A program made the position numbers and the translations under genes. A stretch of DNA of 61,341 bases from the NCBI GenBank assembly GCA_017451225.1, contig JAFSPZ010000056.1:1-61341 (forward strand). The letters run 5' to 3'. The notes under the pieces were generated by a model. That model searched no databases, was not told where the DNA came from, and was given only the letters and a program-made list of their open reading frames with translations. Shown here in pieces: positions 1-61,341 of this stretch (the first letter of the stretch is position 1; the number at the start of each line of letters is the position of its first letter). The DNA comes from Muribaculaceae bacterium (GTDB taxonomy: Bacteria; Bacteroidota; Bacteroidia; Bacteroidales; Muribaculaceae).

Positions 1-37
1 AAGTAATCAATCTTTAAAAAACAAAACCGTAGAAACG

Positions 38-1129
38 ATGAACGATAAAGTAACATTAATGAAGGGTAATGAGGCTCTCGCTGTCGCTGCTATTCGCTAT
101 GGTGCCGACGGTTATTTTGGTTATCCTATTACCCCGCAGTCGGAGGTTCTCGAGAAACTTGAAGAAGAAATGCCTTGGGAGACTACTGGTATGGTAGTGC
201 TCCAAGCCGAGAGTGAAGTGGCTGCTATCAACATGGTGTATGCTGGCGCTTCGTGCGGCAAAACAGTGCTCACTTCTACTTCCAGCCCAGGCTTCAGCTT
301 GATGCAGGAGGGTATGAGCTACATGGCAGCTAGCGAGGTTCCCGCATTGGTGATTAACGTAATGCGCGGCGGTCCTGGTCTGGGTACTATCCACCCATCA
401 CAGGCCGACTACTTCCAGGCTGTTAAGGGTGGTGGCCATGGCGACTACCGCTTGATTACCCTGGCTCCAGCTTCGGTACAGGAGATGGTTGACTTCGTAG
501 CACTCGGATGGGACTTGGCTTTCAAGTATCGTGCAGTGTCTATGATTCTTGCCGATGGCGTTATCGGCCAGATGATGGAGAAAGTTGTACTCCCCGAGCA
601 GCGTCCACGCCACACCGAGGAATGGATTCGCGAGAACTGCCCATGGGCTGTTAACGGCCGCAAGGGTATGCGTCCCAAGAACATCATCACTTCGCTCGAG
701 CTTGACGACGACAAGATGGAGGAGAACAACCACCGCTTCCAGGCTACTTACCGCGAAATCGAGAAGAACGAGCAACGTTGCGAGTTGATCAACACCGACG
801 ACTGCGACTACCTCATCGTTGCTTTTGGTAGTATGGCCCGCATCAGCCAGAAGGCTATGGAGCTCGCTGCCGAGGAAGGCATCAAGGTGGGTATCGCTCG
901 CCCAATCACTCTGTGGCCCTTCCCAGTAGATGCTATCCGTAAGGCTGCCGAGGGCGTTAAGGGTATCCTTAGCGTAGAGCTCAGCGCTGGTCAGCTCATC
1001 GAGGACATCAAGCTCGCTACCGACTGCAATTATCCAGTCGACATCTTCTATCGCTTGGGTGGTAACGTGCCCGCTCCCGACGAGATTCTCAACGCTCTCA
1101 AAGAGAAACTGGTTAAAAAATTAGGATAA
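38..1129 (+). CDS. vorB: 2-oxoacid:ferredoxin oxidoreductase alpha subunit (VorB type)
   Basis: Alpha subunit (363 aa) of a thiamine-pyrophosphate 2-oxoacid:ferredoxin oxidoreductase, which decarboxylates a 2-oxoacid to its acyl-CoA and reduces ferredoxin in the cytoplasm. The N-terminal pyrimidine-binding domain shows the family stretch GYPITPQSEV (around residue 28) and the Glu-containing AESEVAAINM; a transketolase C-terminal-like domain follows (about 250-350). It resembles the VorB/KorA group (2-ketoisovalerate or 2-oxoglutarate); the sequence alone does not settle the substrate. The TPP subunit follows after 27 bp and the gamma subunit after that, so the three form one operon. A small 4Fe-4S subunit usually precedes this gene; the first bases of the window (AAG TAA) could be its end, but that lies outside view. 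Confidence 0.93.
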   Translation: MNDKVTLMKGNEALAVAAIRYGADGYFGYPITPQSEVLEKLEEEMPWETTGMVVLQAESEVAAINMVYAGASCGKTVLTSTSSPGFSLMQEGMSYMAASEVPALVINVMRGGPGLGTIHPSQADYFQAVKGGGHGDYRLITLAPASVQEMVDFVALGWDLAFKYRAVSMILADGVIGQMMEKVVLPEQRPRHTEEWIRENCPWAVNGRKGMRPKNIITSLELDDDKMEENNHRFQATYREIEKNEQRCELINTDDCDYLIVAFGSMARISQKAMELAAEEGIKVGIARPITLWPFPVDAIRKAAEGVKGILSVELSAGQLIEDIKLATDCNYPVDIFYRLGGNVPAPDEILNALKEKLVKKLG

Positions 1130-1156
1130 TCAACATTTAATCATTACAAGACCATT

Positions 1157-1921
1157 ATGGAACTTAACGATATAATCCGCCCCGAAAATAGGGTTTATAA
1201 GAAACCGAGCCTTCTCAACGATGCTCACATGCACTACTGCCCAGGCTGTAGCCATGGTGTTGTGCACAAACTCGTTGCCGAGGTAATCGAAGAAATGGGA
1301 CTTCAAGAAAAGGCTATCGGCGTTTCACCAGTAGGTTGCGCTGTATTTGCCTACAACTACATTGATATCGACTGGCTTGAGGCTGCTCACGGACGCGCTC
1401 CAGCGATGGCTACAGCTACCAAGCGACTCATGCCCGACAAGCTCGTCTTCACCTATCAGGGCGACGGTGACCTCTCGGCCATTGGTACTGCCGAGACTAT
1501 CCACGCTGCCAACCGCGGTGAGAACATCGTCATCATCTTCATCAACAATGCTATCTATGGTATGACTGGTGGACAGATGGCTCCTACCACTCTCCTTGGT
1601 CAGAAGACAGCTACTTGCCCTTACGGACGTCGTGCCGATCTTAACGGATATCCTCTGGCTATCAGCAACCTGCTGGCACAGCTCGACGGTACTTGCTACG
1701 TTACCCGTCAAACTGTTTACAGCCCCGCTGCAGTGCGCAAGACCAAAGCCGCTCTCAAGAAAGCTTTCCAGAACAGTATGGACGGCAAGGGATGCTCGGT
1801 TGTTGAAGTTGTCAGCACCTGCAACACTGGTTGGAAACTCACTCCAGTGAAAGCCAACGAGTGGCTACAAGAGAACATGTTTGCTAAGTACCCATTGGGT
1901 GATTTAAAAAATAATGAATAA
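1157..1921 (+). CDS. 2-oxoacid:ferredoxin oxidoreductase, TPP-binding beta subunit
   Basis: Beta subunit (254 aa) carrying the thiamine pyrophosphate site. Visible signatures are the CPGCSHG motif near residue 30, which in the family contacts the cofactor, and the TPP-binding motif starting GDGDLSAIG and ending in the double Asn of IIFINN about 25 residues later, then YGMTGGQMAPTT. Its length fits the KorB/VorA family (about 250-290 aa). It works as a complex with the upstream VorB-type alpha and the downstream gamma subunit; the gap to the latter is 2 bp, indicating translational coupling. Substrate preference (branched-chain 2-oxoacid or 2-oxoglutarate) is unresolved. Confidence 0.93.
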   Translation: MELNDIIRPENRVYKKPSLLNDAHMHYCPGCSHGVVHKLVAEVIEEMGLQEKAIGVSPVGCAVFAYNYIDIDWLEAAHGRAPAMATATKRLMPDKLVFTYQGDGDLSAIGTAETIHAANRGENIVIIFINNAIYGMTGGQMAPTTLLGQKTATCPYGRRADLNGYPLAISNLLAQLDGTCYVTRQTVYSPAAVRKTKAALKKAFQNSMDGKGCSVVEVVSTCNTGWKLTPVKANEWLQENMFAKYPLGDLKNNE

Positions 1922-1923
1922 TC

Positions 1924-2463
1924 ATGAAAGAAGAAATAGTAATAGCAGGCTTTGGAGGACAGGGAGTCCTCTCAATGGGTAAGATTCTCGCTTACTCTGG
2001 ATTGATGGAAGACAAGGAAGTGACTTGGATGCCATCCTATGGACCCGAGCAGCGTGGTGGTACCGCCAACGTTACCGTTATTGTTAGCGACGAGCGCATC
2101 AGCTCGCCCATCCTCAACATGTACGATACTGCAGTGGTTCTCAACCAGCAGAGTCTCGACAAGTTTGAGAAAATGGTGAAACCTGGCGGCGTGCTCATCT
2201 ACGACAGCTACGGCATCAACACTCCTCCTACTCGTACCGATATCAAGATTTATCGCATCGAGGCAACCGAGGCTACCATCGAGATCAACAACAGCAAGGC
2301 TTTCAACATGATTGTCCTTGGTGCTTACCTCAAGGTTAAACCCGTTGTAACCATCGAGAACGTGCTCAAGGGCTTGAAGAAGACTCTTCCCGAGCGTCAC
2401 TGGCACCTTATTCCAATGAATGAGGAAGCCCTCAAGAAAGGCGCAACCCTCATCAACGAGTAA
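1924..2463 (+). CDS. 2-oxoacid:ferredoxin oxidoreductase gamma subunit
   Basis: Gamma subunit (179 aa) of the same ketoacid oxidoreductase. The glycine-rich N-terminus GFGGQGVLSMGKILA is the hallmark of the pyruvate/ketoisovalerate oxidoreductase catalytic (gamma) domain, followed by the conserved PSYGPEQRGGTANVTV. It begins 2 bp after the beta-subunit stop and is the last gene of the operon; a strong hairpin terminator lies about 40 bp downstream. In the family, this subunit contributes the CoA-binding region and completes the active complex. Confidence 0.92.
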   Translation: MKEEIVIAGFGGQGVLSMGKILAYSGLMEDKEVTWMPSYGPEQRGGTANVTVIVSDERISSPILNMYDTAVVLNQQSLDKFEKMVKPGGVLIYDSYGINTPPTRTDIKIYRIEATEATIEINNSKAFNMIVLGAYLKVKPVVTIENVLKGLKKTLPERHWHLIPMNEEALKKGATLINE

Positions 2464-2505
2464 TCTAAAGGTGTAACGGCGAGGCCTGCCTCGTCAGCAC
2501 AAGCA

Positions 2506-2541
2506 AAAATGAAACGCATCCATCTGGGTGCGTTTCATTTT
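2506..2541. terminator. bidirectional intrinsic terminator
   Basis: A 13-bp perfect stem (2506-2518 with 2529-2541; core GAAACGCA/TGCGTTTC) with a 10-nt loop and A-tract/T-tract flanks. It separates the plus-strand oxidoreductase operon from the minus-strand FNT gene and can serve both directions. Confidence 0.85.
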
Positions 2542-2559
2542 CTTATTTCCAGTCAAGTG

Positions 2560-3162
2560 TTATTTTTTCTCTTTGGGTGCGGCTAGTTGCATTACGCGGT
2601 ATAGGTTGCAGCCAATGAAGTTTCCCACTATTGAGGCAAAATAGACCAGGATTGCTTGTGGGGTCCAGCTTGTGAACCCAAGTGCCAGAGAATAGTAGAA
2701 AGCGTCGGCGATGCTATGGACAAACCCGCACATGATGAACAATGGAATGCCAAAGAGCAGCGGCAGCCACATCTTCTGGCGTGCGAAGTTTACCACCGTT
2801 GTCATGATGAAACCGCAGAAGATGGCAAGAATCACCACAGTCCAGAAACCTTTTTCTATTCTGCCATCTACAATGGTTTGTGCTGTGGTGGCGAGGTCGG
2901 GTAGGGCGGTGTTGATGGCAAGAGCAACCAATGCGCATCCCACTATGTTGCCAAGGATTATTACAGGTAGTTCAATCCAGTCTAGTTTGGTCTCGACAAA
3001 TCCACTCACACCTGTGTAGAGTTTCATCTTGTAGCATACTACAGTTATTAAACCAAATGAGAATAATACGGCGCCAACTATGCCTCCCACTTTCAGAAAG
3101 GCAACTCCGCCAAGTGATATGCAGATTCCTGCAAGGATTGAGTCGATGATGGTTTTTCGCAT
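2560..3162 (-). CDS. formate/nitrite transporter (FNT) family channel, compact form
   Basis: Integral membrane protein (200 aa) with about six hydrophobic segments. The line GFVHSIADAF near residue 147 matches the FNT pore motif containing the central conserved histidine (His209 in FocA), and the N-terminus (AGICISLGGVAFL) matches the first FNT helix. Family members move formate, nitrite, hydrosulfide or lactate across the inner membrane as pentamers. At 200 aa it is shorter than the usual 260-280 because the N-terminal cytoplasmic helix and C-terminal tail are minimal. It follows the Nudix gene by 28 bp, so the two are probably co-transcribed. The substrate cannot be told from sequence. Confidence 0.82.
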   Translation of the reverse strand: MRKTIIDSILAGICISLGGVAFLKVGGIVGAVLFSFGLITVVCYKMKLYTGVSGFVETKLDWIELPVIILGNIVGCALVALAINTALPDLATTAQTIVDGRIEKGFWTVVILAIFCGFIMTTVVNFARQKMWLPLLFGIPLFIMCGFVHSIADAFYYSLALGFTSWTPQAILVYFASIVGNFIGCNLYRVMQLAAPKEKK

Positions 3163-3190
3163 GATTTATTCTTAAAGCTAATTTTTATAG

Positions 3191-3739
3191 TTAAAATCCT
3201 TCGGCAAAGTACCGCCATAGTGGAGCAAGCATGAGCGCTTGCTTGAGCTCGTCGTTGCGCATCATCTTCAAAACTTCGTCGCGGGTAAGCAGCACAACGT
3301 CGATGTCCTCGGTGCGGTCAAGGTGTTGGTCGCTCAGACGTTCAACTCCCGTTGCAAGGAAGCAGTGTGTCCAGTTGTTGCAAGTGCTCGGGTTCTGGCC
3401 AATAGTCATTATCTCTTCCCATTTTCCTCCACCATAGCCTGTCTCTTCTAGCAGTTCGCGCTTGGCACCTTCAATGGGCTCCTCACCAGGCTCTATCACT
3501 CCTGCACACAGCTCCACTGAGTCAAGGTCAAGGGCATAGCGGTATTGTTTTACAAAGACAAAATGACCGTCGGCGGTGATGGCTATGACATTTATCCAGT
3601 CGGGATATTCAAGCACATAGAATTCATCGTTTACAACACCGTTGGGTAGTTGAACGGCGTCACGTCTGGCTGTGAGCCACGGACGGCGGATGAGATATTC
3701 ACTTTTTAATGTTTTCCAGCGTTTGTTGTCCATATCCAT
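3191..3739 (-). CDS. Nudix hydrolase (ADP-ribose pyrophosphatase-like)
   Basis: A 182-aa Nudix hydrolase with a perfect Nudix box (G-x5-E-x7-RELLEETGY, residues near 79-101), the metal-binding site used to hydrolyse nucleoside diphosphate-linked compounds. The preceding beta strands (HFVFVKQYRYALD and ELCAGVIEPGEE) are typical of ADP-ribose/NDP-sugar pyrophosphatases of the NudF type, so ADP-ribose is the likely substrate. The start at 3739 (MDMDNKRW) lies about 50 bp downstream of tRNA-Val on the same strand; the gene may be read from the tRNA promoter. FNT follows 28 bp later. Confidence 0.9.
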   Translation of the reverse strand: MDMDNKRWKTLKSEYLIRRPWLTARRDAVQLPNGVVNDEFYVLEYPDWINVIAITADGHFVFVKQYRYALDLDSVELCAGVIEPGEEPIEGAKRELLEETGYGGGKWEEIMTIGQNPSTCNNWTHCFLATGVERLSDQHLDRTEDIDVVLLTRDEVLKMMRNDELKQALMLAPLWRYFAEGF

Positions 3740-3791
3740 AGTAGGGGTATTTAAATAACAAAGGGCGACTTTCGTCGTCCTTCGTGATTGT

Positions 3792-3865
3792 GGGTGCTGA
3801 CGGATTCGAACCGCCGACCCTCTGCTTGTAAGGCAGATGCTCTGAACCAGCTGAGCTAAGCACCC
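3792..3865 (-). tRNA. tRNA-Val (anticodon TAC)
   Basis: A 74-nt cloverleaf on the minus strand: acceptor stem GGGTGCT/AGCACCC, D arm GCTC/GAGC, anticodon stem TCTGC/GCAGA with loop CTTACAA (anticodon TAC, Val), and T arm GGCGG/CCGTC with loop TTCGAAT. No CCA is encoded. A TACCTTTG -7 box lies upstream at 3889-3896. Confidence 0.96.
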
Positions 3866-3888
3866 ATGCTTTTAACGGAAAAGCGATG

Positions 3889-3896
3889 CAAAGGTA
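3889..3896 (-). promoter_or_regulatory. -7 box TACCTTTG for tRNA-Val
   Basis: Perfect match to the Bacteroidetes primary sigma -7 consensus TAnnTTTG, about 24 bp upstream of the tRNA-Val 5' end on the minus strand. Confidence 0.75.
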
Positions 3897-3972
3897 CGAC
3901 ACTTTTATGAGTTGTGCAAGTGTTTTTTCGTTTTTTTCTTGAAAAATTGCCTTATTTAGTTTTCAAGCTTGC

Positions 3973-4641
3973 TCAAAGGGGAATGCCGTTTTCAATTATT
4001 GGCAATATGTCTTGTGGACGATTGATAATCACGTTGGCATGATACTCTTTCAGCTCCTTCACAGGTCTAAATCCCCATGTTACACCCACCGAATCGATGC
4101 AAGCGCGGCGTGCGGTCTCCATGTCGATGCCCGAGTCGCCTATGTATATAGTGTCTTGCTTGGAGATGCGTGCTTGAGCAAGAATCATGAAAATAATGCT
4201 GGGATCGGGCTTGATGGGAATGTCTTCTTGCTGCCCCACGATAGCTACCCAGTCGATGTTGGGGAAGAAGGTGTTGATGATTTTGAGAGTCGCCTGCTGA
4301 TATTTGTTGCTGGCAACGGCAAGCTGAACACCGTTGTCTTGAAGTTGCTGAAGCAGCTCAGGGATTCCATCGTATGGCTCGGTGCGGTCGGTGTTATGTT
4401 CGTTATAGAACTGCTTGAAGTCCTTGAGCATGGTGTTGACGGTGGTTGAGCTCTTGCGAGCATCCTCTGGCAGTGAGCGTTCAATGAGTCGTCTCACACC
4501 ATTTCCCACAAAGTATGGGTAGGAGGCAACACTGTGAGTGTGGAAACCGTTACGGTCGAGAGCATAGTTCACTGCATCGCCCAAATCTTTGATGGTGTTG
4601 AGCAGAGTGCCATCGAGGTCAAATATTGCTAATTTCTTCAT
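3973..4641 (-). CDS. gph: HAD-family phosphoglycolate phosphatase
   Basis: A 222-aa HAD-superfamily hydrolase. Motif I is FDLDGTLLNT (residues 7-16, nucleophile Asp), motif II is the Ser of VASNKY, motif III is the Lys of IKPDPS, and motif IV is GDSGIDMETA, all in order. The helical cap after motif I and the overall length fit Gph/PGMB-type phosphatases that remove phosphate from 2-phosphoglycolate produced by DNA repair. Other small phosphomonoesters are possible substrates, because this subfamily is hard to separate by sequence. It sits between tamL and tRNA-Val on the same strand, with 57 bp to tamL. Confidence 0.85.
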   Translation of the reverse strand: MKKLAIFDLDGTLLNTIKDLGDAVNYALDRNGFHTHSVASYPYFVGNGVRRLIERSLPEDARKSSTTVNTMLKDFKQFYNEHNTDRTEPYDGIPELLQQLQDNGVQLAVASNKYQQATLKIINTFFPNIDWVAIVGQQEDIPIKPDPSIIFMILAQARISKQDTIYIGDSGIDMETARRACIDSVGVTWGFRPVKELKEYHANVIINRPQDILPIIENGIPL

Positions 4642-4698
4642 GATTCGTCAGTCGTTATTATCGTTTAACGTTGGTCGTTTATCGTAATTTTAGATAAA

Positions 4699-7041
4699 TC
4701 AGAATGGATATCCCACCGAGAAGTGGAGCTCGGCGTCGCGCTTGAACGAAGGAGAGAACAATGGCCAGTGCTCCTGTCCCGATGCAGGGTTGTGGGCTTT
4801 CATTCCCACGTCAAAGCGCACGAGGAAGTAGGTGAAATCCATGCGTAGACCTAGTCCGTAGGACAGCGCCAGTTGTTCATAGAACTTGTTTAACTTGAAA
4901 ACACCGCCAGGCTGGTTCTCATATTCCTTGATTGTCCATATGTTACCGCAGTCGATGAAGGCGCCCAACTCAAGCACCCAGAAAAGCTTACAGCGGTACT
5001 CAAGATTCAAGTCGAGCCTGATGTCGCCGCACTGGTAGATAAAGCTGTTCTGTGCTTTTTTCCCGTCAAAACTGCCTGGCCCCAACGTTCTCACGCCCCA
5101 GCCGCGCACACTGTTGGCGCCGCCCGAATAGAAACGCTTCTCAAATGGCAACACGGTACTGTTGCCATAAGGCACAGCCACACCTAACCCGGCATGAAAA
5201 GCTATGGAGCTGCGTTGGTTGATGTAATGGGTGATGGCAAAGTCACCATCAAGCTTTACATACTGTGAATATCTCGTACCAATCACCTTGTAGCTATCGT
5301 CGGGCTCACGTTTTTGCCCAATCAGGTGCGATATGCCATAAAGTAGATTGCCTGCAGTCTCGGCGGTGCCTCTAATGGTGTAGATGTTGTCTTGGACGCT
5401 GGTAGTCAATGGGTTTGTGGCGCGGCGGTTGGTTTTATAGAACGTGTAGCCCATGCGCATGATAAGGTGGTCCTCATAGGAGTAACGCAGCAACGGGTTG
5501 GTGATGCTGTCCAGGAAGTTTATTTTGCTCTTGGGCAGATATACATAGCTGATGTCTATCAAGTTAAACGTGTGTCGCATCTGGTTGTTGCGCTCACTCC
5601 AGATGTATTTCCAGCCAGCACCTGCAATCACACGAGTATATTCGGGGCGTTCCTGGTAGTTAAAACTCGTCATGAACTCGGTCGATGCTTGGATGCGGCG
5701 CTTGAAGTTCTCGCGCAGGAACGGCATTTTGAATTTGGGGAAAGTGATGCCCACGTCGCCCGAGTATTCACTGTAGTTGTCGTTGATAAGACCACTCAAG
5801 TCTCCAGACAGACTCTCATACGATGCCTTGAACTTGACGTTGAGAATCTCGGAGCCTTTGAATATGTTGCGGTGTTGGTAGTCGGCACCTATGCCAAATC
5901 CCAAGTCGCCCTCGCTGTTGGTGCCTTCAAGCGAGAAAGATATAGTCTGCGACTTGTCGCGGTTGAGTAGCACATAGGCGTCAATCCACAGCTCGCCGTC
6001 TATCTCTCCCACGGCTTTCATGTCAATGTTGATGAACTTGATGATTCCCAGTCTTCCCAGCGCTTTATAGGTCTTGTCTACATCGCTGGCATTGTAGAGC
6101 TTGCCCGGCCTTATAAAGCAGTTCTCGTCCAGAATCTTCTTGTCGATGTACTTATCTTCGCCATAGAGTACTGTAATGCCGTTGTAGTACTCGGCATCGC
6201 CATACACTCCGTTCTGCATGGTTACAGCGTCATAACTTGTCACGAAAATTACATTCCTCACATAGAACTTGCGGTGCGTGTCGATGCGTGGCATGTGTGG
6301 AAGCTCTTGTATTTTATCGCTCAATGTGAGCGTAAGGTCCACTTCTCGTGAGTTGGCAGCCGTGTCGGCAAGGAATGTGATATAGCTCTTGTTGAACGCA
6401 TAGTAGCCGCTGTCGCGCAGTCGTCTCACAATGAGTTCGCGCTCATCATCAAGCTTTTTGTGGTCCAGCAACGAGGTGCACTTGATAGGGAAGTCGGTCG
6501 TATCGCCCAGTATTATGTCCCTGATGCTGTCGTTGTTAATGTCATACTTTATCGACCTGATGCGGTAAGGTTCATTCAAGGTAATGTTGTAATCAACCTG
6601 GGCTTTTCTCTTCTTTTGGTTGATTTTTACTTCGCTTGTTACCGTATTTTTAATATATCCCTTGTTGTTGAGGGCGCGCTGCAGTTGATTCTCGCTAGCC
6701 ATCGTCAGCGTTGAGTCATAAATCACCGGTGGAGCGCCCACACGCCTAATCCATTTGTTGAACCAGTTGGCCGAGTCCTTGCCACTTATGTTATAGATTG
6801 CAAGCTGCAGCTTGAAACCGCCCAGCACCTTGTGGTTTTCGGTTTGACGCAGGTAGTTGGTTAGCTCCTGCTTGTTTATGTCCTTTTCGTTCTCCTTGTC
6901 CAGGATGTTGATTTTCACCTTGTCGAGCAAGTACTGTCCCTCGGGCACATGCTTGGTCGATGCACACGAACCCAGCGCCATTGCCAGCAATAATGGCAGT
7001 AGCAGCAATAACATGCGCATGTAAGGTGATACTCGTGACAT
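4699..7041 (-). CDS. TamL-type outer-membrane lipoprotein of the BamA/TamA (Omp85) family
   Basis: An Omp85-family outer-membrane insertase of about 780 aa. A hydrophobic signal stretch (MRMLLLLLPLLLAMALGSC) ends in a lipobox-like LGSC, so the mature protein is probably a lipoprotein, as in the TamL group of Bacteroidetes. POTRA-like repeats occupy about residues 30-330. The barrel contains the Omp85 RGWG-type motif (VRGWGVRTLGPG), and the chain ends in an aromatic-rich strand (HFSVGYPF), as barrel proteins do. I chose the ATG at 7041 rather than an upstream ATG at 7074 because the -7 box at 7060-7067 lies between them; an ATG at 7020 is also possible. The partner TamB is not nearby. Confidence 0.85.
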   Translation of the reverse strand: MSRVSPYMRMLLLLLPLLLAMALGSCASTKHVPEGQYLLDKVKINILDKENEKDINKQELTNYLRQTENHKVLGGFKLQLAIYNISGKDSANWFNKWIRRVGAPPVIYDSTLTMASENQLQRALNNKGYIKNTVTSEVKINQKKRKAQVDYNITLNEPYRIRSIKYDINNDSIRDIILGDTTDFPIKCTSLLDHKKLDDERELIVRRLRDSGYYAFNKSYITFLADTAANSREVDLTLTLSDKIQELPHMPRIDTHRKFYVRNVIFVTSYDAVTMQNGVYGDAEYYNGITVLYGEDKYIDKKILDENCFIRPGKLYNASDVDKTYKALGRLGIIKFINIDMKAVGEIDGELWIDAYVLLNRDKSQTISFSLEGTNSEGDLGFGIGADYQHRNIFKGSEILNVKFKASYESLSGDLSGLINDNYSEYSGDVGITFPKFKMPFLRENFKRRIQASTEFMTSFNYQERPEYTRVIAGAGWKYIWSERNNQMRHTFNLIDISYVYLPKSKINFLDSITNPLLRYSYEDHLIMRMGYTFYKTNRRATNPLTTSVQDNIYTIRGTAETAGNLLYGISHLIGQKREPDDSYKVIGTRYSQYVKLDGDFAITHYINQRSSIAFHAGLGVAVPYGNSTVLPFEKRFYSGGANSVRGWGVRTLGPGSFDGKKAQNSFIYQCGDIRLDLNLEYRCKLFWVLELGAFIDCGNIWTIKEYENQPGGVFKLNKFYEQLALSYGLGLRMDFTYFLVRFDVGMKAHNPASGQEHWPLFSPSFKRDAELHFSVGYPF

Positions 7042-7059
7042 AATTATTAATATAAAGTG

Positions 7060-7067
7060 CAAAGTTA
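7060..7067 (-). promoter_or_regulatory. -7 box TAACTTTG for tamL
   Basis: TAnnTTTG match on the minus strand, with the start site expected near 7053. It sets the translation start of the Omp85 gene at 7041 or 7020, since an ATG at 7074 would lie upstream of the transcript. Confidence 0.65.
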
Positions 7068-7297
7068 CCACCATTTAATTTAATGTCAAAAGGAAATGGT
7101 GAAAAGTTTTTTAGCTTGCTAGTGCTTCACTGGCTTGCCGCATGCTGTTTTTGTTGCTTTGCTGCACACATTGGTCTTATGCTTAAAATAGACGTATTAT
7201 TACCCATTTTGGGAGTAAAAAACAGCCATTTTTGTTAAATGAAGTTAATTTTAGGCATTTTCTGCTTGAAAATTATGTTTTATAACACAAAATGCTA

Positions 7298-7305
7298 TAC
7301 CTTTG
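7298..7305 (+). promoter_or_regulatory. -7 box TACCTTTG for a candidate small RNA
   Basis: Perfect TAnnTTTG on the plus strand in a stretch without a plus-strand gene; it predicts a transcript starting near 7311 and ending at the hairpin and T-tract at 7422-7455. Confidence 0.6.
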
Positions 7306-7310
7306 CATCA

Positions 7311-7456
7311 GTTTTCATGGTATTAGTTTTTTAAGGTTATGAAATCTTTGTCGTCGTGAGACGATACTTTTCATTGTTTTAAGGTTTATGTTAATGGTAT
7401 TAGAAAGTTAATTAGTTAAGCAATCCCCGACGATGAGTCAGGGATTTCTTTTTTTA
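7311..7456 (+). ncRNA. candidate small RNA between tamL and the DPP-IV gene
   Basis: A unit of about 145 nt bounded by a -7 box (7298-7305) and an intrinsic terminator (stem AATCCC/GGGATT at 7422-7446, then a T-rich run). Inside is a hairpin TCGTC-GTGA-GACGA at 7351-7364. Two related segments (around 7317-7340 and 7375-7401) share GTATTAG and TTTTAAGGTT. No ORF longer than 7 codons fits. The rest of the 7075-7519 gap holds the tamL promoter and an unrelated 15-bp hairpin. I cannot assign an RNA family; a leader for an unseen peptide is the main alternative. Confidence 0.5.
7422..7455 (+). terminator. intrinsic terminator of the candidate small RNA
   Basis: Stem AATCCC (7422-7427) with GGGATT (7441-7446), an inner GAC/GTC pairing, then TTTCTTTTTTT on the plus strand. 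Confidence 0.7.
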
Positions 7457-7465
7457 TATATAGTT

Positions 7466-7502
7466 TTAGGGGCTCGAGAACTAATGATTCTTGAGCCCCT
7501 AA
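7466..7502. repeat. 15-bp inverted repeat between convergent units
   Basis: TTAGGGGCTCGAGAA (7466-7480) pairs with 7488-7502 with one G-T wobble and a 7-nt loop. It lies at the 3' side of the minus-strand peptidase gene and just beyond the plus-strand RNA terminator. No U-run follows on either strand, so it may be a 3'-end stabiliser or a weak terminator. Confidence 0.6.
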
Positions 7503-7519
7503 TACTTTGTGAAAAGCGA

Positions 7520-9676
7520 TTATTTTAAATAATCGTCAAAGTAGCGTGTTATGCGTTCATGCAGGTGCACACTTTGGTGACCACGCATGTTGTGGCCCTG
7601 TCCTGGATATACATAGAAGTCGGGCTGGGTGTCGGCAGCAATGCATGCCTTCAGGAACGAGTAGGCGTGTTGTGGCACAACGGTTGGGTCGTTGAGACCG
7701 ATGATGATTTGCAGACGTCCCTTGAGGTTCTTAGCCTTGTGGATAAGGCTTGCCTGGGCATATCCCTCGGGGTTGCTCTGAGGGGTGTCCATGTAACGCT
7801 CTCCGTACATCACTTCATACCACTTCCAGTCGATTACAGGTCCGCCAGCCACGCCCACCTTGAACACGTCGGGGTAGTTGGTCATAAGGCTTATTGTCAT
7901 GAAGCCACCATAGCTCCATCCGTGCACTCCCAGGCGATCCATGTCGGCATAGGGGAGGGAGCGTAGGAACTCGACTCCGCACATCTGATCTTTCATCTCC
8001 TCCTGGCCCAAGTGACGGAAGGTTGCCTGTTCAAAGTCGCGTCCGCGGTTCTCACTGCCTCGGTTGTCGAGGATGAAGAGCAGATATCCACGCTGAGCCA
8101 TATAAGTCTCCCAGCTGCGGCTGCAATAGTGCCAGCGGGCGTCAACGTTGTGGGCGTGTGGGCCTCCATATACATAAACCACAGTTGGGTATTTCTTCGC
8201 GGGGTCGAAGTCTACTGGCATAACCATGCGGTAGTATAGGTCGGTAACGCCGTCGGCAGCCTTTATCGAACCGCATCTGTACTCAGGTACCTTGTAGCCC
8301 GCCCAGGGGTCGGGTGCGGTGTAGTAGCGTAGCGACTTGCCAGTAGCGGTGTTGACGATGGCGATGTTGCGAGGCACATCGGGTTCCTGATAGTAGTCTA
8401 CGAGCCAAGTGCCGTTGTCGTTGAGCATTGCTCCGTGCCATCCCTTGCCGCCTTCGTCAACGCGAGTGCGCTTGCCTGTGGCGATATCCACGCTGAATAC
8501 GTTACACTGGATAGGGCTAATCTCGTTGCTGGCAATAATAATCGCCTTATGCTCGGTATCAAAGCCCAGCATTTCCATCACTACCCACTCTCCGCTTGTG
8601 AGCTGCTTCACGAGCGAACCGTCAGCGTTGTGCAGATACAGGTGGTTGTAGCCGTCCTTTTGGCTCTGCATCACAAACTTTCCGCTGTCCCAGGGCAGGA
8701 ACTTGATGGGAACGCTTGGCTCAACATATTTCTCACTTGTCTCGCGGTAAATTTCGGCAACCTTGGCGCCTGTGGCGGCATTGTAGCTAACCAGGCGGCA
8801 GTCGTTCTGGTCACGATTAAGCTCAAACATATATATAAGTTTGTCATCCGGACTCCAGCACACGTTGGTGAAATAGCGGTCGGTGGGGTCGCCGGTATTG
8901 AGGTAAATCACTTTGTTGGTTGAGATGTCGAGCACGCCCACCTGCACTTTGTGTGAGGTCTGTCCGGCCATTGGATATTTCTCGGGAGCGGGAGTTGCCT
9001 CCACTTGGGTGGAGTCGTAGATTTCAGGCACAGTTATGAGAGGGTAGTCGGTTACCATGCTCTGGTCCATGCGGTAAAATGCGAGCTTGTCGCCCTTGTT
9101 GTTCCAGAAGGTGCCCTTCTCTATGCCGAACTCGTTGCGGTGCACTGCCTGGCCGTATACAATGTTGCGAGAGCCGTCGCTGGTAATCTGTCGGCATCCA
9201 CCGTTAGCTGTCGTTACCCACAGGTTGTCGTTTTTGACATAGGCCACATTGCGGCTGGTCTTGTGCCAGTCGGAATAGTATTCCCCAACTGTGCTCTGGC
9301 TCCACTCCGTTTTGTGGTTCTTGAGGTCGACAAGTATTCGCTGGTCGCCTGTCTGTACGAGCATCAAAGGTTTATCGGGGTAGGGGAACGAAGCCCACTT
9401 GAGGTAGGGCTTATTCTCAAGACCTGCCCAATCCTTTATTTGCTGGGCTGTGTATGCCAATTTTTCCTTGCCGGTCTTGGTGTCGACCGTCCAGATGGAA
9501 TCATTCTCCATGTGCATTAGCTGGTCGCCCTGCCATGCGAGTGTTTTGCTTTTGGGAACCATGTTGGGGTAGTTCTTGCCGCCAAAGTTAAGGTCCTCGA
9601 GCGTGAACTCCTTTTGTGCGTTAGCACTTGCCCAACCGAGCAGTACTACTGCAACGCAATAAATAAATCGTCTCAT
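7520..9676 (-). CDS. S9 family dipeptidyl peptidase IV
   Basis: A secreted/periplasmic prolyl dipeptidyl peptidase (718 aa). The signal peptide is MRRFIYCVAVVLLGWASANA; a DPP-IV beta-propeller spans about residues 50-450; the alpha/beta hydrolase domain follows. The catalytic triad is visible: Ser588 in GWSYGGF, Asp663 in GLNDPT and His695 in GQGHNM. A double-Glu motif equivalent to the one that fixes the free N-terminus in DPP-IV could not be pinned down by eye. These enzymes release X-Pro or X-Ala dipeptides during peptide foraging. The gene lies 66 bp downstream of the ABC exporter on the same strand and may be co-transcribed with it. Confidence 0.92.
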   Translation of the reverse strand: MRRFIYCVAVVLLGWASANAQKEFTLEDLNFGGKNYPNMVPKSKTLAWQGDQLMHMENDSIWTVDTKTGKEKLAYTAQQIKDWAGLENKPYLKWASFPYPDKPLMLVQTGDQRILVDLKNHKTEWSQSTVGEYYSDWHKTSRNVAYVKNDNLWVTTANGGCRQITSDGSRNIVYGQAVHRNEFGIEKGTFWNNKGDKLAFYRMDQSMVTDYPLITVPEIYDSTQVEATPAPEKYPMAGQTSHKVQVGVLDISTNKVIYLNTGDPTDRYFTNVCWSPDDKLIYMFELNRDQNDCRLVSYNAATGAKVAEIYRETSEKYVEPSVPIKFLPWDSGKFVMQSQKDGYNHLYLHNADGSLVKQLTSGEWVVMEMLGFDTEHKAIIIASNEISPIQCNVFSVDIATGKRTRVDEGGKGWHGAMLNDNGTWLVDYYQEPDVPRNIAIVNTATGKSLRYYTAPDPWAGYKVPEYRCGSIKAADGVTDLYYRMVMPVDFDPAKKYPTVVYVYGGPHAHNVDARWHYCSRSWETYMAQRGYLLFILDNRGSENRGRDFEQATFRHLGQEEMKDQMCGVEFLRSLPYADMDRLGVHGWSYGGFMTISLMTNYPDVFKVGVAGGPVIDWKWYEVMYGERYMDTPQSNPEGYAQASLIHKAKNLKGRLQIIIGLNDPTVVPQHAYSFLKACIAADTQPDFYVYPGQGHNMRGHQSVHLHERITRYFDDYLK

Positions 9677-9742
9677 TGTATCTTATTAGTTTATTGTTAT
9701 GGTTTTTAGTTTCTTTTGCTGTTGTAAGAGATTTCTATCCAC

Positions 9743-11542
9743 TCACTTAGGCTTATCAAAGTCTCCTGAGTCTTGAGTTTGGATGGTGTATATCTCGCGG
9801 TAAATGTCGTTGTTCTTGAGCAGGTTGTCGTGAGTGTCGAAACCCGTGATGCGACCACCTTCCATTACTATTATGCGGTTGGCATGCATCACGCTGTGAA
9901 CGCGTTGCGCTACGATAATCTTGGTTACCTCGGGCATATAGTCGCGCAGACCCTTGCTGATGCGGGCGTCGGTGGCGGTGTCGCAGGCGCTAGTCGAGTC
10001 GTCGAGAACTAGGACCTTGGGGTTTTTAAGAAGGGCTCGGGCAATGCACAGGCGCTGCTTCTGGCCGCCCGACACGTTGGCTCCACCTTGCTCTATAACA
10101 GAGTCGTAGCCATCGGGCATTTCTTCGATGAATTCGTCGGCACATGCCATCTTACAGGCATGTTTGCATTCCTCTAGCGTTGCATCGCTCTTGCCCCACC
10201 GCAGGTTGTCGAGCACAGTGCCGCTGAAGAGCACGTTCTTCTGGAGCACCATCGAAACATTGTTTCGCAGTGTCTCGAGGTCGTAATCTCTAACGTCAAT
10301 TCCGCCCACCTTGATAGAGCCTTGCGACACGTCATACATGCGGCTTACAAGCATCGCCAGAGTCGACTTGCCACAGCCTGTACCGCCAATTATACCTATG
10401 GTCTCGCCGCTGTTGATGTGCAAGTTGACGTCCTTGATGGCATAGTCGCAGTCATCGATAGCAGCAGCTGTTTGGCCAGCAAGTAATGTTGCAGGAGTTG
10501 GGGGAGCGCCTGTTTTATTATAGGTGAACTTCACATTTTCGAAGTCGATGCTGCCGTCGGCAACACTCATTACTGGGTTCTCGGGATTCACGATGTCGGC
10601 TTTTTCGTTGATGACCTCTGCCACACGTTTTCCGCTGGCGGCACTCATGGTGAGCTGGACGAAAATCATCGAAAGCATCATGAGGGCACTCAGTATGGTC
10701 ATCACATAGGTGAAGAGCGATGTGAGTTGACCAGTGGTTAAGTCGCCGCCCACGATATGTTTGGCACCGAACCATGACAGCGAGATGATGCAGCCATACA
10801 CCACAATCATCATCAAGGGATGGTTCAGCGCCATCAGGCTCTCGGTCTTAACAAAGAGGCTGTATAAGGCTCTTGCTGCCTTGCTAAACTTCTTGTTCTC
10901 ATAGTCCTCTCTTACAAAGGCCTTAACCACGCGTATTGCCGAAACATTTTCCTGAACCACGTTGTTCAAGTCGTCATATTTCTTGAACACTTGCTGGAAC
11001 AACTTCACAGTGCGGCTGATTATCATATAAAGCAAGGTGCCAAGTATTACAAGCGCTATAATGAAGATTGTACTCATGTGTGTGTTGATGAACACGCACA
11101 TGAAGATGCTGAAAATGAGGTTCAATGGGGCGCGAACCGAGATGCGAAGCAGCATCTGGAAAGCGTTCTGTAGGTTGTTTACATCAGTGGTCATCCTCGT
11201 TACAAGTCCAGCCGAGCTGAACTTGTCGATATTGGAAAATGAGAATGTCTGGATGTTTCGGAACATCGCATCGCGCAAGTTGCGGGCAAAGCCCGACGAT
11301 GCCATTGCCGAGAAACGCCCTGCCAGGATGCCGAATAGCATACTCATTGCCGCCAGCACAAGCATGATGGCTCCATACTTGTACACGTTGCCCATGTGGC
11401 TCTTGGCAATTCCCTCATCTATAATCCACGAGGTGACATAGGGTATGAGTACTCCCATCACCACTTCAAGGGCAATAAAGATGGGAGTCAATATCGATGC
11501 AGTCTTGAAACTGCCAATCTGCTTTGTTAGTGTCTTAAGCAA
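9743..11542 (-). CDS. ABC exporter, fused permease and ATPase
   Basis: A 599-aa half-transporter: six transmembrane helices (residues about 15-310), then a nucleotide-binding domain with Walker A GGTGCGKST, Q-loop VLQKN, signature VSGGQKQRLC and Walker B VLVLDDST. It belongs to the MdlB/LmrA-like multidrug or lipid exporter group and should act as a dimer; no partner half-transporter is adjacent. Between the first strand of the ATPase domain (FENVKFTYN) and the Walker A region there is an extra Ala/Thr/Pro-rich segment (about 20 residues, PPTPATLLAGQTAAA) not usual in the family. The last Asp in DDST replaces the usual Glu catalytic base (DEAT/DEPT); in some exporters this is the degenerate version. 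Substrate unknown. Confidence 0.9.
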   Translation of the reverse strand: MLKTLTKQIGSFKTASILTPIFIALEVVMGVLIPYVTSWIIDEGIAKSHMGNVYKYGAIMLVLAAMSMLFGILAGRFSAMASSGFARNLRDAMFRNIQTFSFSNIDKFSSAGLVTRMTTDVNNLQNAFQMLLRISVRAPLNLIFSIFMCVFINTHMSTIFIIALVILGTLLYMIISRTVKLFQQVFKKYDDLNNVVQENVSAIRVVKAFVREDYENKKFSKAARALYSLFVKTESLMALNHPLMMIVVYGCIISLSWFGAKHIVGGDLTTGQLTSLFTYVMTILSALMMLSMIFVQLTMSAASGKRVAEVINEKADIVNPENPVMSVADGSIDFENVKFTYNKTGAPPTPATLLAGQTAAAIDDCDYAIKDVNLHINSGETIGIIGGTGCGKSTLAMLVSRMYDVSQGSIKVGGIDVRDYDLETLRNNVSMVLQKNVLFSGTVLDNLRWGKSDATLEECKHACKMACADEFIEEMPDGYDSVIEQGGANVSGGQKQRLCIARALLKNPKVLVLDDSTSACDTATDARISKGLRDYMPEVTKIIVAQRVHSVMHANRIIVMEGGRITGFDTHDNLLKNNDIYREIYTIQTQDSGDFDKPK

Positions 11543-11571
11543 TTTTTGTGGTATTATTATTTATGAAGTGC

Positions 11572-11579
11572 AAAGATAA
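11572..11579 (-). promoter_or_regulatory. -7 box TATCTTTG for the ABC exporter
   Basis: Perfect TAnnTTTG on the minus strand, 30 bp upstream of the ATG; the leader would be only about 23 nt. Confidence 0.7.
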
Positions 11580-11954
11580 ATAAAAAATCTTGATTTTTTA
11601 GCCAAGTCGACATGAAGAAATATTTTTCTTTGAATGGATGATAGTGATAGAAGAATAAAAAACAATTTTGAGCCTCTTTTTGTGACTCGTTATTAAATGC
11701 AGGATTGTAAAACAAATAATGTTATAAATATGCGCAAAAAGTGTATATTTTTAAACTGTGGCTTAGTTTTTTTTCATTCTTGATAAATATGCAAGAAAAT
11801 GATAAACGTTTTGAGAATTTCAAAAGTTGCAAATTTTTGGTTATTAAGTCAATATTTGTAGATTTTTGAAGAATTAATCAAAGAAAATAGTTAAACAATT
11901 ATAAAAAATGTGCCTATCATAATAGATAAGCTTTTTTTATTTAAGAAAAATTTT

Positions 11955-11962
11955 TAATTTTG
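11955..11962 (+). promoter_or_regulatory. -7 box TAATTTTG for a candidate structured RNA
   Basis: TAnnTTTG match on the plus strand inside the 726-bp gap between the ABC exporter and queA, both of which are on the minus strand. Confidence 0.55.
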
Positions 11963-11967
11963 CATAA

Positions 11968-12202
11968 AATTGATGATAAAGGGAAAAAGATATAAAAAAT
12001 CTTTTCCTGTTGAAAAAGCTAATCAAAACTATACTATTAAGGGGTCTTCATGCCGGTTGCTGATAGTCGGCATACGAAATCCTTATATAAGTAAAATCTT
12101 TTTCATTGTTAACAAACACTATTATTGTAAGGTAAATAAGTTTTAGTATTTAAATTTTATGGTGAGGATGTCGTGAGATGTGAATCTTGCGGCATTTTTT
12201 TT
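11968..12202 (+). ncRNA. candidate structured non-coding RNA upstream of queA (opposite strand)
   Basis: A plus-strand unit of about 235 nt bounded by a -7 box and a 12-bp terminator hairpin. Internal structure: hairpin GGAAAAAGAT/ATCTTTTCC (11982-11991 with 11999-12007); a rod TAAGG/CCTTA enclosing ATGCCG/CGGCAT (12038-12085); and a second copy of the 3' arm (ATCTTTTTC, 12096-12104) that could pair with the first arm instead. No ORF of useful size is present. The interrupted rod could fit a 6S-like RNA, but that is only a guess. The remaining gap (11580-11950) is A+T-rich with nothing I can name. Confidence 0.5.
12168..12202 (+). terminator. intrinsic terminator of the 11.97-12.20 kb RNA
   Basis: Twelve-bp stem ATGTCGTGAGAT / ATCTTGCGGCAT (12168-12179 with 12184-12195, three G-T pairs), GTGA loop, followed by seven or more T. 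Confidence 0.75.
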
Positions 12203-12243
12203 GCTTAATGCATAATGCTCAATTCACAATGCATAATTGTGCG
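12203..12243. repeat. AT-rich dispersed intergenic repeat (GCTTAATGCATAATGC type)
   Basis: Degenerate copies of TTAATGCATAATGC with CAATGCATAATTG. Related short sequences occur at 26681-26699, 45813-45855 and 46151-46178, always between genes. Confidence 0.45.
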
Positions 12244-12268
12244 TGAAATTTATTTCTGCTTCTAGTAT

Positions 12269-13495
12269 TTAAAGAAAAAGGCATGCGTCACCATAGCTCA
12301 AGAAGCGGAAGTCGTGCTCTAGGGCGTAGTCATAGAGGCGACGCCAGTTGTCATTGCCAACGAAGGCGGCAACGAGCAGCAACAGCGTAGACTGTGGCTG
12401 GTGGAAATTGGTGATCATACCCTTAACAATGCGGTAGGTGAAACCGGGTGCTATCATCAGCTGGGTGCTGCCTAGGTAGTTGCTTGCGCCATGACGGTCG
12501 AGGTAGTCGACGATGTTTTGCAACGCCTTCTGTACCGAGATTGCACATGGAGTGGTGTAGGGCATCCATTGTGTCACTTGCAGCTCTTCCTCGGTTGCAT
12601 TAGGATTAGTCTCCAAGATTTGTCCCACATAATATAGACTTTCCAATGTCCTGACGCTTGTGGTGCCCACAGCAATCACAGGGCGATTGGTAATGGCAAG
12701 CTCGGCGAGCAGGTCACGTGGCACGCTGATGAACTCGGTGTGCATTGCGTGGTCGCCAATGTTGTCGCTTTTCACAGGTTGGAAGGTTCCGGCCCCCACG
12801 TGCAGCGTGAGTTCGCGGCGCTCAATTCCGCGGCTGTCGCACTCAGCAAGCACCTCATCGGTGAAGTGCAGGCCTGCTGTGGGAGCAGCCACGCTTCCGT
12901 CGATGTGACTATAGACCGTTTGATAGTCGATCAAGTCACTCTTCTCGGTGCTGCGGTTCAAATATGGAGGAATAGGAATTTCGCCCATCGCCTCAAGCAG
13001 CGAGGCAAAAGTAACGTCATTGTCGTCCCATGTAAAAGAAATCTCAAAAGCATTGCCTCTGCGTTCTCCGCGTGTTGCTCTCACTGTGACCGAAGTGCCG
13101 CCTACAGCAACTTGCTGCGTCAATTCTCCGCTTTTCCATCGTTTGCTGTTACCCACCAGGCATAGCCATGTGCAGCTACTGGTGGTCTGGAATATAAGTT
13201 GGTAGTCGCAAGGCTCTACCGGTTCAAGGCAGAAAATCTCTATTTGGCTGCCTGTGGATTTCCTAAAACGCAACCTCGCATTTATCACACGGGTGTTGTT
13301 GTAGATAAGCAAGGCATCGCTGGGTAACAACAATGGCACTTCGTGGAAGATGTGTTCCTCAATTGCGTTGTCCTTATACATGAGCACCTTGCACTGTTCG
13401 CGATGGGCGAGTGGATGCTTTGCGATGCGCTCATCAGGAAGCTCGTAGTTATAATCGGCGATGTGCAGGTTACGCACTTTTTCAAGTATATCCAT
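12269..13495 (-). CDS. queA: S-adenosylmethionine:tRNA ribosyltransferase-isomerase
   Basis: QueA transfers and isomerises the ribose of S-adenosylmethionine onto 7-aminomethyl-7-deazaguanine in tRNA, giving epoxyqueuosine, the penultimate step of queuosine synthesis. Family landmarks are YELPDERIAKHP near the N-terminus, NNTRVINARL, and the C-terminal block YRIVKGMITNFHQPQSTLLLLVAAF (read in parts), plus AAPTAGLHFT. At 408 aa it is longer than E. coli QueA (about 356), as is common in Bacteroidetes. It has its own -7 box and is transcribed alone on the minus strand; no other queuosine gene is in the window. Confidence 0.95.
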   Translation of the reverse strand: MDILEKVRNLHIADYNYELPDERIAKHPLAHREQCKVLMYKDNAIEEHIFHEVPLLLPSDALLIYNNTRVINARLRFRKSTGSQIEIFCLEPVEPCDYQLIFQTTSSCTWLCLVGNSKRWKSGELTQQVAVGGTSVTVRATRGERRGNAFEISFTWDDNDVTFASLLEAMGEIPIPPYLNRSTEKSDLIDYQTVYSHIDGSVAAPTAGLHFTDEVLAECDSRGIERRELTLHVGAGTFQPVKSDNIGDHAMHTEFISVPRDLLAELAITNRPVIAVGTTSVRTLESLYYVGQILETNPNATEEELQVTQWMPYTTPCAISVQKALQNIVDYLDRHGASNYLGSTQLMIAPGFTYRIVKGMITNFHQPQSTLLLLVAAFVGNDNWRRLYDYALEHDFRFLSYGDACLFL

Positions 13496-13517
13496 AGTTT
13501 TTCTTGATTTTAGGCTG

Positions 13518-13525
13518 CAAATTTA
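13518..13525 (-). promoter_or_regulatory. -7 box TAAATTTG for queA
   Basis: TAnnTTTG match on the minus strand, 23 bp upstream of the queA ATG. Confidence 0.6.
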
Positions 13526-13567
13526 CGCAAATTATTTCACAAATTTTGCCTATTCAGAAAAATGTAT

Positions 13568-13575
13568 TACCTTTG
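13568..13575 (+). promoter_or_regulatory. -7 box TACCTTTG for tRNA-Arg
   Basis: Perfect TAnnTTTG 38 bp upstream of the mature tRNA-Arg 5' end. Confidence 0.75.
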
Positions 13576-13612
13576 CACCGCTTTTTGAGCAAGATGTAGT
13601 CTCAAAAAAGCT

Positions 13613-13686
13613 GGATCGGTAGCTCAGCTGGATAGAGCAACAGCCTTCTAAGCTGTGGGTCCTGGGTTCGAATCCCAGCCGATTCA
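13613..13686 (+). tRNA. tRNA-Arg (anticodon TCT)
   Basis: A 74-nt cloverleaf: acceptor GGATCGG/CCGATTC, D arm GCTC/GAGC, anticodon stem ACAGC/GCTGT with loop CTTCTAA (anticodon TCT, Arg), and T arm CTGGG/CCCAG with TTCGAAT. Discriminator A; no encoded CCA. Confidence 0.96.
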
Positions 13687-13711
13687 CGTTTTCATAATGA
13701 AATTGGTAATG

Positions 13712-13748
13712 ATAACGGGAACTCGTGATGAGCTTCCGTTATTTTTTA
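13712..13748 (+). terminator. intrinsic terminator after tRNA-Arg
   Basis: Stem ATAACGGGAACTC (13712-13724) pairs with GAGCTTCCGTTAT (13730-13742) with one mismatch, followed by a T-run. Confidence 0.7.
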
Positions 13749-13810
13749 CTTAAAAAATAAAAAATTTGACGTTTTTTCTCATAATTATTCTTCTCATAAA
13801 GAAAATAATG

Positions 13811-13818
13811 TAACTTTG
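13811..13818 (+). promoter_or_regulatory. -7 box TAACTTTG for the giant secreted protein operon
   Basis: Perfect TAnnTTTG with transcription expected near 13825, giving a leader of about 80 nt that is A+T-rich. It drives the 3261-aa gene and the overlapping LRR gene. Confidence 0.7.
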
Positions 13819-13906
13819 CACCTTATTATACAAAAATGAAAATTAAGATTGATTGAATTATATAGTGGTGTTAATTAAATATGATGTCAAACTAATCATC
13901 TAATAT

Positions 13907-16900
13907 ATGAAAATAAAAAGAATTTTTTACCTACTAGCACTGATAACAACGATGTTGTTGTCACCGCTGGCTGCGAGGGCCATTTCGGGCCACTATAGCG
14001 ACCCGGGTGGTGGCTCCTACTGGTGCAACATCTATGTGGCCGAAGTGAGTCACGGTAAGAGCTACAGCTGGTGCACCGGCATTGACGAAGACACGGGTAT
14101 GAATAATTTCCGTGGCTTTGAGACTGATAATGGAGGAGAGTTATCGACAGAGTTTCCCACCGTCTTGATCAAATACCGCTATCACTACTCACAGCCCAAA
14201 GGTTATGACAGAAATGGTTCTGATCAATCTTTCTATGTAATGACACGCTCAGGCGCGCTAAAAAAGATTGGTGAGTGGCCCAAAGGTGGCAATTTCACTC
14301 AGACCGATTACACTTATGGTGTGATAGGTGATGGCACGATGGATGGCACTTGGTTATCGTTCCGTTATGCTCCCAATCAGGCCGGTCTTGAGAACGTTGT
14401 TGCTATCCAGATAGAGAATGATACTTACTATAAACAAGATCATTTTTGGGCTTGGGAGACAGACTATAGTTTCACTATTCACATGCGTTACCTCAAGGGG
14501 CTCGAGATGGACTTTGAGAAATGCCGAGAAGCTAATGTCGCTTGGAACTCTCCTGGCAAGGTTACAGTGAGCGCCGACAATAGTTGGCTTCCCGAGGAGT
14601 ATGGCCTCCTTGTGTATAATTTCAATTATAAGAGCAATTACAATGTCAATATAATATCGGAAGGCAAGAGCTACAGCAGCCATGCATTTGATGTGCAAAA
14701 TCGTGGCAACAAATCGATTTCAATCGATGTGCCTGTTAATAAAGACTTCAATGTTGAAGTAGTTAGAAACACTATTATAAGCTACAGGTACAACGGTCGT
14801 GATGTGACGCTGAAACTTAACGAGAACGAGAAGACGGAACATTCTTTCCACAACACTCCTCCCGATGTGACGGCTTCGTTCAACCAGGTGACAGGCGAGA
14901 TGCGCCTGCAATGGGATGTTGATAACGATGTGGCTAAAGAAGGTGACTTCCAGATTTACCGCACTCTGATGAACGAATATGGCTCCTATACAGGCAATCG
15001 CGAGAAACTGACTTCCACATCTAATAATTATTTTACCGACATGGCTCAATATGGGCTGGACTACATGAAATATTACCGCTATGAGATCTTCCAGCTCAAG
15101 AATTCTTGGAACGAGGTGGAAATCCCGAGCGCTCCCCAGCCACTCACTATTGTCAACCCGTGTGTTGTCATGACCAACACCCTTCCGGTAATACCCTTGA
15201 ACTTGTCGCAAGATGCTAGCGCCACCGATAAGATTAAGCTTGACTGGACTTTCAGCAATGTGCCTCAGAGTGAGACAAATATCACTTTTTATGTTAACCG
15301 CATTGACCCCGATGGAACTATAAGGAACCATTACGGAGAAGTGACGGTGCCTCGTAGCGCTGGCCAAGCGTCGTTTGTCGATGACAAGCCCGAATCGAGC
15401 TGCGAGGTGTATAACTATTATGTGACAGCCGATATCCTCGACGGAAGGCAACACCTGTCGAGCGAAATGGTGCAGTCGAGCCTTCTCGACGGAAGCATCG
15501 TGACCAGTGTCACAATAAGCAAGGGCAACTACATGGGCAGCGTGCACATTAACTGGACAGCAAAGCAGGTGGGCACCAGTCCAACCTACTTTGAAGTTCA
15601 TAGACGATTCATCGGTGCCAGCGACTGGCTCACAATAGGCTCCACCTCAGGAACAACAACTAATTACACATTTGTTGACCAGACCGCCGAGCCTGGAAGA
15701 TTCTACGAATATCGAGTGGCTGCCTATTCTCCCGACTGCGACGGCACAGGCCGAGTAATCAGCAATGCTATGATCGAGAGCGGCTTCAGCCAAGCTTCGG
15801 GTGTTATTGCCGGGCGCGTGCAATTTGATACAGGCACTGCTGTTGAAGATGTGAGACTGAACCTGCTGCGCAGTGGCGACGAGACATCACGCCCGCAGTT
15901 CTACAGCCGCCATGTGCTTGAGAGCGGAGGCGGCATGGAGTGGCATACCGATCCCGCTACTGCCAACAGCATGCTTCGTCTTGACCGTCCCTTTACTTTG
16001 CAGATGTGGGTCAATCCCGAAGTGGACCAGCAATGGGTAGGACTCTTTAGAATAGAAAATTATGACGGCAATTCTCATGATGCCGAAGGCCATGCCACAG
16101 GATATAGTTTCGGACTATTCAATTATAACCACAACAGCTATGGAGGCGACCACGACGGATTTGCCCTGATGTTAAAATTCGGCGGCACCGAAAAGTGGTT
16201 CCAAAATCCTGTCACCAAAGCTTATGGAGTAATTGAATACAACAAATATAGTCACATCACCATCCGCAACAATGCCGACGGTACTATAAGCTTCATCATC
16301 AATGGAGATGTTGAGAATCCTTATATTTTAGACGTCAATCAATATACTACTCTACATTTCGACACCAGCGAAATTCCTGCCGATGAGAACGGCGTGGTTA
16401 AAGTGAAAATCTGCTCCACCTATGGAAGTGGTCACAATAACACCCTCAGGGGCAACATCGATGAGGTGAGAATATGGAATCGCGCCCTTCCCAACAAGGA
16501 AATCGTTACCACTTATGACCGCTTGTTGAGTGGTCGCGAAAGTGGTCTTAAGGTGTATTGGCCTTTCGACGAAGGTCTAGAGGAATATGCATTTGACTAT
16601 TCCTACACCGATGGCGTGCCCAACGGCAACCATCCCATCTTGGGCCGCAACAACCGCCCGAGCGAGGTGGTGCCCAGCGAAGACAAACTCTCGCTCTATG
16701 GAATGACCAACACCAATGGCGAGTACATCATTCGTGGCATTCCTTTCACTGGCAGTGGCACTGGCTACACCGTGGCTCCCACCAAGGGGGTTCACTCATT
16801 CAATCCCACTAGCCGCACGGGCTTCATTAGTGCCAACTCGCTGTCGCTCAATGGCTATGACTTTACCGATGTGTCGTCGTTCAACGTGAGTGGCACAATT

Positions 16901-19900
16901 CGCTATTCAGGAACCGATGTCCCTGTCGATAGTGTAACGTTATATGTTGACGGCACTCCATGCAGCAAGAACGGCGAGCTCATCATGAGCGATGCCAATG
17001 GCGAGTATCTCATTTCAGTGCCTATTGGAGAACATTATATCGAGGCTCGCCGCAATGGTCACACCTTTGAACTCGGAGGTCGTTATCCTGCGATAGAAGG
17101 AGAGACTTTCAACTTTGTTGAACCCGCTCACCTTGATTTCTTCGACAACACGCTGGTAAACTTCAGCGGTCGCATCACTGGAGGCCAGGCCGAAGGCGAG
17201 AAGCCGCTCGGCTATGGCGTGAGTCGCAACACCGTAGGTCAGGCAATCATTACATTGGGAATGCTTGACCACCCACAGCGGCGCATAAATGTGATAAGAC
17301 AAGAAAACGGTACCACCGTGTCGTGGGAAGACAACCCCAACAAGGTTGACGTTGAGTCGGGAGGTGAATTCATTCATAGCAAATCTTGGCGAGGATATGG
17401 CGATGCCGATGAAGTGAAGAACATCTATATCGTCACCGACAGCATCACTGGCGAGTTCAGTGCACTGCTGCCACCATTGAGATATAACGTGAAGAATGTG
17501 TCTTTCAAGACCAATACTCCACTAAATGAGAGTCAGCCTTTTGCCTCAATTCCTGCAATAAATCTTAGTAATCCTCTCGACAGTGTTCGTCCCGACACAT
17601 TGTGGAATGACGACCACAACGCCTATGCAACTCTCTACCGTCCCAACAAGACATTGCGTCTCACCTATCGCAGCAACCCTGTGTTTGACGTGAAGCAAGT
17701 TGGTGCTTCAGCAGGAGCCTTTGGCTCTGATGTGGTGATGCTGGGCGATGACGAAGACATTGAGGTGCCACTCTACACGGTGAACGAGAGCACCGGAAAT
17801 GTAAATTACAACTACAACTATCCCGTGTTCCTTCAAGGTAGGGAATACAACTTCAAGATAAAGGTTTATGAACCTTACACCAACTACGACACAGGCCCGT
17901 CGGGAGTGCTTTACAAAGCGGCTCTCAGCGACAGCATCATCAGCATCAACAACGAGCTGAGCGGTGATGCAGCGGTTGTGATTGAAGATGTGCAGAACGA
18001 CTCAATCAATGCCAGCCGCGGTGATATTGTTAACCTGGAGCCAAACCAGATGCTTCTCGACAGCATTGGAGAAGCAACCTACAAGTGGAAGGTGGGCTAC
18101 CCCAACCTTTATAGCCCTCACACGCGTTCGATGAATATGAACACCGTTGTCAACGGGCGCTCCTATAACTGGCGGACCAACAGCTTCGAGGGCATAATAC
18201 TTGGAGTTATCCCAACGGGCAACAATTTCATCACAGCCGGTCCCGATAAGGTCGAGATGGTGCTGCGCGACCCGCCAGGCAGTCAGTCAACACTCACGTG
18301 GGGCGTTGACACCATAAAAACCAAATATCACTACAAGGTTGATGGAACGCATAATGCCGACAAGCTTAATGTCACATATATGGGAGGCTGCAAAATCACT
18401 ACAATCCTGGGCATGCTTCCAGTAGCTGCCGAGAACGATCTGGAGTTTATCAACGAACAAACCGGTTCGTTCCAGTATGAGCTCAAGCGCGATTGGGACA
18501 ACACCTCCTACGCGACCTACATTAACTCACATCAAGTGAGCACCTCCAGCCGCGACAAGTTTGTGGGACGCGACGGAGATGTGTTTATAGGATATTCAAC
18601 AAACTATATAATAGGTGCGGCCGATCAAGTGGGCCTCTTCAAGCAGGATGACGGTTCATGGAAATTGGGTACAGACCAGTGCGTGACTGTGGGCGAAAGT
18701 TTCGGTACACATTTTGAATACCCGCAGCGGTATATAGAGAATACCCTTATCCCCAACATCAAAAAGGCTCGCAACAGTTGCTTGACTCACATCTCGAGCT
18801 TGAGCGAAATGGAAGATAATCCTGACGTTCCCACTTATTACACTCTGCTCGATGAAAGCGACGAGCGATACGGCTCATCCAACGATGATCAATCAATATG
18901 GGGTGCTGAAGCCAAAGAAGGCTATGACGGCCCCAGCTACTGGTTCCGCTATCCCGATGATTATAAGGGTTGCGACAGTATTAAGTGGCAGAACGAGAAC
19001 ATACGTTTGTGGCGTGATCGCATGGCCGACAATGAGGAGGACAAGATTAAAGCCTTCAACGATCCTAAATACAGTAAGGGCAATGAGTCGTTTGCTTACG
19101 GAACTTCGGTCACTAATACCATAGCAACCAATAAGATAGTAAAAGACAACTATGCCTTCTCATTTAGCTTCAACCTTGCATGGGGAGCAAAGGTGGGAAT
19201 AACCAACAACGGCCATGGTGTTGTGGTTAAAAACGACCTCTCGGCAGGATATCACTACACCGAGGGCGATGTTGATGAGAGCCAATACAAGAACAGTTTC
19301 TCTTACTCCTTTGTAGATGCCGCACGAGGGACGGCACACACGGTCGATATTTTTGACTCGCCACGTGGATGGAGCCCTATTTTCCGCACTCGTGCCGGTC
19401 AAACTCGCTGCCCCTATGAGCCTGAGACCTACACCAAGTACTATAATCCAGGTACTCTGCTCAACTACTCGACAATGAAGCTCGACAATCCCAAGATTGT
19501 CATTCCCGAGAAAAACATTGTTGACGTGCCTGCAGGGCAGACAGCCCAACTGAAGATTCATCTCACCAACGAGAGTGAGACTCATGATGCCTACAATGTG
19601 GTGTGGCTCACTCTTGACCCATCGACTAACCCCGACGGTCTCCAGGTGCTGCTCGACGGATATCCTCTAGCAACAACCAATGAGATATGGATTCCTTACG
19701 GTCAAACCATGGAACGAACCTTGACCTTGAAGCAGAGCAACCCTGCCGTTCTCCACTATAACGATGTGAAGCTCGACCTGCTCAGCACTTGCCAGGATGA
19801 GATAGTATTTGACTCCGACATGTTTTCGGTACACTTTGTTGCCGCCGCTCCCGATGTGACCCTCTTGCTCGACAAGCACATCGTCAACAAGAAGGACCAT

Positions 19901-22900
19901 GACCAGGGCGATGAGCTCCATGTCACCATTAAAGACGTGAACCGTCAGTTCACGGGTCTTAAGGGTGTAAGGCTCAAATACCGCTTCGCAGGCGACAATC
20001 AATGGGTTACTGCTCACGAGTGGATGATGAGTAGCGATTATCTCACCGATGGCGAGAATGAGCTGCAGTCGATGATGCCTGCCGAGGGCAGCATCTATTA
20101 CACACTGGTGCTTCCCGACATTGACGGCAATTATGTTGTGGCTGCCGAGTCGATGGCGATGTTTGGCAACGATGAGGTAGTGAGCACAACTCCCGAAGAG
20201 AATGTGATTCGTGACACGCGTGGACCTAAGTTGCTGGGACAAGCCTATCCTAACACCGGCATCCTCACGCCCACCGATGATATACGCATCAAGTTCAACG
20301 AGGACATCCGTGAGAGCTATCTCACCAAGGACCAGAACTTCTTCATCACTGGTTCGCTCAACGACTCACAGGTTTCGCACGATGTGTCGCTACAGTTCAA
20401 CGGCACTCCAGTCGAGACCGATGCCTACCTGCCCATCGCCAACACTAGCTTCGCTTCATCATTGTGGCTCAAGCGCAAGGGCAGCGGCACCATCATCGAG
20501 CACGGTACCGAGGGCAACATGCTCAAGGTCGCCATCAACGAGAACGGGCAAGTCGATGCCACTATCAACGAAATCACAATCACGTCGATGGAGACAGTGC
20601 CAATGGACAAGTGGGTGTTCCTCGCTCTTAACTATGTGAAAGGCATGGCGGGGCAAAACACTCTCACCATGCTCATGGCCGAAGATGGCAACGAGACCAT
20701 GCTCTTCGACGAAGCAATTGTGTCCGACTACAATAGCAACGGCCGCCTCATTCTGGGACGCGATTTCACTGGCATGATGCACGAGCTTGTGCTCTGGAAC
20801 AAGAACTGCCCAGTGCGCACCTTGCTCGCACAAAAAGATGAGGTCGTAGCACCTTATCTGCCAGGACTCGTGGGCTACTGGAAGATGAACGAGGGTCACG
20901 GCACCACCGTTACCGACTATGCCCGTGGACGCAACATGCATCTCACCGCCGAGTCGTGGAACGTGGAGAACACCAACCTTGCCGCTCACCTCGATGGCGA
21001 GCACATCATCAAGGTGCCTATTGGTGGTGTGTCGCCACGCTCAACCGACAGCTATGTTGTCGAGACCTGGTTCCGTGGCGAGAAAGACAAGAATGCACGA
21101 GCCACGCTGCTCTCGGTTACCGACCGCGTTTCGATAGGCTTCGACTACGACAACTCGATGATTCTGCACCTCTACAACGATAGCCTGTCGTCGCTCGACA
21201 GCAATGGCCTACCAATCGTGCTCACCAACACCGACTACAACGACGGCAACTGGCATCACATCGCCCTCAATGTGCATCGAGGAGTGAGTGCCGTGGTTTA
21301 TCTCGACGGTAAGCCGGTCAAGACTCTTGCCGAGCAGCAATTGCAAGCTGCAGCAGGCGACTACCTCTATGTGGGTGGTATCCTCAAGTTTGACCCGCAG
21401 TCAAGCATGATTCAGGAGAGCTACAAGTTCACTGGCGACATCGACGAGCTGCGTGTGTGGAACGTGGCGTGCGATGGCACCTCGGTTATTGCCAACCGCT
21501 ACAATCAGGTCGATACCGCACAGGTTACTGGGCTCATAGCCTACTACCCAATGGAGCACAGCCTGCTTGATGCCAACGGCAACATCATCACCGAGTTCAG
21601 CCTCATCAACAATGCTCCTGGCATGGAGCAGCTGGGCATGGGCGAGGCCATTGGCCCTGGAGTGGTGCAATCGTCCACTGCTCCAGCTCTGCGCAAGTCG
21701 CCGCTCAAGCAAAACCTTGACTTCGACTTCACGGCTTCGTCCAACGAAATCTACATCAACCTCAACACCTTGCCGGCACGCATGCAGGGCAACCTGCTCA
21801 CGTTCATCGTCAAGAATGTGCGCGACATGCAGGACAACCTCTCCGAGGCAATCACTTGGAGTGCGGTGGTCGACTACAGCACTCTCGAGTGGGATCAAGA
21901 GGCGCTAATGGTTGAGAAGGACCGATTGAGCGAGACGCCTTTGTTCGCTGCCTTGCACAACAAGGGCAGTGAGAGCGGACGATTCGACATTTCGGGGCTG
22001 CCCACTTGGATCACGCCGTCGGTGACCTCTGGCGTGCTTAGCACGGGCGAGTGGGCGTCTATTGAGTTCATTGTGGGAGCCGACGCGCCTGTTGGTACTC
22101 ACATGGTCTATGCCTACGCCACCAACGACGACGGCATCTGCGCACCGCTCCTCTTTAATGTCACTGTCACAGGAAACGAGCCCAACTGGACTTTCGACCC
22201 CTATGGAGCCGAGAGTTCGATGAACATGATAGGTCAAATCTATCTCGACGACAAGATTTGCACCAACACTAACACCAAGATAGCAGCCTTTGTCGATAAC
22301 ACTTGCTGCGGTGTGGCATCGCCCAAGCTCGTCACTAGCCGTGATGCTTACTTCGTGAGCATGACCATCTATGGTCTTGAGGATATCACTGCTACCAAGC
22401 CCATCACCTTCCGCATCTATGATGCCGAGAAGGGCGTGGTGCTCGGCAATGTGAAGACCAAGCTCAATGGCGAGACGCTGAGTCCCACCTACCTGCCCAA
22501 TGGCTTGGTTGGTGACTACGACAATCCTGTCGTTTGGCAGCCTAGCGACATCGTTGAGCAGCAGTGCAACCTCTTCAACGGCTGGAACTGGATTTCGCTC
22601 TATGTGCAGCCCGAGCCTGGCAAGGCCGACCTGGAGAGCCTCTTCGGTCACTCTAAGACGTTCAACACTATCAAGGGTAAGGAAGGATTTGCCATGAATA
22701 GCGGCACTAAGTGGACCTCTACCGGTCTCGACACACTCGCCATTGGCAACCTCTACAAACTCAAGGTCAAGAACGATATCAACCACAGCATCAGTGGCAC
22801 GATGATTGACACTCGCACAACCACCCAGACCATCTACCCAGGATGGAACTGGATTGGCCCGTTGTCAATCTACAACTTGAGCCTTGGTGAGGCATTTGCC

Positions 22901-23692
22901 GACTTGATGCCCACTCGTGGCGACATTGTCAAGAGCAAGACTCAAGTGGCGTTCTACGATGGCTACAAGTGGGAGGGCGACCTCACAGCCATTATTCCTG
23001 GCATGGGCTATTATTACAAGTCCAACAACAGCGAACCTGTGACATTCCGCTATCCCACCATCGATGCCACTACCTATCAGGCGCCAGCCATGATGATGAA
23101 TGCACCACGCAACCTGCCATTCACACCTGTTGACCACTACCAGTTTAGCGACAACATGAACATTGTGGCCCGTGTGATGAAGGATGGCGTTGAAATCAAC
23201 GACCTGTGTATTGCAGCATTTGTCGACGGTGAGTGCCGTGGCGTGACAACAGCTACCGAAGATGGCTACTACCTGCTCACTGTGGCAGGCAACGCCGACG
23301 AGGCTGGCAAGATTGTGCGCTTCGCCACTATCTACAATGGCGAGGAGCGATGGTTCAGCGAAGAGCTGCAATGGCTCAGCGACTGGATCTATGGCGACCT
23401 TGACGAGCCTCAGATACTTGACCTGAACAGCACCTCTGCAATCGAGAATGTCATAGTGCCATCGGGCATCACCATCACGCCTGCTGTGGTGACCGACGTT
23501 ATTAACGTGCGCGCTGGCGACATCCTCAAGGAAGTGAATGTTTACTCGGTAAATGGCAAACTCATTGACCGCTTCACTCCCGACAATAATGAGGCTTCGT
23601 TGAACTTGGGTCACTTAATTGATGGCGTCTACTTCGTTGAAGCTCGCACCCACAGCGGTGCACGCGCCGTCAAGCAGATTGTCAAGAAATGA
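13907..23692 (+). CDS. giant secreted multidomain LamG protein with T9SS C-terminal domain
   Basis: A 3261-aa exported protein of unknown function. Signal peptide: residues 1-25 (ends AARA). Approximate order seen: unclassified N-terminal region (26-410); two fibronectin-III-like regions (about 412-520 and 540-612); LamG/concanavalin-like domain (about 675-875, ending in the typical NIDEVRIWNRAL); carboxypeptidase-regulatory-like domain (about 990-1060); a long unassigned middle; Big_5-like Ig domain (about 2104-2155, IRIKFNEDI); two further LamG domains (about 2163-2308 and 2325-2530, ending HELVLWN and DELRVWN); two repeated modules with FNGWNWISLY and YPGWNWIGPL; and a type A T9SS sorting domain at the end (about 3190-3261, VNVYSVNGKLIDRF ... 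VKQIVKK). It is probably attached to the cell surface and binds glycans or host polymers, by inference from LamG. Its stop overlaps the next start. Confidence 0.88.
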   Translation: MKIKRIFYLLALITTMLLSPLAARAISGHYSDPGGGSYWCNIYVAEVSHGKSYSWCTGIDEDTGMNNFRGFETDNGGELSTEFPTVLIKYRYHYSQPKGYDRNGSDQSFYVMTRSGALKKIGEWPKGGNFTQTDYTYGVIGDGTMDGTWLSFRYAPNQAGLENVVAIQIENDTYYKQDHFWAWETDYSFTIHMRYLKGLEMDFEKCREANVAWNSPGKVTVSADNSWLPEEYGLLVYNFNYKSNYNVNIISEGKSYSSHAFDVQNRGNKSISIDVPVNKDFNVEVVRNTIISYRYNGRDVTLKLNENEKTEHSFHNTPPDVTASFNQVTGEMRLQWDVDNDVAKEGDFQIYRTLMNEYGSYTGNREKLTSTSNNYFTDMAQYGLDYMKYYRYEIFQLKNSWNEVEIPSAPQPLTIVNPCVVMTNTLPVIPLNLSQDASATDKIKLDWTFSNVPQSETNITFYVNRIDPDGTIRNHYGEVTVPRSAGQASFVDDKPESSCEVYNYYVTADILDGRQHLSSEMVQSSLLDGSIVTSVTISKGNYMGSVHINWTAKQVGTSPTYFEVHRRFIGASDWLTIGSTSGTTTNYTFVDQTAEPGRFYEYRVAAYSPDCDGTGRVISNAMIESGFSQASGVIAGRVQFDTGTAVEDVRLNLLRSGDETSRPQFYSRHVLESGGGMEWHTDPATANSMLRLDRPFTLQMWVNPEVDQQWVGLFRIENYDGNSHDAEGHATGYSFGLFNYNHNSYGGDHDGFALMLKFGGTEKWFQNPVTKAYGVIEYNKYSHITIRNNADGTISFIINGDVENPYILDVNQYTTLHFDTSEIPADENGVVKVKICSTYGSGHNNTLRGNIDEVRIWNRALPNKEIVTTYDRLLSGRESGLKVYWPFDEGLEEYAFDYSYTDGVPNGNHPILGRNNRPSEVVPSEDKLSLYGMTNTNGEYIIRGIPFTGSGTGYTVAPTKGVHSFNPTSRTGFISANSLSLNGYDFTDVSSFNVSGTIRYSGTDVPVDSVTLYVDGTPCSKNGELIMSDANGEYLISVPIGEHYIEARRNGHTFELGGRYPAIEGETFNFVEPAHLDFFDNTLVNFSGRITGGQAEGEKPLGYGVSRNTVGQAIITLGMLDHPQRRINVIRQENGTTVSWEDNPNKVDVESGGEFIHSKSWRGYGDADEVKNIYIVTDSITGEFSALLPPLRYNVKNVSFKTNTPLNESQPFASIPAINLSNPLDSVRPDTLWNDDHNAYATLYRPNKTLRLTYRSNPVFDVKQVGASAGAFGSDVVMLGDDEDIEVPLYTVNESTGNVNYNYNYPVFLQGREYNFKIKVYEPYTNYDTGPSGVLYKAALSDSIISINNELSGDAAVVIEDVQNDSINASRGDIVNLEPNQMLLDSIGEATYKWKVGYPNLYSPHTRSMNMNTVVNGRSYNWRTNSFEGIILGVIPTGNNFITAGPDKVEMVLRDPPGSQSTLTWGVDTIKTKYHYKVDGTHNADKLNVTYMGGCKITTILGMLPVAAENDLEFINEQTGSFQYELKRDWDNTSYATYINSHQVSTSSRDKFVGRDGDVFIGYSTNYIIGAADQVGLFKQDDGSWKLGTDQCVTVGESFGTHFEYPQRYIENTLIPNIKKARNSCLTHISSLSEMEDNPDVPTYYTLLDESDERYGSSNDDQSIWGAEAKEGYDGPSYWFRYPDDYKGCDSIKWQNENIRLWRDRMADNEEDKIKAFNDPKYSKGNESFAYGTSVTNTIATNKIVKDNYAFSFSFNLAWGAKVGITNNGHGVVVKNDLSAGYHYTEGDVDESQYKNSFSYSFVDAARGTAHTVDIFDSPRGWSPIFRTRAGQTRCPYEPETYTKYYNPGTLLNYSTMKLDNPKIVIPEKNIVDVPAGQTAQLKIHLTNESETHDAYNVVWLTLDPSTNPDGLQVLLDGYPLATTNEIWIPYGQTMERTLTLKQSNPAVLHYNDVKLDLLSTCQDEIVFDSDMFSVHFVAAAPDVTLLLDKHIVNKKDHDQGDELHVTIKDVNRQFTGLKGVRLKYRFAGDNQWVTAHEWMMSSDYLTDGENELQSMMPAEGSIYYTLVLPDIDGNYVVAAESMAMFGNDEVVSTTPEENVIRDTRGPKLLGQAYPNTGILTPTDDIRIKFNEDIRESYLTKDQNFFITGSLNDSQVSHDVSLQFNGTPVETDAYLPIANTSFASSLWLKRKGSGTIIEHGTEGNMLKVAINENGQVDATINEITITSMETVPMDKWVFLALNYVKGMAGQNTLTMLMAEDGNETMLFDEAIVSDYNSNGRLILGRDFTGMMHELVLWNKNCPVRTLLAQKDEVVAPYLPGLVGYWKMNEGHGTTVTDYARGRNMHLTAESWNVENTNLAAHLDGEHIIKVPIGGVSPRSTDSYVVETWFRGEKDKNARATLLSVTDRVSIGFDYDNSMILHLYNDSLSSLDSNGLPIVLTNTDYNDGNWHHIALNVHRGVSAVVYLDGKPVKTLAEQQLQAAAGDYLYVGGILKFDPQSSMIQESYKFTGDIDELRVWNVACDGTSVIANRYNQVDTAQVTGLIAYYPMEHSLLDANGNIITEFSLINNAPGMEQLGMGEAIGPGVVQSSTAPALRKSPLKQNLDFDFTASSNEIYINLNTLPARMQGNLLTFIVKNVRDMQDNLSEAITWSAVVDYSTLEWDQEALMVEKDRLSETPLFAALHNKGSESGRFDISGLPTWITPSVTSGVLSTGEWASIEFIVGADAPVGTHMVYAYATNDDGICAPLLFNVTVTGNEPNWTFDPYGAESSMNMIGQIYLDDKICTNTNTKIAAFVDNTCCGVASPKLVTSRDAYFVSMTIYGLEDITATKPITFRIYDAEKGVVLGNVKTKLNGETLSPTYLPNGLVGDYDNPVVWQPSDIVEQQCNLFNGWNWISLYVQPEPGKADLESLFGHSKTFNTIKGKEGFAMNSGTKWTSTGLDTLAIGNLYKLKVKNDINHSISGTMIDTRTTTQTIYPGWNWIGPLSIYNLSLGEAFADLMPTRGDIVKSKTQVAFYDGYKWEGDLTAIIPGMGYYYKSNNSEPVTFRYPTIDATTYQAPAMMMNAPRNLPFTPVDHYQFSDNMNIVARVMKDGVEINDLCIAAFVDGECRGVTTATEDGYYLLTVAGNADEAGKIVRFATIYNGEERWFSEELQWLSDWIYGDLDEPQILDLNSTSAIENVIVPSGITITPAVVTDVINVRAGDILKEVNVYSVNGKLIDRFTPDNNEASLNLGHLIDGVYFVEARTHSGARAVKQIVKK

Positions 23693-25395
23693 AAAAACTC
23701 TTATTAATAGCACTCTCGGCAGTGCTAACCGCTACAGTGGGTCATGCCGCCAACGACGATATTGTCGTTGACGGCGTGGTCTACGAGTGGTCACCAAACG
23801 ACTTAGGATACATCGTCACTGGATGGGACGAAGAAACGCCCATCCAGTCACTACACATTCGTGGTGTGGTCAATGAACTGGATGTTGTAAGAATCGCCGA
23901 AAGTGCTTTTGACCCTGAGAACTATACAGATGAAGATAATCCATTGCCGTTATTTGAGAGCGTTGAGATTGATGAGGGCATCACTTACATTGGTGAAAAC
24001 GCTTTTATCGACTGCTCGTCAATAAAGTGGGTAAGAATGCCATCAACACTTCGTATAATTGGTAGTGATGCCTTCTTTCGTTGCTTCTCACTTGAATATG
24101 CATTTCTGAATGAAGGTTTGGAAACAATAGGGGAAAGGGCATTTTCCAACTGCACAAGTCTCACCACAATGGTTATACCATCAACTGTGACCGAGATTCA
24201 GGCGCTCGCCTTCAGTGGCTGCACCGGTGTAACCGATGTGTATTTCCTTATGGATGACACTCAACTTGAGCACTTTGAAGGTTGGTGGGATGGAATCTAT
24301 AGAAATGAAGACAATCCCGGGGGTACTGAATTCAACGGGTCACGACTTGAGGGGCACAATCCTGTGAGCGGTACTCATTTCCATGTTCCACAAGATATGT
24401 TTGACGCTTATGAGTCTTCACATCAATTTGATGAGTGGCTTTTTGAGGAAGACGATAATTGCTACCCCCTATGGTGGATTGTGAACTTTGGCGTGGTGGG
24501 GCGTGAATACACTGTGGCCGATGATCTCACAGCTGTCTATGTCGATGTGGAAGACGGACTCTATGCCAAGGATGACAATCACTGGCTCACCCCCGACCGT
24601 GCCTACCCTGGCGAGATTGACTACATGCGCACCACAGGACTTATGAATCACAAGGAAAATCAGTATGATCAAAGCAACTGGGTAGTACTACGCAATGTTA
24701 ATAAACCAGAGAACTTTAAAGGCTTTTTAATCAAAGGTCCATCAATCACTGGCACTCTTGTCGACAAGAAAAATCCAGTAATTGAGGTGAGCGAGGATGC
24801 AACACTTGATAAAGGAGATGATGAGGTCGATCCTCCATATAAAACAAATGTTTATATCCCTGCCTCGTTTATGGGTAGGACACAGCTTGGGGCAAATGAT
24901 AAGATTTATGCCTTTGTGCAGCCCAAGCCACAAGAATTAATGTATGTGGATTGGACTATATATAGCTTAGATGATGAGTGTTTCTATCTTCCAGAGCCCG
25001 ATGAAGAAAACGTCATTAACACAATGGAACTTGCTGGAGGTTTTAAAGTAAGCTATAACCTTTACGAACAAACAAAAGTGCCAAAATTAGAGGATTGTGG
25101 AATTTATGCATTTTATGCTTTCAACCGTTTGATGGGCGAAGAAACACGCATGCTCAGCAACCTTAAAGGCGAAGTAGATTACACTCCTTACATTGGTGGC
25201 GGTATAAGTGACAAGTTTCTTGTTTTTCCTCTTGAACTCCCTGACGAACCTCTCCCCACAACAATCACCACAGTTGTTTCCTCTGAGTATAATCTCAACC
25301 AGTGGTTCACAATCGACGGTCGTAGTCTGGGTACCACAAAACCTACAGTGCCAGGTCTATACATCAATGGTAATCGAAAAATTATAATACGATAG
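23689..25395 (+). CDS. secreted BspA-type leucine-rich-repeat protein with T9SS-like C-terminus
   Basis: A 568-aa exported protein (signal peptide MKKLLLIALSAVLTATVGHA). Residues about 85-190 contain LRR_5/BspA repeats: IGENAFIDCSSIKWVRMPS, IGSDAFFRCFSLEYAFLNE and IGERAFSNCTSLTTMVIPS. The middle (200-500) is unassigned. The last 35 residues (WFTIDGRSLGTTKP ... GLYINGNRKIIIR) look like the end of a T9SS type A sorting domain. The ATG overlaps the stop of the giant gene in an ATGA arrangement, so the two are translationally coupled and probably act in the same surface process. BspA-type repeats in the phylum are linked to adhesion; the actual ligand is unknown. Confidence 0.85.
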   Translation: MKKLLLIALSAVLTATVGHAANDDIVVDGVVYEWSPNDLGYIVTGWDEETPIQSLHIRGVVNELDVVRIAESAFDPENYTDEDNPLPLFESVEIDEGITYIGENAFIDCSSIKWVRMPSTLRIIGSDAFFRCFSLEYAFLNEGLETIGERAFSNCTSLTTMVIPSTVTEIQALAFSGCTGVTDVYFLMDDTQLEHFEGWWDGIYRNEDNPGGTEFNGSRLEGHNPVSGTHFHVPQDMFDAYESSHQFDEWLFEEDDNCYPLWWIVNFGVVGREYTVADDLTAVYVDVEDGLYAKDDNHWLTPDRAYPGEIDYMRTTGLMNHKENQYDQSNWVVLRNVNKPENFKGFLIKGPSITGTLVDKKNPVIEVSEDATLDKGDDEVDPPYKTNVYIPASFMGRTQLGANDKIYAFVQPKPQELMYVDWTIYSLDDECFYLPEPDEENVINTMELAGGFKVSYNLYEQTKVPKLEDCGIYAFYAFNRLMGEETRMLSNLKGEVDYTPYIGGGISDKFLVFPLELPDEPLPTTITTVVSSEYNLNQWFTIDGRSLGTTKPTVPGLYINGNRKIIIR

Positions 25396-25414
25396 TATTG
25401 TTTATATTTTAAAG

Positions 25415-25446
25415 AGAGGGAGATATGCTCCCTCTTATTTTTTTAG
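25415..25446 (+). terminator. intrinsic terminator of the giant/LRR operon
   Basis: AGAGGGAG (25415-25422) pairs with CTCCCTCT (25428-25435), followed by TATTTTTTT. Confidence 0.8.
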
Positions 25447-25462
25447 TACGCGAAAAAAGTAT

Positions 25463-25470
25463 TACTTTTG
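25463..25470 (+). promoter_or_regulatory. -7 box TACTTTTG for the porin gene
   Basis: TAnnTTTG match; transcription should begin near 25476. Its last bases (TTG, 25468) are in frame with the porin but cannot be its start codon because they lie upstream of the transcript. Confidence 0.65.
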
Positions 25471-25488
25471 CAGTGCAATTATCAACAA

Positions 25489-26679
25489 ATGACTATGAGT
25501 TTAATGAAGAAAATGATTGTGGCGATTCTCGCCTTTATGCCTTTTGTGGCTGTTGCCGAGGAGGTGACCGCTCCAGTAGAGACTGAAAAGAAAAGTCTAA
25601 GTGTTAGTGTTTCAACGCTAAATACCAGTGATAGCGCTATCATGGCGACTAAGCCTCAAGATGGCGAGAAACCCGTTCAACCGCTTAATATTCATATTGG
25701 ACCAAGCAAGCTCACTTTGTTTGGTTATGCGCAAACTCAGTTTGACATGACCAAGATTGGTCCTGAAACAAAGAACTCGTTCAGTATGACCCGAGTAATC
25801 CTGATGGCTAATGCCGAACTTACGCGCAAACTGAGTTTCTTCCTTATGGTTGATGTTGCCAGCAATCAAGCTCCTAAGCACCTGCATGAATATTTTGCGC
25901 AATATGCGTTCATGCCCGAGCTCAAGATTAGGGTAGGGCAGTTCAAGACTCCCTACACCATGGAGAACATCATTTCGCCCACCTTGCTTGGCACGGTAAA
26001 TCTCAATGAGGGAACCCGCTATATGGCTGGTGTTGCTGGCGACCCGCTCTATGGAAACTATGTGGGGCGAGACCTCGGTGCTATGGTCACTGGCGACGCT
26101 ATCAAGGCACGTGATGGTCATTACTATCTTAATTACAGCCTTGGAGTGTTTAACGGCGCTGGCATGAACCTGCGTGACAACAACAAGCACAAGGATGTGG
26201 CTGCAATGCTCAACATTTTGCCCACTAAAGATATAACCATCTCAGGTTCATTCATCATTGGCAAAGGTAATGCCCAAGCCGACGATATGTTTGGAACAAT
26301 TGCTCAGGGTACTGATTACACACGCAACCGATGGAGCGTGGGTGTAGAGGCTAAATGGAATCCTTTGAAACTCCGCACCGAGTATATGCAGGGACGCAAT
26401 GGCGACATAAACAACCGTGCCTTCTATGCTGAGCTGTGGTGCCGTTTGTTCCGCAATTTTGATGTCGTGCTTGACTACGACTATCTCGACAAGAACACAG
26501 CACTCTCCAAGGAAGTCCGCGATGCCTTCCCAATCTGGACACGCACCAACAACTATCTTGTAGGCCTTCAGTACTGGGTTTACAAGGCTTGCCGCATAAG
26601 CACCCAATACATCTTCAGCGACCGCAACACTGGTCCCGACACAAAAGCCTGGATTACTCAATTCCAGATAGCGTTTTAA
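25489..26679 (+). CDS. outer-membrane porin, phosphate-selective O/P-like
   Basis: An outer-membrane beta-barrel of about 396 aa. The signal peptide MKKMIVAILAFMPFVAVA is followed by a short polar linker and a barrel with many alternating strands; the chain ends WITQFQIAF, with the terminal Phe of barrel proteins. The run RVGQFKTPYTMENI and the general layout resemble the OprP/OprO-type porin family. Three in-frame ATGs (25489, 25495, 25504) are usable; 25504 gives the cleanest signal peptide. The substrate is not evident: the family name does not prove phosphate specificity. It is followed by a bile-acid:Na+ symporter family gene on the same strand after 92 bp. Confidence 0.8.
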   Translation: MTMSLMKKMIVAILAFMPFVAVAEEVTAPVETEKKSLSVSVSTLNTSDSAIMATKPQDGEKPVQPLNIHIGPSKLTLFGYAQTQFDMTKIGPETKNSFSMTRVILMANAELTRKLSFFLMVDVASNQAPKHLHEYFAQYAFMPELKIRVGQFKTPYTMENIISPTLLGTVNLNEGTRYMAGVAGDPLYGNYVGRDLGAMVTGDAIKARDGHYYLNYSLGVFNGAGMNLRDNNKHKDVAAMLNILPTKDITISGSFIIGKGNAQADDMFGTIAQGTDYTRNRWSVGVEAKWNPLKLRTEYMQGRNGDINNRAFYAELWCRLFRNFDVVLDYDYLDKNTALSKEVRDAFPIWTRTNNYLVGLQYWVYKACRISTQYIFSDRNTGPDTKAWITQFQIAF

Positions 26680-26680
26680 C

Positions 26681-26699
26681 AATGCATAATGCAAAATTT
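26681..26699. repeat. short dispersed intergenic repeat (AATGCATAATGC)
   Basis: AATGCATAATGCAAAATTT matches the repeat family seen at 12203-12243, 45813-45855 and 46151-46178. Confidence 0.4.
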
Positions 26700-26771
26700 C
26701 GATAAATGAATCTAATGCTTAGATTCCTTTAACTACTTTATTTTTAACAACTTCACGCTAATAGATAAATA

Positions 26772-27617
26772 ATGAACACAATTTGGATAGTATTGCCCAT
26801 TTTGACGCTTCTCATGTTTGAGCTGGGTTTGAACTTGGAATTTGAAGATTTTAAACTCTTTAAATATCGCCCCAAACCAGTGATAGCTGGTCTTGTGGGA
26901 CAGATTATCATTCTACCTGCTCTGGCATGGCTCATAGGGTGGGTATTCAAGCTGGACCCCATTTTTCTCATTGGCTTTGTGCTGATTGCATGCTGCCCTG
27001 GAGGAAGTTCGTCAAACGTGTTCTCGATGATTGCCAAGGGCGACGTAGCCCTTTCGGTGTCGCTCACGGCGTGCAGCAGCATTATCACGCTGTTCACCGT
27101 GCCACTCATCCTTGGCTGGGTGACGGCAAGCGCTGGAGCTGCTGTCAATGTGCATCTGCCAGTGGGCAAACTTGTGATGCAGAACCTCGTACTCATGTTT
27201 TTGCCCATCATAGTGGGTATAATCGTGCGAAAGAGGTCTTATAACGTTGCCAACAAAATCCACAAAGTGCTCTCGAAGATTGCCTTCCCTGCACTCATCT
27301 TCCTCGCTTCTGTTTTCTTCATTCAGAATCGCGAGGCGATAATCGACAAGTTTGGCCAGCTGGGGCTTTCTATAACTGTCCTCATCCTCCTTGCCATGGC
27401 AAGTGGTGTGGCAATGGCATGGCTCATGCGTCTTAATACTCGCGAGCGTCGCACCATCGTCATCGAAATTGGTATGCAGAATGCAGCCCAGGCCATCGCC
27501 ATAGCAAGCAGCCCGCTCGTGTTCAACAACGACACTATTGCTATTCCAGCAATCATCTACGCCCTAATGATGAATGTAATCTTAATCATCTACGTGGCAG
27601 TAGTCAAGAACAGATGA
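26772..27617 (+). CDS. bile acid:sodium symporter (BASS) family transporter
   Basis: A 281-aa inner-membrane protein with about nine hydrophobic helices. The conserved core CCPGGSSSNVFSMIAKGDVALSV (read as CCPGGSSSNV then SMIAKGD) and the late motif EIGMQNAAQAIAIA match the two crossing, discontinuous helices that bind sodium in BASS proteins. The family moves bile acids, pantoate, 2-keto acids and other organic anions with Na+; the substrate here cannot be inferred. The gene lies 92 bp downstream of the porin, which could supply the outer-membrane route. Confidence 0.9.
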   Translation: MNTIWIVLPILTLLMFELGLNLEFEDFKLFKYRPKPVIAGLVGQIIILPALAWLIGWVFKLDPIFLIGFVLIACCPGGSSSNVFSMIAKGDVALSVSLTACSSIITLFTVPLILGWVTASAGAAVNVHLPVGKLVMQNLVLMFLPIIVGIIVRKRSYNVANKIHKVLSKIAFPALIFLASVFFIQNREAIIDKFGQLGLSITVLILLAMASGVAMAWLMRLNTRERRTIVIEIGMQNAAQAIAIASSPLVFNNDTIAIPAIIYALMMNVILIIYVAVVKNR

Positions 27618-27687
27618 TGGTTGGCGTTTTGTTGAAAATGTTTAATAAAACTTTGTGAATTGTATTTCTTTTTTGAGAGAATTATTT

Positions 27688-27695
27688 TATCTTTG
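27688..27695 (+). promoter_or_regulatory. -7 box TATCTTTG for the 850-aa secreted protein
   Basis: Perfect TAnnTTTG about 97 bp upstream of the ATG; the predicted leader is about 90 nt and A+T-rich. Confidence 0.7.
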
Positions 27696-27791
27696 CAATG
27701 TGAAATTAAGGTGTAATCTTAAAAAGGTGAAGCTAAATTTTACAACGCTAATAACTACTTAATTTTCATTTATTTTTAAAACAAATCGTTT

Positions 27792-30344
27792 ATGAAAAAA
27801 GTTTTATCTCTCATGATGATGCTCATGCTCGCCATTGGAGCATGGGCAGGTGAAAGTGTTTATAAAACACTGACTTTTTCTGCTGAGACAAATTCTGGTC
27901 CAATTAGTAGCTATGCTACATCTTGGACAGCTACTATTGATGGTTTTACATGGAATTTGGAGAATTTCAATAACAACAACAATGGTTGGAACTATGTGAA
28001 ATGTGGTCGCAAAAATGTTGAGTCAATAGGTACAATATCAACCGCTTCTACCATTGACCAGGCAATTACAAAAGTTGTGGTTACTGTGGATGCTGTTACT
28101 GTATCAAAAATCAATTCTACTACCCTGACAGTAGCATCTGATGCTGATTTCACAACAGATGTACAGACAGTAGAAGTTGCAGCCGCTCAAGGCGAAATGA
28201 CTTATGCTATTGAGGCACCAAGTGAGAATTGCTACTACAAGCTGACTTATGATTGCGCTGCTGGATCAAGTAATGGTCTTATCACTATCTCTAAGGTTGA
28301 GTACTATATGAATGATGGTGGTACTCCCGTTGTAACTGTTACACCTCCCACCTTTAGCCCTGCCGCTGGTGAGGTAGAGGTAGGTACAGAGGTTACTATC
28401 AGTGCTCCTGATGCTGATATGATTATTTACACTATTGATGGCACAGATCCTTCCTATGAGGAAGACAATGGCGAGATTTATACCGAACCTATCGTTGTTA
28501 ACGCTGCGATGACTATAAAAGCCATTGCTGTTGATGATGAGGGTAACGAAAGTGCAGTAGCTTCTGCTGCTTACACCATCAAGCCCGATGCTGTTACTTG
28601 CGCGACTGTATCTGAAATTATCGCTCTTGCCGATAACACTGAGTTTACATTTACAGGCAACATGGTTGTTAGTGCTTATGCTACCAGTGGAAACAACTCT
28701 TATCTTTATGCTCAGGATGCAACTGGTGGCATGCTTCTTTTCAAAGTTTCTCAAGCCTATGCAAAGGGTGATGTTATTCCCGCAGGCTTTAGTGCAAAGA
28801 AGACCACTTATAATGGTGCTCCCGAGCTTACTAACGTTACAGGTTTGACAGCTGCTACAACAACTCAGGAGCTCGTGGCCGAGGAGATGTCTCCTGGCGA
28901 TGTTACTCTTCCTAACGCTTTCAGATATGCCATTATCAAGGGCGCAAGCATTGAAAATGGTTATATTGTAGTTGAAGATGAGAGTGTAATTATGTACAAT
29001 CGCTTTGGTGTTACCGCTCCTAACGACGGAAACATTTATGATGTTGTTGGTGTAACTGGCTGGTACAATGGTGCACAGTTCATGCCTCTCGAGTTCAAGG
29101 GTCAGGAAGTTGAGGTAGCTACCCCAGTCATCACTGGTGAGACCCCATTCATTGGCTCTACAACAGTGACTATTGAATGCGAAACCGAGGACGCTGCTAT
29201 TTATTACACTATCGACGGTTCTGAACCTACTAACCAATCTACAGCTTACACTGCTCCATTCGAGCTCGCTGAGAGCACCACAGTTAAGGCTATCGCTTAT
29301 GATACCAATAACAACGCTTCGCTTGTCGCTTCTAAGGAGTTTGTAAAGAAAGTTACTTGCGCTACAGTATCTGAGATTCTTGCTCTTGACAACAACACAG
29401 AGTTCACTTTCACTGGCAGCATGACAACAATTGCTCAAGCTTTGTCGGCTAATGGAAATAGCAAATACCTCTATGCACAAGATGAGGAAGGCGTTGGTAT
29501 GCTTCTCTTTAATGCCCCAGTAGACTATAGCAAGGGTGATGTTATCCCCGCTGGCTGGGCTGGAAAGATTACTCAATACAAGGGCGCTCCTGAGGTTACT
29601 ACCATTAGTGGCATGCAGGCCGCTACTGAAACTGCTGAGCTTACAGCTGCTGAGATGACTCCAGCTGAGGTTACTGTAGATCCTTACAATCTGTTCCACT
29701 ATGCCGTAATCAAGGGCGTTAGCCTTGTAGATGGCAACATTGTTGCAGGTGAAGAGAGCGTTGCTACATACTGCGATCGCTTCGGCGTAATGTTCCCTGA
29801 GGATTATGAGGGCAAGACCTTCGACGTTTATGGCATCCCAAGCTGGTACAATAGTGCACAGTTCATGCCTCTTGAGATTGTAGAGGTTCAACAGGTTGTT
29901 GAGAGCACTATCACCTATGAGGCCGAGCAGGAAGGCGGCACAATTGCTGTGGCTCTTGCCGATGGCACTCAAGTTGAGAGCGGTGTCACCAAAGTTGCCG
30001 CTGGTGAGAAAGTGACTATTACTGCTACTCCTGCCGAGGGTTATAAGCTCTCTGACATCGTTGTTAAATGTGGCGACGAGGTGGTTGAGTTTGACACTGA
30101 GGTAACTCCTGGTCGCGCAGCCGAGACTCGCACATTCACCATGCCCGAGGGCAATGTTTCTATCGAAGCTACATTCGCGAAAGAGACTCCAACTGGCATC
30201 GAGAACCTTAGCATGGAGAACGTTAAGAGCGTACGCTTCTACAACGCTGCTGGCGTTGAGAGTACAACTCCATTCAAGGGTGTTAACATCGTAGTTCGCG
30301 AGATGACCGACGGCTCTAAGATTGTCACAAAACTTGTGAAATAA
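27792..30344 (+). CDS. secreted protein with duplicated chitobiase C-terminal-like and OB-like modules
   Basis: An 850-aa exported protein of unknown function (signal peptide MKKVLSLMMMLMLAIGAWAG). Residues about 20-180 are unassigned. Then a module is repeated twice: a chitobiase/beta-hexosaminidase C-terminal-like Ig domain (about 184-264 and 440-520, each with YTIDG(T/S)(D/E)P) followed by a beta-rich domain (about 269-439 and 520-698, each opening VTCATVSEI(I/L)AL, with YLYAQD, then GWYNGAQFMPLE or SWYNSAQFMPLE). An InlB-repeat-like domain follows (about 703-800, ATPAEGYKLSDIVV), then a short T9SS-like C-terminal region (RFYNAAGVESTTP ... SKIVTKLVK). No catalytic motif is seen. It is a single-gene unit with its own promoter and terminator. 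Confidence 0.85.
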   Translation: MKKVLSLMMMLMLAIGAWAGESVYKTLTFSAETNSGPISSYATSWTATIDGFTWNLENFNNNNNGWNYVKCGRKNVESIGTISTASTIDQAITKVVVTVDAVTVSKINSTTLTVASDADFTTDVQTVEVAAAQGEMTYAIEAPSENCYYKLTYDCAAGSSNGLITISKVEYYMNDGGTPVVTVTPPTFSPAAGEVEVGTEVTISAPDADMIIYTIDGTDPSYEEDNGEIYTEPIVVNAAMTIKAIAVDDEGNESAVASAAYTIKPDAVTCATVSEIIALADNTEFTFTGNMVVSAYATSGNNSYLYAQDATGGMLLFKVSQAYAKGDVIPAGFSAKKTTYNGAPELTNVTGLTAATTTQELVAEEMSPGDVTLPNAFRYAIIKGASIENGYIVVEDESVIMYNRFGVTAPNDGNIYDVVGVTGWYNGAQFMPLEFKGQEVEVATPVITGETPFIGSTTVTIECETEDAAIYYTIDGSEPTNQSTAYTAPFELAESTTVKAIAYDTNNNASLVASKEFVKKVTCATVSEILALDNNTEFTFTGSMTTIAQALSANGNSKYLYAQDEEGVGMLLFNAPVDYSKGDVIPAGWAGKITQYKGAPEVTTISGMQAATETAELTAAEMTPAEVTVDPYNLFHYAVIKGVSLVDGNIVAGEESVATYCDRFGVMFPEDYEGKTFDVYGIPSWYNSAQFMPLEIVEVQQVVESTITYEAEQEGGTIAVALADGTQVESGVTKVAAGEKVTITATPAEGYKLSDIVVKCGDEVVEFDTEVTPGRAAETRTFTMPEGNVSIEATFAKETPTGIENLSMENVKSVRFYNAAGVESTTPFKGVNIVVREMTDGSKIVTKLVK

Positions 30345-30368
30345 GAAGAGATAAATCTTTCATAATTG

Positions 30369-30407
30369 AAAATGCCTGGCGCAACTGCGTCGGGCATTTT
30401 TGTTTTT
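30369..30407 (+). terminator. intrinsic terminator of the 850-aa gene
   Basis: A 14-bp stem AAAATGCCTGGCGC (30369-30382) with GCGTCGGGCATTTT (30387-30400), loop AACT, then TGTTTTT. Confidence 0.88.
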
Positions 30408-30541
30408 AGGGATAGTAAATGAAAGAATGTGGTTTTAGTGTCTTTTAAGTAATATGGGTCTGTTTCTTGCCCATGTATTGTATTTCTTTGCATCATGAAA
30501 AATAAACATCAGTAATTCACTTCATAATAAATTCTGCAACT

Positions 30542-30688
30542 ATGAACGATATCGACACTATCAATCCTTTGGCTTTGAATGAGAGAGAGAATTCTTGTCC
30601 CAGCAATTCAATCAACAATCTCATGAATGTGATGGGAATCTTGTTTATTGCATCATTCTTGGGCTATCTTGCCCTTCACATGCTTTGA
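30542..30688 (+). CDS. small single-pass membrane protein, 48 aa
   Basis: ATG at 30542 opens a 48-codon frame: a polar N-terminus (MNDIDTINPLALNERENS, one Cys) followed by one hydrophobic helix (about residues 28-47, MNVMGILFIASFLGYLALHM), ending TGA at 30688. The unit is isolated: a terminator lies upstream (30369-30407), a near-consensus -7 sequence (TTTCTTTG at 30483-30490) precedes a leader of about 45 nt, and a 12-bp perfect hairpin (30714-30749) follows. The helix, the codon phase and the flanking signals argue for a real gene. The function is unknown; single-TM peptides of this size may regulate membrane complexes or act as toxins, but nothing here decides. Confidence 0.55.
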   Translation: MNDIDTINPLALNERENSCPSNSINNLMNVMGILFIASFLGYLALHML

Positions 30689-30713
30689 GCAGCAACTATC
30701 AAGGATGTAATAA

Positions 30714-30749
30714 ATCAGGAGCAAGACTTCAATTAGCCTTGCTCCTGAT
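30714..30749. terminator. bidirectional terminator between the small membrane protein and the FMN-binding gene
   Basis: Perfect 12-bp stem ATCAGGAGCAAG / CTTGCTCCTGAT (30714-30725 with 30738-30749). It serves the plus-strand 48-codon gene and the converging minus-strand gene ending at 30777. Confidence 0.75.
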
Positions 30750-30776
30750 ATTCTACTGTTTTAGCCCTAAAGACGA

Positions 30777-31202
30777 TTATCTCGACATTCTCTTGCCACC
30801 TTTGTTAGATTGTCCTTTTGATTCCTTAAGACCCATCTTGATGTTCTTGATGAGTGCTTCGCTTGAATAGGTGGCTCCTGTTGCAACATCTGCTTTGAGC
30901 TTGATTCCTTCGTCAACAGTCTTTCCAATGAACTGCTTGAACACTTTGTCCTTTGCTTTGTTGAAGTAAGCCGGAGTCTCTTTGTTGCTCTGTGCTTCAA
31001 TTTTGCTGATTCTGCCATTAGTAATGGTAATCTTTACAGGTGTGGTGCCATTATAGCCTATTACTTTTTTAGCTATCTCACCAGTGTAGATGACTTGAGT
31101 GCCACCGTTTTTGCCGCCTTTGGCCATTGTGCTTGGCGCTAAAGATATTAGCGCTGCAGCAACAATAGCAAGGCCTAAAATAGTGTATTTCTTCTTTATC
31201 AT
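30777..31202 (-). CDS. exported FMN-binding domain protein
   Basis: A 141-aa exported protein with an N-terminal hydrophobic signal (about residues 8-27) and an FMN-binding domain of the NqrC/RnfG/PceC type. The motif DVATGAT (residues 105-111) fits the ApbE recognition pattern Dxx(S/T)GAT, so Thr111 is the likely site of covalent FMN attachment. The tail is Lys/Gly-rich. Such small extracytoplasmic flavoproteins carry electrons outside the cytoplasmic membrane, often to a membrane reductase; no ApbE or reductase gene is in the window. It has its own -7 box and is a single-gene unit. Confidence 0.83.
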   Translation of the reverse strand: MIKKKYTILGLAIVAAALISLAPSTMAKGGKNGGTQVIYTGEIAKKVIGYNGTTPVKITITNGRISKIEAQSNKETPAYFNKAKDKVFKQFIGKTVDEGIKLKADVATGATYSSEALIKNIKMGLKESKGQSNKGGKRMSR

Positions 31203-31237
31203 AATATATAGTATTGTTTGTTTTCCTTATTAGACTG

Positions 31238-31245
31238 CAAACTTA
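31238..31245 (-). promoter_or_regulatory. -7 box TAAGTTTG for the FMN-binding protein gene
   Basis: TAnnTTTG match on the minus strand, 36 bp upstream of the ATG. Confidence 0.6.
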
Positions 31246-31350
31246 GCAAAAAATTTAAAGCCGTTGATTAAAAAATACGAGATTTAACATTTTATTATAA
31301 ATAAAAATGGAAAAAATCGGTTTTTACTTTTTTTATCGCTCAGTTTGCAT

Positions 31351-31358
31351 TACCTTTG
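31351..31358 (+). promoter_or_regulatory. -7 box TACCTTTG for the tsaC operon
   Basis: Perfect TAnnTTTG; the start site is expected near 31364, so the ATG at 31420 has a leader of about 55 nt. Confidence 0.7.
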
Positions 31359-31419
31359 TTTTTTGTTTTGGCGATAGGGCATGTTTCTGTCGCGAACGAG
31401 AAATGAAGTTAAAACAATC

Positions 31420-31986
31420 ATGATATTTGACCAAGATATTAAATCATGCATCAACATCCTCAATAAAGGAGGACTGATATTATATCCCACCGATACTATT
31501 TGGGGCATAGGATGCGATGCTACCAACGAGGAGGCCGTTAAGAAAGTGTATTCACTCAAGCGGCGCGATGATTACAAAGCGCTCATCGTGCTTCTTGACA
31601 GCGCTGAGCGTTTGGACCATTATGTGGTTAATGTTCCCGTAATGGCAAGAGAATTGCTCGATGTAGCGGTCAAACCTTTGACAATAATCTATGATGGTGC
31701 CTTTAATGTCGCCCGTAATTTGCTGGGTGACGGTGATTCTTTGGGCATTCGCATCCCTCACGAGGAGTTCTCTCAACGTCTGTGTGAAGCTTTTGGCAAG
31801 CCCATAGTGTCGACTTCGGCCAACGTGAGCGGCACCGAGAGCCCACGTTCGTTTGCAGCTATTGCCGACGAAATTAAGAGCGGTGTGGACTATGTGGTGA
31901 AATATCGGCAAGATGACAACAAGGCTCATGCAGCATCCAACATAATCATGCTCCATGGCGATGGCACCTTTAAAATAATAAGGTGA
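31420..31986 (+). CDS. tsaC: L-threonylcarbamoyladenylate synthase (YrdC/Sua5 family)
   Basis: A cytoplasmic enzyme that makes threonylcarbamoyl-AMP from Thr, bicarbonate and ATP for the t6A37 tRNA modification. The YrdC fold signatures are YPTDTIWGIGCDA, the KRRDDYKAL basic patch (KxR of the family) and STSANVSGTESP. I chose the ATG at 31420 (MIFDQDIK, 188 aa) because the fold starts right there; an ATG at 31381 would add 13 non-conserved residues and lies almost at the transcript 5' end. It is the first gene of a plus-strand run with a sugar transferase, a CLC protein and fmt. Confidence 0.92.
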   Translation: MIFDQDIKSCINILNKGGLILYPTDTIWGIGCDATNEEAVKKVYSLKRRDDYKALIVLLDSAERLDHYVVNVPVMARELLDVAVKPLTIIYDGAFNVARNLLGDGDSLGIRIPHEEFSQRLCEAFGKPIVSTSANVSGTESPRSFAAIADEIKSGVDYVVKYRQDDNKAHAASNIIMLHGDGTFKIIR

Positions 31987-32040
31987 CATACATTATAAAA
32001 GATTACCCTAATAGTAAATGCAGTTTTTATTAAGGCATTG

Positions 32041-33456
32041 ATGACAAGCGAACGTATACAGAGGATGAAGTATGTGATAGGTGATTACCTGTCATCCAAC
32101 GTGGCATGGCTTCTTTTCAATGTGCTGCGATACAATCTGGGTTTTGTAAAGGGGCATGTCTCGCTCGTGTCGTTCCTCACGTCCTATAATGTGATTATGG
32201 GGCAGATTGTCTTCCCGCTTCTGATGATGCTTGTTTACTATCTTTCGGGATACTACAATGTCCCTTATCGCAAGTCTCGACTACAAGAGTTTATCATCAC
32301 GCTCATCAGTGCTGTATGCAATGGCATTTTCATAATGCTTGTGGCTCTAATTAACGATATGGTCGGGAGCCGCACCGAGAACTATGAGGTAATATTTGTA
32401 CTGATTGGGGTGCTCTTTGTCATTGTCTATGTGGTGAGGCTTTTAATCACCAACTCAAGCACTCGCAAGATTCGTTCAGGAAAATTGCATTTCAATGCCC
32501 TCATTGTGGGAAGTGGGGCTATGGGCTTCGCTTTTTATAAACGTCTGCACGATACTATCAACACTCTGGGATACAACGTAGTTGGCTTTGTCGACCTGCC
32601 AGGAGAGAATAGAGTGAAAGATATCACTCTTCCTGTCTTTAGTCTCGAGAGCATTACTCAAGTGTGCAAGGACAACGATGTTAAAGAGATTATAGTTGTC
32701 CCCACCAAGCAGAACATGGAGCAGATACTGGCCATCATCGACCGTCTTTACTCCCTTGATGTTTCCATCAAGATGACCCCCGACAAGAACAATGTGTTCA
32801 TGTCACGTGCTCGTTTCAGCAATTTATATGGCGATCCTCTTGTTGACGTGAGTGGAAACACTATGAGCGAGGGAGGCAAGAATATCAAGCGCGTGATAGA
32901 TATTGTGATTTCGGCTGTATTAATGGTGTTGTTGCTTCCTGTCTACATCATTGTGGCGATAATAATAAAACTCGATTCTCATGGTCCTGTCATCTTCTCG
33001 CAAGAGCGTGTGGGATATCACAACAAGAAGTTTAACATTTACAAGTTCCGCTCAATGGTGGTTGATGCCGAAAAAGATAATAAGCCTCAGCTTTCTAGTG
33101 ACAATGACCCTCGAATCACCAAGGTTGGGCACATCTTGCGCAAGTACCGCATCGATGAGTTGCCACAATTCTGGAATGTATTGAAGGGTGACATGTCGTT
33201 GGTGGGACCACGCCCCGAGCGTCAGTACTACATCAACCAGATAGTTGCGCGCAAGCCGGCCTATCTCCTTGTCCATCAGGTGCGTCCGGGAATTACATCT
33301 ATGGGGCAGGTGAAGTTTGGTTATGCCAAGAATGTCGACGAAATGCTTGAGCGTCTTGACTATGATTTGCTCTATATTGAGAATATGTCGCTCCTCAACG
33401 ACGTCAAGATACTTGCCTATACTTTAAAAATCGTTATTACCGGGAAAGGTGTGTGA
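32041..33456 (+). CDS. undecaprenyl-phosphate sugar phosphotransferase (exopolysaccharide priming glycosyltransferase)
   Basis: A 471-aa membrane enzyme of the WcaJ/WbaP group that transfers a sugar-1-phosphate from a UDP-sugar to the lipid carrier, starting a surface polysaccharide. It has N-terminal transmembrane helices (about 12-130), a CoA-binding-like Rossmann region (about 155-260), and the catalytic C-terminal bacterial sugar transferase domain with KRVIDIVIS, a single TM helix, YKFRSM, DELPQFWNVLKGDMSLVGPRP (in parts) and RPGIT. The ATG at 32041 is used; TTG at 32038 is the next alternative. No other polysaccharide genes are adjacent, which is unusual because these genes normally open capsule loci. 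Its stop overlaps the CLC start by one base. Confidence 0.9.
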   Translation: MTSERIQRMKYVIGDYLSSNVAWLLFNVLRYNLGFVKGHVSLVSFLTSYNVIMGQIVFPLLMMLVYYLSGYYNVPYRKSRLQEFIITLISAVCNGIFIMLVALINDMVGSRTENYEVIFVLIGVLFVIVYVVRLLITNSSTRKIRSGKLHFNALIVGSGAMGFAFYKRLHDTINTLGYNVVGFVDLPGENRVKDITLPVFSLESITQVCKDNDVKEIIVVPTKQNMEQILAIIDRLYSLDVSIKMTPDKNNVFMSRARFSNLYGDPLVDVSGNTMSEGGKNIKRVIDIVISAVLMVLLLPVYIIVAIIIKLDSHGPVIFSQERVGYHNKKFNIYKFRSMVVDAEKDNKPQLSSDNDPRITKVGHILRKYRIDELPQFWNVLKGDMSLVGPRPERQYYINQIVARKPAYLLVHQVRPGITSMGQVKFGYAKNVDEMLERLDYDLLYIENMSLLNDVKILAYTLKIVITGKGV

Positions 33457-35291
33457 TGAACAGCTTCAATAAGGTAAATAAGACCTCCGAAATGCCTGTC
33501 GAGACTGGATTTACTCGTTGGGTAGACCGTGCTCGCAAGTGGCGTGAGGCTCACATCAAGGAGAAAACCTTCGTTGTTGTTCTTGCACTTGTTGTTGGGG
33601 CTGTTTCGGGATTGGCTGCAGTGCTCCTTAAGTTTCTTATTGGATTTATAGCAGGCATTTTGACCAAACATGTACACATCGCTGGAGGTAACTATGAGTA
33701 CCTTGTTTTCCCTGTGGTGGGAATTCTGATTGCTGGTCTCTATGTGCGATATATCATCAAAGACGACATCTATCATGGTGTAACACGTGTGCTGTATGCT
33801 ATCGCTCAGCGCAAGAGCCGGCTCAAGACTCACAACATGTACGCCTCACTCGTCTCATCGTCGGTAACCATCGGTTTTGGTGGTTCGGTTGGAGCCGAGG
33901 GACCAATTGTGTTCACAGGAGCAGCAATAGGCTCTAATTTAGGGCAGTTTTTCCGGTTGTCACCGCAAACTCTCATGCTTCTCGTTGGTTGTGGAGCAGC
34001 TGCTGGTATTGCTGGCATCTTCAAAGCTCCCATAGCGGGTGTGCTGTTTACGATAGAGGTTTTACTTATTGACCTGAATTCCAGGTCGGTAGTACCACTC
34101 ATCATATCTTCGGTGACGGGCGCCACTGTGGCCTATGCCTTCACTGGATACAATGTGGAGTTTTTCTTCTCGCAAAGCGAGCCATTCTTCACTTCACGCA
34201 TCCCATTCGTTATATTGCTTGGCTTATTCTGTGGCTTTGTGTCGCTTTATTTCAACAAGGCAATTGAGATGATGGAGAATATGTTTGCGCGCATTACCAA
34301 TCATTGGGTAAAATTTGCCATTGGGGCTGTGATATTAAGTCTTCTCATCTTCCTTTTTCCTGCTCTCTATGGTGAGGGATATGGAGCTATCAACAGCCTT
34401 CTCAATGGCGATGTGAAACCGCTGTTCGACAACAGTATGTTCTACGATCACCGCACCAGCTTGTGGTGGGCGGTAGGGCTCGTGGGTTGCCTGTGTTTCA
34501 CCAAGGTGTTTGCTACTAGTGCCACCAATGGTGGTGGCGGTGTGGGCGGTACGTTTGCTCCCTCGCTTTATGTTGGCTGCATGGCAGGTTTTTTCTTCGC
34601 ATTTCTTCTCAACTCATTAGGAGTTGTTGACCAGAGCTTGCCACTGTCTATCAAGAACTTTGCCTTGCTGGGCATGGCAGGGGTGATGGCTGGTGTGATG
34701 CATGCACCGCTCATGGCAATCTTCCTTACCGCTGAGATGACTGGAGGTTACCAGCTATTCTTACCGCTACTCATCGTTTCGGTTGTCTCTTACCTTACAT
34801 CGCGCATATTGCTGCCCTATGGCATTTATTCACGCCGTTTGGCAAAACGTGGCGAGTTGCTCACTCATCACAAGGACAAGTCGGTGTTAACGTTGCTCAA
34901 GATGGATAGTGTGATTGAAAATGACTTTACTCCAGTCCATCCCAAAATGAGTCTCAAAGAGATGGTCGATGTTATAGCCAAGAGTTCACGAAACCTCTTT
35001 CCTGTTGTTGATGACGATGGGCGTCTCTTGGGCGTTGTCCTTCTCGATGACATTCGCAACATAATGTTCCGCCCCGATCTTTACAGGCGCATCTATGTAG
35101 ACAGGTTCATGTCCTCACCACCAGCGCAAATCGAGGTTGGGACACCTATGGAGCAGGTTATGAAAACTTTTGACGAGACCAAGGCTTGGAATCTCCCAGT
35201 AGTGGAGGACGGAAAGTACGTAGGCTTCGTCTCCAAGTCAAAGATTTTTAATACCTACCGCGAGATCCTCAAGCACTACAGCTACGATTAA
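33456..35291 (+). CDS. CLC family chloride channel/antiporter with C-terminal CBS pair
   Basis: A 611-aa protein: a CLC membrane domain (residues about 40-450), then two CBS domains (about 480-600). The gating glutamate is present (Glu148 in VGAEGPIV), as is GGTFAPSLYVG. The canonical GSGIP motif is not visible. In the helix of ClC-ec1 Glu202-Glu203, this protein has FTIEVLL, i.e. Glu201-Val202, so the internal proton glutamate is replaced by Val; this suggests a passive channel or altered H+ coupling. The ATG at 33456 overlaps the last base of the preceding stop. CBS domains suggest regulation by adenine nucleotides. Confidence 0.9.
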   Translation: MNSFNKVNKTSEMPVETGFTRWVDRARKWREAHIKEKTFVVVLALVVGAVSGLAAVLLKFLIGFIAGILTKHVHIAGGNYEYLVFPVVGILIAGLYVRYIIKDDIYHGVTRVLYAIAQRKSRLKTHNMYASLVSSSVTIGFGGSVGAEGPIVFTGAAIGSNLGQFFRLSPQTLMLLVGCGAAAGIAGIFKAPIAGVLFTIEVLLIDLNSRSVVPLIISSVTGATVAYAFTGYNVEFFFSQSEPFFTSRIPFVILLGLFCGFVSLYFNKAIEMMENMFARITNHWVKFAIGAVILSLLIFLFPALYGEGYGAINSLLNGDVKPLFDNSMFYDHRTSLWWAVGLVGCLCFTKVFATSATNGGGGVGGTFAPSLYVGCMAGFFFAFLLNSLGVVDQSLPLSIKNFALLGMAGVMAGVMHAPLMAIFLTAEMTGGYQLFLPLLIVSVVSYLTSRILLPYGIYSRRLAKRGELLTHHKDKSVLTLLKMDSVIENDFTPVHPKMSLKEMVDVIAKSSRNLFPVVDDDGRLLGVVLLDDIRNIMFRPDLYRRIYVDRFMSSPPAQIEVGTPMEQVMKTFDETKAWNLPVVEDGKYVGFVSKSKIFNTYREILKHYSYD

Positions 35292-35348
35292 TTAAGGCAC
35301 AATAAAAGAAGAAAGTTCACCTCGTTAATTCCTTTCACTCCTTAAAAA

Positions 35349-36314
35349 ATGACTAAAGACGATTTAAGAATAGTATTTTTTGGAACACCCGATTTTGCAG
35401 TCGAGAGCTTGCGACAGCTTGTAGAGGGTGGCTACAACATAGTGGGTGTGGTGACCATGCCCGATAAGATTGCTGGTCGCGGGCACCGCATGATTCAATC
35501 GGCAGTGAAGCAATATGCTGTAGAGAAAGGTCTGCACCTAATGCAGCCCGAAAAACTTAAGGACGAGGCGTTTGTCAACGAGCTGCGCAGCCTCAATGCA
35601 CAGCTGCACATCGTCATTGCCTTCCGCATGCTTCCCGAGGTCGTGTGGGCTATGCCGCCGCTGGGCACCTTCAACTTGCACGCATCGCTGCTGCCCAAAT
35701 ATCGTGGTGCAGCACCCATCAACTGGGCAGTTATGAACGGCGACACAACTACTGGTGTGACCACTTTTTTCCTCAAGCACGAGATTGACACAGGTGATGT
35801 CATTCAGCAGCAAGCCATCGAGATTGGGCGCACCGATAATGTGGAGGTCATTCACGATAAGTTGATGCTCTTGGGAGCCGATATGGTACTCGAAACGGTC
35901 GACGCTATCATTGCCGGAACAGTGAAACCAATTCCTCAAGACCAGATGCTGACAGCAGGCGAAGAGCCCACTCCTGCCCCTAAAATCTTTACCGAGACAT
36001 GCCGCATCGACTGGAGCCGACCAGCCGAGCAACTCTACAACCACATTCGCGGACTCTCTCCTTATCCCGCAGCATGGAGTGAACTCGTTGATGAGCAGGG
36101 AAATGTGTGCCATGTCAAAATCTTCGCAACAGGCGAGCCTGTCAAGAAAGATGAGCCTGTACCAGGCGCTATATCAGCCGACGGCAAGCACCTCGTCGTG
36201 GATTGTGCCGATGGAACACTCGAAATCCTTTCCCTTCAACTCTCAGGAAAGCGCCGCATGCCAGCTGCCGACTTCATGCGCGGCTTTAACCTCAAAGGAT
36301 TTAAATTCTTGTAA
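35349..36314 (+). CDS. fmt: methionyl-tRNA formyltransferase
   Basis: A 321-aa cytoplasmic enzyme that formylates initiator Met-tRNA using 10-formyl-THF. It has the formyltransferase core FGTPDFAV, ASLLPKYRGAAPINWAVMNG with the catalytic Asn/His region (FNLHASLLP), and TGVTTFFL. A C-terminal OB-like domain (about 215-310) binds tRNA. It lies 57 bp after the CLC gene and is followed by a terminator, closing the tsaC-sugar transferase-CLC-fmt run. Confidence 0.96.
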   Translation: MTKDDLRIVFFGTPDFAVESLRQLVEGGYNIVGVVTMPDKIAGRGHRMIQSAVKQYAVEKGLHLMQPEKLKDEAFVNELRSLNAQLHIVIAFRMLPEVVWAMPPLGTFNLHASLLPKYRGAAPINWAVMNGDTTTGVTTFFLKHEIDTGDVIQQQAIEIGRTDNVEVIHDKLMLLGADMVLETVDAIIAGTVKPIPQDQMLTAGEEPTPAPKIFTETCRIDWSRPAEQLYNHIRGLSPYPAAWSELVDEQGNVCHVKIFATGEPVKKDEPVPGAISADGKHLVVDCADGTLEILSLQLSGKRRMPAADFMRGFNLKGFKFL

Positions 36315-36345
36315 AAATCTTATTTTTCATAAATGCTATGCCCTT

Positions 36346-36372
36346 AAAAGAGCCATTTGTTTTGGCTTTTTT
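36346..36372 (+). terminator. intrinsic terminator after fmt
   Basis: Stem AAAAGAGCCA (36346-36355) with TGGCTTTTTT (36363-36372), one G-T pair, ending in T6. Confidence 0.7.
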
Positions 36373-36481
36373 GAGGACTAGTTGTATTATGTTAGGTGCC
36401 CAATTAGATGTTATCCAACTTATTTTTTGAAAAAAATAAAAATAAATTGCTTTTTATCGCTCATATTGGGAAATTAATTGC

Positions 36482-36489
36482 TATCTTTG
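36482..36489 (+). promoter_or_regulatory. -7 box TATCTTTG for the sppA operon
   Basis: Perfect TAnnTTTG. The predicted 5' end is followed immediately by a 7-bp hairpin (ATTGCAT-GCGG-ATGCAAT, 36493-36510), which would cap the roughly 105-nt leader. Confidence 0.7.
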
Positions 36490-36602
36490 TAGATTGCATG
36501 CGGATGCAATATCCATTATGCATAAAAAACGAGATTAATAACCGAGATGATAGTCAATATTACATAATGCTATCTGCTTAAAAACAAAACAATTATAGTA
36601 AT

Positions 36603-38417
36603 ATGTTGAAGAAATTCTTTCTTGTAGTGTGTGGCTCGTTCGTGGGCGTTTTTCTGGCATTGATTTTTTTCACAATCTCAGCCATTGTGATGAGTTTCGC
36701 GATTTTTGGCTCAATGTCAAGTTCTATGAATAAGGCTCCCAAAGTAGAGAAAAATTCAATTCTGTATATCGATTTGGAGGGAACACTCGAGGAGCGTGTA
36801 GCAGCCGAGAACGTGCAGTTCATGTCATTGATGTCCAACAAGGGCGTGAAACAGAGTCTGTTGACATTGATCAAGGGCTTGAAGATAGCAAAAAATGATA
36901 ATAACATAAAAGGCGTGTATCTTGATTGCCGCGGAATGGCATCGGGCATGTCGTCGCTCTATGAGTTGCGCGAAGCACTAAAGGATTTCAAGCAGAGCAA
37001 GAAGTTTGTCTATGCTTTTGGCGACGAGGCTATTATGCAGAGTGACTATTATCTTGCATCGATTGCCGATTCAATATTTCTCAATCCCGAGGGAATGGTC
37101 GACATCCATGGACTTGGTTCGGCGACTCCCTATATGAAAAAACTTCTTGACAAGGTTGGAGTGGAAATGCAAGTGGTGAGAGTGGGCACTTTCAAGAGTG
37201 CTGTCGAGCCTTATATGCTTGAGCAGATGAGTGATTCTAATCGCGTGCAGCAGGAACACTATCTGGGTAGCCTGTGGGGAATTATCTCGAGCGATATGGC
37301 CAAAGACCGTGCTATCGACACAACTAAGTTTAATGCCCTTACCGATAGCTTGCTGTTGACTATGAGTTCAAAGGAGCTGCTTTCAAATAAGATTATAGAT
37401 AAAACTTGCTATCGTTCGGAATTTGAGGATAAACTACGCGCCATGACCGACGTTGAGAAAGAGGACGATCTCAAACTGGTGAGCGCCGAGGATCTTGTTG
37501 CATCTAACGATGACCCAATGGGAACTGGTAATAAGGTTGTGGCAGTGCTTTATGCGACAGGAGAGATTAATAGTGGTGATGGTGGAAGCAATCCCATGAC
37601 AGCAATAAATGGTGAAGGTATCTACAGCGAGTTAATGGCTGAGCAGATTCGTGAGTTGCAATATGACGAAGATGTAAAAGGTCTTGTCCTTAGGGTGAAC
37701 TCGCCTGGTGGTAGTGCTTTTGGAAGCGAGGAGATTTGGAAGGCTCTCGAGGATTTCAAAGCCAGTGGCAAGCCTCTCGCAGTGTCAATGAGCGACTATG
37801 CTGCTTCGGGTGGCTATTACATCTCATCAGGTGCTCAGCGCATCTTTGCCGAGCCTCTCACTATTACAGGTAGTATTGGCATCTTTGGTATGATTCCTAA
37901 TGCCAGCAATCTCATCAACAACACTCTGGGTGTGAATATCGAGGAAGTGAAAACTAACGAGAATGCACTCGCTGGTGCCTATTTCAATCCTCTTACTGAG
38001 CAGCAGAAGGCCGCTCTGCAGCGTTATGTTGAGCGCGGCTACGAAACTTTCACTGGTCGTTGTGCAACTGGTCGCAAAACCTCGCAAGATTACATTAAGA
38101 GCATTGGAGAGGGACGAGTGTGGGATGCTGTTACTGCCCAGAAAATAGGTCTCGTCGACGAGCTTGGTGGACTAGGCGCCGCTGTCAAGTGGGTTGCCAA
38201 GCAGGCAAAACTCAAAAATGGAGACTACTCGGTTTGTGATTATCCTAATACCGAGATGTCATTTATGGATATGCTCAGTTCAATGGGATATATGAAGGTG
38301 GAAAGCGACATACAGAAACGCATGGGAATTTTTTACAGCTCTTATGAGCAGTTGCAGACTATTTTGCAGCGTGACCGTATTTTATGTCTCATGGAGCCGA
38401 TAGAGATAAAATTTTAA
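36603..38417 (+). CDS. sppA: signal peptide peptidase SppA, 67-kDa type
   Basis: A membrane-anchored Ser-Lys protease (604 aa) that degrades cleaved signal peptides. It has an N-terminal transmembrane segment (about 5-30) and two tandem S49 domains. The catalytic pair is split between the repeats, as in E. coli SppA: general base Lys198 in GTFKSAVEPY and nucleophile Ser402 in AASGGYY. It begins a plus-strand block with lpxK, pnp and thiL that recurs in Bacteroidetes genomes as I know them. Confidence 0.95.
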   Translation: MLKKFFLVVCGSFVGVFLALIFFTISAIVMSFAIFGSMSSSMNKAPKVEKNSILYIDLEGTLEERVAAENVQFMSLMSNKGVKQSLLTLIKGLKIAKNDNNIKGVYLDCRGMASGMSSLYELREALKDFKQSKKFVYAFGDEAIMQSDYYLASIADSIFLNPEGMVDIHGLGSATPYMKKLLDKVGVEMQVVRVGTFKSAVEPYMLEQMSDSNRVQQEHYLGSLWGIISSDMAKDRAIDTTKFNALTDSLLLTMSSKELLSNKIIDKTCYRSEFEDKLRAMTDVEKEDDLKLVSAEDLVASNDDPMGTGNKVVAVLYATGEINSGDGGSNPMTAINGEGIYSELMAEQIRELQYDEDVKGLVLRVNSPGGSAFGSEEIWKALEDFKASGKPLAVSMSDYAASGGYYISSGAQRIFAEPLTITGSIGIFGMIPNASNLINNTLGVNIEEVKTNENALAGAYFNPLTEQQKAALQRYVERGYETFTGRCATGRKTSQDYIKSIGEGRVWDAVTAQKIGLVDELGGLGAAVKWVAKQAKLKNGDYSVCDYPNTEMSFMDMLSSMGYMKVESDIQKRMGIFYSSYEQLQTILQRDRILCLMEPIEIKF

Positions 38418-38462
38418 GTGATAATAGTATTGAATTGAAAAAATAATTTATCAACTCCTTAA

Positions 38463-39587
38463 ATGGATATTGATAACATATTAAGAATATGCCGCAATGT
38501 GCTGGGAGCAACCGAGAGGGCTTTGCTCACACCCTTGTCATGGATTTATGGCGCTGGGGTGTGGATAAGGCAGATGGGATTCAACACAGGATTGCTCAAG
38601 CAGGAGGAATTTGATGTGCCGGTAATCTCAATTGGCAATGTCACCGTGGGTGGTACTGGTAAAACTCCTCATGTGGAATATATCGTGTCCAGGCTCTGCC
38701 GCAAGTATGACATCGCTGTGCTTAGCCGTGGATACAAGCGTCGCACCAAGGGTTTTGTGCTGGCAAGTGACAATCTCTCACCGGTTGACTTGGGTGATGA
38801 GCCATACCAGATTTACCGCAAGTTCCGTTCAATGGTTACTGTGGCGGTGTGTGAAGACCGTCGCAAGGGCATCAATAACCTGCTTCGCATCAATCCCGAC
38901 ATCAATCTCATCATTCTTGACGATGCCATGCAGCACAGGTATGTCAAGCCACAAGTTAGTGTGGTGATGGTCGACTTCAACAGACCACCTTATGAGGACA
39001 AACTGTTGCCGTTGGGAAGTCTGCGGGAACCCGCCGATCGCATCCTCAAGTGCGACATGGTGGTTGTTACCAAGTGTCCCGACGATGTCAAGCCGGTTGA
39101 CTTGCGCATGGTAAAGGAGCATATGGACCTGTTCAAGTATCAGCAGCTTTATTTCTCCAAGGTGCGTTATGGTGCTCCCGAGCCAGTGTTCCCCATTGGT
39201 AATCCCGACCTCACATCACTCAACTGGCTCGATGAGGATGACCTCATCCTTGGCATTGCCGGTATTGCCAATCCGCGTCCTTTTGCTAAGTACTTGAAAC
39301 AGTTTGGCACACGCCTCAAAGTCATTCATTATGATGACCATCACACTTATACCCGTGACGATTTTCGATACATCTTCAAGCTCTTACATGAGCTTGAAGG
39401 CAAGCGCAAATATATCATCACTACCGAGAAAGATGCTGTGCGCATTCTCAATAGCCCATATTACCCACCCACAAAGCAGAACAACATCTACTTCATACCC
39501 ATTCAAGCCGATTTCCTCAACTACGAGGACCGCGATTTCATCTATGAGCTGCAAAAGAAGATTGAGGGTGTGAATGATATGTATTGA
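38463..39587 (+). CDS. lpxK: tetraacyldisaccharide 4'-kinase
   Basis: LpxK (374 aa) phosphorylates the 4' position of the lipid A disaccharide at the inner membrane. It has an N-terminal hydrophobic helix (residues about 15-40), Walker A GNVTVGGTGKTP near residue 60, and the conserved RGYKRRTKGFVLA, LIILDDAMQHRYV and TEKDAVR. It lies 45 bp after sppA and 61 bp before pnp. Confidence 0.95.
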   Translation: MDIDNILRICRNVLGATERALLTPLSWIYGAGVWIRQMGFNTGLLKQEEFDVPVISIGNVTVGGTGKTPHVEYIVSRLCRKYDIAVLSRGYKRRTKGFVLASDNLSPVDLGDEPYQIYRKFRSMVTVAVCEDRRKGINNLLRINPDINLIILDDAMQHRYVKPQVSVVMVDFNRPPYEDKLLPLGSLREPADRILKCDMVVVTKCPDDVKPVDLRMVKEHMDLFKYQQLYFSKVRYGAPEPVFPIGNPDLTSLNWLDEDDLILGIAGIANPRPFAKYLKQFGTRLKVIHYDDHHTYTRDDFRYIFKLLHELEGKRKYIITTEKDAVRILNSPYYPPTKQNNIYFIPIQADFLNYEDRDFIYELQKKIEGVNDMY

Positions 39588-39648
39588 TCAGAGGCACAAC
39601 TTTCATACCTTTAGATTTTATCATTATTAATTAAATACATGAACTATT

Positions 39649-40491
39649 ATGACAAAAGAAATTCACTGGCTGGAAAAGATTCAAGAGACTGCCACTTTCA
39701 TCAAGGAGAAAGTGGGAGGCGAGATGCCTAAGGTGGCTATCGTTCTCGGCTCTGGACTTGGTAATCTTGCCGATAAAATCGACATCAAGGTTGCCATCCC
39801 TTACGGAGAGATACCTAACTTCCCAGTAAGCACTGTAGAAGGTCACAAGGGTCAACTCATCTTTGGCATGCTGGGCAAGAAATATGTCATGGCAATGCAG
39901 GGACGTTTCCACTACTACGAGGGATACTCGATGAAAGAGGCCACTTTCCCCATTCGTGTCATGAAAGCGATAGGAGTGAAAGTGCTATGCGTGAGCAACG
40001 CTGCAGGAGGAATGAATCCCGACTTCCGCGTTGGAGATGTTATGCTCATAACCGACCACATCAACCTCTTCCCCGATCACCCATTGCGGGGCAAGAACTA
40101 CAATGAGCTTGGACCACGCTTCCCTGCAATGAACGAGGCCTACAGCCACCGCATTATAGAATTGGCGCGTAATATTGCCAAGGAGAACAAGATTCGCTTG
40201 ATGGAAGGTGTGTATGTCGGAACTCAAGGACCCACTTTTGAAACTCCATCAGAGTACCGCTTCTTCTATCGCATTGGCGGTGATGCAGTGGGCATGAGTA
40301 CTGTTCCCGAGGTGATTGTGGCTCGCCACTCCGACATGGAAGTGTTCGGACTTAGCGTTATCACCGACTTGGGAGGCGAGGGCATCTTTGTTGATGTATC
40401 GCACGAGGAGGTTCAGCAAGCTGCATCCAAGGCCGAGCCCATTATGACCTTGATGGTACAAGAAGTCATCAATCGTCTTGACGAGGTGTAA
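39649..40491 (+). CDS. purine nucleoside phosphorylase I
   Basis: A cytoplasmic trimeric-type purine nucleoside phosphorylase (280 aa) that cleaves inosine or guanosine with phosphate to a free base and ribose-1-phosphate. Signatures: VLGSGLGNLAD (phosphate site), FHYYEGYS, VSNAAGGMNPDFRVGDVMLITDHIN (in parts), EGVYVGTQGPTFETPSEY and GMSTVPEVIVARH, which are those of the PunA/XapA family. It is followed by a structured intercistronic region before thiL. Confidence 0.94.
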   Translation: MTKEIHWLEKIQETATFIKEKVGGEMPKVAIVLGSGLGNLADKIDIKVAIPYGEIPNFPVSTVEGHKGQLIFGMLGKKYVMAMQGRFHYYEGYSMKEATFPIRVMKAIGVKVLCVSNAAGGMNPDFRVGDVMLITDHINLFPDHPLRGKNYNELGPRFPAMNEAYSHRIIELARNIAKENKIRLMEGVYVGTQGPTFETPSEYRFFYRIGGDAVGMSTVPEVIVARHSDMEVFGLSVITDLGGEGIFVDVSHEEVQQAASKAEPIMTLMVQEVINRLDEV

Positions 40492-40517
40492 TCCCTTGGC
40501 CAGCACTAAAAACCATG

Positions 40518-40577
40518 CTACAGATTATTCTGATTCTTCTCTGATATTTCACAGGGATGCCTCAGGATAATCTGTAG
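40518..40577 (+). promoter_or_regulatory. long stem-loop in the thiL leader
   Basis: CTACAGATTATTCTGA (40518-40533) pairs with 40562-40577 over 16 bp with one G-T wobble; the 28-nt interior contains a second stem TCTCTG/CAGGGA. It lies between pnp and thiL and has no T-run, so it is not a classic terminator. It does not match the TPP riboswitch conserved core. It may be an mRNA processing or stabilising element. Confidence 0.55.
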
Positions 40578-40601
40578 TTATTAAATAATAATTATAGACT
40601 T

Positions 40602-41630
40602 ATGAGCGAGACTGAGATTTCTACATTGGGAGAGTTTGGGCTTATTGAGAGCCTAACACGTGATTTTAAGGTTAAGAACGCTTCCACGCTGCGTGGTGTG
40701 GGCGATGATTGTGCGGTGATTGGCTATGGCGACAAGAAAACCCTTGTTACCACCGATTTGTTGCTCGAAGGCATTCATTTCGACCTCACCTACACGCCAC
40801 TCAAGCACCTTGGCTACAAAGCGGTGGCGGTGAACTTGAGCGATGTCTATGCCATGAACGGCACACCGCGGCAAATCACCGTTTCGTTAGGAATCTCAAA
40901 ACGTTTCACCGTCGAGCACATCAACGAGCTCTATGCCGGCATATATGCCGCCTGTGAGCGTTATGGTGTAGACCTGGTTGGCGGCGATACATCGGCTTCG
41001 GTCACAGGACTCCTCATTAGTATCACTTGCTTGGGTGAGGCTCCCGAGGAGGACATTGTATATCGCAGCGGAGCACGCGACACCGATCTCATTTGCGTCA
41101 GCGGCGATCTTGGAGCTGCCTATATGGGCCTTCAGCTGCTTGAGCGTGAGCGCGCAGCCAGTGCCGGGCAGAAGGACTTCCAGCCTGACTTTGCCGGTCA
41201 TGAGTATTTGCTTGAGCGTCAGCTCAAGCCCGAGCCTCGTGCCGACGTCATTGCCGAGCTGCGTGAACTTGGCATTCGCCCTACAGCAATGATGGACGTT
41301 AGCGACGGCCTCTCGAGCGAGTTGCTACACATTTGCAAGGATAGCGGGGTGGGGTGCCGTGTCTATGAAGACCGCATACCCATCGATTACCAGACTGCCG
41401 TTATGGCCGAGGAGTTGAACATGAACCTAGTCACAGCTGCCATGAATGGTGGCGAGGACTATGAGCTGCTCTTCACTGTGCCCCTCACCGACCACGAGAA
41501 GGTTGAGCAGATGAAGACCGCTAAGCTCATTGGTCGCATCACCAAGCCCGAGCTTGGCGCCTACATGGTCACCCGCGACGAGGCTGAGCTCGAAATCCGT
41601 GCTCAGGGTTGGAACGCCTTTACCGAATGA
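40602..41630 (+). CDS. thiL: thiamine-monophosphate kinase
   Basis: ThiL (342 aa) converts thiamine monophosphate to the coenzyme thiamine diphosphate with ATP. Family motifs: LGEFGLIESLTR, RGVGDDCAVIGYG (Mg-ATP site), TTDLLLEGIHFDL, VGGDTSASVTGL, MMDVSDGLSSEL and GGEDYELLFT. It is the last gene of the sppA-lpxK-pnp-thiL block. The product serves the TPP-dependent 2-oxoacid oxidoreductase in this window among many other enzymes. Confidence 0.95.
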   Translation: MSETEISTLGEFGLIESLTRDFKVKNASTLRGVGDDCAVIGYGDKKTLVTTDLLLEGIHFDLTYTPLKHLGYKAVAVNLSDVYAMNGTPRQITVSLGISKRFTVEHINELYAGIYAACERYGVDLVGGDTSASVTGLLISITCLGEAPEEDIVYRSGARDTDLICVSGDLGAAYMGLQLLERERAASAGQKDFQPDFAGHEYLLERQLKPEPRADVIAELRELGIRPTAMMDVSDGLSSELLHICKDSGVGCRVYEDRIPIDYQTAVMAEELNMNLVTAAMNGGEDYELLFTVPLTDHEKVEQMKTAKLIGRITKPELGAYMVTRDEAELEIRAQGWNAFTE

Positions 41631-41666
41631 TTAATAACAACTCTATCTGTATAAATAATTACGACT

Positions 41667-42164
41667 ATGAAGTTTTATAAACTTTTTATTTCAGTGCTGG
41701 TAATGATGCTTGTGGGACTCTGTTATTGCACGGCTTCGGCTCAAAAGGTTCATGAGAAAGTGAAGCTCAACACAAAGTTACACAAATCTTATAATATAAA
41801 AGAAGCACAGCCATCAACACCTGTCGCAAAGCCATCTCAGGATGAAGATGAAGTTCTGACATCGGCAGCTCATATGCCTGAATTCCCGGGTGGTACTTCT
41901 GCTTTGATAAATTTTATTTCGGAAAATCTCCGTTATCCCCAAGCTGCGATTGCCAACAAAATTCAAGGCAAAGTGGTCGTGCAATTTGTCATTACAAAGT
42001 ATGGCACTGTTGGACAAGTGAAAGTGGCGCGAGGTGTTGATCCCGATCTTGACCGAGAGGCGGTGAGAGTGTGCAGGATGCTGCCTCCTTTCAAGCCAGG
42101 AATAAACTCCAAAGGTGAACCTGTCAATGTGTGGTACACCCTGCCAATTAATTTTAAGCTATAG
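41667..42164 (+). CDS. exported protein with a TonB C-terminal domain
   Basis: A 165-aa protein with a cleavable-looking signal peptide (MKFYKLFISVLVMMLVGLCYCTASA), a short linker and a complete TonB C-terminal domain (about 70-165: MPEFPGG, LRYPQAAIANKIQGKVVVQF, VDPDLDREAVRV). Energy-transducing TonB proteins keep an uncleaved N-terminal anchor that binds ExbB/ExbD; here the helix ends in an AxA-like cleavage site and a Cys, so this may be a free periplasmic or lipid-anchored TonB domain. No exbB/exbD or TonB-dependent receptor is nearby. Confidence 0.82.
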   Translation: MKFYKLFISVLVMMLVGLCYCTASAQKVHEKVKLNTKLHKSYNIKEAQPSTPVAKPSQDEDEVLTSAAHMPEFPGGTSALINFISENLRYPQAAIANKIQGKVVVQFVITKYGTVGQVKVARGVDPDLDREAVRVCRMLPPFKPGINSKGEPVNVWYTLPINFKL

Positions 42165-42273
42165 TGCGCTAAATAACTTGTTTTGCGCATTTAGCTGAAA
42201 CTGCTGGCATCATCTTTCATGATGATGATGGCACTTGTTGTGTGTCTCGTCAGTTACTTATATAAACAATGTG

Positions 42274-42657
42274 TTATTGTTTAATCAAGGCGATTATGAG
42301 TGCCGCGTAGATGATGATGGGAACTACGACACAAATGATTACTGAACTTACCACGTAATTCCAGCCTATTCGCTTGAACCATAGCAGGAATTCTGCCGAT
42401 TTGTCAAATGCCCAGTCGCACCACTTCCTGAAATCGTTGTGGTGAACGAAGAAGATTACCGCCCATGTAATGAGGAGTAATGGTGTAGTGATGGGCATCT
42501 TGATTAGGATGTCAATCATTACCGTCCACGTTAGGGGCACAATGAGATAATAGACAATGATGTTTATCTCATTGTAGGTCATGCCTGTGGCTCGCGCTAT
42601 AAATAATAGTACTCTTGCAACTGAGTTGAAGCATCGGTCAATCATGGTGCTATGCAA
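42274..42657 (-). CDS. hypothetical three-helix membrane protein
   Basis: A 127-aa protein I do not recognise. It contains hydrophobic helices at about residues 32-50, 55-71 and 98-124, with a charged/aromatic segment between (FRKWCDWAFDKSAEFLLWFKR). It starts 3 bp after the stop of the HU-LysM gene on the same strand and is probably translated from the same mRNA, so it may belong to the same membrane-associated complex. ATG at 42657 is the first start; ATG at 42645 (MIDRCF) is an alternative. Confidence 0.7.
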   Translation of the reverse strand: MHSTMIDRCFNSVARVLLFIARATGMTYNEINIIVYYLIVPLTWTVMIDILIKMPITTPLLLITWAVIFFVHHNDFRKWCDWAFDKSAEFLLWFKRIGWNYVVSSVIICVVVPIIIYAALIIALIKQ

Positions 42658-42660
42658 CTA

Positions 42661-43668
42661 TTAGTGGTGATGATGATGGTGATGATGGTGGCGGTCTTTT
42701 TCGTCCTTTTTATCTTTTTCCTTCTTATCATCTTTGCCGTTTTCCTTCTTCATGGCCTTTACTTGGGCGCTGAGTTTCATTGCCTCGTCCATAGCAGTGC
42801 GAAGACTTTGCTTACTGTCACTGTTGATACCGTATTTCTCGGCGGGTGGAATCACGAGCGAAGCCCCAATGGGAATCTTGTGGTAATCAGGATGCTGTTT
42901 TTGATTCTCTATAGCGATATAAACCCAGAATGCTTTGTCACCATAGTGGCGCTTGGCCATGTCAAATAGCAGATTGTCAACTCGTAGCGTATCGGTGACC
43001 ATTGGCGCTGGCTTTGCAGCGACAATAGAATCATTCTTGGCAATGTTAGTGTTAGTTGCGTTTGGTTTGCTCATGTAGTGCGAAGTGATCCCGGCAACTA
43101 TGGCTATCGCAGCGATGGCAGCGGCAATAGCCAGCCATTTCTTCTTGCTGGAGGGCTTTGGTACCTCAATGGCTTCTTGTTGTGGCTGCTGTGGTTCTTC
43201 TCGAGCAGGTTGTGGTTCCACTTGTTTTTCTTCTTGCTGAGGCTCTACTACAGCTTCAACTCTCTTTTCAAGTGTAGTCTCTGTCGTCTGTTCATGGGCA
43301 GGCTCAATAGCCTGTGATGGTTCAATAATGGCGGGGGCAACTGGCTCAGGTTCCATGCTGGCATCAATCTCGTCGAGTTGCTCTTGAGTTACCTCGTCAC
43401 AAAGCTCGACAGGCTTGAACTGCTCAAATGGGGCATTGACAGCCTGGGCAAGGTCTTTGTCGGGGGTGAAGACCACCGTTTTCTCGTCGTTGTCTTTGCC
43501 AGGCTTGAAAGAACCCAGTCCTTTGATTGTCACGCTTTGACCCTTGTCAAGAACCTGTGTTACAGTGGCGAAGAGTTCTTGTAGGAACAGTTCGCTCATG
43601 CGGGTGGTCGTGCTTGCTTTCTCGGCCACGAGCTCCACCAGTTGCGGAAATGCTATCTTTTCTTTCAT
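42661..43668 (-). CDS. HU-like domain - TM - LysM-like protein with a nine-His C-terminus
   Basis: A 335-aa fusion of three parts that normally lie in different compartments. Residues 1-88 are an HU/IHF-like DNA-binding fold (VTIKGLGSFKPGK, the HU turn). Residues 95-175 are a Glu/Pro/Gln-rich linker. A single hydrophobic helix (about 178-195, KKKWLAIAAAIAAIAIVAG) follows a Lys cluster, predicting the N-terminus inside. Residues about 226-275 look like a LysM domain (LLFDMAKRHYGDKAFWVYIA, IPIGASLVIPP). A Lys/Asp-rich tail ends in HHHHHHHHH. The start overlaps the upstream HU gene by 4 bp. A protein that could hold DNA on one side and peptidoglycan on the other is inferred; neither binding is shown. 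Confidence 0.85.
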   Translation of the reverse strand: MKEKIAFPQLVELVAEKASTTTRMSELFLQELFATVTQVLDKGQSVTIKGLGSFKPGKDNDEKTVVFTPDKDLAQAVNAPFEQFKPVELCDEVTQEQLDEIDASMEPEPVAPAIIEPSQAIEPAHEQTTETTLEKRVEAVVEPQQEEKQVEPQPAREEPQQPQQEAIEVPKPSSKKKWLAIAAAIAAIAIVAGITSHYMSKPNATNTNIAKNDSIVAAKPAPMVTDTLRVDNLLFDMAKRHYGDKAFWVYIAIENQKQHPDYHKIPIGASLVIPPAEKYGINSDSKQSLRTAMDEAMKLSAQVKAMKKENGKDDKKEKDKKDEKDRHHHHHHHHH

Positions 43669-43946
43669 GGCCGGTTCAAGCGTTTTTTCAGCACAGTGCT
43701 GGTAGTAAATTTCATTTCCACACGGGGAGGCATTAGTGTTCGTTTTCCTGTTTGCTCATCAGTTTCGACCGTTTCGTTGTGCTTCACGGCTTCGAGAGTT
43801 CCAAACCGAGGCACGCTGATGCTGTCAAGCTCTGAGCAACGTTCCACAACAACGTTGCTCAGAGCCTCCATCAGTTTGTTGATATCACTCTTGCTGCGGC
43901 TGAGCGATTTAGACAGTTTCTCTACTAATTCCTTGTGCTGCATCAT
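43665..43946 (-). CDS. small HU-family DNA-binding protein
   Basis: A 93-aa protein of the HU/IHF fold: helical N-terminus (ELVEKLSKSLSRSKSDINKLMEALSNVV), the SVPRFGTLEAVKH turn in place of the HU GFGxF motif, and a strand pair with basic residues at the C-terminus (VLKKRLNRP). It overlaps the HU-TM-LysM gene by 4 bp, so the two may form a heterodimer through their HU folds. glnS lies 59 bp upstream on the same strand, with an inverted repeat TTCTAGAT...ATCTAGAA (43955-43980) between them. Confidence 0.83.
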   Translation of the reverse strand: MMQHKELVEKLSKSLSRSKSDINKLMEALSNVVVERCSELDSISVPRFGTLEAVKHNETVETDEQTGKRTLMPPRVEMKFTTSTVLKKRLNRP

Positions 43947-44005
43947 TCAAGAGTTTCTAGATGTTCTAGAATATCTAGAACTAAGAACTCAGAACTGTGA
44001 ACTAA

Positions 44006-45721
44006 TCACTTCTTCTGTGCCTTGGCCCAGCTGTCCTTGAGGGTGATGGTGCGGTTGAACACTAGGTGCTCGGGGGTGCTGTCGAGGTCGACGCAGAAGT
44101 AGCCTATGCGCTGGAACTGGAACTTGTCCTCGGGCTTTGCAATTTGGGCGAGATAAGGCTCAACCTTAGCATTGGTAACCACCTTGAGAGAGTCGGGGTT
44201 GAGCAGTTCGCGGAAGTCTTTCTCGCTCTCGGCCGATGGGTTCTCAACGGCAAACAGGCGGTCATACAGTCTCACCTCGGCTTCCACGGCATGGCGTGCC
44301 GAAACCCAGTGCAATGTGCCTTTCACCTTGCGCATGCTGCCTGGTGTGCCGCTCAGGGTGTCGGGATCATAGGTGCAATGAATCTCCACTATGTTGCCCT
44401 CGTCGTCTTTCACCACATCGTTGCACATGATGATGTAGCCACCTTTCAGGCGTACTTCTTTGCCAGGAGTCATGCGGAAGAACTTCTTGGGTGGATTTTC
44501 CATGAAGTCGTCACGCTCGATGTAAATCTCGCGGCAGAAGGGCATCTCGTGAGTTCCTGCGTTTTCCTGCTCGGGGTTGTTGTCCATAGCGAGCATTTCA
44601 ACCTTATCCTCGGGATAGTTGGTAATAACTACCTTCACAGGGTTGATTACGGCACACACGCGGTTGGCGTTCTTGTTCAGGTCTTCGCGTATGTTATGCT
44701 CAAGCAGGTCGATGTCGTTCAGTGCCTCATATTTGGTGTAGCCAATGTCGTCTAGGAAGTTCTTTATTGACTGTGGAGTGTAGCCGCGACGGCGCAGGCC
44801 GCAGATTGTGGGCATGCGTGGGTCGTCCCAACCAGCCACCAGTCCTTCTTTTACCAGTTGCAGCAGTTTGCGCTTGCTCATCACGGTGTAGGTGAGGTTC
44901 AGGCGGTTGAACTCAATCTGGCGTGGGCAGTATTCGTTGACAGTGTCGCCAGCAAGAATGTGGGCGAAATAGTCGTAGAGAGGACGGTGAGGCACGAACT
45001 CCAATGTGCAGATAGAGTGGGTCACGCCCTCGAAGTAGTCGCTCTGGCCATGTGCGAAGTCATACATTGGGTATACTTTCCACTTGGTGCCGGTGCGCCA
45101 GTGTGGGGTCTTGATAATGCGGTACATGATGGGATCGCGGAAATGCATGTTGCTTGACGCCATGTCAATCTTGGCGCGAAGCACGCGGGTGCCTTCGTCA
45201 AACTCCCCTGCGTTCATGCGCTCGAAGAGGTCGAGGTTCTCCTCGACACTGCGGTTGCGATAGGGGCTCTCGGTTCCTGCCTGGGTGGGAGTTCCTTTTT
45301 GCTTAGCGATTTCCTCGCTGGTTTGGTCGTCAACATAGGCGAGTCCTCGCTTTATTAGGTCGATGGCAAAGTTGTAAAGTTTCTCGAAATAATCGCTGGC
45401 ATAGTACAGACGGTCACCCCAGTCGTAGCCCAGCCAGTGGATGTCGCGCTTGATAGACTCAACATACTCGGTGTCTTCCTTCTGAGGGTTGGTGTCGTCG
45501 AAACGCAGGTTGCAAGTGCCTCCAAACATCTCGGCAACGCCAAAGTCCATGCATATCGCCTTGGCATGGCCAATGTGCAAGTAGCCGTTGGGCTCGGGCG
45601 GGAAACGAGTGTTAAGGCGTCCGCCGTTCTTACCTGCTGCCAAGTCGTCGGCAACGATTTGTTGTACGAAGTTGAGGACCTTCTTCTCCTCAGCTGGTTT
45701 TATTTCGTTATTCTCTGCCAT
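44006..45721 (-). CDS. glnS: glutaminyl-tRNA synthetase
   Basis: A 571-aa class I tRNA synthetase charging tRNA-Gln. HIGH motif in [15 protein letters not shown] (about residues 42-56) and KMSKS-type loop [12 protein letters not shown] (about 280); the anticodon-binding beta-barrels form the C-terminal third. Length and motifs match GlnS, not GltX. It has its own -7 box and probably leads the HU genes. Confidence 0.96.
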
Positions 45722-45792
45722 AATAGTTTGAGATTTTAATGTTATTCAATGATTTAGAATTCCATAGCCTAGATTGGCATTTTTTCAACCTG

Positions 45793-45800
45793 CAAAGATA
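45793..45800 (-). promoter_or_regulatory. -7 box TATCTTTG for glnS
   Basis: Perfect TAnnTTTG on the minus strand, 72 bp upstream of the glnS ATG. Confidence 0.7.
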
Positions 45801-45986
45801 CAAAAATAATTTAACAATACATAATTCATGATGCTTAATGCACAATTTGCGCATTTCATTGTGATAAACGATTAAAGGAATTAAAGGAATCAAATGAATC
45901 AAAACAACTCTTGGTTTTGGGGGTCATCAGACTCACATTGAATGGTTACAAATTGTAAGTAGGCGCTCTTTGGGTGGGTGCGAAAA

Positions 45987-46273
45987 TGGGACACTTTTTG
46001 AAAAAAAATATTTTCTTTTTGAAAAATGGACCAATTTATTGTAGTTTTATGGTCAAAAACGGAACAGGTGGGACAGTTTGAGTAAATTTTAGCAAGTTAT
46101 AATTTGTAAGCATAGCGGGGTAAAATTAAGTATTAAATGTGCCTTTTTTAAATTCAGAATGCTTAATGCACAATTTGTTTTTCGCTTGACGTTTTTAGAC
46201 AGGAGAAACAGGAGATGACAAGGGTTGCAAGACATAACTGCCTCAATATGCTTGGGACACTTTTTGAAAAAAA
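45987..46273. repeat. direct repeat pair TGGGACACTTTTTG-A7
   Basis: Two identical 21-bp copies at 45987-46007 and 46253-46273, 266 bp apart, in non-coding DNA; a related GGTGGGACAGTTTGAG sits between them at about 46067-46082. Confidence 0.55.
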
Positions 46274-46510
46274 TGCTGCTCATGGGTGTTTGGACGGAAA
46301 ATCTCGCAAAGCTGCACATGTAGGTGTAGCAAAGCCTAGCAAGTTCGGGATTATTATGTGTTTTGCGTGTTGTATTTGTGTTATTCATGCTTTTAAATTT
46401 TTAATTAAGGTACGTGTGCGTGCGCAAAGGTAGTGTGTTGCAGTGTGTGGGAACAAGGTTAAAAAGTTCATAGTTTTAGGCTGCACACTTGTGACCTCAA
46501 TGCACTCCTT

Positions 46511-46540
46511 TAAAACAAAAAAGCGCCCAGTGGGCGCCTT
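46511..46540 (-). terminator. intrinsic terminator of the dockerin-tailed carbohydrate-binding-like gene
   Basis: On the minus strand GGCGCCC-ACT-GGGCGC (46523-46538), followed by TTTTTTGTTTT. Confidence 0.85.
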
Positions 46541-46563
46541 CTTGTTAGATTATTTCGTTTTTA

Positions 46564-47763
46564 TCATTTTCCGGCAAGCAGAATTTCATAAACGAATGTC
46601 ACATCGTGAGTGGTAATCGCGCCGTCACCGTCTTGGTCACCGTTAACGATGTCGGTCATGTCACCACTAAGAATGTAGTTGTAGAGCAAAGTAATGTCAA
46701 ATGAAGTAACCTCGCCATCACCGTTCACGTCACCAGAAACGCCTGTGTTATCTGGGATAACAGTAAGAGTCATGTCGTTGACATTAAGGCGGAAAGTGAA
46801 CTTGCCACCATTCTCCATGCGGAAGTTAGAACCGTCAACCAACTGCAGAGGAGTATTGAGCAGGCCATTGTTGATCAAGAAGTAGCCACCGCCATACTCA
46901 TCAATTCCACCAAGCCAAATCCAGTCATTACCTTCGCCATTGGGAGTGATAACCTTGAATTCAGCACCAGCCTCAAGTGTGCCTTCAGTCTCATAAACGC
47001 CATCTTCTTCGGTGCCTGCAAATACCAAACGGCCGCCATCCTCGTTAGTGTTCCAACTGTTGAATGAACCCACCATGTAGAACTCCTCATAGGCTGGAAG
47101 AGTGCCAGGAGTGTAGGTGAAAGTGGTCCAAGGGATAAAGTCGCACTGCTGCTTATAGTAATATGTGTCGGTCAATTGGCATCCTGCAAGGCCTGCATGC
47201 CACATCACGTTCTGTCCACGGAATTTGAATTGCTTCCAGCCTTCGGCGGTGGTGTTTTCAAAGCCAATGAGCAGGTTGCCGCCACGATACTTGTAGGGTG
47301 TAGAGAATGTGATGGTCATTTCACCCCACTCTTGATTGGTTGGCCCCACTCTCTCAACGGTAATCTTGCCTTGATAGATGACTGTGCAATTAGCTTTGGG
47401 CTCAAAGTCGAAATGACCTTCGCTGGCATCAAATGTGGTGTAGCCCACCTCACCCACATAGGCATCGGCAGTAGAAGCCGAGGTGTAGGGGGTGCTGTAA
47501 CTGGTTGAGTAGAACTTCACCGAAGTAATGTCACCGCCTTTCATTTGGGTCAAAAATTGGGCTGGAATAATGAATTGGCTTTTGGTGCCTGCCTTGTTCC
47601 AGTAACGAGTGTATACAGGAAGATAGTCGTTGGTTTTTATTTCTATCGACGTTTCTGTCCCTTCGGTAGTTCCGTCAAACACGGTCAAAGTCTCGGTTTC
47701 TTGGGCAAAGGCTGGCATGCACATTACCCACATCAATAAACAGAGTAATAATTTTTTGTTCAT
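46564..47763 (-). CDS. secreted protein with SusE/F-like domain and dockerin-like tail
   Basis: A 399-aa exported protein (signal peptide MNKKLLLCLLMWVMCMPAFA). Residues about 30-215 are a beta-rich region without a clear name. Residues about 228-338 resemble the SusE/SusF starch-binding type of Ig domain (FYMVGSFNSWNTNEDG, EFKVI, DWIWLGG, GKFTFRLNVNDMTLTVIPD). Residues 343-399 are a dockerin-like pair of Ca-binding loops (DVNGDGEVTSFDITLLYNYI and DQDGDGAITTHDVTFVYEIL). No T9SS domain follows. It diverges from the M6 protease gene, which has almost the same tail. A carbohydrate-binding role is inferred. Confidence 0.82.
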   Translation of the reverse strand: MNKKLLLCLLMWVMCMPAFAQETETLTVFDGTTEGTETSIEIKTNDYLPVYTRYWNKAGTKSQFIIPAQFLTQMKGGDITSVKFYSTSYSTPYTSASTADAYVGEVGYTTFDASEGHFDFEPKANCTVIYQGKITVERVGPTNQEWGEMTITFSTPYKYRGGNLLIGFENTTAEGWKQFKFRGQNVMWHAGLAGCQLTDTYYYKQQCDFIPWTTFTYTPGTLPAYEEFYMVGSFNSWNTNEDGGRLVFAGTEEDGVYETEGTLEAGAEFKVITPNGEGNDWIWLGGIDEYGGGYFLINNGLLNTPLQLVDGSNFRMENGGKFTFRLNVNDMTLTVIPDNTGVSGDVNGDGEVTSFDITLLYNYILSGDMTDIVNGDQDGDGAITTHDVTFVYEILLAGK

Positions 47764-47857
47764 AATAAAGATGTTTTTGGTTTATAAAATATTGTGTATT
47801 AAGTCAGTAACTTCGACGATGGAGTTGTTCGTTTGTTTTTTGTCATTTTTTAACCTA

Positions 47858-47865
47858 CAAAGATA
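47858..47865 (-). promoter_or_regulatory. -7 box TATCTTTG for the dockerin-tailed gene
   Basis: Perfect TAnnTTTG on the minus strand in the 377-bp divergent promoter region; the leader is about 88 nt. Confidence 0.7.
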
Positions 47866-48029
47866 GGAATTTTTATTTAAAAATAATAAAAAATAATGAC
47901 AATAAATTTAAATGGTTCATTAGGTTCAATCTCAGTGCCAATCGCATATTACATTCCTCAATTCACTGAAATTTATCGGCTGATGTAAAGAAAAATAAAT
48001 ATATAATTGCACAAAAACAAATTATCGTT

Positions 48030-48037
48030 TATCTTTG
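48030..48037 (+). promoter_or_regulatory. -7 box TATCTTTG for the M6 protease gene
   Basis: Perfect TAnnTTTG on the plus strand, 165 bp from the minus-strand -7 box; the leader is about 97 nt, similar in length to that of the divergent gene. Confidence 0.7.
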
Positions 48038-48140
48038 CAAATTGTGGCTGAAAAACATCTATAGTAGTGATGTGAAAGTCACGTGCTGCCATGATAGCAT
48101 AAAAAACAAATACACAATTATATAAACAACTTAAACACAC

Positions 48141-50375
48141 ATGAAAAAAATTTTCACTTTGATTGCCAGCGCGCTTGTGACGCTCGCTGCGCTCGCAGTG
48201 CCGGCAGTCCCCATCCCCATCCAGGTTACTCAGCCCGATGGTACACAGTTGACGATAAAAATCGTTGGCGACGAGTTCTTTAACTATCACACCACGGTCG
48301 ATGGATATACCATCGTCCGCAACGAGGCAGGTTATTTTGTATATGCCATGAGTAAGAACGACGACGTCGTGCCCAGTAAGGTTATAGCTCACGAGGTGAA
48401 TGATCGTTCGGCTAGCGAAGCACAGTTTGTAAGCACCTTGAAGAAAGGCATCATCAGCAAGGTTGACGCCCGTAACGGCAAGGCCCGTCGTGCTCCAATT
48501 GATGCCCAAACCAAGGCTGCAGGGGCGAAGGCAGCTCAGTATGATTACAACAATTTCCGCGGTATTATTATCCTTGTGGATTATAATGACTGCCAGTTCA
48601 CTCGCAGCGATGCGCATGATTTCTACGACCGCATGGCCAACGAGGTGGGATACACTGGTTACACCAACGAGGACGGCTCCTCCAACTATTATGGCGCTTG
48701 CACCGGTAGCGTGCGCGACTACTACACCGACAACAGCCAGGGTCGTTTCAGCCCCACTTTCGACGTGTATGGTCCAGTTCACTTGACTAACTATTCGGTT
48801 GATGACCACAATAAGTGGGAAAACACTGGCGAGATTTGGAAGGCCGCAATGCTACAAATTAACTCGCAAGTTGATTTCACCCAGTATGATGGTGACAACG
48901 ACGGCAATATCGACATGATTTACTTCATTGGTGCCGGTAGCGGTTCAAACAGCGACGGCTCAAGCACTCACCTGTGGCCTCACAAGAGCGACCTTTATTG
49001 GGAGGACATCGTTGTTGACGGCAAGCGCGCTCGCACCTATGCCTGCTCGACCGAGTATCTGTATAACTCATACTATGGCATTTTTGACGGCATTGGCACC
49101 ATTTGCCACGAGTTCAGCCATGTGCTTGGCCTGCCCGACCTCTATGACACTGACTATGAAGATGGCGGTGGCCAGAGCCAGATTCCTGGTGACTGGGAGG
49201 TGATGTCGGGAGGTAGCTACAACAATTACTCTCGCACCCCAGTGGCCTACAGCCTCTATGACCGCTACTCGATTGGCTTTGCCAATGCTCAGGTAATCAA
49301 TGCCAAGGGTGAGTATGCACTCAACCAGATAGGCTCTACTGGCGAGGGTTATATAATCAACAGCCCCGAAACACAGGTGAAGTTCTATCTTGAGAACCGC
49401 CAGAATACCAAGTGGGATGCCTATGCACCTGGTCATGGCATGCTCATATGCCGGGTTGACTCGACCAACACCTCGGTGTGGGACAGCAATGATGTGAACA
49501 GCAACCCAGCTCACAACTACTATGTGCTGTTGCGTGCTGGAAATGGCACTGGCAATGAACAAGCCGACGACACATTCCCAACCGGTGCCACTCTTATCAC
49601 CAACACCACAACCCCTAACCTAAGGACCTGGAGTGGACTCGCTTGTCAGTACAATATCACTAACATACGCGAGCAGAATGGCGTGATTTACTTCACCGTT
49701 GGCGACGATTCATCGCTGCACAGCGTGGTTGAGGACTTTGAGGAGATGCCTGTTGCAACCACTCCACCAAGTGATGATGTGCAGGGTGTTTACTCGAAGT
49801 GGAAATTCGTGAACTGCTATGTGAACAATCCAGCAAGCGACTACTGCAACGGTGAACACTCGGTAATCATGAAGAAGCCATCATCACTCACGATGACTCA
49901 GAATGTGCGCTATGTCAGCTACATGGTAAGCTTTGATGCCTACAACGCATCGACAACCGCAGCCAAGTACATCCTGTATTCTTCGACCGATAATGGAGAG
50001 ACTTGGAATACAGTGCCCAACAGTGACGGTGAGACAACCTCGACAGTTTCGGCCAACAGCAGTACCACATTGAAGTATACCTTCAACATGGACGTGCCAG
50101 CGCGTTACCGCATCAGCATGAGCGCAGGCGCCACATCCTATAAGGCCTATATTGACGACTTCACCATTTATTACACCGATGTTATTCCAGGTGGAGATCC
50201 AGTTGCTGGCGACGTGAATGGTGACGGTGAGGTTACCGCAGCCGACATTACCGCTCTCTATAGCTTCATTCTCAACAGCGACACCAGTTCAATTGTCAAT
50301 GGTGACCAGGACGGTGACGGCGCGATTACTTCAAGCGATGTGACTACCGTTTACACCATTCTGTTAGGAATCTAA
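48141..50375 (+). CDS. secreted M6-family metalloprotease with dockerin-like tail
   Basis: A 744-aa exported zinc protease. The signal peptide MKKIFTLIASALVTLAALA is followed by a propeptide (QPDGTQLTIKIVGDEFFNYHTTVDGY in parts) and an immune-inhibitor-A-like catalytic domain with HEFSH (His323, Glu324, His327) in ICHEFSHVLGLPDLYD, plus a downstream Met-turn-like EVMSGGSY. A jellyroll-like domain spans about 530-685, and a dockerin-like domain (about 690-744) has DVNGDGEVTAADITALYSFI and DQDGDGAITSSDVTTVYTIL. It should digest proteins outside the cell; tethering by the tail to a cohesin-like partner is conjecture, as none is in view. Confidence 0.88.
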   Translation: MKKIFTLIASALVTLAALAVPAVPIPIQVTQPDGTQLTIKIVGDEFFNYHTTVDGYTIVRNEAGYFVYAMSKNDDVVPSKVIAHEVNDRSASEAQFVSTLKKGIISKVDARNGKARRAPIDAQTKAAGAKAAQYDYNNFRGIIILVDYNDCQFTRSDAHDFYDRMANEVGYTGYTNEDGSSNYYGACTGSVRDYYTDNSQGRFSPTFDVYGPVHLTNYSVDDHNKWENTGEIWKAAMLQINSQVDFTQYDGDNDGNIDMIYFIGAGSGSNSDGSSTHLWPHKSDLYWEDIVVDGKRARTYACSTEYLYNSYYGIFDGIGTICHEFSHVLGLPDLYDTDYEDGGGQSQIPGDWEVMSGGSYNNYSRTPVAYSLYDRYSIGFANAQVINAKGEYALNQIGSTGEGYIINSPETQVKFYLENRQNTKWDAYAPGHGMLICRVDSTNTSVWDSNDVNSNPAHNYYVLLRAGNGTGNEQADDTFPTGATLITNTTTPNLRTWSGLACQYNITNIREQNGVIYFTVGDDSSLHSVVEDFEEMPVATTPPSDDVQGVYSKWKFVNCYVNNPASDYCNGEHSVIMKKPSSLTMTQNVRYVSYMVSFDAYNASTTAAKYILYSSTDNGETWNTVPNSDGETTSTVSANSSTTLKYTFNMDVPARYRISMSAGATSYKAYIDDFTIYYTDVIPGGDPVAGDVNGDGEVTAADITALYSFILNSDTSSIVNGDQDGDGAITSSDVTTVYTILLGI

Positions 50376-50404
50376 AACAAACTGACAATAAATCATCTAT
50401 AAAT

Positions 50405-50444
50405 ACCAATGAGATGCCAATGGTGGTATCTCATTGGTTATTTT
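50405..50444 (+). terminator. intrinsic terminator of the M6 protease gene
   Basis: ACCAATGAGATGCC (50405-50418) pairs with GGTATCTCATTGGT (50425-50438) with one G-T wobble, then TATTTTATT. Confidence 0.8.
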
Positions 50445-50553
50445 ATTGAATTATAGCTTGTTAGGCACTTGTGTGGTGTGCCGGTCTTTGAGCTGGCAAA
50501 ATATGGAACGATTAAAAAATCGTATTTTATTTGCCCAATAACGGCCAAATTGC

Positions 50554-50561
50554 TATCTTTG
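50554..50561 (+). promoter_or_regulatory. -7 box TATCTTTG for the PASTA protein gene
   Basis: Perfect TAnnTTTG 42 bp upstream of the ATG. Confidence 0.7.
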
Positions 50562-50602
50562 CACGTTAAAATGAGAACCAATCATTTTCAACCAACAATT
50601 AT

Positions 50603-51256
50603 ATGCTAGGAGAATTTGGAAAAAACCATCCCGTTCTTGTTAATGTTCTGGGAGCTATTATAGTTTTTGTGGCTGTATGGTATTCATTATATCTTCTGAT
50701 TGATGTGTTCACCCTTCATGGCCAGGAGGCCAAGGTGCCATCGGTGCGCAACATGAGTCTGGAGAATGCCATCCACAAGATAGAAGAAGCCGGATTTGAA
50801 TGGGAGATAAGCGACTCACTGTTTGACGAGCGCGTAAAGCCCGGTATGGTGCTTGAGCAAGAGCCCAAGGGCAACGCTATGGCCAAGACCACTCGCATTG
50901 TCTACTTGACAATTAACGCCTACAACCCCAAGACTGTGAACCTGCCCATCTTGAGCGACATCTCGGGTCGTGACGCCAAAAACCGATTGGAGTCGATGGG
51001 ATTCAAGTATGTCAACGTAGATACTGTGCCTAGCGCCGATGAAGGATTGGTGCTGGCAATCAAGGTCAATGGCCATCCTGTTACGCCAGGCAGCAAGGTG
51101 TCAATTAAGGACCAAATCAGCATAGAGGTGGGCGATGGTCAAGTACCGGAGCTTCCATTTGACGTGCTGCCCGAAAATGTTCAAGACTCACTGCATCGCC
51201 AGCAGAAGCAAAGAGCGGCCAGTGAGCCCAAGCGCAGCAATCAGAATCAGAAGTAA
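50603..51256 (+). CDS. membrane-anchored PASTA-domain protein
   Basis: A 217-aa protein with an N-terminal transmembrane helix (about 12-35) and two PASTA domains (about 40-110, VPSVRNMSLENAIHKIEEAGFEWE in parts; about 112-182, LPILSDISGRDAKNRLESMGF), followed by a polar tail. PASTA domains in kinases and PBPs bind peptidoglycan fragments or beta-lactams; here no kinase or transpeptidase domain is attached, as in other Bacteroidetes homologues. It precedes the pseudouridine synthase gene by 85 bp, with a terminator between. Confidence 0.88.
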   Translation: MLGEFGKNHPVLVNVLGAIIVFVAVWYSLYLLIDVFTLHGQEAKVPSVRNMSLENAIHKIEEAGFEWEISDSLFDERVKPGMVLEQEPKGNAMAKTTRIVYLTINAYNPKTVNLPILSDISGRDAKNRLESMGFKYVNVDTVPSADEGLVLAIKVNGHPVTPGSKVSIKDQISIEVGDGQVPELPFDVLPENVQDSLHRQQKQRAASEPKRSNQNQK

Positions 51257-51280
51257 TATAGTACAAAAAGATTCCTATAC

Positions 51281-51316
51281 AGGGAGCTGAGGTTTTTGTG
51301 ACTAGGCTCCCTTTTA
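51281..51316 (+). terminator. intrinsic terminator between the PASTA gene and rluD
   Basis: AGGGAGC (51281-51287) with GCTCCCT (51306-51312), 18-nt loop, then TTTT. The large loop makes read-through to rluD likely. Confidence 0.6.
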
Positions 51317-51341
51317 TTATAATTACAACGTGTCAAAAATA

Positions 51342-52430
51342 ATGGCAACACTTGACGACAGCATCATCGACGACTCGCAGTTAGAAATCCAGAGCGACTT
51401 CAGCGACCCCGATTTCACCGAGAACGGCCGTGACTACTGGGAGCACTATCACTATGTGGTGGAGCCTGGACATGTGTTGCTGCGCATAGACAAATATCTT
51501 GTGGAGCGCATTAAAGGCACGTCGCGCAACCGCATCCAGAACGCCGCCGAGGCTCAGTGCATCAGAGTGAATGGCCGTGCTGTAAAGAGCAACTACCGAG
51601 TGCATCCAGGCGACGAGATTTCGGTGGTGATGGACCGTCCGCGCTATGAGAACGAGATTATAGCTCAGGATATTCCACTGAATATCGTCTATGAAGACGA
51701 AGACTTGCTGGTTGTGAACAAACCTGCAGGAATGTGTGTTCATCCAGGTCATGGCAACTATGACGGCACTCTCGTGAATGCGCTAGCTTGGCATTTCAAG
51801 GATAACCCAAACTATGACGTAACCGACCCTCGCATGGGGCTCGTCCACCGCATTGACAAGGATACCAGTGGGCTGCTGGTAGTTGCCAAGACTCCCAACG
51901 CCAAGACATCGCTTGGACTACAGTTCTTCAACAAGACCACCAAGCGCCAGTACATTGCAGTGGTGTGGGGCGCTATGAAACAGCCTGATGGCACAATAGA
52001 GGGAAACATTGGACGCAGCTTGCGTGACCGTCTTCAGATGGCGGTGTTCCCCGATGGAGACCAGGGCAAGCATGCCGTGACTCACTACCACACGATAGAG
52101 AACCTTAATCATGTTGCAGTTGTTCAATGCCAGCTTGAAACGGGCCGCACGCACCAGATTCGCGTGCACATGCGCCACATTGGACATCCGCTATTCAATG
52201 ACGAGCGTTATGGCGGCGACAAGATACTGCGTGGCAATACCTCGTCGAGCTACGCACAATTTATTCACAATTGCTTTAAAATCTGTCCTCGGCAAGCACT
52301 TCACGCTAAGACGCTGGGATTTGTACATCCCACAACCGGCCAGCAGATGGACTTCGACAGCGAGCTGCCCGAGGATATGGCAGAACTTATCTCTCGATGG
52401 GAAAAATTCGTATTAAGTGTTAAGGGTTAA
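51342..52430 (+). CDS. rluD: RluA/RluD family 23S rRNA pseudouridine synthase
   Basis: A 362-aa enzyme that isomerises uridine to pseudouridine in large-subunit rRNA. An S4 RNA-binding domain (about 45-105, LRIDKYLVERI) is followed by the catalytic domain with VHRIDKDTSGLLV, whose Asp is the conserved nucleophile, then ETGRTHQIRVHM. A GTG at 51330 would add four residues; the ATG at 51342 is preferred. The last codons form half of a 12-bp terminator palindrome shared with the converging ugd-like gene. The assignment to RluD (helix 69) rather than RluB/C is by similarity. Confidence 0.9.
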   Translation: MATLDDSIIDDSQLEIQSDFSDPDFTENGRDYWEHYHYVVEPGHVLLRIDKYLVERIKGTSRNRIQNAAEAQCIRVNGRAVKSNYRVHPGDEISVVMDRPRYENEIIAQDIPLNIVYEDEDLLVVNKPAGMCVHPGHGNYDGTLVNALAWHFKDNPNYDVTDPRMGLVHRIDKDTSGLLVVAKTPNAKTSLGLQFFNKTTKRQYIAVVWGAMKQPDGTIEGNIGRSLRDRLQMAVFPDGDQGKHAVTHYHTIENLNHVAVVQCQLETGRTHQIRVHMRHIGHPLFNDERYGGDKILRGNTSSSYAQFIHNCFKICPRQALHAKTLGFVHPTTGQQMDFDSELPEDMAELISRWEKFVLSVKG

Positions 52431-52450
52431 GTGCGAAACTTAACCCTTAA
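52420..52450. terminator. bidirectional terminator overlapping the rluD stop
   Basis: Perfect 12-bp stem TTAAGGGTTAAG / CTTAACCCTTAA (52420-52431 with 52439-52450); it includes the rluD TAA stop and ends 8 bp before the converging minus-strand gene. Confidence 0.7.
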
Positions 52451-52457
52451 TCATTAA

Positions 52458-53786
52458 TTAACCCTTGTCATTTGGTTCTTTACCTATGCAGAAGTAGGTA
52501 AATCCCATGTCTTCTAGTTCTTTGCCGTCGTAGATGTTACGGCCGTCGATGACGAGCGGAGTTTTCATAGCCTCCTTTACTTTCTCCCATGAGGGGACAC
52601 GGAACTGTCGCCACTCGGTCACGAGCATAACGGCATCGGCCTTGTTTACGGCATCGTAGATGTCGAGGGCACAATATATGTCGTTCCAACGGAACTTGAT
52701 GGCGTTCATAGCTACTGGATCGTAGACACGCACGTGGCATCCTGCTTGCAGCAGCAAGTCGATAGTTGTGATTGATGGTGACTCGCGAATGTCGTCGGTG
52801 TTGGGCTTGAACGATAATCCCCACAGGGCAACAGTCTTGCCCTTGATGTCACCGCCGTAATACTTGTTGAACTTCTCAAAGAGTCGTTGCTTCTGCTTAA
52901 CATTAACCTTGTCGACGGCTTTAAGAACCTCCATTGAGTAGCCGTTTTTCTCGGCAATGTTGATAAGGTCGTTGATATCTTTGGGAAAGAGTGTTCCACC
53001 ATAGCCACATCCAGGATAGATGTATTTGGGACCAATGCGGCTGTCGGTTCCCACACCATGCCGCACGGTGTTGATGTCGGCTCCCACGATTTCGCACAAG
53101 TTGGCAATCTCATTCATGAAGCTTACTCTTGTGGCAAGCATGGAGGTTGCGGCATACTTAATCATCTCGGCAGTGGTCGAGTCGGTATAAATCACGGGGA
53201 AATACTTGAACTTGAGAGGATGATAGAGAGTGTCCATTGCTTTGCGGGAGCGCTCGTTGTCAACACCAAGAATGATGCGGTCGGGGTTCATAAAGTTCTT
53301 GATGGCGTTACCCTCGGTAAGAAAGTCGGGGTTTGAAACAACGTCAAACTCAAAGTCAACGTTGCGCTTGTCAAGTATATCTTGAATGACTTCTTTTATT
53401 TTCTTGGAAGTTCCCAGTGGCACTGTCGACTTGATGATGAAGACAGCGTAGTTGTTGATGTTGTTGGCAAAACGGGTAGCTGTGTCAATCACTTGAGTGA
53501 GGTCGGTACTGCCGTCTTGAGCTGGAGGAGTGTCGACTGCGCAGAATACATAGTCGACATTGTCAAAGACGTTGGCAAAGTTGCTTGTAAAGTTAAGTCT
53601 TCGTGCTGCCACCGACCTTTTTACCATGGCTTCCAAGCCCTGTTCATAGATGGGCAGCCCTCCATAGAGCAACAAGTTGATTTTGCGTGCATCGGAGTCT
53701 ACACAAGTAACGTTAACTCCTAAGTCGGCAAAGCATGCGCCAGTTACCAGACCTGCATATCCTGTTCCAACGATAAGTATGTTCAT
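52458..53786 (-). CDS. UDP-glucose/GDP-mannose dehydrogenase homologue with altered active site
   Basis: A 442-aa member of the nucleotide-sugar dehydrogenase family with the full three-domain layout: Rossmann GTGYAGLVTG (7-16), central domain, and UDP-binding C-terminal domain (SFKPNTDDIRESPS). Aligned with the catalytic residues of the Streptococcus pyogenes enzyme as I know them, Thr121, Glu158, Lys210 and Asp270 are kept, but the nucleophilic Cys260 is Leu266 (GYGGTLFPKD instead of GYGGSCFPKD), Asn208 is Thr214 (KYAATSM) and Glu141 is Asp154 (NPDFLTEG). Loss of the Cys should block the aldehyde-to-acid step that makes UDP-glucuronate. It could be a one-step oxidase, a regulatory or sugar-binding protein, or an inactive paralogue. 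The gene is intact and isolated, without capsule genes nearby. Confidence 0.88.
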   Translation of the reverse strand: MNILIVGTGYAGLVTGACFADLGVNVTCVDSDARKINLLLYGGLPIYEQGLEAMVKRSVAARRLNFTSNFANVFDNVDYVFCAVDTPPAQDGSTDLTQVIDTATRFANNINNYAVFIIKSTVPLGTSKKIKEVIQDILDKRNVDFEFDVVSNPDFLTEGNAIKNFMNPDRIILGVDNERSRKAMDTLYHPLKFKYFPVIYTDSTTAEMIKYAATSMLATRVSFMNEIANLCEIVGADINTVRHGVGTDSRIGPKYIYPGCGYGGTLFPKDINDLINIAEKNGYSMEVLKAVDKVNVKQKQRLFEKFNKYYGGDIKGKTVALWGLSFKPNTDDIRESPSITTIDLLLQAGCHVRVYDPVAMNAIKFRWNDIYCALDIYDAVNKADAVMLVTEWRQFRVPSWEKVKEAMKTPLVIDGRNIYDGKELEDMGFTYFCIGKEPNDKG

Positions 53787-53818
53787 GATGAATAGATGTA
53801 TTTAGTTTTAGTTGGTTA

Positions 53819-53826
53819 CAAAAATA
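53819..53826 (-). promoter_or_regulatory. possible -7 box TATTTTTG for the ugd-like gene
   Basis: TAnnTTTG match on the minus strand 33 bp upstream of the ATG, in an A+T-rich stretch, so only suggestive. Confidence 0.4.
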
Positions 53827-53919
53827 CCTTTTTTCTTTTAAAAGAACAAATAAAATTGGTTTTTTTTGTGTCATCCATATAAAAAGGGTTAAAAACGAGG
53901 AACTACAGTTTTTTTGTTG

Positions 53920-53927
53920 TATCTTTG
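53920..53927 (+). promoter_or_regulatory. -7 box TATCTTTG for glpAB
   Basis: Perfect TAnnTTTG; the transcript should begin near 53933, downstream of the in-frame GTG/ATG candidates around 53925, supporting the ATG at 53982 as the GlpA start. Confidence 0.7.
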
Positions 53928-53981
53928 TGGTTGGGTTTCTTAAAACTCGAAATTAACCTAGTCAAAACTCTCTCAAAAATA

Positions 53982-55592
53982 ATGTTGGAAATTAACAAAC
54001 CTTCAAGTCCAGAATATGACGTTATAATAATAGGAGGCGGCATCACTGGTGCCGGAATGGCTCGCGATTGCGCTTTGAGGGGACTCAAGGTGTTGCTAGT
54101 TGAGCGTTTCGACTTTACAAATGGCGCCACAGGTCGCAACCACGGTTTGATGCATAGTGGTGCCCGTTATGCTGTGACCGATCAGGAAAGTGCTGCTGAA
54201 TGCATAGCCGAGAACATGATTCTGCGCAGCATTGCCCGTCACTGTATTGAGGAAACCGATGGCCTTTTTGTAACACTTCCCGAAGATGACCTTGACTATC
54301 AGACAACCTTTGTAGACGCTTGTCTTAATGCCGGCATCAATGCCGAAATAATAGACCCCGCCTGGGCTAGAGTCCTAGAGCCTGTTGTTAACCCAACGCT
54401 CATTGGTGCAGTGCGTGTGCCCGATGCTTCGATTGACCCGTTTGCTCTCACTACCGCCAACCTGCTTGATGCTCGTCGTCATGGCGCTGTGGCTCTCACT
54501 TATCACGAGGTGACCGATATTATTGTGGAAAACGGCAGTGTAGTGGGTGTTAAACTGCACAATAATCTCACAGGTGAGGACAGTACAGCCTTTGCACCAG
54601 TGACTGTTAACGCTGCGGGCATTTGGGGCACTCTGATAGCCAAGAAGGCCGGAATTGTTATAAATATGTTTCCTGCCAAGGGGTCGTTGCTCATCTTCAG
54701 CCATAGAGTGAACAACATGGTGCTGAACCGTTGCCGTAAACCTGCCAATGGCGATATTCTCGTCCCTGATAAGATAGTGAGTATGCTCGGCACCACCAGC
54801 GACCGTGTTCCTATTACTGAAATTGACAATATGCGAGTGACGCAGGAAGAAGTGGAAATCTTGCTCAAGGAAGGCGTAAAACTTGTTCCATCGTTGGCAA
54901 AGACTCGCATTTTGAGAGCTTATGCTGGCGTGAGGCCATTGGTCGCAAGTGATGATGATCCCTCGGGACGCAGCATCAGCCGCGGCATTGTGTGCATGGA
55001 CCATAAAGAGCGTGACGGTCTGGATGGCTTTATCACCATTACAGGCGGCAAGTTGATGACCTACAGGTTGATGGCCGAAAGAGCTACCGACCTGGTGTGC
55101 AAGAAGATTGACAAAGTGGGCGCTTGTACTACAGCAATATTGCCATTGCCAGGCAGCGATGAGAAAGCTCCCAAGAAACGTGGCAACCAGCATGCTGTGA
55201 CGATGAAAGCCGCTCAGGAGCGTCATGGGTCATTGACAAAGGAAATCAAGGAGCACAGCACCGAAGATAAAGCAATGGTGTGTGAATGTGAGCACGCCAA
55301 CGTGAGCGAGATGAAATATGCCATAGAGAAACTTCATGTCAATAACTTGACAAACTTGCGCCGCCGCACTCGCATGGGCATGGGTTCTTGCCAGGGTAAG
55401 CTGTGTGCTTGCCGAGCAGCATTGCTACTGTGTAAGGCAGGTTGCGACGCCGAGGAGACCCTTGCCGACCTGGCCTCGTTCATGAACGAGCGCTGGAAAG
55501 GAATGCGCCCGATTGCATGGGGGTCAACCCTGAATGAAGCTCAATTGACGACTACAATTTATGAAGGCCTGTGCGGTCTTACAATGAAATAA
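53982..55592 (+). CDS. glpA: anaerobic glycerol-3-phosphate dehydrogenase subunit A
   Basis: A 536-aa FAD-dependent dehydrogenase that oxidises glycerol-3-phosphate to dihydroxyacetone phosphate. It has the FAD-binding motif IIIGGGITGAGMARDCALRG near residue 14, a DAO-type fold with GRNHGLMHSGARY, and a C-terminal BFD-like [2Fe-2S] domain with CxC (CECEH) and later CQGKLC (about residues 427-490). I chose the ATG at 53982 (MLEINKPS) because a longer start falls upstream of the predicted transcript. It is followed 24 bp later by glpB; the usual third gene glpC is missing here. Confidence 0.92.
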   Translation: MLEINKPSSPEYDVIIIGGGITGAGMARDCALRGLKVLLVERFDFTNGATGRNHGLMHSGARYAVTDQESAAECIAENMILRSIARHCIEETDGLFVTLPEDDLDYQTTFVDACLNAGINAEIIDPAWARVLEPVVNPTLIGAVRVPDASIDPFALTTANLLDARRHGAVALTYHEVTDIIVENGSVVGVKLHNNLTGEDSTAFAPVTVNAAGIWGTLIAKKAGIVINMFPAKGSLLIFSHRVNNMVLNRCRKPANGDILVPDKIVSMLGTTSDRVPITEIDNMRVTQEEVEILLKEGVKLVPSLAKTRILRAYAGVRPLVASDDDPSGRSISRGIVCMDHKERDGLDGFITITGGKLMTYRLMAERATDLVCKKIDKVGACTTAILPLPGSDEKAPKKRGNQHAVTMKAAQERHGSLTKEIKEHSTEDKAMVCECEHANVSEMKYAIEKLHVNNLTNLRRRTRMGMGSCQGKLCACRAALLLCKAGCDAEETLADLASFMNERWKGMRPIAWGSTLNEAQLTTTIYEGLCGLTMK

Positions 55593-55616
55593 GAAAACCG
55601 AGAATAGCGACACGAT

Positions 55617-56858
55617 ATGAGATTTGATGTAATAGTGATAGGTGGCGGAATGAGCGCCATCATGTGTGGAATAGCTCTTGCCACCAGCGGTAAGAGGGTG
55701 GCCCTGATGGTAAAAGGGCAGAGTAAACTCAACTTCAGTTCGGGTTCTATCGACCTGCTGGGTTATGACGAGGATGGCAATGAAGTTGAACATCCACTTG
55801 ATGTAATAGAGTCGCTCAGTCCACGTCATCCATATTCAAAGATGGGGTTGGCCAATGTGGTTCACAATGCAGCTATGGCACCGGTAATACTTGAAGGCGC
55901 TGGCCTTAGTTTCTATGGCCGTTCGAGCGATAGGAACCATTACCGCATGACTCCATTGGGCTTGCTTCGTCCTACATGGCTGACACTTGATGATTATGTC
56001 GCTATTGACAGCCAGAAGACTTTGTCATGGAACAAAGTGACGGTGGTGAGCATGCATAGTTTTCTTGATTTTCCTGCCGACTTTATAGCGTCGTCATTCA
56101 CCCGCTTGGGAATGGAATGCGATGTGTGTGACATAAAGCTTGGCACTGTGGATAAACTAACAAGCAATCCCACAGTGATGCGCTCTACTGCAGTTGCGAA
56201 ACTGATGCAGAACGATGGTGTGTTGAATGATTTTGCCCGCAAGATAAGGTCTAAGGTGGGTGATGCCGAGATGGTGGTTTTGCCAGCGGTGTTTGGCCTT
56301 GATGGAGACGATACAATTCAAAAAATTGCAAAGCAGATAAAACTTCCTGTGCGCTTTGTGTCGACATTACCACCCAGTGTGGCAGGAACGAGGCTGCTGT
56401 CGAAGCTGCGCAAACGTTTTGTTCAGAATGGCGGCACTTTCTTGCTGGGCAGTATGGTGAAGACAGGAAAGATGGCTGGAGGCCGAGTGTTGAGTGTTCA
56501 GGCAAAGAACTTCCCAGACCAAGATATTGAGGCCGACCACTTTGTGCTGGCTACCGGTTCGTTCATGAATGGAGGTCTGATGTCGAACTCAGCTGGAATT
56601 AGAGAGCCAATATTCGGACTTGATGTTGAATATCTTGAGAATCGTGGGGAGTGGAGTAAAGAGAATCTGTTTGATGCGCAGCCTTACATGGAATTTGGCG
56701 TGAAAACTGACAATGAGTTCCATGCCATCAAAGATGGACAACCCATAGAGAATCTATATGCTATTGGTTCAATATTGAGTGGCCACAACAGCTTGAAGCT
56801 TGCCGACGACACCGGCGTGGCAATGTTGACTGCCTTGCAGGTGGCACGGCAGATATAA
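55617..56858 (+). CDS. glpB: anaerobic glycerol-3-phosphate dehydrogenase subunit B
   Basis: A 413-aa flavoprotein with an N-terminal FAD-binding motif (VIGGGMSAIMCGIALATSG) and the GlpB-type C-terminal half (IGSILSGHNSLKLADDTGVAM). In the classical enzyme it forms the catalytic dimer with GlpA and passes electrons to the membrane-bound iron-sulfur subunit GlpC, then to menaquinone. It is co-transcribed with glpA. The next gene (ispF) is on the opposite strand, so no glpC follows. Confidence 0.92.
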   Translation: MRFDVIVIGGGMSAIMCGIALATSGKRVALMVKGQSKLNFSSGSIDLLGYDEDGNEVEHPLDVIESLSPRHPYSKMGLANVVHNAAMAPVILEGAGLSFYGRSSDRNHYRMTPLGLLRPTWLTLDDYVAIDSQKTLSWNKVTVVSMHSFLDFPADFIASSFTRLGMECDVCDIKLGTVDKLTSNPTVMRSTAVAKLMQNDGVLNDFARKIRSKVGDAEMVVLPAVFGLDGDDTIQKIAKQIKLPVRFVSTLPPSVAGTRLLSKLRKRFVQNGGTFLLGSMVKTGKMAGGRVLSVQAKNFPDQDIEADHFVLATGSFMNGGLMSNSAGIREPIFGLDVEYLENRGEWSKENLFDAQPYMEFGVKTDNEFHAIKDGQPIENLYAIGSILSGHNSLKLADDTGVAMLTALQVARQI

Positions 56859-56896
56859 AGAACTGGGCAAGGAATAATAGCTGAGTATTTCTTAAT

Positions 56897-57373
56897 TTAA
56901 TCAATTTTAGTTATCAATGCTACAGCGTGGGCGGCTATGCCTCCGCCACGCCCTGTGTAGCCTAAGCCTTCGGTAGTGGTAGCTTTGATAGATACCTGAT
57001 CGAGGTTGCAGTTCATGCACTCGGCTAGTTCACGTTGCATGGCCGGGATGTGAGGATTCATCTTCGGCTTCTCGGCGCAGATTGTAATGTCGCAGTTTCC
57101 CAAGATGTAGCCTTTCTCATCCAGCAGTTGTATTACTTCTCGAAGCAGCTTGCGACTGTCGATGCCTTTATAAAGAGGGTCACTGTCGGGGAAATGGTGG
57201 CCAATGTCACGCAAAGCTGCTGCACCCAATAGGGCATCGCAAAGGGCATGTATTGCTACATCGGCATCGCTGTGGCCAAGCAATCCTTTTTCGTGGTCAA
57301 TTTTTACGCCGCCAATCCATAAATCGCGCCCTTCAACAAGGCGGTGCACGTCAAATCCGTATCCTATGCGCAT
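56897..57373 (-). CDS. ispF: 2-C-methyl-D-erythritol 2,4-cyclodiphosphate synthase
   Basis: IspF (158 aa) closes the cyclic diphosphate in the MEP isoprenoid pathway. Key residues: GYGFDVHRL with the zinc-binding Asp and His, [14 protein letters not shown] with the second His, [10 protein letters not shown], and [18 protein letters not shown] near the end. I used the ATG at 57373 ([10 protein letters not shown]), which matches the family start; an upstream ATG at 57409 adds 12 unrelated residues. It lies 72 bp downstream of porV on the same strand. Confidence 0.96.
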
Positions 57374-57445
57374 AATGTGTCCTGTGTTTAAACAATAGGG
57401 ACAAGGCACGCCTCATCCCTAATGATATATAATGTTGTTATTGTT

Positions 57446-58636
57446 TTATTTGTTGAACAGGTTGCGAATGCCGTCCATGTCGAACGACAGAGTGAATCGC
57501 AGTGTTTGGTCAAGAGGGCTGTTTTGTGCTGTTGCAATCATGTAGGCTGCATCTAGCTTGATGACGTTGAGCGCAAATCCGGCACCCAAACCAAAGTATT
57601 TACGGTTACCTTTATATCGGTCCTCGTTGAAGAAGCCGCCACGCAGGAAGAACTGCTGGTTGTAGCTGTACTCAGCACCAATAGAGAAGGTAATCTCACG
57701 TAACTCTTCTTTGAATCCACCAGGAGCGTCGCTGAAAGACTTGAAGATACCTGTAATTGAGGACATGTCTTTCCAGTCTTGCAAAGCTTGCTCATAATCC
57801 TCTTGGTTGTCATAGTTTGTAAGACGTGGACGTGCTGGCACGAGCAGTTTGTTAGCCTCGGCCGAAATGGTGAGGTTGTGGTAGTCGGCCAATGGGAATG
57901 TGAATGCTGTACCTAATTTGATGTTAGTGGGAAGGAAAGCAGGGTCGTCACCTCCGTTATAACTAACCTTAGAACCGATGTTAGAGATGTTGAAACCAAG
58001 GTTCCACTGGCACTCGTTGCGTCCAACCATGGGGTAGGTGTTGACAAATCCCGAGATGTCGGCCGAGAATGCCGATGCACCTGTAGTTTGGTCGGTACCG
58101 CTATAGCTGTTGTAGCCAAGGTCGCTGTAGATGTAACGAAGCACAACACCCATTGAGAACTTCTCACTCAGTTTGCGTGAATAACCCACATCGACCGACA
58201 TTTCAAACGGGTTGATGCTTGACACGGCATTGCCACCATCGTCGCTCTGGTTGATTTCACCCAGAGAGAAATATCGCATAGATGCACTCACTGCCTGATT
58301 GTCGTTACTACCAATTTTCCAGTAACCCGAGAGGTTGGCAAGGAAGATATCGTTAACGAGTTTGCGGAGCCAAGGGGTGTAGGAGATAGATACTCCCGCC
58401 TTGCTGTAGGCAAATGCATACTTTGATGGATTCCAGAATTGTGAGTTCACATCAGGGTCGGTTGCAGCACCCTGATCACCCATAGACGCACCGCGCGCAT
58501 CGGGAGTGATGCTAAGTGAAGTAACACCAGTTGTGATGGGGTTAAACTCATCTTTTGGAATGTCGTCGTCGGCAAATGCTGCCATGCTGGACATGATCAA
58601 AGCCATTGCCACGAGTATTCTAGTTAAATTCTTCAT
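57446..58636 (-). CDS. porV: type IX secretion system outer-membrane protein PorV
   Basis: A 396-aa outer-membrane barrel of the FadL-like PorV family (also known as LptO), which collects T9SS cargo from the SprA channel and hands it to the PorU sortase. The signal peptide MKNLTRILVAMALIMSSMAAFA is followed by the family N-terminus (TSLSITPDARGASMGDQGAATDPD in parts; WNPSKYAFA), alternating strands, and the terminal barrel strand ending LRFTLSFDMDGIRNLFNK. Its presence explains how the CTD-bearing secreted proteins elsewhere in the window are exported. PorU, often adjacent in other species, is not here; ispF follows and the Bax-inhibitor gene precedes on the same strand. Confidence 0.92.
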   Translation of the reverse strand: MKNLTRILVAMALIMSSMAAFADDDIPKDEFNPITTGVTSLSITPDARGASMGDQGAATDPDVNSQFWNPSKYAFAYSKAGVSISYTPWLRKLVNDIFLANLSGYWKIGSNDNQAVSASMRYFSLGEINQSDDGGNAVSSINPFEMSVDVGYSRKLSEKFSMGVVLRYIYSDLGYNSYSGTDQTTGASAFSADISGFVNTYPMVGRNECQWNLGFNISNIGSKVSYNGGDDPAFLPTNIKLGTAFTFPLADYHNLTISAEANKLLVPARPRLTNYDNQEDYEQALQDWKDMSSITGIFKSFSDAPGGFKEELREITFSIGAEYSYNQQFFLRGGFFNEDRYKGNRKYFGLGAGFALNVIKLDAAYMIATAQNSPLDQTLRFTLSFDMDGIRNLFNK

Positions 58637-58649
58637 AATCTAAAAACGA

Positions 58650-58657
58650 CAAAAATA
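58650..58657 (-). promoter_or_regulatory. -7 box TATTTTTG for porV
   Basis: TAnnTTTG match on the minus strand 14 bp upstream of the porV ATG, just after a strong terminator, so the leader would be very short. Confidence 0.5.
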
Positions 58658-58712
58658 TTATTGTTATAATAATAAAACTACAATCAGCCATTTTTATTGT
58701 ATTATGTAAATA

Positions 58713-58754
58713 AAAAAGAGAATCTTCGTCGAGCCAAGCGAAGATTCTCTTTTT
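58713..58754 (-). terminator. intrinsic terminator of the Bax-inhibitor-1 family gene
   Basis: A 16-bp stem AAAAAGAGAATCTTCG (58713-58728) with 58739-58754 and a 10-nt loop; on the minus strand it ends in a T-run. It isolates porV from the upstream gene. Confidence 0.85.
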
Positions 58755-58772
58755 GCAGAGTGTTTATTTTTC

Positions 58773-59510
58773 TTAGTTTCGGTTTCCGAGGAATCTTAGT
58801 AGATAGAGGAAAAGGTTTATGAAGTCTAGGTAGAGCGACAGCGCACCTAGTGTTGCGAGTTTGCCAACATTCATCTCGTCGGTTTCCTGTGCCATTTGCT
58901 TGATTTTCTGTGTGTCCCATGCTGTAAGGCCAATGAAGATTATCACACCGGCAAAGCTGATGATCCAGTCCATAACACTGTTTGCCCAGAAGATGTTGAT
59001 AATGGTGCATACAATGAGTCCAATAAGGGCCATTACCATGAAAGTTCCAAACTTAGTGAGGTCGCTCTTGGTGGTATAACCATAGATGGACATAGCCAAG
59101 AACACGCCAGCTGTCACGAAGAATGTGAGAGCGATTGACGACATGGTGTACATCAAGAAGATGGGTGTGAGTGTAATACCGTTAATAACGGCATAGGCAT
59201 AGAAGAGGAGTGTTGCTACTGGAGAGCTAAGTTTGTTGATTGCCATCGAGAGGATGAAAACTAGAGCAAGCTCGGCAACACACAATCCAATAAGTAGCCC
59301 ACGGCTTTGAACTAGAGTCATGAGAATAGTTTCGTTAGTAAGCACTAACCATGAAGTGAGCGCTGTCACGAGAAGTCCAAGGAACATTTTCATGTAAACC
59401 TTGCGCATCACTTTTGACATATAGGTCGTGAGCGACCATTCATTTTGATAAGGTGTCGCCTGAGTAGCATTAGCCTGTGGCAACGGTGGAAGATTGTTGT
59501 AATTATTCAT
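58773..59510 (-). CDS. Bax inhibitor-1/YccA family membrane protein
   Basis: A 245-aa inner-membrane protein with seven hydrophobic helices and the BI-1 family signatures YAVINGITLTPIF near residue 108, TAWDTQKIKQMA with the conserved acidic residue of the putative pH-sensitive pore, and ALSLYLDFINLFLYLLRFLG at the end. Homologues are described as calcium-leak channels or modulators of FtsH; the bacterial role is uncertain. A single-gene unit with its own terminator; argS lies upstream by 58 bp on the same strand. Confidence 0.92.
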   Translation of the reverse strand: MNNYNNLPPLPQANATQATPYQNEWSLTTYMSKVMRKVYMKMFLGLLVTALTSWLVLTNETILMTLVQSRGLLIGLCVAELALVFILSMAINKLSSPVATLLFYAYAVINGITLTPIFLMYTMSSIALTFFVTAGVFLAMSIYGYTTKSDLTKFGTFMVMALIGLIVCTIINIFWANSVMDWIISFAGVIIFIGLTAWDTQKIKQMAQETDEMNVGKLATLGALSLYLDFINLFLYLLRFLGNRN

Positions 59511-59568
59511 AATTTATAGTTGTTAGTTTTTGTAATAAAATCGGTGTTGCAAAAAATGTGCCAAAATG

Positions 59569-61341
59569 CTACATACGCTCGGGAACTTCTATGCCTAGGA
59601 GTGAGAATGCGCGCTTGATGACGCCTGCCACGGTGCGTGAGAGCTCGAGACGGAACACTTTAATGTACTCGTCTTCCTCCTTGAGTATGCTGTAGTCGTG
59701 GTAGAACTGGTTGAACTCCTTGGCTAGCTCATAGGTGTAGTTGGAAATGAGCGCAGGACTATAGGTCTTGCCTGCTTCTTCAACAACTGTTGGGAAGTCG
59801 GCGACGCGTTGAATTATAGAAATCTCTTTCTCGTTGGGTGTTACAGCATCTATGTTGAGTGCTGGCAGGTTGTCGCCAGCCTTGCGCTGCAGCGACTGGA
59901 TGCGAGCATAGGTGTACTGGATGAATGGTCCGGTATTACCGTTGAAGTCGATGCTCTCGGCTGGGTTAAACAGCATGTTCTTGCGTGGGTCAACCTTGAG
60001 GATGAAATACTTGAGCGCGCCCATGCCAATGATGCGTGCCACCTCTCGCTTTTCTTCATCGCTCATGCCCTCGAGACGGTCACTGGTCATGGCAAGAGCA
60101 TCTTCAACCATCTTGTCCATGAGGTCGTCGGCATCAACCACTGTTCCTTCGCGCGACTTCATCTTGCCGTGAGGAAGTTCCACCATGCCATAAGAGAAGT
60201 GAATTAGGTCTTTGCCCCACTTGAAGCCGAGCTTGTCGAGTAGCAGCGAGAGCACCTGGAAGTGATAGTTCTGCTCGTTGCCCACTACATAAATCATTTT
60301 GTCGATTGGGTAGTCCTGATAACGGAGCTTAGCGGTGCCAATGTCTTGAGTCATGTAGACGCTAGTGCCATCGCTGCGCAGCAGGAGCTTGTGGTCGAGT
60401 CCATCGGGGGTGAGGTCGGCCCATACGCTGTTGTCTTCCTTGCGGTAGAACACGCCTTTCTCGAGTCCTTCCTCAACTTTCTCCTTACCCTCAAGGTAAG
60501 TCTGGCTCTCATAATAAATCTTGTCGAAGTCTACACCCATGCGACGGTAGGTCTCGTCGAAGCCTGCATAAACCCATGAGTTCATTTTCTCCCACAAGGC
60601 ACGCACCTCGGGATCATTGTCCTCCCACTTCTTGAGCATTTCACGAGCTTCCTGCATAAGGGTTGACTGCTTTTCGGCTTCTTCCTCGCTGATGCCTTGA
60701 GCTTCAGAAATCTCCTTGATTTCGGCTTTGTAATGCTTGTCGAAGAGCACATAGAAGTCGCCAATCAGGTGGTCGCCCTTCTTGCCAGTGCTCTCGGGAG
60801 TTGCTCCGTTACCCCACTTGAGCCAAGCGAGCATCGACTTGCAGATGTGGATGCCACGGTCGTTCACGATGTTGGTCTTAACCACCTTGTTGCCGTTGGC
60901 TTTCATAATCTGCGAGAGGCTGAAACCAAGCAGATTGTTGCGCACGTGGCCCAGATGAAGAGGCTTGTTGGTGTTGGGCGAACTGTATTCAATCATCACG
61001 AGTTTGCTATCGGGAGTTTCCTGCTTGAAGCCGTAGTTCTCGTCACGGCAGATGTCATCGAGCAACTGTGCCCAAAACGAAGGCTTGATGCTGATGTTGA
61101 GGAATCCCTTAATGACGTTGAACTTCTCTACAGCCTCGCAGTTGGCAGCGAGATGTTCTCCAATCTCTTGTGCAGTGGCGTCGGGGGCCTTGTGTGATGC
61201 CCTCAGGAAGGGGAACACCACGATGGTGAGGTTGCCCTCAAACTCCTTGCGGGTGGCTTGTGGTACAATAGTTTGTGGCTCAACAGTTAAGCCATATAAT
61301 TCATTCACCGCTTGTGCGGTAGCTTGTGAAAGTATATTTTC
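59569..61341 (-). CDS. argS: arginyl-tRNA synthetase (5' end outside the window)
   Basis: The frame is open to the window edge: 590 codons are visible and the N-terminal tip is missing. The GTG at 61308 is probably internal, since the residues before it (ILSQATAQA) continue the family N-terminal helix. Visible features: N-terminal Add-1 domain (RKEFEGNLTIVVFPFL), HIGH-type HLGH in NKPLHLGHVRNN, the KMSKS-equivalent region GKMKSREGTVVDADDL, and the C-terminal DALR anticodon-binding domain (FNQFYHDYSIL, ... LSLLGIEVPERM-like end). It charges tRNA-Arg in the cytoplasm; the product serves, among others, the tRNA-Arg(TCT) in this window. Confidence 0.95.
   Translation of the reverse strand, partial: ENILSQATAQAVNELYGLTVEPQTIVPQATRKEFEGNLTIVVFPFLRASHKAPDATAQEIGEHLAANCEAVEKFNVIKGFLNISIKPSFWAQLLDDICRDENYGFKQETPDSKLVMIEYSSPNTNKPLHLGHVRNNLLGFSLSQIMKANGNKVVKTNIVNDRGIHICKSMLAWLKWGNGATPESTGKKGDHLIGDFYVLFDKHYKAEIKEISEAQGISEEEAEKQSTLMQEAREMLKKWEDNDPEVRALWEKMNSWVYAGFDETYRRMGVDFDKIYYESQTYLEGKEKVEEGLEKGVFYRKEDNSVWADLTPDGLDHKLLLRSDGTSVYMTQDIGTAKLRYQDYPIDKMIYVVGNEQNYHFQVLSLLLDKLGFKWGKDLIHFSYGMVELPHGKMKSREGTVVDADDLMDKMVEDALAMTSDRLEGMSDEEKREVARIIGMGALKYFILKVDPRKNMLFNPAESIDFNGNTGPFIQYTYARIQSLQRKAGDNLPALNIDAVTPNEKEISIIQRVADFPTVVEEAGKTYSPALISNYTYELAKEFNQFYHDYSILKEEDEYIKVFRLELSRTVAGVIKRAFSLLGIEVPERM

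Follow-up and report, generated by a model that had tools for sequence, protein, structure and literature searches.

A UDP-glucose dehydrogenase homologue lacking the catalytic cysteine in one Bacteroidales genus, a candidate UDP-hexose-binding pseudo-dehydrogenase

The stretch of DNA analysed here (the window) comprises 61,341 nucleotides of a Muribaculaceae genome of 2.28 Mb in 70 contigs, estimated to be 85.5% complete. It carries a gene for a Cys-less homologue of UDP-glucose dehydrogenase (Ugd), which we name ugdL, between two genes of the opposite strand:
52458..53786, minus strand: ugdL (name coined here), Cys-less UDP-glucose dehydrogenase homologue, 442 aa
53325..53327, minus strand: codon of Asp154 (Glu141 of S. 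pyogenes Ugd), from PDB alignment
53145..53147, minus strand: codon of Thr214 (Asn208 of S. pyogenes Ugd), from PDB alignment
52989..52991, minus strand: codon CTC of Leu266 (catalytic Cys260 of S. pyogenes Ugd), from PDB alignment
53925..55592, plus strand: GlpA, anaerobic glycerol-3-phosphate dehydrogenase, divergent from ugdL; TIGR03377, 741.3 bits against a cut-off of 552.8 (scored on the gene as read from L289)
51330..52430, plus strand: RluD-like pseudouridine synthase, convergent with ugdL; named by eye, synteny only

Translation of the minus strand gave a single open frame of 442 aa, and the N-terminal, central and C-terminal Pfam UDPG_MGDP_dh domains all scored above their cut-offs (185, 117.6 and 115.2 bits), in agreement with the intact frame described in the initial annotation. 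UgdL scored 420.8 bits against the subfamily cut-off of 189.8 for NCBIfam TIGR03026 (NDP-sugar dehydrogenase superfamily), and 459.2 bits against the cut-off of 700 for the TuaD equivalog; the latter shortfall may be taxonomic, as the scoring included no canonical Ugd from Bacteroidales for comparison. Its best PDB match was 3gg2 (E 4e-155), and 1dli was also among the matches. Like Ugd (PDB 3gg2, 2y0c and 1dli; TIGR03026), UgdL is a full-length protein of three domains with a NAD Rossmann motif, the UDP-glucose pocket, Lys210 and Asp270, and the inter-subunit Arg250 (UgdL numbering), but Glu141, Asn208 and Cys260 of Ugd are replaced by Asp, Thr and Leu. A check for a second, canonical Ugd in the window's incomplete genome found none; the only other relative there is a UDP-ManNAc-dehydrogenase-type gene (L002). 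Its product belongs to the same superfamily and shares 29% identity with UgdL, but it keeps Glu/Asn/Cys and passes its own equivalog cut-off (512 vs 459 bits).

Residues were assigned from five PDB alignments (3gg2, 2y0e, 2y0c, 2y0d and 4a7p), which bore out the replacements first read from the sequence, Cys to Leu266, Asn to Thr214 and Glu to Asp154, together with the retention of Thr121, Glu158, Lys210 and Asp270. A survey of 229 family sequences reported 18 invariant residues, including Glu141, Asn208 and the nucleophilic Cys260 (PMC4794789). Among 266 homologues, only three combinations occurred at the corresponding positions, namely Glu/Asn/Cys in 186 canonical homologues, Asp/Thr/Leu in 78 (the Leu forms) and Asp/Thr/Cys in 2. 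Positions 154, 214 and 266 are thus Asp, Thr and Leu in 78/78 Leu forms and Glu, Asn and Cys in 186/186 canonical homologues. As aligned, three of the 18 family-invariant residues, all within the catalytic site or next to it, are replaced jointly. Among the other 15, 11 are unchanged wherever the letter is present in the 78 Leu forms, and variation is seen at the positions matching Gly12 (in 3 of the 78), Thr83 (in 10), Ser117 (in 9) and Thr118 (in 1). Further near-fixed switches in the Leu forms are Thr94, Thr205, Tyr255, Thr265, Ile271, Asp273 and Ile277. The possibility that Cys260 of UgdL itself is the true catalytic cysteine, raised in the initial annotation as an alternative placement, was rejected, since this column is Cys in only 125 of the 186 canonical homologues whereas column 266 is Cys in every one; the original alignment thus stands.

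Codon usage was examined in 93 rows, consisting of 86 genomes and 7 named loci, some of which share organisms. Leu266 is encoded by CTC in 22 rows, CTA in 13, CTT in 2, CTG in 41, TTG in 13 and TTA in 2, and position 214 uses each of the four Thr codons. Because all six Leu and four Thr codons are in use, the Leu and Thr residues themselves seem to be selected. The dN/dS of the window's gene against 11 close relatives was 0.021-0.057, a rough estimate given dS values of 0.7-1.9; set-wide medians (0.187 for Leu forms and 0.354 for canonical homologues) mix in saturated pairs and were set aside. One related copy (in G617) contains an in-frame stop, as a decaying pseudogene or assembly artefact might, but such an origin of ugdL is far-fetched in view of its occurrence in 86 genomes, the low dN/dS near the window and the exchange of synonymous codons at the replaced positions. 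Sequencing error, already judged unlikely from the codon, was discarded on the same grounds, the same triple recurring in 86 genomes of the genus with six Leu codons.

The search covered 101 genomes of the genus, many of which are incomplete metagenome-assembled genomes. Read by sequence, the Leu form is present in 86 of them (in G645 from a fragment), the Asp/Thr/Cys form in 2, and only a canonical copy in 6; among the other 7, G655 has a match within the score range of the Leu forms (by score only) and six have no high-scoring match. Full-length Leu forms scored 780-891 bits and the Cys-keeping forms 754-758 bits. By score, a canonical copy occurs in 46 of the 101 genomes, 17 of which were read by sequence; it accompanies ugdL in 38 of the 86 Leu-form genomes and was not found in the other 48, including the single-contig genome G173. 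The top match outside the genus, at 710 bits in G112, was read as canonical, and sets of 397 genomes of the family, 393 of the order and 395 of the phylum gave no higher-scoring one outside the genus, mainly by score; these sets include genus members, sample larger groups and were screened with a loose first look. The best 80 named loci listed include 7 Leu forms, one of which (L098) sits within the Asp/Thr clade of the tree, and 73 with Glu/Asn/Cys. Among the genomes searched, the Leu form is, as judged mainly by score, confined to one Bacteroidales genus.

Trees from which columns 154, 214, 265, 266 and 269 had been removed unite the Asp/Thr forms in one clade (SH-aLRT 100 in one tree, 100/100 in another), which bears on the clade check proposed initially for the Leu homologues. 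The neighbour of this clade is L173 (95/90), a canonical protein from a different family. The clade itself divides into the Cys-keeping pair, the window's Lys269 branch and a Gln269 branch at a poorly supported fork, in which 33 Leu rows group together at 44/17, and there may have been two Cys losses or a reversion. The Cys-keeping paralogues L230 (G617, the copy with the in-frame stop) and L231 (G647) both have Gly9 replaced by Ser in the Rossmann motif, and both genomes also bear a canonical copy (L265 and L264, respectively). On the simplest account the path was probably stepwise: Glu to Asp, Asn to Thr and Ser to Thr265 would have occurred while Cys was kept, followed by Cys to Leu and finally, within one branch, by Lys269 to Gln.

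The UDP-sugar side of UgdL is well kept. Lys210, Arg250, Lys327, Arg416, Leu217 and Phe267 are constant in all rows bearing the letter (92-93 of 93), Lys210 being kept in 93/93, and Asp270 is kept in 92/92 and Tyr10 in 92/93 Leu rows; Asp30 is present in 78/78. Seven positions are reported to mark UDP-glucose dehydrogenases among the family (PMC4794789). At five of them all 93 rows have the UDP-glucose-type residue, namely Leu217 (equivalent to the specificity residue Leu211 of the UDP-glucose type), Cys28, Lys119, Ala213 and Gly244, and the remaining two are Met and Thr, the same as in most canonical relatives here. A different nucleotide-sugar class, one of the options initially proposed for UgdL, is less likely because of these five residues.

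The NAD side has changed more in most relatives of the window's gene. In the Leu rows, Lys269 is replaced in 72/93, Arg334 in 63/92, Thr86 in 10/93 and Pro87 in 72/93, compared with 0 of 185-186 canonical relatives. The altered NAD contacts are the counterparts of Lys263 and Thr83 (10/93), which contact the nicotinamide ribose, and of Arg327, which contacts the pyrophosphate (PMC4794789), and Asp29 and most Rossmann glycines stay. Lys269 to Gln alone says little, since most UDP-ManNAc dehydrogenases carry Val at the Lys263 position (PMC4794789), and the Arg334 changes, present in both branches, may be drift. UgdL of the window itself retains all NAD contacts examined, and in its branch of 20 genomes Lys269 and Thr86 are kept in 20 and Arg334 in 17. 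Regional identity was compared between pairs with comparable identity overall (70-72%), which are not independent of one another. Leu forms were 62% identical in the NAD loop (78-126) and canonical pairs 77%; the corresponding values were 92-95% vs 87% for the catalytic loop and 69-72% vs 60% for the UDP domain; the first 35 residues, including the Rossmann motif, were not relaxed (77% and 84% vs 78%).

As the pocket and UDP domain are held and the NAD contacts drift, our preferred reading, which we rate at about even odds, is that ugdL is a neofunctionalised Ugd paralogue whose product would most likely act as a UDP-hexose-binding pseudo-dehydrogenase. With the UDP-glucose-type pocket and the inter-subunit arginine retained and the thiohemiacetal- and thioester-forming thiol lost, UgdL would not turn UDP-glucose into UDP-glucuronate by the normal route and could serve as a sensor or regulator under selection to bind its ligand. 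Without the thiol the standard route is closed, and judging by published Cys mutants UDP-glucuronate formation should be lost; human Ugd (hUGDH) C276A reportedly does not reach completion from UDP-glucose (PMC3184952), in line with the earlier expectation that thiohemiacetal chemistry would fail without Cys. Where that annotation had left open whether UgdL stops at the aldehyde or acts as a sensor, the NAD contacts eroded in most relatives point to binding rather than to an aldehyde-forming enzyme. Our confidence is modest because Asp270, Lys210 and Tyr10 are retained, the start of the Rossmann region is not relaxed and the window's protein has its NAD contacts intact; the kept Asp270, Lys210, Tyr10 and Asp30 seem to go beyond the needs of a pure binder.

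The main rival to the pseudo-dehydrogenase, unlikely though worth serious thought, is a two-electron UDP-hexose C6 oxidoreductase that would interconvert UDP-glucose and UDP-6-aldehydo-glucose by means of Lys210, Asp270 and NAD(H), carrying out only the initial, reversible oxidation or the corresponding reduction. The retained Thr121, Lys210, Asp270 and Rossmann motif and the NAD contacts kept in the window's branch are consistent with this activity, and the near-fixed changes at 205, 255, 265, 271 and 273 suggest a site that was rebuilt, not decayed. To our knowledge, UDP-dialdose has no consumer, which counts against such an enzyme, as do the NAD contacts eroded in most relatives. Reversibility has been described for the first oxidation (PMC3184952), but Asn208, described as helping it (PMC4794789), is Thr in UgdL.

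We consider it improbable that UgdL is instead a two-electron aldehyde (hydrate) dehydrogenase converting UDP-6-aldehydo-glucose from elsewhere into UDP-glucuronate without covalent catalysis. The C276A enzyme is reported to oxidise the aldehyde (PMC3184952), and Tyr10, the reported catalyst of the final hydrolysis, is among the kept residues, but the thiol of the acid-forming half is gone, a separate source of aldehyde would be needed, and the eroded NAD contacts again speak against it. Also in its favour, a UDP-glucuronate-4-epimerase-like gene was found in 9/28 ugdL genomes without canonical Ugd (in one of the nine, G017, as a match of 36% only) and in 3/20 with it, in a search that covered 28 of the 48 and 20 of the 38 such genomes, plus two others. 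A UDP-xylose-synthase-like query produced a single match (29%) at E<=1e-30 across 101 genomes. The two queries had been named by eye and neither passed any NCBIfam cut-off, so each is weak, and given its patchy occurrence as well the epimerase-like gene was rejected as a marker. Its presence, which speaks against the pseudo-dehydrogenase, means that some ugdL genomes may produce or use UDP-glucuronate.

That UgdL is a functional UDP-glucose 6-dehydrogenase, still yielding UDP-glucuronate through a rebuilt mechanism, is more doubtful again. Such an enzyme would fit the retained UDP-glucose-type pocket and the 48 genomes, single-contig G173 included, that have ugdL and by score no canonical Ugd, but the counterparts of positions 154, 214 and 266 are invariant in the 229 published sequences (PMC4794789), Cys mutants are reported to fail and Cys260 of UgdL is no substitute. 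Because ugdL is by score the only close Ugd homologue found in those 48 genomes, labelling it UDP-glucose 6-dehydrogenase would attribute UDP-glucuronate to these bacteria on slender evidence. The same count, by score and with many incomplete genomes, makes a hetero-oligomeric partnership with canonical Ugd unlikely as a general rule.

The human Ugd mutants C276A and C276S (PMC3184952) lack the nucleophile as UgdL does, but they are single engineered changes whereas UgdL combines three natural changes genus-wide. The trypanosome AdoMetDC prozyme is likewise a catalytically dead-looking paralogue maintained by selection, but it pairs with an active paralogue whereas ugdL often occurs where no canonical copy was found. 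In the literature searched (titles and abstract openings, with subscription journals mostly outside its scope), no natural Cys-less Ugd was found. We think it fairly probable that a four-electron dehydrogenase has here evolved naturally and genus-wide into a UDP-sugar receptor or half-reaction enzyme, a new function in the Ugd fold, with a Cys-keeping form surviving. The canonical, Asp/Thr/Cys and Asp/Thr/Leu forms within one genus offer a setting in which to ask how individual residues contribute to each half of the four-electron reaction.

The flanks of ugdL, mostly 1.5-3 kb, showed no sugar-nucleotide operon, and a Wzc-like gene (named by eye), which 12 of 14 inspected canonical copies of the genus directly follow on the same strand, is absent from the 60 largest neighbour clusters of ugdL. 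Neither an AqpZ-like gene nor glpA was found beside the 186 canonical loci (44 with <700 bases upstream) or the two Cys-keeping loci. In the Gln269 branch, an AqpZ-like channel gene lies near ugdL in 66/75 loci (for example L279:2141-2854, minus strand) and is divergent in 63/63 measured; its product passes the MIP cut-off and scores 211 bits against the aquaporin Z cut-off of 256. This adjacency may be plain synteny, and a link of ugdL to aquaporin was not adopted, the one MIP gene found in the window's genome lying on a different contig. The window's ugdL and glpA-glpB are transcribed divergently; in the Lys269 branch glpA adjoins ugdL in 15/23 loci, and 4 of the other 8 have <700 bases upstream. 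The RluD-like neighbour cluster is present in 13/95 loci. The RluD-like neighbour is taken as synteny only, and the position of glpA does not imply a common function with ugdL.

Elsewhere in the window, several proteins were described by eye. The products of 46564-47763 (minus strand) and 48141-50375 (plus strand) look secreted and have dockerin-like C-terminal repeats (GDVNGDGEVT...GDQDGDGAIT), and the latter has the look of a C10-type peptidase. A secreted-looking protein of 3261 aa with a C-terminal sorting-type tail is encoded at 13907-23692 (plus strand), and the product of 42661-43668 (minus strand) combines a HU-like DNA-binding domain, a long linker, a LysM-like end and a C-terminal His run.
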